Part shown: one piece after another, positions 1-35,364 of the stretch
Layout: each line of letters starts with the position of its first letter
How positions within the stretch are numbered: the stretch's first letter is position 1
Assembly (NCBI GenBank): GCA_040753555.1
Contig: JBFMDZ010000005.1
Location: 1-35,364 of the forward strand
DNA length: 35,364 nucleotides
Source: a bacterium
GTDB taxonomy: Bacteria; UBA9089; UBA9088
Reading direction: 5' to 3'
Program-made: the position numbers and the translations under genes
The notes under the pieces: model-generated
What the model saw: only the letters and a program-made list of their open reading frames with translations
What the model was told of the DNA's origin: nothing
The model's database searches: none

Positions 1-148
1 TACAAAAAACAAAGAAGAAAAAACCAAAGGGAAAGGCAAAAATCACTATAAATATAGAAGGATAGAGAAGATAAAAGAAAAAAATGATGATTTTTAATGT
101 GTTTAAGTTTTTATCGAGAATTACTAGCACTTTATACTTCTTATTCAT
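1..148 (-). CDS. Possible partial gene, runs off window edge
   Basis: An open frame on the minus strand starts at an ATG (146-148) and stays open to the window edge, giving about 49 residues. The start is preceded by a very good ribosome-binding site, AAAGGAGG (plus-strand CCTCCTTT at 158-165), 9 nt from the ATG. The first 20 residues are mixed and polar. The rest is rich in Phe and Ile because the plus strand is purine-rich, so it could be a membrane segment or a compositional artefact. No family is recognised. The main argument for a real gene is the ribosome-binding site, which is rare elsewhere in this window. Confidence 0.3.
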   Translation of the reverse strand, partial: MNKKYKVLVILDKNLNTLKIIIFFFYLLYPSIFIVIFAFPFGFFFFVFC

Positions 149-299
149 ATTCACCGACCTCCTTTTTACAACTTCATTGTTGTATATATAAAATATCGGC
201 TAAATTACTTATAAAGTTAAATGTTACAGACCACTAGTTAAGATTACAGTTGAGCTTCATCCATACTTAACTTAACAAAATTCTAAATTTTAGTTTTAA

Positions 300-328
300 T
301 TGCATAAATTTTTGCAATTATTTATAAT
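300..328 (+). promoter_or_regulatory. Promoter of folE, leaderless type
   Basis: A perfect TATAAT (323-328) lies 17 nt after a weak TTGCAT (300-305). Only 7 nt separate the -10 box from the folE ATG at 336, so transcription should begin at or next to the start codon. The stretch between 149 and 299 shows no gene. Confidence 0.6.
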
Positions 329-335
329 TTAGGAA

Positions 336-887
336 ATGGAAGATTTAATAACAAAGCTCATTGAGGCACTTGGAGAAGACCCAAAGAGGGAAGGGTTGGT
401 TGATACACCAAAAAGGGTTTCTTCTTCCCTTAAATATTTGACATCTGGCTATTTGGAAGACCCTGTTGATGTATTAAAAAAGGCAATATTTATTGAGGAA
501 TATGATGAGATGGTAATAGTTAAGGACATAGAGCTCTTTAGCCTTTGTGAGCATCATCTTCTGCCATTCTTTGGAAGGTGTAATGTTGCTTATATTCCAG
601 ATAAAAAGATAGTAGGATTATCCAAAATTGCAAGGGTTGTTGATATTTATGCAAGGAGGCTTCAGGTTCAAGAGCGTCTTACTACACAGATAGCAAATAC
701 AATTAACGATGTTTTGCAACCAAAGGGTGTTGCCGTTGTAATAGAGGCTTTACACCTCTGTATGACAATGAGGGGTGTTGAAAAGCAGAATCCTCGCATT
801 ATTACATCCTCTATGCTTGGCTTATTTAGAAAAAATAAAAGCACAAGGATGGAGTTTATGGAGCTTATAAAAAATGTATCTTCTTGA
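336..887 (+). CDS. folE: GTP cyclohydrolase I
   Basis: The enzyme converts GTP to 7,8-dihydroneopterin triphosphate, the first step toward folate or pterins and, in some bacteria, queuosine. The 183-residue length fits the compact bacterial form. The conserved core is present: CEHH (71-74), the VGLSKIAR segment (93-100), the QVQERLT segment (110-116) and the HLCMTMRG segment (140-147). Cys71, His74 and Cys142 match the zinc ligands of the family. The ATG is chosen because it sits just after the -10 box and the N-terminus aligns with the family. The next gene originally started inside the last codons of folE, at 874. The last 22 codons of folE are repeated at 4982-5047, after an inserted cassette. 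Confidence 0.95.
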
Positions 888-1035
888 TAAAAATTCTGAT
901 AATACAGAGCTTTGCCTAGGAATAGCAAGGGATGGAGCAATTGCCAGAGGGATAAATGATATTATTGTTGCCTCAACCACAGGAAAAACAGGCTTAATTG
1001 CTGTAAGGATGCTTCAAGGAAGCGGGATAAACCTT
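822..1035 (+). repeat. Left copy of 214-bp direct repeat (folE tail + PK-C-like 5' end)
   Basis: This matches 4982-5195 base for base except one T/C change at 888 versus 5048, which is silent in the downstream gene (GAT/GAC). It covers the last 66 nt of folE and the first 162 nt of the PK-C-like gene, which overlap. With the right copy it brackets the three-gene cassette. Confidence 0.95.
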
Positions 1036-1038
1036 TAA
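874..1038 (+). pseudogene. Truncated remnant of the PK-C-like gene
   Basis: From the ATG at 874 the frame codes the same first 54 residues as the intact gene at 5034, then meets TAA at 1036-1038. The middle of the gene (335 nt, equal to 5196-5530) is missing. The sequence jumps straight to a copy of the last 44 nt before the gene's end (1036-1079 equals 5531-5574), out of frame with the first part. So this is an internally deleted copy left beside folE. It could still yield a 54-residue peptide, since its start overlaps the folE end exactly as in the intact arrangement, but function is unlikely. Confidence 0.85.
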
Positions 1039-1079
1039 ATTCTTTGAAATGAGGGTAATTGAAATATTGGCAAAGCCAA
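1036..1079 (+). repeat. 44-bp copy of the PK-C-like gene 3' end
   Basis: This is identical to 5531-5574. It abuts the 214-bp repeat directly and marks the left edge of the inserted cassette. The two homologies diverge right after it, at 1080 and 5575. Confidence 0.9.
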
Positions 1080-1093
1080 AGTGAAAAACTCTA

Positions 1094-1123
1094 TTGACAA
1101 GATTTTGTTTTTGTTGTTATTAT
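1094..1123 (+). promoter_or_regulatory. Promoter of the three-gene cassette
   Basis: A perfect -35 TTGACA (1094-1099) is followed after 18 nt by TATTAT (1118-1123). The GTG start at 1137 is 13 nt beyond the -10 box, giving a leader of only a few nucleotides. The cassette therefore brings its own promoter and need not depend on the folE operon. Confidence 0.65.
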
Positions 1124-1136
1124 TTAAAGTGATAAA

Positions 1137-1754
1137 GTGGAAGCAATAATAGATAAGATTTATGATTTTATAGTGAGTGAGGATTGTTACGGCAGTAATT
1201 TGCGGACAATAGTGGAAGATATAGAAAAAGGGTATGTTACATCTCAAACAAAAATATCATCTGAAATATTAGAAGAAAGGCTTAAGTCATTAGAAAAAGG
1301 GTTTAAATTAAGAGAGATAAGGAAGTATATTTTAAACAATAAAGACCAACTAGCCAATCTTTTTGAAGAGGATATAAAAAATCGTTTAGAAGAACCACAA
1401 AGAATAGATTGCTCACTTGAAATAGAAATAGGAAAAGAAGGAATTACATTTCGTATTATATTATGGGTGGGGGTTCTTGTTAATATTATAGTTATAGATG
1501 ATGATGTTCCTCCCGAAACAAAGGCTGTCTTAAGGGAAAAAGAGGCATTTTTAGCAATGGAGAAGAATCTTATTAAAGAATGTTTTGGAAAGTGTGTGGC
1601 AATTATAAATGGTAAAATAGCTGGCATTGGCGATAATGAAATAGAATTGGCTATTAAGATTTATAAAGAGCGTGGTTATATTCCAATGTATCTTACAAAA
1701 GTTGGTGAGAAAGAAAGGGTTATCAGAATTCCATCACCCAGGATAAGATTGTAG
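1137..1754 (+). CDS. DUF5678-like domain protein, first gene of cassette
   Basis: The predicted cytosolic protein has 205 residues. The N-terminal two thirds contain helical, charged segments and then an acidic, strand-rich part ending near residue 120 (IVIDDDVPPE). I do not recognise this part. The last 70 or so residues resemble DUF5678: a helix, then the CVAIINGKIAGIGDNEIE segment, then a helix and a strand. That small domain has no assigned biochemical role and is often encoded next to retropepsin-like proteases, as here. The GTG start is used because it directly follows the promoter and no ATG lies in frame before the conserved part. The TAG stop shares one base with the GTG start of the next gene, so translation is probably coupled. 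Confidence 0.6.
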   Translation: MEAIIDKIYDFIVSEDCYGSNLRTIVEDIEKGYVTSQTKISSEILEERLKSLEKGFKLREIRKYILNNKDQLANLFEEDIKNRLEEPQRIDCSLEIEIGKEGITFRIILWVGVLVNIIVIDDDVPPETKAVLREKEAFLAMEKNLIKECFGKCVAIINGKIAGIGDNEIELAIKIYKERGYIPMYLTKVGEKERVIRIPSPRIRL

Positions 1755-2140
1755 TGAAATATAATTATCTTCCTATTCCCTTATATCCAGATTCTCCACT
1801 TGCCCCAATTTTAGAGATAGAGGTTTGTGATCCACTTCAGAAAAAGAAGGAAAGGGGGATATGCTTGTTGGATACAGGTGCAGATATGACAGTTATTCCA
1901 AATAGAATTATTGTGGCATTGGAGCTTAACCCAGCAACAACTGTTCGTTGCACAGACTATAAAGGAGAGGAAAAAGAACGAGGTGTATATATAGTTAGGA
2001 TATTCTTAGGAAATTTTGAACTTTTTTGTGGCTTTTGCACAGAAACCAGAGAGGACATAGGTCTTATTGGAAGGGATATATTGAATCAATGGGTTGCTCT
2101 ATTTGATGGACCTAAGCAGGAATTTTCTCTAAAACAATGA
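1754..2140 (+). CDS. Retropepsin-like aspartic protease
   Basis: The protein is small (128 residues) and fits a single-domain retroviral-type aspartyl protease, which acts as a homodimer in known members. Two hallmarks are visible: the catalytic DTGA (Asp40-Ala43) within CLLDTGADMTVIP, and the GLIGRDILNQW segment near residues 103-113, which matches the ILGRD-type motif. There is no signal peptide or membrane segment, so it should be cytosolic. It sits between the DUF5678-like gene and the KaiC fusion, sharing 1 base with the first and 4 bases (ATGA) with the second. That predicts one transcript and coordinated synthesis. The substrate is unknown; a cassette partner is a natural guess. Confidence 0.8.
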   Translation: MKYNYLPIPLYPDSPLAPILEIEVCDPLQKKKERGICLLDTGADMTVIPNRIIVALELNPATTVRCTDYKGEEKERGVYIVRIFLGNFELFCGFCTETREDIGLIGRDILNQWVALFDGPKQEFSLKQ

Positions 2141-4950
2141 GAGAGATTAATCTAAAGGATAAAATCCTTGGCCTAGAAGGGTTAGATATTATTTTAAAAA
2201 ACAAGCCTTTAGAATACGGTATTGACCCTAACCAAGGCTATAATATCCTTGTCAAGGGACTGCCAGGAACAGGAAAAACTACCTTTGGGCTTGCATTGCT
2301 TGATGAGCTTTCTAAAAAGAATAATAAAAAAGCAGAGGTTCTTACTATGCTTGAGAAAGGATATCAGATTTTTGAGATATGTAGAATATTTGGTTTCTTT
2401 GAGATGCATAAGAGATTAGAAGATAGAGAAATAAAGGATAGGCTTGTGGTGACTGAGGGAGACCATAGAAGATTTGCCGATTTGGACTTTATGCTTGGGA
2501 AAGAAGCTATAAGGTATTTAATGATAGATGGGATTAGTGCTGTAAAATATAGACCACTTAAGGAGCAGATGACATTCCATGGAAAAATAGAGGAGATTCT
2601 TGATGAGTTAAAAAAAAGGGGGGCTTTCACTATTATTGTATCAGAGGAGCCAAGGGAGACAGAGGATAGATTTTTTGAATATATTGTGGATGGGATAATT
2701 CATCTTTCAGTTGAGGGAAGGGAGCGCTATCTTGAAATATCCAAGCTTAGATGGAAGGATTATTATCTAGGAAAGCATAGCCTTAGGCTCCAATCAGTAG
2801 AAAGATTTCCTGAAAACTACGGAGTTTCCATATTTCCTTCCATAAGGTGCTATTTCCCAGAGTCCAGAAAGATAAAGAAAGCATCTAAAATACCATCGGG
2901 TATTTGTGGGTTTGATAGACTAGTAGGAGAAGGGTTCTTGCCAGGTGAAATAATTCTTTTAATGGGAGAACCTGGCTCAGGAAAGACCACCTTTGGAATG
3001 CAATTTCTTAAACAAAAGAGTGGTGGCAAAAGCCTTTGCATATCCCTTGAATATACCCTTGAAGAAATCAAACAAATATATGATAGCTTTAAAGATGAAG
3101 GTCTAAAAGAATTTATACAAGGTGAAGATGAAAATTATTTATTTGTCTATTTCAATCCTTCTGATAGTGACTTCCTATTGGATGAATTTAGTAGTAAAAT
3201 CATTTCTATAGTAAAGACCCATAATATAAGTAGGGTCTTGATTGATAGCGTATCCTCTCTAAAAAATAGATTTACGAACATTGGAGAATATGCAAGTTAT
3301 ATCTCATCTTTAATTAGGGTGCTTAAAAATCTTAATGTTACATCAATCCTAATCTGGGAAATGTCCTCATATTTCCCATCCCTTGCTTCTCTTGAAACAT
3401 ATAACTCTGAAGAGGTTGATACAATAATTGCCTTAAGGCACTATGATTTTAATAATGCTATATCCCGTGGATTGGTGGTCTTAAAATCCCTTGGAAAGGA
3501 GCAGAATGTAGCCCTACAGAATATGTATATAACCCCTAATAAAGGGCTGTATCTGGAAGAGAAAGGGTGGGCTAAGATAGGATTGCTTAGTGGACAACCT
3601 GAAAGTATTAGTGAGGCTAAATTATTCTTTAAGTTTTTCTATCAAAGCAAATCCCACCATGAGGTAGAAGAGGGTGTGTTTGAGGAATTTAAGGGTAGAT
3701 ATCCTAAGGAAACATTTACAAAAGTCCTTAAGACTAACCCATCACCAACCCACTGGAGTTTTAAGGGTTATTATGGGGCTGGCCATTCTAATACCAAAGT
3801 TATTTCTGCAAGGAAGTATGTAATGGATATGCTCAGGAAAAATGGGACCTTAACTCCTTTGCCAGAGGATATTTATAATAAATATAGAGAAAGGTTTGAA
3901 AGCACTCTTCTTCGGAAGGATAAAGATTACAAAGAATCTTGTATGGTTCCTTACTATGCAGATGTAGGTGTTTTGGTTTATCAAAAGGTATTTTTATTGG
4001 CTTTAACAGAAGGGATAACCATAGAAAATGCAAAGAAGGAAATGGAAGATAAAGGAAAGGTGGTACAATACCCAAAAAATTGGGATGAAGTAAAAGCATT
4101 AAAGGAGAAGTTTCTTGGAAGGAAGGATGAATTTAGACAGGGAGGAATTTATTATCTCCTTATAATACCCAATACAGTAGCTGATACAAGACAATTTATG
4201 ACCTTCTTTTTGGAACTATTATTGGCACATGGAGGAAAAATGGGGCCTTTTGAAACTGTCTATTGCACAGATTTAGATGAATGTCGGAATGTCCTTATTG
4301 AAAATATCCAAAGTCCAAAATTTGCAGAGACTTTAGAGTTTATGAAGGATTTGGTTGGTGATGGAAGGGCAGTGCCAAATCCAAATATCGGGGGTAATTA
4401 TCATTACTCTATCCTTTCAAGAAGGTGGTATGGAAAGATGGAGTTGTTTGAGAAAGATAAGAGAGAATTAGAGAAAAAAGGAAAAAAACTTGATTTCTCA
4501 ATTGCCCCCTTGCCAGAAATTAAAAGTGAAATAGGAAGCTTTTCTTGTCTTGATTTGTATTTTTTGGGGATAATAAAGGGTGCCCTTGCTCCAGAAACAG
4601 GATGGATGTTTATCAATGAATTATTAGAGTTTTATGTGGACATTGGACAATGCGAACAAAGGCGAGGTCTTCCTATTGTTAAAAAGGAGGTTTATGGCTC
4701 AGACTTATTGAAAACTTCTTTGCGTCTTGATTACAGTGTTATAAACTCTATACTTTTTCCTGATGATGGAAAGAGAAAAATTACAACATTTAGAACATCT
4801 GATATCCCTTATTACTATTATATTGAGCGTTTGCTTGCACCCATCATTAAAAATATCTTTGTTGAAGGCAGTTCTTCTGAGAAGATTCAAGAAGATATTG
4901 TGAAGGAGCTTAATAATAAATTTGTAGAGTCTTATCTTTCATCCATATAA
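2137..4950 (+). CDS. Double KaiC-type ATPase fused to a solute-binding-protein-like domain
   Basis: The protein has 937 residues in three parts. Residues 1-240 and about 245-480 are two RecA/KaiC-type ATPase domains. Domain 1 has Walker A GLPGTGKTT (41-49) and a YLMIDGIS Walker B. Domain 2 has GEPGSGKTT (about 277-285), the SLEYTLEEI segment resembling the KaiC acidic pair region, and VLIDSVSS as Walker B. Residues about 490-937 read like a family 1 extracellular solute-binding protein. In order they show an FEEFKGRYP-like opening, MLRKNGTLTPL, VPYYADVGVLVYQK, YPKNWDEVKALKEKF, FLELLLAHGG, DFSIAPLPE, ETGWMFINEL and RGLPIVKKEVY. No signal peptide or membrane segment is visible, so this normally periplasmic fold would be cytosolic. 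No ABC permease is nearby. The ATG overlaps the protease stop. Confidence 0.8.
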   Translation: MREINLKDKILGLEGLDIILKNKPLEYGIDPNQGYNILVKGLPGTGKTTFGLALLDELSKKNNKKAEVLTMLEKGYQIFEICRIFGFFEMHKRLEDREIKDRLVVTEGDHRRFADLDFMLGKEAIRYLMIDGISAVKYRPLKEQMTFHGKIEEILDELKKRGAFTIIVSEEPRETEDRFFEYIVDGIIHLSVEGRERYLEISKLRWKDYYLGKHSLRLQSVERFPENYGVSIFPSIRCYFPESRKIKKASKIPSGICGFDRLVGEGFLPGEIILLMGEPGSGKTTFGMQFLKQKSGGKSLCISLEYTLEEIKQIYDSFKDEGLKEFIQGEDENYLFVYFNPSDSDFLLDEFSSKIISIVKTHNISRVLIDSVSSLKNRFTNIGEYASYISSLIRVLKNLNVTSILIWEMSSYFPSLASLETYNSEEVDTIIALRHYDFNNAISRGLVVLKSLGKEQNVALQNMYITPNKGLYLEEKGWAKIGLLSGQPESISEAKLFFKFFYQSKSHHEVEEGVFEEFKGRYPKETFTKVLKTNPSPTHWSFKGYYGAGHSNTKVISARKYVMDMLRKNGTLTPLPEDIYNKYRERFESTLLRKDKDYKESCMVPYYADVGVLVYQKVFLLALTEGITIENAKKEMEDKGKVVQYPKNWDEVKALKEKFLGRKDEFRQGGIYYLLIIPNTVADTRQFMTFFLELLLAHGGKMGPFETVYCTDLDECRNVLIENIQSPKFAETLEFMKDLVGDGRAVPNPNIGGNYHYSILSRRWYGKMELFEKDKRELEKKGKKLDFSIAPLPEIKSEIGSFSCLDLYFLGIIKGALAPETGWMFINELLEFYVDIGQCEQRRGLPIVKKEVYGSDLLKTSLRLDYSVINSILFPDDGKRKITTFRTSDIPYYYYIERLLAPIIKNIFVEGSSSEKIQEDIVKELNNKFVESYLSSI

Positions 4951-4981
4951 TTTTGAAGCACAACCTCTATCTATACTTGGT

Positions 4982-5047
4982 TTATTTAGAAAAAATAAAA
5001 GCACAAGGATGGAGTTTATGGAGCTTATAAAAAATGTATCTTCTTGA
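4982..5047 (+). pseudogene. Detached 3' end of folE
   Basis: These 66 nt code for the last 21 residues of FolE plus its TGA and have no folE body before them. They are the start of the right copy of the 214-bp repeat. Weaker similarity to folE continues a few bases upstream (CCTCTAT at 4964-4970, then CTTGG). The fragment shows that the PK-C-like gene originally lay immediately after folE. Confidence 0.85.
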
Positions 5048-5195
5048 CAAAAATTCTGATAATACAGAGCTTTGCCTAGGAATAGCAAGGGATGGAGCAA
5101 TTGCCAGAGGGATAAATGATATTATTGTTGCCTCAACCACAGGAAAAACAGGCTTAATTGCTGTAAGGATGCTTCAAGGAAGCGGGATAAACCTT
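4982..5195 (+). repeat. Right copy of 214-bp direct repeat
   Basis: This is the partner of 822-1035 with one mismatch. The matching 44-bp second segment lies at 5531-5574, inside the intact PK-C-like gene. Confidence 0.95.
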
Positions 5196-5579
5196 ATTAT
5201 CGTAACCCATAATGTTGGATTTAAGGAAGAGGGAGCCTATGAGTTAAGTAATGAAAAAAGGCTGGAGATAATTGGATTTGGAGCAAAAATTCTTACTGGA
5301 ACAATGGTTTTAAGGGGATTAGGAGCAGCAATAAGGGATAAGGGGGGATATACACAAGAGCAGATTGTTGCAGATGCTTTAAGGATATTCGGACAGGGTG
5401 CAAAGGTATGCTGTGAGATAACCGCTATGGCAGCGGATAGTGGGCTTATTGGAACAAAAGAGGTAATAGCTGTTGCAGGAACAGGACACGGTGCTGATTG
5501 TGTCTGTGTAATCAAGCCTGCCTCGTCCAATAAATTCTTTGAAATGAGGGTAATTGAAATATTGGCAAAGCCAAGATGA
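5034..5579 (+). CDS. Pyruvate kinase C-terminal (alpha/beta) domain-like protein
   Basis: This 181-residue protein resembles stand-alone versions of the pyruvate kinase C-terminal domain. It contains DIIVASTTGKTGLIAVRML near residues 29-47, the IIVTHNVGF segment and a glycine-rich AVAGTGHGAD near the end. Pyruvate kinase uses this domain for allosteric or regulatory binding; the stand-alone family has no firm role, and the catalytic barrel is absent. The ATG overlaps the folE tail, and the TGA overlaps the comF ATG by four bases. A broken second copy lies at 874-1038. The intact copy has lost its link to the folE promoter, since the cassette now lies in between. It may be read through from the cassette promoter. 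Confidence 0.75.
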   Translation: MYLLDKNSDNTELCLGIARDGAIARGINDIIVASTTGKTGLIAVRMLQGSGINLIIVTHNVGFKEEGAYELSNEKRLEIIGFGAKILTGTMVLRGLGAAIRDKGGYTQEQIVADALRIFGQGAKVCCEITAMAADSGLIGTKEVIAVAGTGHGADCVCVIKPASSNKFFEMRVIEILAKPR

Positions 5580-6364
5580 AGCCCTTGTCTTTGCTTCTTG
5601 ATTTCTTTTTGCCTTCTGATTGCAAGCTCTGTAAATTACCACTTGAATATGATGAAACATATATTTGCAAGGTTTGCTTTTCAAAGGTAGAAGAAATTAA
5701 GCCTCCGCTATGCAGAAGGTGTGGAAGACCATCTTTTTCTATTTTCTGCCTTGAATGTAGAAGAAAAAGGAGGTATTTTAAAAGGGCTATGTTTTGTGGG
5801 GTATTTAGTGGTGTTCTAAAAGAGGCAATACATATATTCAAGTATGAAAAGAAGGAAGGCCTTTCAAAGGAGCTTGGCAATCTGATGTGTAAGGCATTGG
5901 ATAAGGCAGGGTGGAATGTTGATGTAATTGCCTCTGTTCCACTCCATAAGAAGAAAGAAAGGGCTCGTGGTTTTAACCAAACAGGGCTTTTGGCAGAGAT
6001 AATAAGCAAAAAGAGAAATATCCCACTTTTTAATGGGCTTATAAAAAAGATTGATACCCCATCACAGGTTGGATTGCTTTATAATGAAAGGAGGGCAAAT
6101 ATAATAGATTGCTTTACATTAAAGGATAAGGATAGGATAAGGGACAAATCTATTCTTTTGATAGATGATGTTATGACAACAGGGACAACAATAGAGGAAT
6201 GTAGCAAGACCCTTTTATCCTCTGGTTGCAGAGATGTATATGTCCTTTGCCTTGCCTGTACTATTGGGGAGTCGTCTAGTGGTAGGACACAAGACTCTGG
6301 ATCTTGCTGCGGAGGTTCGAATCCTCCCTCCCCAGAATTTACAGATAAAGAAGGAGATGGGTAA
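5576..6364 (+). CDS. comF: ComF-family phosphoribosyltransferase-like protein, C-terminus runs through tRNA-Gln
   Basis: ComF-like proteins carry an N-terminal zinc-binding module and a type I phosphoribosyltransferase fold, and are linked to DNA uptake in competent bacteria. Four Cys pairs are visible: C16/C19, C31/C34, C46/C49 and C58/C61. They are followed by the PRPP loop LLIDDVMTTGTT near residues 192-205. The family usually ends just after the VLCLACT-type strand, here about residue 228. This frame has no stop there. It continues through the complete tRNA-Gln at 6265-6335 and ends at TAA 6362-6364, adding about 34 residues dictated by the tRNA. A cytosolic DNA-uptake role is inferred; type IV pilin-like genes occur 6 kb downstream. 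Confidence 0.85.
   Translation: MKPLSLLLDFFLPSDCKLCKLPLEYDETYICKVCFSKVEEIKPPLCRRCGRPSFSIFCLECRRKRRYFKRAMFCGVFSGVLKEAIHIFKYEKKEGLSKELGNLMCKALDKAGWNVDVIASVPLHKKKERARGFNQTGLLAEIISKKRNIPLFNGLIKKIDTPSQVGLLYNERRANIIDCFTLKDKDRIRDKSILLIDDVMTTGTTIEECSKTLLSSGCRDVYVLCLACTIGESSSGRTQDSGSCCGGSNPPSPEFTDKEGDG
6265..6335 (+). tRNA. tRNA-Gln (anticodon CTG)
   Basis: A cloverleaf can be drawn by eye. The acceptor stem is TGGGGAG/CTCCCCA with discriminator G. The anticodon stem CAAGA/TCTTG encloses loop CTCTGGA with anticodon CTG, and the T-arm loop is TTCGAAT. The U1-A72 pair and G73 are glutamine identity features. CCA is not encoded. The gene lies wholly within the 3' part of the comF frame, on the same strand, so processing it from a joint transcript would cut the comF mRNA. 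Confidence 0.9.
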
Positions 6365-6366
6365 AA

Positions 6367-6485
6367 GGAGGATTCGAAGCCCGAAGCGAAGCGAAGGGCC
6401 GACACAAGAGATTTTGTTAGGCGAAAAAGGAGATGAGCGACTTTTGAGCCTTAGAAAATCCTTGGGGAGAGCCCTCCCTCCCCAG
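6367..6485 (+). repeat. tRNA-Gln-derived scraps: inverted T-arm and deleted tRNA ends
   Basis: GGAGGATTCGAA (6367-6378) is the exact reverse complement of the T-arm segment TTCGAATCCTCC (6316-6327). TTGGGGAG (6462-6469) and CCTCCCTCCCCAG (6473-6485) repeat the first and last bases of the tRNA-Gln region (6264-6271 and 6323-6335), with the middle missing. The second pair also folds as a GC-rich stem. These look like debris of a deleted tRNA or an integration scar; a terminator role for the 6462-6485 hairpin is possible but lacks a clear T run. Confidence 0.5.
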
Positions 6486-6532
6486 GGTTTGAAGAATAAC
6501 AAAATAATGATATTTTTAGAAAATAGCAGATA

Positions 6533-6562
6533 TAGACAAAAAAAGCAGCAATTTTTTATACT
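6533..6562 (+). promoter_or_regulatory. Promoter of the NHL-repeat gene, leaderless type
   Basis: TAGACA (6533-6538), an 18-nt spacer, then TATACT (6557-6562). The ATG at 6569 follows after 6 nt, so the mRNA should start at the start codon. Confidence 0.55.
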
Positions 6563-6568
6563 ATTTTT

Positions 6569-8458
6569 ATGAAGAAGATAATCCCTTTGCTTTTTTCTAT
6601 ATTTATGTTTCCAGATATTGACTGGAATTTTCAGGTTCCCTCTGGCCTTTCCATAGATAAAGCTGATAGGATATATGTTGCTTCCTCTGGAAGCTGCAGG
6701 ATAAAAAGGTATGCAAGCGATGGAAGGCTTTCTCTTGAGTTTGGAGAAAGGGGAGAAGATGATGGATACCTTGATGGGCCAATGGATGTAGCTGTAAATT
6801 CCAAAGGTGATATATATGTAGCTGATACCTGGAATAACAGGATTTCTGTATTTTCTCCTGACGGCACATTTAAGATGAATATCGGTGGCTTGGGAGAGGG
6901 AAAAGGAAGGTTTAAGTATCCAAATTCTATAGCCATTGATAAAGACGATTATCTCTATGTTGTTGATTCTGGAAATGCTGTAATTCAAAAATTTTCTTCT
7001 AATGGAAGATTTATTATGGAATTTGGAAAGAAAGAGGGTTTAAAATGGCCTTGTGGAATAGCAATAGATGAGGATTTATATATTTCTGACACAGGGAATA
7101 ATAGGATTATGAGGTTTTCTCAGGATGGAGGGTTTATTGAGTCAATAAGGGGGATTGATAATCCAAGAGGAATAGCATTTTCTTTTGATAAAAGCCTATA
7201 TGTTGCTTGTAGCTCTTCTATTATGAAGCTTGTAAATAATGAATTTGTTCCATTTATTAAAGGCTTGTCACATCCTATGGATATTGTTTTTACAAGCTCA
7301 TCCATCTTTGTTTCAGAAGGAGGAGAAAATAGGGTTTTAAAATTTTCTTTAGGTGGAATTTTTGAAAGTGAATGGAGGGCTTCTGGAAAATCTTTAGAAA
7401 GGCTTAACCTTCCCTATGATGTTGCTTTGGGTAAGGAGAATATGTACATTGCAGACACAGGAAATAATAGGGTGCTTTGCCTTGACTCCTTTCTTAAGCC
7501 AAAGCGTGTTTGGGATGTTCCCTCTCCTATTGCAATCTTTGTTGATTCTTATGAAAATATTTATTGTGTAAGTTCAAGGGAAAATGTGGTTATAAAATTT
7601 GACAACCTAGGAAATGAGATGTTGAGATTGGAAAACCTTATCTCCCCAAGGGATTTGCTTGTAGATGATAAGGAAGAAATCCTTATTCTTACATCTTCTG
7701 ATGTCTTAAGGTTTTCTTCTCTTGGCTCCTTGCTTGGAACACTTTGCACAGGTCTTAAAGACCCATCTTGCATTACAAGGGATAATTTTGGATTTATCCT
7801 TGTCTCTGATGGTAATACAATAAAAAGGTTTTCGCAATCTGGCATATTGATAAAGACAATAGAAAATTTGCAATCTCCATCTGGGATTGCAATTGACGAA
7901 GATGACAATATCTATGTAGCAGAGAGGGAGAAAAATTGCATTTTAAAGCTTGATTTCTATGGAAAAATTATTGATGTAATAAATAATCCAAAATTTTTAT
8001 ATCCCTATGGATTAACCCTTGATAATGATGGAGGCCTTTACATTGCTGATTGTGGAAACCATAGAATAGTGGTTTTTGGAAAAAAGAGATTTTTTGAGGC
8101 TATAAAAGAGAAGGAAGTGGTTAAATCCAGGTCTAATCTAGCTGACCTTATTGTTTCCAAAATAGAGGTTTTAGAACCAAATCTTGGGATATGGACAAAC
8201 ATAAAGGCAACAATAAAGAACGAAGGGGATGTTAAGGCAGATTTTATTAGCGTAGGTTTCTTTTGTAATTCTTCTAAAATTGGATTTGGAAAGATAATAA
8301 AAACCTTAAATCCAGGAGAAACAATAATAATAAACACAATCTGGCTTCCAGAAGAAATCGGCACACAAACAATAAAGGTTGTTGTGAACCAAGAAGACAA
8401 GACAAAAGAAGAAAACAAAGAAAATAACATAAAGGAAATAGGGGTATTTGTTTATTGA
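6569..8458 (+). CDS. NHL-repeat beta-propeller protein with C-terminal CARDB domain
   Basis: The 629-residue protein opens with a short basic-hydrophobic stretch (MKKIIPLLFSIFMF) that may be a signal peptide, although the cleavage region is not typical. Residues about 15-510 hold many NHL-type repeats of the form IAIDxxDxLYVVDSGNxxIQKFS, enough for one large or two propellers. Residues about 525-629 resemble CARDB, an immunoglobulin-like adhesion module; NEGDVKAD, LNPGET and a TIKVVV strand are visible. NHL propellers usually bind proteins, RNA or glycans, and with CARDB an extracellular binding or adhesive role is most likely. The gene stands alone with its own promoter. No catalytic motif is seen. 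Confidence 0.85.
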   Translation: MKKIIPLLFSIFMFPDIDWNFQVPSGLSIDKADRIYVASSGSCRIKRYASDGRLSLEFGERGEDDGYLDGPMDVAVNSKGDIYVADTWNNRISVFSPDGTFKMNIGGLGEGKGRFKYPNSIAIDKDDYLYVVDSGNAVIQKFSSNGRFIMEFGKKEGLKWPCGIAIDEDLYISDTGNNRIMRFSQDGGFIESIRGIDNPRGIAFSFDKSLYVACSSSIMKLVNNEFVPFIKGLSHPMDIVFTSSSIFVSEGGENRVLKFSLGGIFESEWRASGKSLERLNLPYDVALGKENMYIADTGNNRVLCLDSFLKPKRVWDVPSPIAIFVDSYENIYCVSSRENVVIKFDNLGNEMLRLENLISPRDLLVDDKEEILILTSSDVLRFSSLGSLLGTLCTGLKDPSCITRDNFGFILVSDGNTIKRFSQSGILIKTIENLQSPSGIAIDEDDNIYVAEREKNCILKLDFYGKIIDVINNPKFLYPYGLTLDNDGGLYIADCGNHRIVVFGKKRFFEAIKEKEVVKSRSNLADLIVSKIEVLEPNLGIWTNIKATIKNEGDVKADFISVGFFCNSSKIGFGKIIKTLNPGETIIINTIWLPEEIGTQTIKVVVNQEDKTKEENKENNIKEIGVFVY

Positions 8459-8469
8459 ATTTAATTTTA

Positions 8470-8498
8470 TTGACTTACTTTACTTTTTTTATTAAAAT
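8470..8498 (+). promoter_or_regulatory. Promoter of the nuoG-like/crp/infC operon
   Basis: TTGACT (8470-8475), 17-nt spacer, TAAAAT (8493-8498). The GTG start at 8532 follows 33 nt later, leaving a leader of about 25 nt. That is longer than at most promoters in this window. Confidence 0.6.
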
Positions 8499-8531
8499 TT
8501 TGTTATGATAAAAAAGGGTTATCTAATTTAA

Positions 8532-10769
8532 GTGAAAATCACAATTGATAATAGAGAAATAGAGGTCTCTCCCAATATAACCATCCTTGAGGCGGCAAAG
8601 CAAGCTAATATAAAAATTCCAACCCTTTGTTATGATAAAAGGCTTTCGTCCTTTGGTGCCTGTAGAATTTGTATTGTTGAGCTTGAAGGAGGAAGGGAAA
8701 GATTTACAACATCTTGCACAACACCTGTAGCTGATGGAATGAAAATAAGGACAACCTCACCTGAGATAATAAAGGCAAGAAAAACAATTCTTGAGCTTAT
8801 TTTAGTAAATCATCCCCTTGATTGCCCTGTCTGTGATAAGGCGGGTGAATGCGAGCTTCAAAACCTTGTCTATGAATATGGGGTTTCCTCTAATAGGTTT
8901 TTGAGGTTTAGAGAGGATACAAAATTAAGAAAAGATTATGAAAGCCCCCTTATTGAGAGGGATATGAATAGGTGTATTTTGTGTGGAAAGTGCGTTAGGG
9001 TCTGCGATGAGCTTGAAAATAAGGGGGAAATCTCATTTGCAAACAGGGGACAAAGGACTTTGATAACCACAGATTTTGAAAGGCCCTTGGATTGTGATTT
9101 TTGTGGTATGTGCATTGATATCTGCCCTGTGGGAGCACTTTCTTCAAAGCTTTTTAAATACAAAGCAAGGGTATGGGAGCTTGAAAACAAAGAGATAATT
9201 TGTCCATTTTGCAATGTTGGATGCAGGCTTATAACAAGAAGCAAAGATGAAAAAATTCTAACAGTAGAGGGAGGAAATGGTATAAATGAAACCTCTATGT
9301 GTGTAAAGGGGCATTTTGGCTGGGATTATGTTTATTCAGAAAAAAGAATTACCAGCCCCCTTATTAAAAAAGATGGAAGGCTTAAGGAAGCAAGTTGGAA
9401 TGAAGCGCTAAATTTAATTACAGAGAAATTTCAAGGCTTAAAGGGAAAAATTGCTTGCGTTGTTTCTTCCAGACTTACAAATGAAGAGCTTTATTTGGCA
9501 AAAGAATTTACCTATCGCTGTTTAGAAAGCAAAAATATTTTTTGTCTGGATGAGAGCTTTTCTGGTTTTGCTAGCCTTTCATCCTCTTTAGGATATATTC
9601 CATCTCAATCCCCTTCTTCTATTAAAGATTCTGATTGCATCCTTCTTGTTGGCGATGTTTCAGAAAGCAACCCTGTGCTAAATACCTTTATAAATTATGC
9701 TGTAAAAAACAAAGAGGCAAACCTTATTTCTATAAGCCCAATAGAGACAAAGACAACAAGGATAGCAACCCATAAAATACTTACAAGCCCTGGAAAGGAG
9801 GAAGAGACCCTCTTTAAAATGGCAAGGGTAATTATTGATGAAAATATTTGTAATTGGGATTTTATCCATCAGAAAACAGAGGGTTTTGATTATTTAAGAG
9901 AGACCCTTTCAAAATACGAGCCAGATGATAAAATAAAAGAAGCAACTATTGCTTTTGCTAAAGCAAAAAGCCCTATAATTATTGCAAATTTTTCTGATAT
10001 TATCAAATCTTGTTGTAATCTTTTGCTTCTTTTGGGAATGCCAAATAATATAATTATCTGCGGAGACAGGACAAATTCAAGGGGTGCTTATGAAATAATA
10101 AAAAATTCTCCTTGTGATTTGAGGTCTTTAGAAATAAAAGGCTTATTTCTTATTGGAGAGATGGTTTCCAATGATATTATTAAAGAAAAAGAATTTGTTG
10201 TAGTATCCCATTTATTTATGAGGGATGAGATTATGGAAGTAGATGTTATCCTTCCAAGCTCATCATCTTTGGAAAAGGATGGAACATATACCTCTCTTTT
10301 TGGAATTACACAAAAAACAGAAAGGGTTTGTTTCCTTCCTTCTGTAAAGTCTTCTCTGGAGATTTTACAATTGCTTTCTCTAAAAATGGGTTGTGAGATA
10401 GGAATAAGGGAGGAGGAAGGAAGAAAGGAATTTGAAAAGGGGAAATTCTTTATAAAAGAACCAATTAAGGAAAGCGAAGGTTTAGGATTTGATATTATCA
10501 TCTCTTATAATCACTTTCATTCTGGATATACATCCCATTATTCAAAGACCTTGATGGAGCTTTCACCTTTTCCTATTCTTAAAATGAACAAAAACGATAT
10601 ACAAAGGCTTAACATAAACCAGAGGGCAAAGATAATGTTAGAAAAGCCAATTGTTATGAAGGTAGAGGAGGATAGAAATGTAAGGGAAGGTATGGCTGTT
10701 ATTATGGAGCATCCAGATATAACCCATCTATTCCCAAAAAGGGTTTTTAAAGCAATGATAAGTCTATGA
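8532..10769 (+). CDS. NuoG-like molybdopterin-family iron-sulfur oxidoreductase subunit
   Basis: The 745-residue protein has the domain order of complex I subunit G. A [2Fe-2S] ferredoxin domain carries Cys33, 44, 47 and 62. The His-Cys cluster has His94, Cys98, 101 and 107. Two [4Fe-4S] sets follow (Cys148/151/154/158 and Cys188/191/194/198). Next comes the molybdopterin-family motif CPFCNVGC (224-231) with Cys257, then a bis-MGD-type fold. No Cys or Sec typical of formate dehydrogenase catalysis is obvious, which favours NuoG or a related electron-transfer subunit. No other complex I gene lies nearby, so its partners are elsewhere or it belongs to a soluble complex. The start is GTG, and the stop overlaps crp by four bases. 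Confidence 0.8.
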   Translation: MKITIDNREIEVSPNITILEAAKQANIKIPTLCYDKRLSSFGACRICIVELEGGRERFTTSCTTPVADGMKIRTTSPEIIKARKTILELILVNHPLDCPVCDKAGECELQNLVYEYGVSSNRFLRFREDTKLRKDYESPLIERDMNRCILCGKCVRVCDELENKGEISFANRGQRTLITTDFERPLDCDFCGMCIDICPVGALSSKLFKYKARVWELENKEIICPFCNVGCRLITRSKDEKILTVEGGNGINETSMCVKGHFGWDYVYSEKRITSPLIKKDGRLKEASWNEALNLITEKFQGLKGKIACVVSSRLTNEELYLAKEFTYRCLESKNIFCLDESFSGFASLSSSLGYIPSQSPSSIKDSDCILLVGDVSESNPVLNTFINYAVKNKEANLISISPIETKTTRIATHKILTSPGKEEETLFKMARVIIDENICNWDFIHQKTEGFDYLRETLSKYEPDDKIKEATIAFAKAKSPIIIANFSDIIKSCCNLLLLLGMPNNIIICGDRTNSRGAYEIIKNSPCDLRSLEIKGLFLIGEMVSNDIIKEKEFVVVSHLFMRDEIMEVDVILPSSSSLEKDGTYTSLFGITQKTERVCFLPSVKSSLEILQLLSLKMGCEIGIREEEGRKEFEKGKFFIKEPIKESEGLGFDIIISYNHFHSGYTSHYSKTLMELSPFPILKMNKNDIQRLNINQRAKIMLEKPIVMKVEEDRNVREGMAVIMEHPDITHLFPKRVFKAMISL

Positions 10770-11455
10770 AAAAAAGTGATTTTTTAAGGCTTATTCCTAT
10801 ATTTTCTTCTTTATCTCCTAAGGAATTACAGGGTTTAAGCGAAATTGCTGATATTAGAACATACAAAAAAAATAGCCTTTTCTTTGCAAAGAATGATTTA
10901 GCAACCTATCTCTTTATTGTTAAAAAAGGAAGCGCAAAGGTTATTATAGAACATGAGGATGGAAGGGAAGTGATTCTTTCTATTCTATATTCAAGGGATA
11001 TATTTGGTGAGATGTCTTTGCTTGACGGAAGACCAAGGTCAGCAACGGTAATCGCCAAAGACGATTGCGAGGTTTTGCTTATTGCAAGGTTTAAATTCTT
11101 AAGCTTTCTTAAAGAGCACCCTGGTATTTCCATAAAAATATTAGAAACCCTTTCATTAAAGCTACGGAAAACAGACAATCAGGTTAAAATCCTTACCCTG
11201 ATTTCTGCTGACGAAAGGATAGCCTCTTTTCTTTTAAATATGATAGAGGAATATGGAGTAAAAAGAAAGGATGGGGTATTGATAGATATTAAACTTATTC
11301 ATCAGGATATAGCAGATATGTGTGGAATAAGAAGGGAAACATCAAATCGGGCAATCTCAAGATTTATAAAGGCTGGCTTAATAAAGAGGGAGGGAAAGAA
11401 AATAGTTGTCCTTGATAGAATCGCTCTTTATGAAAAGATGAAGAAAGGGTTATAG
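10766..11455 (+). CDS. Crp/Fnr-family transcriptional regulator
   Basis: The 229-residue protein has an N-terminal cyclic-nucleotide-binding-type barrel. The segment GEMSLLDGRPRSATVIA (about 86-102) is the usual signature. A dimerisation helix follows, then a winged helix-turn-helix near residues 165-205 (IADMCGIRRETSNRAISRF). No N-terminal Cys cluster of the Fnr type is visible, so direct oxygen sensing by [4Fe-4S] is unlikely; the effector is unknown. It is translationally coupled to the NuoG-like gene (ATGA overlap) and directly abuts infC. It may respond to redox or energy state and control this operon, but no target site was identified. Confidence 0.88.
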   Translation: MKKSDFLRLIPIFSSLSPKELQGLSEIADIRTYKKNSLFFAKNDLATYLFIVKKGSAKVIIEHEDGREVILSILYSRDIFGEMSLLDGRPRSATVIAKDDCEVLLIARFKFLSFLKEHPGISIKILETLSLKLRKTDNQVKILTLISADERIASFLLNMIEEYGVKRKDGVLIDIKLIHQDIADMCGIRRETSNRAISRFIKAGLIKREGKKIVVLDRIALYEKMKKGL

Positions 11456-11971
11456 TTGAAAGAGAAAAGGCTTTTTATAAACGAGGCCATCAGAGCCCCA
11501 AAGATAAGGCTTATTGATCAAAATGGGAATCAAAAAGGGGTGGTTTCAAGGTATGAGGCATTACAGGAGGCAAGGAATGCCGGGCTTGACCTTGTTGAGG
11601 TATCATTTGATAATTCCATATCCGTATGTAAAATTATGGATTATGGAAAATATATGTATTCCCAGAATAAAAAGGCAAAAGAGGGAAAGAAAAAACAAAA
11701 GGCAATTCAAGTAAAAGAGGTAAAATTAAGACCATCTACAGATGAGCATGATTTTACCTTTAAGGCAAATCAGTCAAAGAAATTTTTAGAAAATGGCTGT
11801 AAGATAAAGGTTGTTCTTAATTTTAAGGGAAGGGAGATAGTGCATTCAGAGATAGGAATGAATACCATTACAAAATTTGCTGATTGCCTAAAGGATTTTT
11901 CTTTTGTTGAAAAAAGGCCATATTTTGAGGGAAAAAGGATAGTTATGGTCATTGCTCCAGCGAAAAAATAA
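11456..11971 (+). CDS. infC: Translation initiation factor IF-3
   Basis: IF-3 binds the 30S subunit and polices start-codon choice. The 171-residue length and both domains fit: RLIDQNGNQKGVVSRYEAL with the EARNAGLDLVEV segment at the N-terminus, then KEVKLRPSTDEHDFTFK and the ending KRIVMVIAP. Translation starts at TTG (11456-11458), directly after the regulator's TAG. Weak start codons are usual for infC and serve self-regulation in species that have been studied. The rpmI-rplT genes that often follow infC are absent. Placement behind a redox gene and a Crp-type regulator is unusual. Confidence 0.93.
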   Translation: MKEKRLFINEAIRAPKIRLIDQNGNQKGVVSRYEALQEARNAGLDLVEVSFDNSISVCKIMDYGKYMYSQNKKAKEGKKKQKAIQVKEVKLRPSTDEHDFTFKANQSKKFLENGCKIKVVLNFKGREIVHSEIGMNTITKFADCLKDFSFVEKRPYFEGKRIVMVIAPAKK

Positions 11972-12068
11972 TTTCCTCTCCCATTGGAATAAATGCCTTA
12001 TATAATGCCTCTTTGTCATTGCTGAACACATACCCTGTATCTGTTCCTGTTATAAATATGCCTTTCAT
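11949..12068 (-). pseudogene. Short ORF resembling the start of dethiobiotin synthetase
   Basis: A 39-codon frame on the minus strand opens with MKGIFITGTDTG, which is how BioD proteins typically begin before their GKT P-loop. It then departs from the family (YVFSND) and stops. It overlaps the last 23 nt of infC in a convergent sense. It may be a decayed bioD fragment or a chance match. The rest of 11972-12129 holds only the pilin promoter. Confidence 0.25.
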
Positions 12069-12077
12069 AAGATTTTT

Positions 12078-12106
12078 TTGACAAATGATATAATATATAT
12101 TAAACT
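12078..12106 (+). promoter_or_regulatory. Putative promoter of the pilin cluster
   Basis: A perfect TTGACA (12078-12083) is followed 17 nt later by TAAACT (12101-12106). A very AT-rich tract with TATAAT and TATATT lies in between, at poor spacing. The ATG is at 12130. Confidence 0.45.
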
Positions 12107-12129
12107 TAAATTAGACAATAGAGAAAAAA

Positions 12130-12618
12130 ATGAAGGTATGCTTTTTAAAAAAAATGGGATTTACATTGATTGAGATGCTTGTTGTAATAATAATCATTGG
12201 TGTTGTATTAGGGATTACTATAATAAAGATAAATTCTTATTTTGCTATGATAAGGCTTAAAACAGCAACGCAGGATTTTATCCAAGACCTTCAATGGGCG
12301 CAAGAGAGGGCAAAAAGTGGAACAAGAACAACAGTTATCTTTGGAACCATAACACCACCATTGGCATATACAGGAACATATACAATTACAGAAGGAGAAA
12401 CAATTCTTGAAAACCCAATCTGGCTTTCTGATACAGAAAGAAAGCGTGATATGAGCAAATTTCACCTTTTAACCAATATTCCTATTGCTACGGCTACGCT
12501 TTCATTTGCTACTTTAACAGGCTTTGTTTCTTATGAAGTAATAGGTAGCTTAACATTTAGAAATAAATCAAGATTTGTAACAGTTTCAAGGCTTGGTAAG
12601 ATAGAAGAAAGAAAATGA
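12130..12618 (+). CDS. Minor pseudopilin, GspH/FimT-like
   Basis: The 162-residue protein carries a class III (type IV prepilin) leader. A ten-residue basic leader ends in Gly, followed by FTLIEMLVVIIIIG with Glu at mature position 5 and a long hydrophobic helix. Prepilin peptidase would cut after Gly10 and methylate the Phe. The rest fits a small pilin head domain with the QDLQWAQERAKSG segment seen in GspH/FimT-type proteins. It is the first of five linked genes, and its stop overlaps the next ATG by four bases. Such minor pilins prime pilus assembly together with PilY1. Confidence 0.82.
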   Translation: MKVCFLKKMGFTLIEMLVVIIIIGVVLGITIIKINSYFAMIRLKTATQDFIQDLQWAQERAKSGTRTTVIFGTITPPLAYTGTYTITEGETILENPIWLSDTERKRDMSKFHLLTNIPIATATLSFATLTGFVSYEVIGSLTFRNKSRFVTVSRLGKIEERK

Positions 12619-13127
12619 AGACGGGATTTACACTTATTGAGATTCTTGTGGCTATGGTTATAGTATTAGGAAGTGCTCTCTTTCTTCTAAAGGCAATAAT
12701 CACTACCCAAAGGGCAATAATCTTTTCAAAGCATAAGCAAGAAGCGGTATTTCTCCTTGAGGAAAGAATAGAAGAGATAAAGAGCATCCAGTGGGCAACC
12801 GCAACAACAAGAAAAGGATCAGAGGGAGAGATTGTTGATATAAAGGATGAAGATATAACCTGGTATATAGGTGGTATCCTTACAAAAAGCGTAGGTCCAA
12901 TTAATTTCTTTATAATCCCAGGAACTGAGACAGGAATTGGTCCTGCCGCTGGAAGGCCAAGTGTAGGAAGTGGCACTTTGGATGTAAGGGAAGATAATAT
13001 ATTTGGAGGAACATTTAGTGTATCCTGTGCCTGGATAGAGGATAATAAATGGTCAACAATAACCAATACAATATATATAGCACCAGATAATGCATTCTTT
13101 GAGGAGAGCAAGAATTTTGTTGATTAA
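12615..13127 (+). CDS. Minor pilin with prepilin leader, PilV-like
   Basis: The 170-residue protein has a four-residue leader, MKTG, then FTLIEILVAMVIVLGSALF with Glu at position 5 of the mature protein. The first hydrophobic helix and the following FLLEERIEEIKSIQW segment are like PilV/GspI-type minor pilins. The C-terminal half is Gly-rich and not recognisable. It overlaps the preceding gene by four bases and ends one base before the next ATG. Inner-membrane insertion and assembly into a type IV pilus or pseudopilus tip are inferred from family and context. Confidence 0.78.
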   Translation: MKTGFTLIEILVAMVIVLGSALFLLKAIITTQRAIIFSKHKQEAVFLLEERIEEIKSIQWATATTRKGSEGEIVDIKDEDITWYIGGILTKSVGPINFFIIPGTETGIGPAAGRPSVGSGTLDVREDNIFGGTFSVSCAWIEDNKWSTITNTIYIAPDNAFFEESKNFVD

Positions 13128-13778
13128 ATGAAGAAAAAGATGGGTATAACTTTGGTTGAGCTTTTAATCTCCCTTGTTTGTATGGTGGCGATGGTCGGTG
13201 TTGTCTATCAGATTTTCTTAATGACAGAGAGGATTCATATAAGAACAGGGGCAAGGGTAGAGGCTGAATACAATATCAGGGAAGCCCTTGACCTTATGAC
13301 CTCTGAATTAAGGCATGCAGGATACAGATATTGGAATCCCTTTGATGAAGATACTGTTAATTCTCCAAACTTTGCATATGATGTAGATAGGATAGGAATA
13401 AATTCATCAACAAGTACAGCAATCTTTGAGGGAGACTTTGATGAAAGTGGAACCGTACAAGAAAATGAGCATATTACATATGATTTTGCTTCAAATACAA
13501 GAACCCTTCGTAGGGGAACTGGTAAAGAAGCAGTGAATTGGAATACGGTTGCTAATAATATAGATGATGTAACATTTACATATAGGGATGCAAATGGAAA
13601 TATTGTAAATATGCCAGCAACAACTACGGATGTTACTGATACAATAAGAAGCATAGATGTAGGTATTTTATTTAATTATCCTATAAGGGGAGAAGGTAGA
13701 ACCTTAACCACAAGGATAGATACAAATGTGAGGCTTAGAAATACATATTATGTAGCTAAGGTAAAATCTTTAGAATGA
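13128..13778 (+). CDS. Minor pilin with prepilin leader, PilW-like
   Basis: The 216-residue protein has a short leader ending MKKKMG, then ITLVELLISLVCMVAMVG with Glu at mature position 5. The EYNIREALDLMTSELRHAGY segment (about 45-65) is characteristic of PilW/GspJ-like proteins. The remaining part is rich in strands with a long Asp/Thr-rich region. The stop overlaps the next ATG by four bases. The order H/V/W/X/PilY1 matches the fimU-pilV-pilW-pilX-pilY1 layout known from pseudomonads, which supports the assignment better than sequence alone. Confidence 0.78.
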   Translation: MKKKMGITLVELLISLVCMVAMVGVVYQIFLMTERIHIRTGARVEAEYNIREALDLMTSELRHAGYRYWNPFDEDTVNSPNFAYDVDRIGINSSTSTAIFEGDFDESGTVQENEHITYDFASNTRTLRRGTGKEAVNWNTVANNIDDVTFTYRDANGNIVNMPATTTDVTDTIRSIDVGILFNYPIRGEGRTLTTRIDTNVRLRNTYYVAKVKSLE

Positions 13779-14221
13779 AGAAAAAGGGTGTTGCTTTGGT
13801 TCTTGCTATATCCATTATATTTATCCTCCTTTTTGTGGGCATAATACTTGTCCTTTTAGCAAGAAGGGAGACAGGTCTTACTGTAAGCTTAAAAAATAGA
13901 AATGAGGCTTTTGATTATGCTGAGGCAGGGATAAATCAGGCTCTTTATGCGTTCCAGGCATTTGGCTCACATGGAGCATTTGCAGAACCAGATGGATATA
14001 GAATTGATTTTGAAAAGGGTTGGTTCACAAGAGAGGGATACCATGTAATAGTAACATGGATTGGCCAAAGACCTCCCTCTGGCTATCAACAAGGACCACA
14101 ATTTCTAGCACATGGATCTTTTCAGGGTTTTTATTACCATGTTCGAGCAGAAGGGTTTAAAGGGAATATAAGGAGGGTTGTTCATCTTACTGTAGAGAGG
14201 GTATATCCAGTAGAAAAGTAG
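13775..14221 (+). CDS. PilX-like minor pilin
   Basis: The 148-residue protein begins MKKKGVALVLAISIIFILLF, the PilX_N-type start found in PilX and GspK proteins, which lack the usual Glu5. The ARRETGLTVSLKNRNEAFDYAEAGI part that follows is typical: these proteins have an AEAGI-type motif after the first helix. The C-terminal domain ends with a strand-rich segment. In studied pili, PilX-like proteins cap or link the minor pilin complex to PilY1, whose gene starts two bases after this stop codon. Confidence 0.78.
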   Translation: MKKKGVALVLAISIIFILLFVGIILVLLARRETGLTVSLKNRNEAFDYAEAGINQALYAFQAFGSHGAFAEPDGYRIDFEKGWFTREGYHVIVTWIGQRPPSGYQQGPQFLAHGSFQGFYYHVRAEGFKGNIRRVVHLTVERVYPVEK

Positions 14222-14222
14222 A

Positions 14223-17200
14223 ATGAAGAAAATAGCTTTGCTTTTATTGGGCTTTCTTTTCCTTCCTTTGATAGGAGAGGCGAAGGAGGGAGAATGCAAA
14301 AATCCCATCTTTCTCTCTGCATTTGAGATAGACCCAAACCTCCTTATTCTTCTTGATAACTCAGACAGTATGAATGTTATTATGCAACCAGGTACAGAGG
14401 CAGGGTATACATATTCAGAAGGACAAAAGGAAGAGTATATATATAACCCAAATATAACCTATAGTGGGATTTTTACAAGTGAATTTCACTGCAAAGAAAA
14501 TGGATACTATATCCTTGGTGAAAGAACCCCCAATAATTACATAGTAGCCTATTTTGTCCAAAATGATTATACCAATGAAAATCCTCAATTTTGGGAGGGT
14601 TTATACGATAGTAATTATCTTAATTGGCTTCTTACAAAAGCAAATGTAACCCTGTGGAAAACACTTGGTGGAGCTAATTTTTATAAGGTAACCTTACAAA
14701 GGGTTAAACATCCTAATTATCCCTTAAAAACCCCTGAGATTCCAAGTTTTCTTGAAGACCTAACAGATGAAAATGGAGTCCCACTTTTAAAAGAGCCAAA
14801 GAAAAAGAATAGCAATGAATACTACTGGTTTGATAAGTATAAGGATGATTGGAGCAATTGGTATAGATATTGGTATAAAAAGCCTGCATCCAGAATGAAT
14901 ATAGCAAGGTATGTAATAAATGACCTCATAAGGACAGATTGGAAAAAGCTTTTTAATCTTGATGTTAAATTTCGCTATGGGTTGATGACCTTTAGAAGGT
15001 ATAGCTATGATCCAGTAGTTCAAGAAGAACTCGTTTCTGGAACATGTAACAGGAAAGAGATTAAAGAAGGTTCTTATGATATAGAGAGGGGTGGAGAATT
15101 ATTGGTAAAATGTGGCTCTATTTCTACTAAAGACCCTGTTGATTTAAGCCATATTGACAATATAGAAACAGCATTAAGAACAGAGGTTATCTCAGATAAA
15201 TATACACCCCTTGCTGAAAGTGTTTATGAGGCAGGGATGTATTTTATAGGAAGTAAGACTATGTTTTGTGTTGGTAAGCTAGATGGTGAAAATATAAAAC
15301 GTATATTGATACATGGACCTACTGAATATGGAAGTCAGAATATGGGAATACAATCCTGGTGTCAGGACAATTCAATTCTCCTTGTTACAGATGGATTTCC
15401 TACTTATGATACAGAGGTTCCTCCACTTAAGGGTAGTTATAGTGTTGGTGATATAGTTCCAAATGATTCAACGGACTTTGATTTTGACGGTGATGGAGCT
15501 GAACCACCTAAATTCCAAGAACTTGCAAAGGCAGGAACGTGGAATTCAAATGGAGTTGAATGTAATAGGCTTGGGTCAGAAACAGCAACACCCGCAGGGT
15601 GTACTAAGCAGTTTTGTAGCCACTACCTTGATGATGTTGTAAAATACCTTGGTGGAAGTAAAACAGACCTTGTGCCTGGAACTTCAACGAGTATTGCTGG
15701 ACCAACAGGCGATGAACAACAGCGCATCAATACATATATTGTTGGCTTCCAGTATGATTCTCCATTCTTACAAAATGCCGCAGAGGCTGATAAATATATA
15801 AATGGTGTGTATAATAAAAACAATTATTTTGACCTAAAAGAGTCTGAAAAGAGGTATTTTTCTGCAACAAACCCAACAAATCTAAAAGAATACCTCTCTC
15901 AAATAATTGAGGATATTATCAGAAGAACATCATCCTCTGTGGCTGTTGCTGTTTCCATATCAACATCTGAATCAAGGAGTGAGGATTATGTTGTCAGGGC
16001 AAGGTTTGATCCAAAGGGATGGAGGGGTTATCTTGAGGCATTTAAGCTTCCATACTCTATGGGCTCAAAGCCTGTATGGGATGGAGGGGCAATGCTTGGA
16101 ACAGAGACAGATGATCTTGATGATGATAGTTCTTTGAGGAACTTGGATGATTCTGGAAAGGATAGGAATATTTATACCTTAAATACATCCGTAAATAGCC
16201 GGATAGAGTTTAAGAAAGGTGATTTTTGGCTAAACGCTATGCTTGAAGGGACTTCTACTTTAACAGGTTCACAAACAGATGCCCTTATTTATTGGATTAG
16301 GGGTGAATATAGAACTGAAAATGGTGATATGGATCCTTGGGGCTTTCTTCCTAAAATATTTCCAAACATTCTTGATGAGAGGCCAAATGGGTGGAGGCTT
16401 TTTGATATTGTTTATTCTACACCAATTGTTTTGGGTGCTCCAAATGCCTGGTATGGAACAAATACTTGTGGAAGGGATGATTATATTGACTTTTTCAAAA
16501 ATTATAAAACTAGAGAGAGAATGGCATTTGTAGGCTCTAACCTTGGTATGCTTCATGCATTTAAGTTAACAAGCAACTGTCTTAACTGGAGTTTAAAAGG
16601 AACTTGTACACAATACGAGGAACCAAATTGTGGCAAACAAAATGCTGCAAAACCATGGCTATGCGGTGGATGGGAAAAATGGGCATATATTCCATCTAAC
16701 CTTCTTCCATATTTAAGAGAAAAGGCAGAGCCAAGGCATTGCCACTTTTCTGGCGTTGACCTTGGGCTTATAAAGACAGATATATTTATGAATTTTAATA
16801 AAGATTTACCAGATAGCAAAGAATGGGGAACAGTGCTTGTTGGTGGAGAGAGGGAGGGTGGAAGCTATTACTTTGCTTTGAATATTACAGATTCTAATAT
16901 AATGGCAGATTTTCCAAATGCCTCAACAAAAACCATTCTTTGGGAGTATTCAAATAGGGATAAACTTGGTGATGCAATGGCATCACCTGAAATTGGGATA
17001 GTAAGAAGAGATGATGGTGCCAATTGGGTAGCATTTTTAACAACAAGCACAAACTCTACATCTGGAAAGCCCTATATTATTCCATTGGATATTGCAACAG
17101 GAAAAATGTTTGATTGGAATGGAAATAGTATAGAAGATGATGAAATTTCGGTAAAAGATGATAATATAGGGATAGAAGCAACTATTCCTTTAACATCAGC

Positions 17201-18146
17201 CTGCTGTATAGATGATCGTGTTACAGACAAAAAATTTGATGGCTTGGCAGATGTTGTGTATTTTGGCGATGTAAAGGGAAGGGTATGGAAAATGACAGTG
17301 GGAAGCCATACAGATAATGATGGGAAGCCTTATATCATCTTTGAAGCAAAAGATAGAGATATTGGTGGAGACCCTCAACCCATAAGCACTCCCATATCTG
17401 TTGCATTTACGGCAGATTATAAAACAATACTTTTCTTTGGAACAGGTAAATATAGCGAGAAGGAGGATATTGCATCAACCCAAACCCAAACATTTTACGC
17501 CTTGATAGATAAAGGAATAAAATATGGAGGCCCTACTATTAACAAAAATATCCAATTAGATAAATTGGAATTTGTTACACAATATAATAAGCCACCAGAA
17601 TGTATAAAAGATGAGGCAGGTAATTATACATTTAGCGGCATAGCAACAAGGACAACAAAGGTAGTAAGGTCATACGGAACTGAGAGTTTAGGCTGGTATA
17701 TTGACCTTAACTTTAAGGGATGTCCACCCCCTGATCGTCCAAATACCTCTGAATACCAGGTTGCAGAAAGGGTTACAGAGCCTCCACTCATATATGCTGA
17801 AATGGTATTTTTCACCTCCTTTATTCCAAATATCCTGCCTTGTAGTGCAGGTGGTGTTGGCTATATCCATGCATTAAATTATAGAACTGGCGAGGCTCCT
17901 GAAAAAGAGGTTTTGGAAAAGAAAGGACAAATAAAGGTATCTGAGACAAAATCGCTTTGGACCACCTCTGTTTATCTTGGAGAGGGTGTTCCCTCAAGGC
18001 CTGTTATTGACCCTAGGGCTAACCAACTTCTTGTTCAAATGAGTGAAAAAGGAGAAATAATGACTGTCAATATAATCCCTTACATAAATCCTATTCATAT
18101 CCTCAATTGGGGTGAAGAAGGCTTTGTGCAATATAATGAAAAGTAA
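14223..18146 (+). CDS. pilY1: PilY1-family pilus tip adhesin / assembly factor
   Basis: The 1307-residue secreted protein has a clear signal peptide (MKKIALLLLGFLFLPLIGEA). A von Willebrand A-like segment begins with LLDNSDSM (44-51), which has the DxSxS metal-site pattern at Asp45, Ser47 and Ser49. An EF-hand-like Asp-rich loop, DFDGDGAEP, lies near residue 420. The C-terminal half shows PilY1 propeller motifs: MAFVGSNLGMLHAF, GGEREGGSYYFALN, and ADVVYFGDVKGRVWKM near residue 1010. Family members sit at the pilus tip, bind calcium, promote extension and mediate surface sensing. Several Cys pairs suggest disulfides and an exported location. It is the last gene of the cluster, and no pilus motor or secretin gene is in the window. 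Confidence 0.88.
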   Translation: MKKIALLLLGFLFLPLIGEAKEGECKNPIFLSAFEIDPNLLILLDNSDSMNVIMQPGTEAGYTYSEGQKEEYIYNPNITYSGIFTSEFHCKENGYYILGERTPNNYIVAYFVQNDYTNENPQFWEGLYDSNYLNWLLTKANVTLWKTLGGANFYKVTLQRVKHPNYPLKTPEIPSFLEDLTDENGVPLLKEPKKKNSNEYYWFDKYKDDWSNWYRYWYKKPASRMNIARYVINDLIRTDWKKLFNLDVKFRYGLMTFRRYSYDPVVQEELVSGTCNRKEIKEGSYDIERGGELLVKCGSISTKDPVDLSHIDNIETALRTEVISDKYTPLAESVYEAGMYFIGSKTMFCVGKLDGENIKRILIHGPTEYGSQNMGIQSWCQDNSILLVTDGFPTYDTEVPPLKGSYSVGDIVPNDSTDFDFDGDGAEPPKFQELAKAGTWNSNGVECNRLGSETATPAGCTKQFCSHYLDDVVKYLGGSKTDLVPGTSTSIAGPTGDEQQRINTYIVGFQYDSPFLQNAAEADKYINGVYNKNNYFDLKESEKRYFSATNPTNLKEYLSQIIEDIIRRTSSSVAVAVSISTSESRSEDYVVRARFDPKGWRGYLEAFKLPYSMGSKPVWDGGAMLGTETDDLDDDSSLRNLDDSGKDRNIYTLNTSVNSRIEFKKGDFWLNAMLEGTSTLTGSQTDALIYWIRGEYRTENGDMDPWGFLPKIFPNILDERPNGWRLFDIVYSTPIVLGAPNAWYGTNTCGRDDYIDFFKNYKTRERMAFVGSNLGMLHAFKLTSNCLNWSLKGTCTQYEEPNCGKQNAAKPWLCGGWEKWAYIPSNLLPYLREKAEPRHCHFSGVDLGLIKTDIFMNFNKDLPDSKEWGTVLVGGEREGGSYYFALNITDSNIMADFPNASTKTILWEYSNRDKLGDAMASPEIGIVRRDDGANWVAFLTTSTNSTSGKPYIIPLDIATGKMFDWNGNSIEDDEISVKDDNIGIEATIPLTSACCIDDRVTDKKFDGLADVVYFGDVKGRVWKMTVGSHTDNDGKPYIIFEAKDRDIGGDPQPISTPISVAFTADYKTILFFGTGKYSEKEDIASTQTQTFYALIDKGIKYGGPTINKNIQLDKLEFVTQYNKPPECIKDEAGNYTFSGIATRTTKVVRSYGTESLGWYIDLNFKGCPPPDRPNTSEYQVAERVTEPPLIYAEMVFFTSFIPNILPCSAGGVGYIHALNYRTGEAPEKEVLEKKGQIKVSETKSLWTTSVYLGEGVPSRPVIDPRANQLLVQMSEKGEIMTVNIIPYINPIHILNWGEEGFVQYNEK

Positions 18147-18147
18147 A

Positions 18148-18174
18148 GGTTTTTAGCTGTTTAAAACCATTTTT
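18148..18174 (+). terminator. Possible terminator after pilY1
   Basis: GGTTTT (18148-18153) pairs with AAAACC (18163-18168) and is followed by ATTTTT. The stem is short and AT-rich, so termination may be weak. Confidence 0.35.
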
Positions 18175-18222
18175 CAGCAATAAAAACTCATATCCTTCAA
18201 ATTCTAACCCAACTTACACAAC

Positions 18223-18251
18223 TTGATTTAAACCCCTTAAATTTGTATAAT
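18223..18251 (+). promoter_or_regulatory. Promoter of fdhD-nadA, leaderless type
   Basis: TTGATT (18223-18228), 17-nt spacer, perfect TATAAT (18246-18251). The ATG at 18258 follows after 6 nt, where +1 is expected. An in-frame TTG at 18243 lies inside the promoter and so cannot be the start. Confidence 0.65.
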
Positions 18252-18257
18252 TTATCT

Positions 18258-19925
18258 ATGAAATCAAGGATAAGGCTTTTAAAGATTGAGGATAAAAAAA
18301 GGGAACATCTTGACGACCTTGTGGCATCTGAGGCACCTATTACCATTAAGGCAAATGGCAAAAAAATAGCCTCCCTTCTTGCTACACCTTCACATCTTTC
18401 TGAATTAGCCTGTGGATTTTTGCTTTCTTTAGGTTTGATTGAAAAGGCTAATGATATTTTATCTATCAATAGCACAAATGGAGAGGTTAATGTATCTGGA
18501 AACATAAAGGGAGAAAGTGAGCTCATCCTTACATCTGGTTGTGGAAAAGGCTTTGTCTCCCATCCAGAAAAAATAAAGAGGATAGATTCCTCGCTTTGTC
18601 TTTCTTCTTCCTTAATTCTTAAGCTTATTCAGGAATTTCAAATGATGTCAAAAGGATTTAAGGAAACAGGAGGAATACATTCAGCAGCTATTTCTTTTTC
18701 TGATAAAATTCTTGATTTTAAGGAGGATATTGGAAGGCATAATGCCATTGATAAGGTAATAGGGGCTATATTCTTAAAAAATGAGGGATTTTCTGATAAG
18801 GCAATATTAACATCGGGAAGGATAAGCTCTGAGATTGTTATTAAGGCAATGAATGCTGGCATTCCAATAATTATTTCAAGGTCATCGCCAACAGACCTGG
18901 CTATTTCCCTTGCTGACAAAGCAGGGATAACGATGATTGGGTTTGCAAGGGGGAAGAGGATGAATGTCTATACCAATGAGTCAAGAGTCAAGAGTCAAGA
19001 GTCAAGAGTCAAAGGGAATGAAAGTCTTGCAAAGAAGATAAGGGAGCTTTGTAAGAAAAAGAATGCCATAATTCTTTCTCATAACTACCAGCCAGCAGAG
19101 GTTCAGGATGTGGCAGATTTTCTTGGTGATTCTTTGGATTTATCAAGGAGGGTAAAGGAGACAGATGCTGATATTATTGTATTTTGTGGTGTCCATTTTA
19201 TGGCTGAAATAGCAAAGATTTTATCGCCAGAAAAGATGGTATTGATGCCAGATATAAATGCAGGCTGTCCATTGGCTGATATGATTAATGTAAGTGAATT
19301 GAAAAGGCTTAAAAAAGAGCATCCAAATGCACTTGTTGTCTCTTATGTCAATACATCTGCTTTAATCAAAGCAGAGACAGATTATTGTTGCACATCTGCA
19401 AATGGTGTAAATGTTATAAATTCTCTTCCAAGGGATAAAGAAATAATCTTTACGCCTGATAAATGGCTTGGAGATTATATCTTACGAAAAACAGGAAGAG
19501 ACCTTATTCTTTGGAATGGCTTCTGTCCAACACACCTTAAAATCATTAAAGATGGGGTATTAAAGGTAAAGAAGGCACATCCAGATGCAGAGGTAATTGT
19601 CCATCCTGAATGCAGCCGGGATGTTGTTTCTCTTGCTGACTTTGTATATGGAACAGGCGGGATGATTAAGCATATTAAGGAGAGTAAAAACAAAGAGTTT
19701 ATTATAGGAACCGAGAATGGGATAATCCATAGGCTTAAAAAGGAAAACCCAGATAAGGTATTTTATCTTGCATCAGAGCTTGCAATATGCCCAAATATGA
19801 AGCTTACAACATTAGAAAAGGTCTTATGGTCATTGGAGGATGAGGTTTATAAAATAGAGCTTGAGAAACCTGTAATGGATAAAGCAAGGAAATCCATTGA
19901 AAGGATGCTTGAAATAACTTCATAA
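18258..19925 (+). CDS. Fusion of FdhD sulfurtransferase and quinolinate synthase NadA
   Basis: One frame of 555 residues joins two enzymes. The first 240 or so are FdhD, which passes sulfur to the molybdenum cofactor of formate dehydrogenases; ELACGFLLSLGLI, SGCGKGF (one Cys where many members have CxxC), DIGRHNAIDK and GRISSEIV are visible. FdhD normally ends after RMNVYT, as here. A 12-residue linker coded by a heptanucleotide repeat follows. Then comes NadA, the [4Fe-4S] enzyme making quinolinate from iminoaspartate and dihydroxyacetone phosphate: LSHNYQPAEVQDVADFLGDS, NAGCPLAD, GFCPTH, HPEC and CPNMKLTTLEKV. No start codon in frame lies between the halves, so NadA is made only as a fusion in this sequence. 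Confidence 0.88.
   Translation: MKSRIRLLKIEDKKREHLDDLVASEAPITIKANGKKIASLLATPSHLSELACGFLLSLGLIEKANDILSINSTNGEVNVSGNIKGESELILTSGCGKGFVSHPEKIKRIDSSLCLSSSLILKLIQEFQMMSKGFKETGGIHSAAISFSDKILDFKEDIGRHNAIDKVIGAIFLKNEGFSDKAILTSGRISSEIVIKAMNAGIPIIISRSSPTDLAISLADKAGITMIGFARGKRMNVYTNESRVKSQESRVKGNESLAKKIRELCKKKNAIILSHNYQPAEVQDVADFLGDSLDLSRRVKETDADIIVFCGVHFMAEIAKILSPEKMVLMPDINAGCPLADMINVSELKRLKKEHPNALVVSYVNTSALIKAETDYCCTSANGVNVINSLPRDKEIIFTPDKWLGDYILRKTGRDLILWNGFCPTHLKIIKDGVLKVKKAHPDAEVIVHPECSRDVVSLADFVYGTGGMIKHIKESKNKEFIIGTENGIIHRLKKENPDKVFYLASELAICPNMKLTTLEKVLWSLEDEVYKIELEKPVMDKARKSIERMLEITS
18979..19013 (+). repeat. Five tandem AGTCAAG heptamers at the fdhD/nadA joint
   Basis: Four perfect units and a final AGTCAAA span 35 bp exactly between the FdhD and NadA coding parts. 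Seven is not a multiple of three, so every gain or loss of a unit shifts the downstream frame. Confidence 0.95.
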
Positions 19926-20025
19926 AAGCGATAGACTCACAACCCATAACGCAACAGACGCACAACGCATTGAGTGGTATGTTATCCCAACTTTATAAAT
20001 CACCTTGCAAACCCTAAAATAAATC

Positions 20026-20054
20026 TTTACAAAAGGCTTTAAATGGGTTATACT
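20026..20054 (+). promoter_or_regulatory. Promoter of small exported protein gene, leaderless type
   Basis: TTTACA (20026-20031), 17-nt spacer, TATACT (20049-20054). The ATG at 20063 follows after 8 nt. The rest of the 19926-20062 gap shows nothing else. Confidence 0.6.
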
Positions 20055-20062
20055 TAATTAGG

Positions 20063-20392
20063 ATGAAGAAAATCTTTTTGATTTTGACAATATTGGTTTT
20101 TGGAAAAGAGGGGGTATTTGCTAAATGTCCATCCTGCCCAGAGAAAACAATAAAAAGGGAGGCTACATCGGTAAAACCAGGGAGAAAAAAGGCAACAAAG
20201 GTTTCTACCTCTGCTGAAAGGCTACAAAAGAAAACAGAGAGAGCAAAGCCACCTGTATCATCTGCAAAAGCACCATTTCCAAGCCCTGCTTCCTTTATCC
20301 TTAAAAAAGAGAGCAAGCTTGTTCTTCCCGATGGAACTGTTTTAAGGCTTATAAGACCAGAAGATTTAAAACGCGTTTCTGACCTTCCATAA
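20063..20392 (+). CDS. Small exported hypothetical protein
   Basis: The 109-residue protein has a signal peptide (MKKIFLILTILVFGKEGVFA). A CPSCP motif follows directly, then a Lys-, Ser- and Pro-rich low-complexity middle, and a short C-terminal strand-turn-strand (LVLPDGTVLRLIRPEDL). No family is recognised. The CxxC pair close to the mature N-terminus could be a metal or disulfide site. It is the first gene before the double GT9 gene, whose GTG starts two bases after this stop, so the two are probably co-transcribed. Confidence 0.6.
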   Translation: MKKIFLILTILVFGKEGVFAKCPSCPEKTIKREATSVKPGRKKATKVSTSAERLQKKTERAKPPVSSAKAPFPSPASFILKKESKLVLPDGTVLRLIRPEDLKRVSDLP

Positions 20393-20393
20393 T

Positions 20394-22406
20394 GTGAAAA
20401 TTCTCCTTATAAGATTAAGCTCTTTAGGAGACATTGTTTTAACATCTTCTGTTGTTTCTTCTTTAAAAAAAAGGTTTCCTAACTCAAAGATATTTTTCCT
20501 TGCAAAAAATGAATATCTTAAAATTTTAAGCCTTATTCCAGGAATAGAGGAGGCAATCCCTTTTGATAAAATATTTCCAGCAATTAAGAAAATAAGAAAG
20601 GAAAAATTTGACCTTGTTGTTGACCTTTCATCAAATCCAAGGACTTTTTTAATTTCTATTTTAAGTGGTGCAAAAAGAAAAATATTTTATAATAAGAATA
20701 CCCTGAAAAGATGGCTTTTTCTTTTTCACTTTGACCTTTTTAAGGAAAAACCCCATATATCAGAAAGATATATCAAAAATCTTAAAAGTCTAGGAATAAG
20801 CTATATTAAGCCCTCCCTTACCCTTTCTGGAATAAACAAAAAAGAAATCCTTGAAAAATTTGGGATAGAGGATGGCTTGATTTGTGGAATAGCACCGGAA
20901 TCCCAGCATAAAAACAAAATATGGAGCATTGATGGTTATGCAAGGCTTATAGAGAAGATAAGCAAAGAATTTAGATGCCAAATTATCCTTTTTGGCAATG
21001 AAAATGACAGGGAATTGGGTTTAAAAATAAAATCCATTTGCAAGGCTCCTATAAAAGACCTTATAGGAAAAACAGACCTTATAGAGCTTTCTTGCTTAAT
21101 TGAAAGATGCTTTCTCTTTATCTCTCCTGATACAGGGCCTATGCATATTGCAGATTCACTTAATATTCCTGTTGTAGCCCTTTTTGGACCAACGACAAGG
21201 GATTTTGGCTTCTTTCCATTAAGGGGTATTGTTGTTGAAAAAAGCCTTAAGTGTAGACCTTGTAGCCTCCATGGAGGAAGTAAATGCAAGGAAGATAATA
21301 AATGTATGAAAATGATAAGCGTGGATGATGTAATGGCAGCAATTTATGCAATTCTTAATAAAAAACCATATCTTTCATACAATCCAAGTAAAATCTTACT
21401 TGTAGAAACAGCATTTCTTGGAGATTGCCTCCTTACAACACCCCTAATAAGGGGAATTTATGAGACATTTCCCCATTCTTCCCTTTCTTTTCTAGGACGG
21501 CCTATTGGATGTGAGGCTTTAGCAAATAATCCTTATATCTCTAATTTTATTCCCTATGATAAGGATAAAAAAGAAAGGGGATTGTTTGCGTATTTAAAAA
21601 TTATTAAGAAAATAAAAGCAGAAAATTTTGACCTCGCCATCCTTCCACATAGGTCAGCAAGGACAACCCTTTTATCCTGGCTTTCCAATATTCCAAAAAG
21701 GATAGGATTTTCTAATACAAACCTTTCATTTCTTTTGACAGACAGGGTTTATTATAACAGAAAAATCCATGAAGCACAAAGAAAGCTCTCTTTGATAAAG
21801 GAATTTGGTGTCAATCCTGATGAAAGGGGTCTTGATATATTTATAGATGATTCTGCGAAAAGAAAGGTAGATGGTTTATTTTTAAGATGGGGAATTAAGA
21901 AGGATGACCTTTTGATAGGATTTCTTCCCTTTTCTCATTGGCAAACAAAGAGATTGCCTCCAGAAAGCTTTGCCAAGATTATAGATGCTATGCATCAATA
22001 TAAAGCAAAGGCAATTATCTTTGGGGATTCAAATGATCTAAATGAAGCCTATAAAATCCAGGCAATGGCAAGAAATAAACCTATTATTGCCTGTGGAAAA
22101 ATAAGCCTTTTAGAGCTTCCTGCATTTTTTGAAAGGTGTTCTCTAATAATTGGGAATGATACAGGAACAATCCACATAGCCTATGGTTTAAATAAAAAAA
22201 CAATAGTCATTTTTGGCCCTACAACAGTTGAGATGGGTTTTGGTCCTTATAAAACAAGCTCTACCATAATTGTTGAAAAGCCCATTTCTTGCCGACCCTG
22301 TAGCCCACATGGACCCCAAAAATGCCCAAAGGGACATTTTAATTGTATGAAGCTAATTACAATGGATGATATTCTCCTTCCTGCTATAAAGATGCTTATG
22401 ACTTAA
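20394..22406 (+). CDS. Tandem fusion of two GT9 (heptosyltransferase-type) glycosyltransferases
   Basis: The 670-residue protein holds two complete GT-B folds of family GT9. Each half starts with a Rossmann strand and the acceptor-site Asp motif (SLGDIVLT near residue 10 and FLGDCLLT near 345). Each carries the nucleotide-sugar motif (SPDTGPMHIAD and GNDTGTIHIAY) followed by LFGPTT or IFGPTT. Each ends with a Cys motif, CRPCSxHG...KC...C, common in this family. GT9 enzymes add heptose to the lipopolysaccharide core from ADP-heptose on the cytosolic face, and usually have about 340 residues. Here two successive transferases appear joined. Translation starts at GTG (20394). Sugar specificity cannot be told from sequence. 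Confidence 0.88.
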   Translation: MKILLIRLSSLGDIVLTSSVVSSLKKRFPNSKIFFLAKNEYLKILSLIPGIEEAIPFDKIFPAIKKIRKEKFDLVVDLSSNPRTFLISILSGAKRKIFYNKNTLKRWLFLFHFDLFKEKPHISERYIKNLKSLGISYIKPSLTLSGINKKEILEKFGIEDGLICGIAPESQHKNKIWSIDGYARLIEKISKEFRCQIILFGNENDRELGLKIKSICKAPIKDLIGKTDLIELSCLIERCFLFISPDTGPMHIADSLNIPVVALFGPTTRDFGFFPLRGIVVEKSLKCRPCSLHGGSKCKEDNKCMKMISVDDVMAAIYAILNKKPYLSYNPSKILLVETAFLGDCLLTTPLIRGIYETFPHSSLSFLGRPIGCEALANNPYISNFIPYDKDKKERGLFAYLKIIKKIKAENFDLAILPHRSARTTLLSWLSNIPKRIGFSNTNLSFLLTDRVYYNRKIHEAQRKLSLIKEFGVNPDERGLDIFIDDSAKRKVDGLFLRWGIKKDDLLIGFLPFSHWQTKRLPPESFAKIIDAMHQYKAKAIIFGDSNDLNEAYKIQAMARNKPIIACGKISLLELPAFFERCSLIIGNDTGTIHIAYGLNKKTIVIFGPTTVEMGFGPYKTSSTIIVEKPISCRPCSPHGPQKCPKGHFNCMKLITMDDILLPAIKMLMT

Positions 22407-22421
22407 TTATCCTAAAGTCAT
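22398..22421. other. Inverted repeat at the end of the double GT9 gene
   Basis: ATGACTT (22398-22404) and AAGTCAT (22415-22421) form a perfect 7-bp stem that includes the last coding bases. It lies between convergent genes and could slow polymerase from both sides, but no T run follows. Confidence 0.3.
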
Positions 22422-22474
22422 CTTAATGGATTTAACGAAAAATTGGGAAATTCTGTTTTTATAGGTGGAAAAGA

Positions 22475-22579
22475 TTATTTGTTAATGTATTTCCAAAATA
22501 GGGTAAAGGAGATTAGAAATCCAATGATAATAAGGTATTCAATCCCCTTTGTGGCATAAATATCTACAAAGCTATTCAT
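22475..22579 (-). CDS. Very small single-span membrane protein, last gene of redox operon
   Basis: A 34-residue frame begins MNSFVDIYATKGIEYLIIIG and ends with the membrane-spanning FLISFTLFW and a basic tail (KYINK). Its ATG overlaps the end of the old hybB tail (AATGAATAG), the tight overlap expected of a genuine operon neighbour. I recall similar tiny proteins next to HybB/NrfD-type subunits in redox operons, but have not searched. It may be an accessory or stabilising subunit of the membrane complex. The toxin-antitoxin pair now separates it from the intact hybB. Confidence 0.55.
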   Translation of the reverse strand: MNSFVDIYATKGIEYLIIIGFLISFTLFWKYINK

Positions 22580-22637
22580 TTTCTCTTAAAACTGGCATCC
22601 TGTTAACAATCTAGCGAAATGCCCAAACAAAATACAT
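22572..22637 (-). pseudogene. Left-behind 3' tail of a hybB-like gene
   Basis: Read on the minus strand, this gives MYFVWAFR*IVNRMPVLRENE*, which matches the C-terminus of the intact HybB at 23264 (WVFRWIVNRMPVLREHKW) except that the Trp codon is now TAG. DNA identity is clear but imperfect, so the two tails come from diverged copies. It shows that the toxin-antitoxin pair sits inside what was once the end of hybB. Confidence 0.7.
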
Positions 22638-22644
22638 TTTTTGA

Positions 22645-22905
22645 TTAGTCCACAACAGCTTCATGGATGTGTTCAATCAAAAGAACATTTATCATTGTTT
22701 CAATTGATATCCTTTGGATATGGGCACGGCGTATAAGTTCGTCCGCAATTTCAGGCAAGATAGCAACACGAATTGCTCGTTTGTTAGGTGTCTCAAACCT
22801 AAACCATTCCCCATTATCTTCCATAAAACAAGAGGTATCAAGATTGTCCCAAAATGCTGCTTCCTCTTCGTAAGTTTTGAATTTTGGTATTTGTAACTTA
22901 TTCAT
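22645..22905 (-). CDS. BrnA/CopG-type antitoxin
   Basis: The 86-residue protein has the opening typical of antitoxins paired with BrnT toxins (IPKFKTYEEEAAFWDNLDT). A central FRFETPNKRAIRVAILPEI strand follows, then a ribbon-helix-helix-like C-terminus (ADELIRRAHIQRISIETMINVLLIEHI). It should bind the toxin and the promoter palindrome and repress the operon. It overlaps the toxin stop by four bases (ATGA). The family call is by pattern; a related CopG-type antitoxin is the alternative. Confidence 0.7.
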   Translation of the reverse strand: MNKLQIPKFKTYEEEAAFWDNLDTSCFMEDNGEWFRFETPNKRAIRVAILPEIADELIRRAHIQRISIETMINVLLIEHIHEAVVD

Positions 22906-23174
22906 TTTCTTAGTTTCCTATAATTTCGCTTTTCATTATCAGACATATCCCTAGCTGTGATAGGCTTATACACCGTCTTTCCAACTTGCTCCAAAACGAC
23001 AAATAAGTATCTACCTTCTGCCGTCTGGCCATAGAGACGATAGCGATTACGACCCTCACAATGAGCCAGATGCAACAAGTCTTCACATACTTCCCACACT
23101 TCATAAGGTTTAACATTATGCCTGGCAATATGCTTGATGCGGTAATCATCCCACTCCAAATTACTAATATACAT
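22902..23174 (-). CDS. BrnT-type toxin
   Basis: The 90-residue protein fits the BrnT family of type II toxin ribonuclease-like proteins. Visible features are an LEWDDYRIKHIARHNVKPYEV start, a basic strand region NRYRLYGQTAEGRYLFVVLE, and the ending PITARDMSDNEKRNYRK. It is first in the two-gene operon, as usual for brnTA. Codon use differs from its neighbours: Arg is often CGT/CGC, whereas AGA/AGG dominates elsewhere, which points to recent transfer. A purine-rich AGAGGG precedes the ATG. Confidence 0.75.
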   Translation of the reverse strand: MYISNLEWDDYRIKHIARHNVKPYEVWEVCEDLLHLAHCEGRNRYRLYGQTAEGRYLFVVLEQVGKTVYKPITARDMSDNEKRNYRKLRK

Positions 23175-23214
23175 AAGCCCTCTTTACAATATAAGCACCC
23201 CATTCCTTAATAAA

Positions 23215-23247
23215 GATATTTTAATATCAATATTTTTTAAAAGTCAA
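23215..23247 (-). promoter_or_regulatory. brnTA promoter with operator palindrome
   Basis: On the minus strand TTGACT (23242-23247) is followed after 18 nt by TAAAAT (23218-23223). The palindrome GATATT-TT-AATATC (23215-23228) covers the -10 box, which suits autorepression by the antitoxin. Confidence 0.5.
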
Positions 23248-23263
23248 TGATTTAGTCTGCTTT

Positions 23264-24430
23264 TTATTCGTGTTCATTTGTGGTTTTTTCTTCCCACTTG
23301 TGTTCTCTTAAGACAGGCATTCTATTGACAATCCAGCGAAAAACCCATATTTGTGTAAGAATTATTGTAAGGCTAATTACAAATTCCATCCATGAAGGAA
23401 GATGTTTGGGCAAATACCATTTAAAGGCTATCATTGTAACATTTAGCCTGTTTAGAATAACCCCGATTACGGTAATAAAAGCGGCAACCTTAATCAAACC
23501 AATCCCTTTTCTCCTTACGCCTTCGGTGAACATAACCATTGGAACAAGAACAAGCCCTATTAGTTCAACCAGATATAAATATCCCATTGGGCTTTGAAAA
23601 TATTGCCAGTGCCTTGAATGGGCAATATCTATAAGCTTTAATGCAAAATAGACAAACATAGAAACCGCCGCAGGTTTTCCTAAACCTACAACAATATCCC
23701 CATCTTGTTTAAAAATTGAGCTTATAATAATTGTCATTGATAACCCTGAAAATATACTTGAGATAAAGAAAAAGATGCATATATTGGTATACCACAAGGG
23801 ATGAAGCTTATTTGGACAAAGTAAAAATAAAGCTCCCAGACCTGATTGGTGAAGGGTTGAAAGGGTAATTCCAAAAACCACAGCGCCAATGGCTAATCTG
23901 CCGAGGAATTTTCTTAATCTTCTATAGCCTAGCCACTCAGCCGCTGCGGGTGAAAATTCAATAAAAAGGGCAACGATATAGAGGAAAAAATGCCAGGCAA
24001 CCAAAAAGAGAACCGAACTTACTCCAAAGGAATTGCCAATCATTGGATTTATAATATTCCAGGGTCTTCCTAAATCAAGCATAAGGGCGCCAGCATAGAA
24101 TAAATATCCCAGAAGGGCTGTAAGAATGGCAGGCCTTGCCACAGGATGGTATTTCTTTAAACCCAGAATATAGACCATAAAGGCAATAACATACCCTCCA
24201 CCTGCCAAGGCAACCCCGGTGATCACATTAAACCCAATCAGCAATCCCCAAGGAAAATCCTGTGAGCCTTCATCTGAAATTGCTCCTAATCCATTGGTAA
24301 AGCGATAGATTATTAAGGCAATGCCAAGAAGGATTATGGGCGTGGTAATGATATTAAATGGTGTAAGTAGCCTTCCCTTTGGCTTTAGCTCAGAAATAAA
24401 AAATAAAATAAACCTTTTAATCTCCTTCAT
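23264..24430 (-). CDS. HybB/NrfD-type integral membrane quinone-reactive subunit
   Basis: The 388-residue protein has about ten hydrophobic spans and the HybB pattern: LLTPFNIITTPI, the FPWGLLIGFNVITGVALAGGGY segment near residue 80, YHPVARPAILTALLGY and LDLGRPWN. NrfD/HybB proteins move electrons and protons between the quinone pool and a periplasmic Fe-S partner. Its partner is encoded upstream with a 14-base overlap. No [NiFe] hydrogenase or molybdenum catalytic gene is present here, so the electron donor could instead be the octaheme cytochrome. The 3' end was replaced or duplicated when the brnTA unit arrived. Confidence 0.85.
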   Translation of the reverse strand: MKEIKRFILFFISELKPKGRLLTPFNIITTPIILLGIALIIYRFTNGLGAISDEGSQDFPWGLLIGFNVITGVALAGGGYVIAFMVYILGLKKYHPVARPAILTALLGYLFYAGALMLDLGRPWNIINPMIGNSFGVSSVLFLVAWHFFLYIVALFIEFSPAAAEWLGYRRLRKFLGRLAIGAVVFGITLSTLHQSGLGALFLLCPNKLHPLWYTNICIFFFISSIFSGLSMTIIISSIFKQDGDIVVGLGKPAAVSMFVYFALKLIDIAHSRHWQYFQSPMGYLYLVELIGLVLVPMVMFTEGVRRKGIGLIKVAAFITVIGVILNRLNVTMIAFKWYLPKHLPSWMEFVISLTIILTQIWVFRWIVNRMPVLREHKWEEKTTNEHE

Positions 24431-25247
24431 CTTCTTTCTTTAAAGCCTTATGTAAGCCAACAAGAAATGAGGGCCAGACCAAGAATATTAAGGCAACGCT
24501 GTATAAAAACTCCTTTGTATATTCAGGGTATGGCGTTGTTCCAATATTTGCACCAAAGCCTAATTTTTGAAAGGGAACGCTTGCAAGATAAAGCCAGCCT
24601 GTTCCTCCTGCCTCATCTTCACCATAGATATGATGGACATATTTTTCGGGATTTTTGTATATCCTCGTCCTTGCAATTTCAATAAGCTCCCTCCTTGTTC
24701 CAAATATAAGTGCCTCCATAGGACAGGCATCTACACAGCCAGGCTTTTCCCCTTTTTTAAGCCTTTCAAAACAAAATTCACATTTTCTTATCTTAGGATT
24801 TAGGCTGTTGTACTCAAGCTTTGGAATATCAAATGGGCAAGCAATCATACAATAGCGGCAACCCAGACATTTATTACCCCGCCAGATAACTGGTCCTTCT
24901 TCTGTCTTATGCATTGCCTTAACCAGACAGGCAGAGGCACAGGCTGGCTGATTGCAATGCATACATTGCTTTTTGACAAATATCTCTTTGTTATCAATTT
25001 TGAATTTATTGACCACCGTAAAGGCATCAATACTTGTCTCTCTTGGCTTGTCATCTCCTAAATTTGGTGCTGGAAGATGGTTTACTTCTGCACAAGCCTT
25101 CTCGCAAGAACTGCAGCCAATGCAGAGGGTTGTATCCACCAGCATTCCATAAAATTCTTTTGTTTCCGAGGGATAAACCGAGCCTTTAATCCCCACCAAT
25201 CCACCTAATCCTATAGCCCCTGTTTTTAAAAATTCCCTTCTATTCAT
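24417..25247 (-). CDS. HybA-like periplasmic iron-sulfur protein, Tat-exported
   Basis: The 276-residue protein starts with a Tat signal (NRREFLKTGAIGLGG). Four Cys groups for four [4Fe-4S] clusters follow: CIGCSSCEKAC, CMHCNQPACASAC, CLGCRYCMIACP and CEFCFERLKK...CVDAC. A C-terminal hydrophobic anchor (FLYSVALIFLVWPSFLVG) is visible, as in HybA. The protein should pass electrons between a periplasmic donor and HybB in the membrane. Its ATG overlaps the cytochrome stop by four bases, and it overlaps hybB by 14, so the three are one operon. A GGAG sequence precedes the start. Confidence 0.87.
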   Translation of the reverse strand: MNRREFLKTGAIGLGGLVGIKGSVYPSETKEFYGMLVDTTLCIGCSSCEKACAEVNHLPAPNLGDDKPRETSIDAFTVVNKFKIDNKEIFVKKQCMHCNQPACASACLVKAMHKTEEGPVIWRGNKCLGCRYCMIACPFDIPKLEYNSLNPKIRKCEFCFERLKKGEKPGCVDACPMEALIFGTRRELIEIARTRIYKNPEKYVHHIYGEDEAGGTGWLYLASVPFQKLGFGANIGTTPYPEYTKEFLYSVALIFLVWPSFLVGLHKALKKEDEGD

Positions 25248-25810
25248 TCCTTTCTCCTTTGTTGTCTGATATTATGGCAATCCCTGCATTCAACAGGCCC
25301 CTTCATTACCTTATGGCATAGGATACATTGTTGATGATATGCCCCTTTAAGTTTGGGGATATTTAATTCTTCTGGTTTTAAATGGCAATTTTTGCAAGAT
25401 TGTGGTATATCCTTATGGTGGCACTTGCTACAACTAATCTCTATATGCCTTTTATGAGAAAATGTAATGCTACCTATTACAATATCAGCCATTTCAATTG
25501 GTTTTTCCTTTTTCTTTATATGGCAAGCACCACAGGAGGTAACAATATTTTCTTTTTTGTGGCAGTCTAAACATTGTTTAAGGTGTGCCTCTTTTGGTTT
25601 TAAAATATTTCCGATTTTGCCGTGACAAATATTGCAAGCCTGGGGGTTTTGGTAATCTAAGTGGTGGCATTTTTGGCAATTTCCTATTTTTTCTATATGC
25701 CTTTTGTGGGAAAATGAAACCTTTCCAACCCTTATTCTATCAGGAATCCCTGCAACAAATGCAACTATAGGAAAGAGAAAGAGAAAAACCTTAAAAACTT
25801 TAGTAAACAT
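25244..25810 (-). CDS. Octaheme c-type cytochrome (duplicated class III / c7-like)
   Basis: The 188-residue exported protein has an N-terminal hydrophobic signal. Eight CxxCH heme sites are present: CQKCH, CNICH, CLDCH, CGACH, CSKCH, CKNCH, CILCH and CRDCH. The two halves each start with an FSHKRHIE segment (residues about 33 and 118) followed by four hemes, so the gene looks like a tandem duplication of a tetraheme unit. Such small multiheme proteins shuttle electrons in the periplasm. As the first gene before HybA/HybB-like subunits, it probably exchanges electrons with them. Maturation genes are not in the window. Confidence 0.88.
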   Translation of the reverse strand: MFTKVFKVFLFLFPIVAFVAGIPDRIRVGKVSFSHKRHIEKIGNCQKCHHLDYQNPQACNICHGKIGNILKPKEAHLKQCLDCHKKENIVTSCGACHIKKKEKPIEMADIVIGSITFSHKRHIEISCSKCHHKDIPQSCKNCHLKPEELNIPKLKGAYHQQCILCHKVMKGPVECRDCHNIRQQRRKE

Positions 25811-25863
25811 AATGATTATTATCTTTACATTCCATTTCTATCCAGAAGAACATTTTAAACATA

Positions 25864-25893
25864 AATATATTTTATCTAAAACCTTTTTGTCAA
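25864..25893 (-). promoter_or_regulatory. Promoter of the cytochrome/hybA/hybB operon
   Basis: On the minus strand a perfect TTGACA (plus-strand TGTCAA, 25888-25893) is followed after 18 nt by TATATT (25864-25869). The first ATG is about 50 nt downstream. Confidence 0.6.
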
Positions 25894-26155
25894 TTTTTAT
25901 TTTCTTAATTCCAAAAATGCTTGATGCTGCTTATTTTCTGATAATAATTATGTTAACTTATTCTTATTTCTTCTTATTATCCTTTGTTGCTTTACAAAGG
26001 CAAAGGAAGATAAGCTATATATAAATTGCCACACAAATAGCAATATTGTTAAACCATTCATACTATAACCTTTATCCCTCTTGTCCTTTTTATCCCTGTC
26101 CATATCTATCTAACTACCTTTGGAAAAACACCCTTAAGCCATCTAAAGGCTATGT
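25894..26155. other. Intergenic region without recognisable content
   Basis: This AT-rich stretch separates the start of the cytochrome operon from the end of the cobA-hemD group. A short plus-strand frame to 26024 extends from antisense sequence of the cytochrome gene and has no start signal. I see no gene, repeat or RNA here. Confidence 0.6.
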
Positions 26156-26374
26156 TCACTGGCTATGAGGAAGAGTAGATTTTTCTGGCAAAATATATAC
26201 AGGGGTTTTAAAAATTTTAGCACTATTGAGTTCGTGTTTATGGGGTTTAATTTCATCTAATAAATCAAAATACTCATCAAGAGAACGCTGTTTCTTGTCT
26301 TTGTTAAATAGATTTTTTTTAGAGGCTTTATTGTCCCATTGAAAAATAAGGCTGTTAATTTTTGCTTTATTCAT
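26156..26374 (-). CDS. Small hypothetical protein paired with a nucleotidyltransferase
   Basis: The 72-residue protein is charged and Lys-rich (MNKAKINSLIFQWDNKASKK), with a central SLDEYFDLLDEIKPHKHEL helix and a Pro-rich tail. I do not recognise it. Its ATG lies 8 bases inside the end of the nucleotidyltransferase gene, so the two should be made together. By analogy with small partners of MNT/AbiEii-type enzymes, it could be a cognate regulator, but this is only context. Confidence 0.5.
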   Translation of the reverse strand: MNKAKINSLIFQWDNKASKKNLFNKDKKQRSLDEYFDLLDEIKPHKHELNSAKIFKTPVYILPEKSTLPHSQ

Positions 26375-26891
26375 TTATAATTTCATCATAATACCTTTCA
26401 AGTCCATATTTCTTAAAAAGTCTTTGCAAGGCATTTTTTTTAAAATTTGTAAGATGGAATATCTCCTTAATATCGGCAAGCTCTTTATATTTTCTAGGAG
26501 GGTCATTCTGAATTGCAAAGAGCTTTAGACTAATTAAGTGTTCAGGGCTAACTACTGGAATTTCAAGATTTTCAAGAATAAGTTTTTTCTTTGTGGATTG
26601 GAAAATAGTATTGGCTGTTTCGCCACCTACATAAACCACATCTATCCTTACTTGTCCAAGGGGATGTAGGTGATTGGAAAAACCCTCTGAACGGTTTAAT
26701 GTTTCAAAGCCAATTTTCTCAAGATACTCAACAATCATTTTCTGGTATTCAACCCTCGTAATGAAATCAATATCTTTTGTTGCCCTAGTATATCCATAAG
26801 CATAGAGGCCGAATGCTCCGATAACTGCATAATCAAAATTTTCCTGTTCAAAAAAATTTGTTAATAACTTAAATTGTTCTTTTATGCTCAT
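26367..26891 (-). CDS. Nucleotidyltransferase-fold protein (AbiEii/MNT-like)
   Basis: The 174-residue protein has the minimal nucleotidyltransferase core. GAFGLYAYGYTRATKDIDF (about 25-43) has the G-x-A opening and the DxD pair for metal binding, and a further Asp lies in QVRIDVVY. The middle SPEHLISLKLFAIQND segment is common to AbiEii-like and related families. Some of these act as toxins that transfer nucleotides to tRNA or proteins; others have unknown jobs. I chose the ATG at 26891 rather than an upstream one, because the family starts there. It overlaps the end of cobA-hemD by 23 bases, which suggests read-through expression. Confidence 0.72.
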   Translation of the reverse strand: MSIKEQFKLLTNFFEQENFDYAVIGAFGLYAYGYTRATKDIDFITRVEYQKMIVEYLEKIGFETLNRSEGFSNHLHPLGQVRIDVVYVGGETANTIFQSTKKKLILENLEIPVVSPEHLISLKLFAIQNDPPRKYKELADIKEIFHLTNFKKNALQRLFKKYGLERYYDEIINE

Positions 26892-28362
26892 TTTTATAAT
26901 ACCCGCATATTGCATCAACAAGACCCTCATCTGTAAAGGTAGAGGCAACAATATCTACTGAAATTCCATTATCCATTAAAGCCTTGCTGGTTATAGGTCC
27001 TATGCTTGCAATTTTAGCATCAAAGATTCCTATTAGCTTAAGGAAGGAAGAAACACAGGATGGGCTTGTAAAGCAGATTGCATCTATTTCGTTGTTTTGG
27101 ATGATGCTTTTTATAGGATTTGGGTCTTTTTCTGTTGGTTTTGCCTCATATAATATAAGTGTATTAACACTTGCGCCATTCCTGGAAATCCCTGAGATAA
27201 GAATATCCCGTCCTTCTTTTGACCTTATAACAAGAACCTTTTTATCCTTAATTCCTTCCTTTAAAAGCATATCAAGTAATGCTTCTTGTTGATATGTCTC
27301 TGGCATAATATCTACCTTAATTTTAAGCCTTGCTATCTCATCCCTTGTCTTCTCTCCAATTGCAGCAATCTTTGGCCCATAAAAACCCCTTATATCATCT
27401 AATTTTTCAAAAAAAAGCCTGACGCCATTGGTTGATGTAAAGACAAGCCAATCGTAGCTATTTATTTTTTCCAGGATATAAGGAAGGGCAGGGTCATTAT
27501 AAGGAACAATGGATATTATGGGAAATTTTATAACCTCTGCACCTTTATCAAAAAGGATTTTGGAAAGATTATCTATCTGGCCTTCTGGTCTTAATACAAG
27601 AATTTTCTTTCCAAACAAAGGCTTTTTTTCAAACCATGCCATCTTTTCTCTCAATTTAACAACATCGCCGATTACAATAACGCCTGGGGGCGTAATATTA
27701 TTTTCAGAAACAAGCCTTCCTATTTCCTGCAATTCTCCTGTTATTGTTTGCTGATATGGAAGAGAGCCCCATCTTATAACAGAGGTTGGTGTTTTTGGGT
27801 CTTTTCCTGCCTCTATAAGGGCTTTTGTAATCTCGGTAATCCTTTCAATGCCCATAAGAATAATAAGGGTTCCCTGTCCTTTTGCAAGTTCCTTCCAGCT
27901 AATTTTGTCGTCATCTTTTCTATGTCCTGTTATTATTGTTAAGGAAGAGGCATAATCCCTGTGGGTTATTGAAATCCCAGCATAAAGAGGGCAGGCAAGG
28001 GATGATGATATGCCAGAGATTATCTCAACATCAATCCCTTTTTCCATAAGATATAATGCCTCCTCTCCTCCCCGACCAAAGAGAAATGGGTCTCCTCCCT
28101 TAAGCCTTGCAATAATCTGTCCATCGCTTGCAAGGTTATAAATCAGGCTATTTATCTCATCCTGCTCCATAATATGGGACGCACCCATTTTCCCAACGCA
28201 CAAAAGGTTTTTATTATCTGGCAAGGTCTCAATTATCTCTTCTGAAACAAGGCAATCATATAGAATTATATCGCATTTAGCAATTGCATCCTTTGCCTTT
28301 ATGGTAAGAAGCCCCGGGTCTCCTGGCCCTGCTCCTATAAGATATACCTTGCCATTACCCAT
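26869..28362 (-). CDS. Uroporphyrinogen-III C-methyltransferase / uroporphyrinogen-III synthase fusion (CobA-HemD)
   Basis: The 497-residue bifunctional protein has an N-terminal SAM-dependent methyltransferase (VYLIGAGPGDPGLLTIKA at the start, RLKGGDPFLFGRGGEE near residue 85). It makes precorrin-2 for siroheme, cobalamin or the siroheme-dependent heme route. From about residue 245 it continues as HemD (KILVLRPEGQ, VFTSTNGVRLFF), which closes hydroxymethylbilane to uroporphyrinogen III. The start is the ATG at 28362, because a -10 box ends 7 nt before it; a longer frame to 28422 would begin upstream of the promoter. Supply of tetrapyrroles for the nearby multiheme cytochrome is a plausible link. 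Confidence 0.92.
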   Translation of the reverse strand: MGNGKVYLIGAGPGDPGLLTIKAKDAIAKCDIILYDCLVSEEIIETLPDNKNLLCVGKMGASHIMEQDEINSLIYNLASDGQIIARLKGGDPFLFGRGGEEALYLMEKGIDVEIISGISSSLACPLYAGISITHRDYASSLTIITGHRKDDDKISWKELAKGQGTLIILMGIERITEITKALIEAGKDPKTPTSVIRWGSLPYQQTITGELQEIGRLVSENNITPPGVIVIGDVVKLREKMAWFEKKPLFGKKILVLRPEGQIDNLSKILFDKGAEVIKFPIISIVPYNDPALPYILEKINSYDWLVFTSTNGVRLFFEKLDDIRGFYGPKIAAIGEKTRDEIARLKIKVDIMPETYQQEALLDMLLKEGIKDKKVLVIRSKEGRDILISGISRNGASVNTLILYEAKPTEKDPNPIKSIIQNNEIDAICFTSPSCVSSFLKLIGIFDAKIASIGPITSKALMDNGISVDIVASTFTDEGLVDAICGYYKNEHKRTI

Positions 28363-28369
28363 ATAGACA

Positions 28370-28398
28370 ATTTTACAACAAGTTATATTAAAAAGCAA
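28370..28398 (-). promoter_or_regulatory. Promoter of cobA-hemD, leaderless type
   Basis: On the minus strand TTGCTT (28393-28398), 17-nt spacer, TAAAAT (28370-28375). The ATG (28360-28362) follows after 7 nt. Confidence 0.6.
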
Positions 28399-28428
28399 TT
28401 GGTTTTCCCAAATATCTGACAAAAAATC

Positions 28429-28516
28429 CGTATGTGTTTAGCTCCCTAATATGTGTTGAGCTTCCTTTATGCTAAAGAGCCAGAAACGAATTGTTTAATT
28501 GTAAATTTTAAATTGT
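28429..28516 (+). repeat. Dispersed repeat, copy 1
   Basis: About 88 bp, nearly identical and in the same orientation to 35237-35326. It includes ATGTGTTGAGCTTCCTTTA preceded by a worn second copy of the same phrase, then GCTAAAGAGCCAGAAA and an AT-rich tail. It is noncoding on both sides. Confidence 0.85.
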
Positions 28517-28538
28517 AAATTTTAAATTGCAAATTTTT
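28497..28538 (+). repeat. Three tandem 14-bp AT-rich units
   Basis: The unit AATTGTAAATTTTA occurs at 28497-28510 and 28511-28524, and slightly changed at 28525-28538. It overlaps the end of the dispersed repeat. The copy near 35307 has only about 1.3 units. Confidence 0.85.
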
Positions 28539-28572
28539 TCTTAATTAAAAATCTACCTCAATTTCTCTTTCA

Positions 28573-28842
28573 TTGGACAATTTGCAATCTAGCCTTTGCA
28601 ATTTACTTGGAGGCCAAAAGATATTAAAACCCTCTGAACTAGACAGCTATCAACAAGAGGTTTTTGATCTCTTGGGTCTTCTCAGCCCCAACCCAATGGC
28701 TACTAAAGGAGAAGGGATAATTATGAACTTACCTTTGAAAAACCCCAAAACCAAATATGGGATATTTATCCCTTTGAAGATCAGGAAGGGGAATAATCAA
28801 GAGAAAAAGGAAGATAAAATTTATAAAAATTGGCTTTTATGA
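28573..28842 (+). CDS. Doubtful small ORF in intergenic region
   Basis: An 89-codon frame starts with TTG. It has a mixed N-terminal part (ILKPSELDSYQQEVFDLLGL) that could be helical and a Lys-rich end. There is no promoter or ribosome-binding site close by and no recognisable family. It could be a relic of a longer gene or a chance frame. Nothing else is seen in 28539-28913. Confidence 0.2.
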   Translation: MDNLQSSLCNLLGGQKILKPSELDSYQQEVFDLLGLLSPNPMATKGEGIIMNLPLKNPKTKYGIFIPLKIRKGNNQEKKEDKIYKNWLL

Positions 28843-28913
28843 AAGGTTTTTGATATAATATATTCTATCATAAGATAATCCGACGCAAAGGTAGCGAAAT
28901 ATAGGAACTTAAA

Positions 28914-29759
28914 CTATTGAAGGCTTTTTACATCAATAAATGGTAGGACACCACCTGTAATCTGAGGCATTCTTCCATCCCATTTTTCTATAGCCTTTAA
29001 ATTTGCCTCTATTTGCCTTAATCTTATAAGGTCATCTGTAATGTTTTCCCTTTTGAGCCTCAAAGCCTCTGCCTCTGCCTTTGCTTGTGCTACTTGCTGC
29101 TCTGCCTCTATCTTTATCCTTTCAAGGTCTCTTTGTGCCTTTAAAGCCAATTGCTCAGCTGTTTGCTTTGACTCAATAGCCTCTGTAAATTGCTGGGAGA
29201 ACATAAAATTAACAATGGAAAGCTCATCAACAATAATATTATAGGGTAGTAATTTTTGCTTCAACAGCTCCTTTATTTCTCCTCCTACCTTTTCCCTCTC
29301 TGTAATAAGCTCAACAGCCGTATACTTTGCGGTAATAGCCTTTACACCCTCCTGAATTGCCGGGTCTATCATTTTTTCCTTAAACTCAGTGCCGATAGTC
29401 TTATAAACCTTCCATGCACTATCAGGAAGGATATGATAATTAAGGGCAATAGTAGAGTGTGTTTGCTGGAGGTCAGCTGATGCTGCTGCTGCATCTGTCT
29501 GTTCCTTATTAACCCTAACATCCATTTGGATTACCCTTTGCATAATCGGGATTCTAAAATGTAATCCCTCATCTAAAACCTTTTCGGAAACAGCCCCAAA
29601 ATTTAGAATAACCCCCCTTTTTCCTGCATCAACAATAACAATTGGGTTAAATATAGGGAAGAATATCAAAAACAAAAATATAAGCCCTATTATTATTGCA
29701 ATTCCCTTAAATTTATCTACCCCCCTTTTAATTTTAGCCTCATAAACATCTTCCTTCAT
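28914..29759 (-). CDS. Prohibitin-family SPFH protein
   Basis: The 281-residue membrane-anchored protein has a single N-terminal span (IAIIIGLIFLFLIFFPIF, about 20-37). An SPFH/band 7 domain follows (VDAGKRGVILNFGAV, GLHFRIPI, YTAVELITEREKVGGEI), then an Ala/Glu-rich coiled coil (about 205-250). Prohibitin-like proteins form large ring or cage assemblies in the membrane and organise proteases or membrane domains. The start is the ATG at 29757-29759, because it has the best ribosome-binding site in the window, AAGGAGG 6 nt upstream. The longer open frame runs into the tRNA gene. It lies 13 bases after tRNA-Ala on the same strand and may share its transcript. Confidence 0.88.
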   Translation of the reverse strand: MKEDVYEAKIKRGVDKFKGIAIIIGLIFLFLIFFPIFNPIVIVDAGKRGVILNFGAVSEKVLDEGLHFRIPIMQRVIQMDVRVNKEQTDAAAASADLQQTHSTIALNYHILPDSAWKVYKTIGTEFKEKMIDPAIQEGVKAITAKYTAVELITEREKVGGEIKELLKQKLLPYNIIVDELSIVNFMFSQQFTEAIESKQTAEQLALKAQRDLERIKIEAEQQVAQAKAEAEALRLKRENITDDLIRLRQIEANLKAIEKWDGRMPQITGGVLPFIDVKSLQ

Positions 29760-29772
29760 TTTTTCCTCCTTA

Positions 29773-29844
29773 TGGAGACGATGGGAATCGAACCCACAAC
29801 CTCTTCCACGCCAAGGAAGCATTCTCCCGTTGAACTACGTCCCC
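29773..29844 (-). tRNA. tRNA-Ala (anticodon GGC)
   Basis: On the minus strand the acceptor stem is GGGGACG/CGTCTCC with A73. It contains the G3-U70 wobble pair that is the alanine identity element. The anticodon stem CTTCC/GGAAG holds loop TTGGCGT, anticodon GGC, and the T-arm has GTGGG-TTCGATT-CCCAT. The CCA end is not encoded. Confidence 0.9.
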
Positions 29845-29848
29845 AACC

Positions 29849-29883
29849 TTGCATATTTCATTTCTTAAATATTATAATATTTA
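29849..29883. promoter_or_regulatory. Palindromic, probably bidirectional promoter between tRNA-Ala and nucleotide-sugar dehydrogenase
   Basis: Plus strand: TTGCAT (29849-29854), 18-nt spacer, TATAAT (29873-29878). The -10 box lies in a perfect 18-bp palindrome, 29866-29883 (TAAATATTA/TAATATTTA), which gives a second TATAAT on the minus strand (29871-29876) pointing at tRNA-Ala, whose 5' end is 26 nt away. Confidence 0.5.
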
Positions 29884-29893
29884 GCAATGAAAA

Positions 29894-31201
29894 ATGGAAG
29901 GGCTAAAAAATAAAATAAAGAAAAAGAAAGCAAAAATTGGCGTTATTGGGCTTGGTTATGTTGGCCTTCCCTTGGCAGCTGAATTTGCTCAATCTGGATT
30001 TAATGTTTCTGGATTTGAGCTTGATAGGAATAAGATTGAGAAGATAAATAAGGGTATTTCATATATCCCTGATATTAAAACAGATGATATTGCATCTTTG
30101 GTCAAAGAAAAGAGGCTTTCTGCAACAGCTGATTTTTCTTGTCTTTCTATGATGGATGTAATCTTTATCTGCGTTCCAACACCATTTACAAAGGCAAAGG
30201 CACCAGATATTTCTTATATTATTGCCGCAACAAATTCTATAAAAGAAAGCCTAAAAAAAGGACAGCTTATAATCCTTCAATCAACAACATACCCAGGGAC
30301 AACAGAGGAGGTTGTTGTTCCAATTCTTGAGGAAACAGGTTTTAAGGCAGACATTGACTTCTTTGTAGCATTTTCTCCAGAGAGGATTGACCCTGGGAAT
30401 AAAACCTGGACAATAAAAAATACACCAAAGGTTGTTGGAGGTTTAACAGAAAAATCCACTGAGATTGCTTGCTTTTTGTTCTCCCAGATAATATCAGAGG
30501 CAAATGTTCATCCTGTATCTTCCCCAAAATCAGCAGAGCTATGCAAATTGCTGGAAAATACATTCAGGGCTGTAAATATTGCATTAGTAAATGAGCTTAC
30601 CCTTTTATGCAGAAGGATGGGTATTGATGTCTGGGAGGTTATCAATGCGGCATCCACAAAGCCATTTGGATTTATGAAATTTTCTCCAGGGCCTGGTGTG
30701 GGTGGACATTGTATCCCCGTTGACCCATTTTATCTCTCCTGGAAAGCAAGGGAATTTGATTTTTCAACAAAATTTATTGAGCTAGCAGCAGAGATAAACC
30801 TTATGATGCCAAGGTATGTTGTATCCCTTATTGCCTCTGCTTTAAATCAAAAGAAAAAGCCTATGAATGGCTCAAAAATTCTTGTTCTTGGTGCGGCATT
30901 TAAAAAGGATATAGATGATTACCGAAATTCTCCATCTGAATTTATTATGGAGCTTTTACTTGATGAAGATGTATCCCTTTTTTACAATGACCCCTATATT
31001 CCATCTATTACAGTAAAAAATAAAGCCTTTACCTCAACAGAGGTATCAAAAGAGACCTTAAAAGATATGGATTGCGTTGTTATTGCAACAGACCATTCTT
31101 CTTATAATTATAAAGATATTGTCCAATCGGCAGACCTTGTTATAGATACAAGGAATGCAACAAATGGTATAGAAAATAAAGAAAAGATCATAAGGTTATG
31201 A
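29894..31201 (+). CDS. Nucleotide-sugar 6-dehydrogenase, UDP-GlcNAc/UDP-glucose dehydrogenase family (WbpA-like)
   Basis: The 435-residue enzyme oxidises a UDP-sugar to the uronic acid in two NAD-dependent steps. The N-terminal Rossmann motif is GVIGLGYVGLPLA (about 16-28). The middle has FSPERIDPGN and NTFRAVNIALVNEL, and the catalytic Cys lies in GVGGHCIPVDPFYL near residue 273. The pattern, notably PERIDPGN and GVGGHCIPVDP, is closer to UDP-N-acetylglucosamine (WbpA/WecC) types than to short UDP-glucose forms. It starts a run of polysaccharide genes and overlaps the next by four bases. An ATG at 29887 is rejected as start because its frame stops after eight codons. Confidence 0.9.
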   Translation: MEGLKNKIKKKKAKIGVIGLGYVGLPLAAEFAQSGFNVSGFELDRNKIEKINKGISYIPDIKTDDIASLVKEKRLSATADFSCLSMMDVIFICVPTPFTKAKAPDISYIIAATNSIKESLKKGQLIILQSTTYPGTTEEVVVPILEETGFKADIDFFVAFSPERIDPGNKTWTIKNTPKVVGGLTEKSTEIACFLFSQIISEANVHPVSSPKSAELCKLLENTFRAVNIALVNELTLLCRRMGIDVWEVINAASTKPFGFMKFSPGPGVGGHCIPVDPFYLSWKAREFDFSTKFIELAAEINLMMPRYVVSLIASALNQKKKPMNGSKILVLGAAFKKDIDDYRNSPSEFIMELLLDEDVSLFYNDPYIPSITVKNKAFTSTEVSKETLKDMDCVVIATDHSSYNYKDIVQSADLVIDTRNATNGIENKEKIIRL

Positions 31202-32199
31202 CCTTCTCAATTTATCTTTGGATATTTCTTGCCTCTCTCTTTGGTGCTTTAATTGGAACGCCAATAATTAGAAAGATTGCTTTAAAGTTTAATATTGTTG
31301 ATCTTCCATCTGGAAGAAAGATACATTTAGAACCTATTCCCTTACTCGGCGGCTTTGTAATTGCAATTGTCTTTCTTCTTGTTTTTTCTTTATTTTCAAA
31401 ACCATCGGGCGAGATAATTGCTGTAATTCTTTCTTCCATTTTAATTATCCTTGTTGGGCTTATAGATGATATAAGAGGTTTTCCTCCATTTTTAAAGCTT
31501 TCTTTCCAAATACTGGCAACATGGCTTATAATAATCTTCGGAACAAGCATATCCTTTACAAACAATCCAAATATTGATATTCCCTTTACATTTTTATGGG
31601 TTGTTGGGATTACAAATGCCTTTAATCTATTGGATAATATGGATGGCTTATCTGTTGGGATAGCAGGGATTGCATCTTTCTTCTTCTTTGTTCTTTCTGC
31701 AATAGGGGGTCAATATCTGGTAGGCTCTTTATCCATTGCCCTTTGTGGATCCTGCCTTGGGTTTTTAAGGTATAATTTCAAGCCTGCAAAAATCTTTATG
31801 GGAGATACAGGCTCTATGTTTATTGGCTTTATCTTAAGCATTATTGGAATAAAGCTAAGATTTTCTGATGATATTTCCTTTAGCTGGATTATTCCCATTA
31901 TTATTTTAGGCATTCCCATATTTGATACAACCCTTGTTACAATATCAAGGATGATGAGAAAGGCTAAGGTAAGCGAAGCAGCGAAAGACCATACCTCGCA
32001 TAGGTTGGTAGCCTTTGGATTAACACACATAAAGGCTGTTTTGTTGCTTTATACAATTGGCATAATTCTAGGTCTATTATCTATCCTTCTTGCTAATTTT
32101 AGAATTGGATATTTTATAATCCCTGTTTTTATTATCTTTTTCATAGGAGGGATTATCTTCTTTGAAACAAAAGAGAAAGAAAGTTTTAAACAAGCCTAA
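31198..32199 (+). CDS. Undecaprenyl-phosphate N-acetylhexosamine-1-phosphate transferase (WecA/TagO-like)
   Basis: The 333-residue protein has about ten membrane spans. It belongs to the polyprenyl-phosphate HexNAc-1-phosphate transferase family, which loads the first sugar on undecaprenyl phosphate. Signature residues are visible: LGGFVIA near residue 50, VGLIDDIRG near 85, NAFNLLDNMDGL (about 139-150), FMGDTGSMFIGF, and the DHTSHRL segment like the His motif of the family. WecA-type enzymes use UDP-GlcNAc and start O-antigen or teichoic-type polymers. It overlaps the genes on both sides (4 and 38 bases). Confidence 0.9.
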   Translation: MTFSIYLWIFLASLFGALIGTPIIRKIALKFNIVDLPSGRKIHLEPIPLLGGFVIAIVFLLVFSLFSKPSGEIIAVILSSILIILVGLIDDIRGFPPFLKLSFQILATWLIIIFGTSISFTNNPNIDIPFTFLWVVGITNAFNLLDNMDGLSVGIAGIASFFFFVLSAIGGQYLVGSLSIALCGSCLGFLRYNFKPAKIFMGDTGSMFIGFILSIIGIKLRFSDDISFSWIIPIIILGIPIFDTTLVTISRMMRKAKVSEAAKDHTSHRLVAFGLTHIKAVLLLYTIGIILGLLSILLANFRIGYFIIPVFIIFFIGGIIFFETKEKESFKQA

Positions 32200-34000
32200 A
32201 AAGGCATCAAAACCATTAAAGAAGGAATGGATTTTTGTTGTTTTTTTTCTCTTTCTTGGCACTGCTTTTAGAATTATTCATCTGCAAAGTATTGAAAAGA
32301 ATGATCCAACATTCTATAACCTTCCCTATGGAACCGATATGGTTACTTATGATAATTATGCAAAAAATATCCTTCAAGGAAAGCATCCCGTTCCTTTCTT
32401 TTATAACCCATTATATCCATATTTCCTTTCTATAATCTATTTATTCTTTGGACCAGACCTTTATATAGCAAGGCTTATCCAAATGATCATTGGTGTTTTG
32501 ACATTATTCTTTATCTTCCTTGTAGGAGACAGGGTCTTTGGAAGAAAGGCCGCTATTATTTCTCTTGGCCTAGCCTCTTTTTATGATATGTTTATTCTAC
32601 ATGAAAGCCTTCTTCTCCTTGAGACATTAGCAGGTTTTTTAAATATAATATCCTTATTTTTTCTTCTTAAAATAGAAAAAGAACCCTGTTTTAAAAATAT
32701 ATTTCTTTCTGGTCTTTTCTTGGGATTATCAACCATTTCAAGGGCAAATATTTTGCTTTTTTTACCCTTTATCTTTCTATGGATGATTTTTGTTTTAAAG
32801 AAAAAAGCTATTTTGAGCTTTTCTTTACTTTCTCTATTTACCCTTCTTTTTATTTCGCCTGTAACTATAGCAAATTATTGTGCATCGGGTAAATTCCTCT
32901 TAGTCTCAGGCAATGGTCCTATAAACCTTTGGGTTGGAAATAACGAAAGGGCTGATGGAACATATGCCCAACCACCATTTTCTCCAAAGCTAGAAAAAAG
33001 GATAAAAGAGATAGGAGATAAAGCACTTATAGAGGATGTTATAAGATTTATTAAGGAAAAACCAAAGATGTTTATAAACCTTACTATTCGTAAATTCTTT
33101 TTATTCTGGGGTGCATTTGAGATTGCAAACAATATGAACTATGAGCAAATGAAAAGCTGGTCATCTATTATGAAACTTCCATTTTTTATAGGCTTTGGAA
33201 CAATTGGACCATTGGCTTTATTTGGAATATTCTTGTCATTAAGAAAAAGGGAATGCCTTCTCCTTAACTTATATATTCTCTCTTTTACAATCTCTACCAT
33301 AATATTTTCAATCATGGCTAGGCATAAAATTGTTTTTCTTCCCTCGCTTATTATTTTTTCTTCTTTTTCTATTCTTTGGTTTTACGAGAAAATTTTAAAA
33401 ATGGATTATAAAAAAATCTTGCTTTTATTCCCAGTTTTTCTTTTTTCTTTTCTTCTTGTCTGGAATAAAGAGGTTTATTCCTCCTTTTTTCCATTTATCC
33501 ATCCAGAGGGCATTCACATTCAAGAAAAGGGTTATACTATAATTAAGGATGCAAGCAATGATTGGAGGGGAGGAAATGCTGTTATCTTTTCTGATAAGGA
33601 GGCTATAAAAAAAGAGATTATTATTACAGAAGACCTCTCTTTATACAAAGAAGCAGAAATAGGTTTTAAGTATTGCCTTGATGAATTTCCAGGCATCTTA
33701 ACCATTAAAATCAATGATAGCTTCTCTCTTCCTCTAAGATTGGGTATGTCAACACAAGGTCTGGTTAAGGGTTTTGGCTTTTCAATCCCAATAAAATCAT
33801 TAAAAAAGGGGAAGAATTCCATTATTTTAAGTGTAGATGGAAAATCACATTTTGGGCTTCTTTATGATACAACATACACATTTAAAAGGTCTTATGAATT
33901 TAAGGATAATAATTTTAGAAAGATAAAGCAGGGTGAATTTATGCTCTGGCTTTTACTTAAACAACATAAAGAAAAAAACGCAATTACTCAAGTAAAATAA
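32162..34000 (+). CDS. GT39/ArnT-like membrane glycosyltransferase
   Basis: The 612-residue protein has a basic N-terminal tail, then about ten to eleven hydrophobic spans up to residue 440, and a C-terminal soluble, strand-rich domain. The first outside loop contains YGTDMVTYDNYAKNILQGK, with acidic residues at the place where GT39/PMT/ArnT enzymes have their catalytic Asp. These use polyprenyl-phosphate sugars to glycosylate lipids or proteins on the periplasmic side. The TTG start at 32162 is the only start codon before the first span and lies 38 bases inside the wecA-like gene. The acceptor is unknown. Confidence 0.8.
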   Translation: MKQKRKKVLNKPKKASKPLKKEWIFVVFFLFLGTAFRIIHLQSIEKNDPTFYNLPYGTDMVTYDNYAKNILQGKHPVPFFYNPLYPYFLSIIYLFFGPDLYIARLIQMIIGVLTLFFIFLVGDRVFGRKAAIISLGLASFYDMFILHESLLLLETLAGFLNIISLFFLLKIEKEPCFKNIFLSGLFLGLSTISRANILLFLPFIFLWMIFVLKKKAILSFSLLSLFTLLFISPVTIANYCASGKFLLVSGNGPINLWVGNNERADGTYAQPPFSPKLEKRIKEIGDKALIEDVIRFIKEKPKMFINLTIRKFFLFWGAFEIANNMNYEQMKSWSSIMKLPFFIGFGTIGPLALFGIFLSLRKRECLLLNLYILSFTISTIIFSIMARHKIVFLPSLIIFSSFSILWFYEKILKMDYKKILLLFPVFLFSFLLVWNKEVYSSFFPFIHPEGIHIQEKGYTIIKDASNDWRGGNAVIFSDKEAIKKEIIITEDLSLYKEAEIGFKYCLDEFPGILTIKINDSFSLPLRLGMSTQGLVKGFGFSIPIKSLKKGKNSIILSVDGKSHFGLLYDTTYTFKRSYEFKDNNFRKIKQGEFMLWLLLKQHKEKNAITQVK

Positions 34001-34002
34001 AT

Positions 34003-34032
34003 TTGCTTTTATGTTCATAAAATTGCTATAAT
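34003..34032 (+). promoter_or_regulatory. Promoter of the epimerase gene
   Basis: TTGCTT (34003-34008), 18-nt spacer, TATAAT (34027-34032), immediately after the stop of the GT39-like gene. The ATG at 34046 is 13 nt downstream. Confidence 0.6.
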
Positions 34033-34045
34033 CTTTAAAAAGATT

Positions 34046-35077
34046 ATGAATCTCATTATAACAGGTGGAGCAGGTTTTTTAGGATACCATTTATGTAATA
34101 AGCTCTCTGATAAATATGAGGAAATTCTCATCATAGATATTGCACCAATAGACCCTTCTGAATATCCAAAAAATGTTAGGTATTTCAATGCTGATGTTAG
34201 AAACCTTTCTCTATTAAAGAAGCTTTTTACAAAAGATTCCCTTGTTATTCATAGTGCTTCTGCTTTGCCATTATGGAAAGAGAAGGATATTCTTACAACA
34301 ACCATTGATGGAACAAAAAATGTCCTTATCGCCGCTATGGAGAATGGAATAAATAGAGTGATCTATATCTCCTCAACCGCTGTATATGGAGCGCCAGAAA
34401 AACATCCAATATACGAAGATGACTTACTTGTTGGCATAGGTCCATACGCTATTTCAAAGATAGAGGCAGAGAGGATATGTGAAGAATATAGGAAAAAGGG
34501 GCTATGCGTGCCTATTGTTCGTCCAAAGACATTTATTGGAGAGGCTAGATTGGGCATATTCCAGATTCTATATGACTGGATAAACTCTGGAAAGAAAATT
34601 CCTGTTATAGGAGATGGAAACAATAGATATCAACTCCTTGATGTAGAAGACCTTGTTGACGCAATAAACCTCCTTTTGACATTAGAAGAAAACAAGGCAA
34701 ATGATACCTTTAATGTAGGAGCAAAGGAATTTAAAACAGTAAAAGAAGACCTGTCTGCTTTATGTGATTTTGCTAAAAGCAAAGCATCTGTTATGAAAAC
34801 ACCAGCGCGATTGATAAAATCTCTCCTTCAATTATTCTGGATTTTTAAACTCTCTCCAATCTATAAATGGGTCTATGAAACAGCAGATAAGGATTCCTTT
34901 GTCTCTATTGAAAAAATAGAGAAACTTGGCTGGTTGCCAAAGTATAGCAATAGCGATGCTTTAATAAGGTCATACAAATGGTATCTCAAGCATTGCGATG
35001 AAATCCCGAAATCTGGGATTACTCATAGAGTTAGGTGGAAACAAGGAATATTGAAGCTTTTTAAAAGGTTTTTATAA
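34046..35077 (+). CDS. NAD-dependent epimerase/dehydratase (extended SDR)
   Basis: The 343-residue enzyme has the extended short-chain dehydrogenase fold. Features are GGAGFLG (7-13) for NAD binding, Asp31 after the second strand, SSTAVYGAP near residue 110, and the catalytic pair Tyr134/Lys138 in YAISK. The Gly-rich IGDGNNRYQLLDVEDLVDA segment near 190-210 is typical of nucleotide-sugar epimerases. The C-terminal 60 residues are basic and helical (SLLQLFWIFKLSPIYKWVY) and may touch the membrane. Substrate is unknown; a UDP-sugar for the neighbouring polysaccharide genes is likely. Confidence 0.85.
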   Translation: MNLIITGGAGFLGYHLCNKLSDKYEEILIIDIAPIDPSEYPKNVRYFNADVRNLSLLKKLFTKDSLVIHSASALPLWKEKDILTTTIDGTKNVLIAAMENGINRVIYISSTAVYGAPEKHPIYEDDLLVGIGPYAISKIEAERICEEYRKKGLCVPIVRPKTFIGEARLGIFQILYDWINSGKKIPVIGDGNNRYQLLDVEDLVDAINLLLTLEENKANDTFNVGAKEFKTVKEDLSALCDFAKSKASVMKTPARLIKSLLQLFWIFKLSPIYKWVYETADKDSFVSIEKIEKLGWLPKYSNSDALIRSYKWYLKHCDEIPKSGITHRVRWKQGILKLFKRFL

Positions 35078-35236
35078 AAAACAGGTATCTACTTAGGTTA
35101 TAACAAGTTTTTATGTTAGGCATAAACTGAGCAAGATTTGGTTAAAAAAGATGAGTATACTGAAATAAAACCTTAAATCCCAAAATTTTATAACTATGTA
35201 TTGTTTAACAAACAGGAATATCAATATCAAAACCAG

Positions 35237-35326
35237 CGTATGTGTTGAGCTTCCCTAATATGTGTTGAGCTTCCTTTATGCTAAAGAGCCAGAAATCGCT
35301 TTGTTTAATTGTAAATTTTAAATTGT
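35237..35326 (+). repeat. Dispersed repeat, copy 2
   Basis: About 90 bp, same orientation as 28429-28516. Here the internal phrase ATGTGTTGAGCTTCC is intact twice in tandem (starting near 35240 and 35260). The remainder of 35078-35364 shows no gene. Confidence 0.85.
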
Positions 35327-35341
35327 TTAGCAAAGCTAAAC
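35325..35341. other. Perfect short hairpin at the end of the dispersed repeat
   Basis: GTTTAGC-AAA-GCTAAAC forms a 7-bp stem with a 3-nt loop. No T run follows, so it is not a classical terminator. It is absent from the copy at 28429. Confidence 0.6.
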
Positions 35342-35364
35342 ACGTACATAAATTTTAAAAATCC

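Follow-up and report, generated by a model that had tools for sequence, protein, structure and literature searches.

A rare family of double-KaiC ATPases with a predicted cytosolic solute-binding-protein domain

KaiC-like ATPases are widespread, and to our knowledge the inputs and outputs of those outside the cyanobacterial clock are mostly unknown. A stretch of 35,364 nucleotides from a draft bacterial genome (lineage UBA9089, contig JBFMDZ010000005.1), hereafter the window, contains a frame of 937 codons in which two KaiC domains are followed by a long C-terminal tail resembling the family-1 extracellular solute-binding proteins (SBPs). Such a protein raises the question of what its tail is, whether the fusion is genuine, and what an SBP might do when attached to a cytosolic ATPase. 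The original prediction, drawn from the DNA letters and their translated reading frames, described it as a double KaiC ATPase fused to a cytosolic SBP domain. In this study, we examine that description by profile searches, by comparison with homologues, and through the gene's surroundings. Its core, KaiC-KaiC plus a cytosolic SBP, stood, and the arrangement recurs in homologues; an HD part present in the relatives and the insert in which the window copy lies had both been missed. The features discussed below are collected in Table 1.

Table 1. Features of the KaiC-KaiC-SBP gene and of the insert that carries it (window coordinates)
Feature	Position	Strand	Basis
Left direct repeat: folE 3' end and 5' part of truncated PK_C-like gene	810..1035	+	223/226 identical to 4970-5195
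Promoter-like TTGACA-18-TATTAT with TG, just inside insert	1094..1123	+	11/12 match; consensus match only
205-aa ORF, no family assigned	1137..1754	+	1-base overlap with protease gene
Retropepsin-like aspartic protease gene	1754..2140	+	4-base overlap with start of KaiC-SBP gene
KaiC-KaiC-SBP protein, 937 aa, ATG start	2137..4950	+	ORF; whole-length alignment of homologues
First KaiC (RecA-like) domain, residues ~9-235	2161..2841	+	PF06745 second stretch; PDB KaiC match from residue 35
Walker A of first KaiC domain, GLPGTGKTT (41-49)	2257..2283	+	Translation; conserved in 5/5 members
Second KaiC domain, residues ~250-475	2884..3561	+	PF06745 match 252-472
Walker A of second KaiC domain, GEPGSGKTT (277-285)	2965..2991	+	Translation; GxxGxGKT conserved in family
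Linker, family motif GW..xLLSGx...I, residues 477-493	3565..3615	+	G, W, L, G, I invariant in 5/5 members
Predicted family-1 SBP (MalE/TMBP-type) domain, residues 494-937	3616..4947	+	1EU8 profile match; hhalign and controls
N-lobe family signature WSFKGYYGAGHSN, aligned near SBP 'SGxxPD' loop	3754..3792	+	W, S, F, G, G, H, N invariant in 5/5
PYYADVGVL motif, SBP hallmark	3949..3975	+	Y607, D609 align with Y, D of 1EU8 LPVYIDAG
IAPLP motif, C-lobe	4501..4515	+	Alignment including 1EU8
PETGWMFI motif, C-lobe helix	4591..4614	+	Alignment including 1EU8
IPYYYYIE motif, aligned with VPYYPQLSE of 1EU8	4804..4827	+	Alignment including 1EU8
Right direct repeat, runs into intact PK_C-like gene 5034-5579	4970..5195	+	Repeat comparison

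The KaiC half and the C-terminal tail

The two RecA/KaiC domains with intact Walker A motifs that had been predicted were recovered: PF06745 matched the protein in two stretches (E=6e-45, 153.8 bits against a cut-off of 26.6), and both P-loops are intact. The nearest solved relatives of the protein are KaiC, the best PDB matches covering residues 182-492 and others residues 35-491. It thus shares tandem RecA/KaiC domains and intact P-loops with the double-domain KaiC and KaiC-like ATPases (PF06745), but differs from them by its additional C-terminal SBP domain and by falling in a clade separate from the double-KaiC proteins of its host. Against the NCBIfam models for clock KaiC equivalogs it scored below cut-off (TIGR02655, 65.3 against 546 bits; PRK09302, 122 against 408), and no kaiA or kaiB partner was found among the window ORFs scanned. 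In the region of the paired catalytic glutamates the window protein reads LEKG and LEYT, apparently one Glu per KaiC domain, the relatives having FEE or FSG in domain I and FE or FD followed by S or G in domain II. Because the pairs appear reduced to one Glu each, the ATPase activity of the window KaiC domains may be low. A 695-aa frame resembling a triple KaiC protein was seen in genome G007 (L013, 1480-3564).

The protein appears to be cytosolic, as predicted. A hydropathy scan revealed no signal peptide or membrane span (highest 19-residue value, 1.43), and the first P-loop comes straight after the N-terminus. For the tail, which is internal to a protein whose N-terminus is not hydrophobic, no lipobox or export signal was found, nor was an ABC permease found among the window ORFs scanned.

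That the tail of about 450 residues carries family-1 SBP hallmarks in both lobes is plausible but unproven on the window protein alone, because the single-sequence match is weak and the PDB search was null. SBP_bac_1 scored 17.8 bits on residues 481-937 (E=0.0034), below its gathering cut-off of 26, and the PDB search with the tail gave no significant match. PADLOC and NCBIfam held nothing specific for the tail, and the tails of the Ca. Aminicenantes homologues described below gave no Pfam match at E<=0.1 when searched singly.

The assignment became strong once homologues were added. A three-member tail profile, in which the relatives were cut to the columns of the window protein, was searched against the whole PDB and matched the trehalose/maltose-binding protein 1EU8 at E=3.4e-9 (query 30-441 against 13-401, both lobes colinear); the further matches at E<1 were all maltose-binding proteins (6dtq, 0.0011; 1urd, 0.11; 1urg, 0.13). 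With untrimmed relatives 1EU8 was still the top match (E=4.7e-5), its N-lobe and C-lobe segments in order, as it was with all five members untrimmed (E=0.02). When compared by hhalign with a profile of twelve SBPs from the same phylum, the tail profile aligned over 349 columns with 98.2% probability and a score of 111, as against scores of at most 22.9 in 100 column shuffles and 17 for the tail against a KaiC profile. Each of the five members singly scored 49-67, and the four relatives without the window protein scored 94.7. AlphaFold gave no usable model (mean pLDDT 34 for the full protein alone and 32 for the tail with three family members), and the fold assignment consequently rests on sequence profiles. 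By these, residues ~494-937 are strongly predicted to form a family-1 SBP domain with both lobes.

Both lobes and the motifs of the family-1 extracellular SBPs (1EU8, from T. litoralis) thus align with the window tail over ~400 residues. In contrast to those proteins, the tail lacks a signal peptide or lipobox, is fused to a cytosolic ATPase with no permease found, and shares with the other KaiC-SBP tails the family-specific motifs WSFxG..GHxN and IPYYYxIE. Y607 and D609 are invariant in all five members. Their aligned counterparts in 1EU8 are the Tyr and Asp of LPVYIDAG, which we take to be ligand contacts in its pocket; this favours retained ligand binding. Derivation of the SBP part from its own genome is unsupported, since the sole above-threshold SBP_bac_1 match there is a PstS-type protein beside phosphate permease genes.

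Other arrangements of SBP domains were met in the same phylum. In L041, L042, L044 and L052 the SBP domain is followed by a membrane span, and in L041 and L044 the frame runs on into a C-terminal part, cytosolic as judged by eye, which would be another non-transport use of an SBP. L051 and L043 (769 and 799 aa) hold an SBP in one frame with an ABC-permease-like membrane part. The long SBP frames found in the phylum by PF01547 resembled SBPs fused to a permease or anchored in the membrane, rather than fusions with KaiC.

Homologues and their HD partner

The original prediction proposed a search for the same fusion in other genomes, and this returned four whole-unit KaiC-KaiC-SBP homologues, three in one Ca. 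Aminicenantes genome and one in Ca. Poribacteria. The Poribacteria copy is a 2135-codon frame in which a full-protein BLAST match (386 genomes; G327) runs from KaiC into the tail. An alignment of the two tails then found L099 on the same contig (JACRIR010000171.1) and, in Aminicenantes, L098 (JAPKZK010000156.1), whose genome also carries the copies L108 and L109. A single-sequence scan of genome contigs with the window tail alone yielded no convincing relatives, and no tail relatives were found in viral contigs and plasmids. The family is rare, occurring in 1 of the 396 genomes of the Ca. Aminicenantes phylum sample, while in the 386-genome sample the Poribacteria copy stands alone besides the window protein.

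The linker motif GW...L.G recurs in all five members, as do motifs in both SBP lobes; the window protein carries the family-defining GW..L.G, WSFxG..GHxN and PxYxDxGV upon its KaiC-KaiC and SBP tail. In a tree of the KaiC-KaiC region the five are monophyletic (support 100/99), apart from the double-KaiC paralogues of the window's host genome. The branch leading to the window protein is long (2.02), which makes its placement within the family less certain. As judged from the tree and the shared motifs, the KaiC and SBP parts are co-inherited, with a single origin of the fusion. The presence of the same fusion in two other phyla shows that the window ORF is neither a chance ORF nor a one-off chimera.

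In the four relatives, KaiC-KaiC-SBP is accompanied by an HD domain and a winged-helix-like segment. The HD domain is fused in L098 and L099, within the N-terminal ~700 residues. L108 and L109 have the corresponding region in a gene of its own immediately upstream, which stops a few bases short of the KaiC-SBP frame or overlaps it. The HD-CE profile PF24391 matched L098 above cut-off (3.1e-7), the Poribacteria copy just below it (2.5e-5, read from L097 on the same contig) and the upstream gene of L109 below it (9e-5); the upstream gene of L108 gave no Pfam match and keeps, by eye, an LLHDIG motif. Cas3-HD profiles also match L098. In both split copies the gene boundary falls within the same winged-helix-like segment, a segment named by eye. 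Such alternation between fused and adjacent HD domains is good evidence for a functional link between the parts and points to an HD effector, and the ancestral system was probably HD plus KaiC-KaiC-SBP. Whereas the relatives thus have an HD(-CE) or Cas3-type HD domain fused or directly upstream, the window protein is without one: it begins directly at the first KaiC domain, and Pfam found no HD domain in the ORF or its upstream genes.

At L108, a STAND/TPR-like gene (10096-12066) with weak PADLOC matches adjoins one of the Aminicenantes HD and KaiC-SBP pairs, making a conflict neighbourhood possible. We infer an effector or conflict role of the family from the family names and from this STAND-like neighbour in one locus.

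The insert carrying the window copy

The window copy lies in an insert of ~3.9 kb, bounded by 226-bp direct repeats, between folE and a pyruvate-kinase-C-like (PK_C-like) gene. In G001, a genome of the same genus, folE, the PK_C-like gene and a comF-like gene are contiguous and the insert is absent. The left PK_C-like copy has an internal deletion of ~336 bp, as seen by comparing the repeat and PK_C stretches at 810-1085 and 4970-5580. Within the insert, the promoter-like site is followed by the 205-aa ORF, the retropepsin-like protease gene (PF13975 2e-6, just above cut-off; clan_AA TIGR03698 3e-5, below cut-off) and the KaiC-SBP gene, and the gene ends overlap. Such direct repeats are consistent with a circle having integrated by a single crossover, or with a tandem duplication. 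As the repeats are nearly identical, a recent event is suggested; gene conversion could also keep them alike.

Elsewhere in the window, a single frame at 18243-19925 matches FdhD/NarQ and the quinolinate synthase NadA, an apparent FdhD-NadA fusion, and an AbiEii-type nucleotidyltransferase match (32 bits) on the minus strand at 26367-26951 overlaps a HemD/tetrapyrrole methylase ORF.

A possible ligand-operated ATPase and its alternatives

The architecture, the homology, the co-inheritance of the KaiC and SBP parts and the HD partnership in the relatives are established. The explanation that we prefer, tentatively and at somewhat short of even confidence in the whole, is that the window protein is a member of a rare family of KaiC ATPases, cytosolic and operated by a ligand, with HD-linked relatives. 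The two KaiC domains would probably form a KaiC-type ring, and the C-terminal maltose-binding-type SBP domain would have shed both its export signal and its permease partner. The SBP lobes would close around an intracellular ligand, which could be a saccharide, a peptide or a protein segment, and thereby alter the ring's ATP state. Complete relatives would relay the signal via the winged-helix-like segment to the HD hydrolase, a putative regulated effector in stress or in phage/self conflict. The window copy, having lost or never had the HD arm, would act on another partner, possibly the co-encoded retropepsin-like protease. A more specific form of this proposal, a new signalling or conflict system in which the cytosolic SBP senses a ligand and drives a KaiC ring licensing an HD nuclease or phosphohydrolase, the window copy having swapped HD for protease, seems to us rather unlikely as a whole.

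The main rival holds that the SBP domain binds no small ligand and is a fossil scaffold for protein contact, with the HD protein, the protease or a target, the KaiC ring being a plain assembly platform. We consider this possible, if somewhat unlikely: the strongest invariants, WSFxG...GHxN and IPYYY.IE, are peculiar to this family and are not residues that SBPs in general use for their ligands, and the relatives have long inserts between the lobes, but Y607 and D609, aligned with what are presumably pocket-region residues of 1EU8, are invariant in five of five members. It is improbable that the window copy is merely a functionless, degenerate remnant of an HD-KaiC-SBP system in a duplicated or inserted segment. 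Its lack of HD and the winged-helix-like segment, its long branch (2.02), its apparently reduced catalytic Glu pairs and its position between near-identical repeats in an insert that G001 lacks would all agree with decay; against this, the 937-codon frame and both P-loops are intact, the invariant motifs are retained despite great divergence, the upstream genes are coupled, and a promoter-like site is present.

Two further possibilities concern the reality of the protein as described. The weak single-sequence Pfam score and the low-confidence AlphaFold models would suit a non-SBP domain with chance SBP-like motifs, yet the maltose-binding profile match at 3e-9 and the 98% profile-profile match with shuffle controls make this very improbable. 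An artefact of gene calling or assembly that joined a KaiC gene to an SBP gene might have been suspected in a draft genome fragmented into 332 contigs, with repeated flanks; the same fusion, with aligned linker motifs, in four other ORFs from two other phyla refutes it and leaves it a negligible chance. Compared with these alternatives, we favour the ligand-operated ATPase.

The original prediction knew of no described family with this architecture, and none was found in Pfam, NCBIfam, PADLOC, the PDB or the literature searched. KaiC and HD-CE are both absent from a 2020 eLife article about NTP-dependent conflict systems (PMC7159879). A literature search on the HD-CE domain found no paper, and one for KaiC with SBP or HD-CE found no published description of the family. 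The parts are already known, and their combination is apparently new as far as the libraries and literature searched reach. LysR-type effector domains and LacI are cytosolic sensors of the periplasmic-binding-protein fold; the window tail would likewise be an intracellular sensor, but is of a different SBP class and is joined to a KaiC ATPase instead of a DNA-binding output. Within one or two genes the family brings together a putative ligand sensor, an ATPase and, for most copies, an HD effector, such that input, ATPase and output are all testable in vitro. It is also an example of a classic transport-binding protein recruited as a component of an intracellular ATPase.
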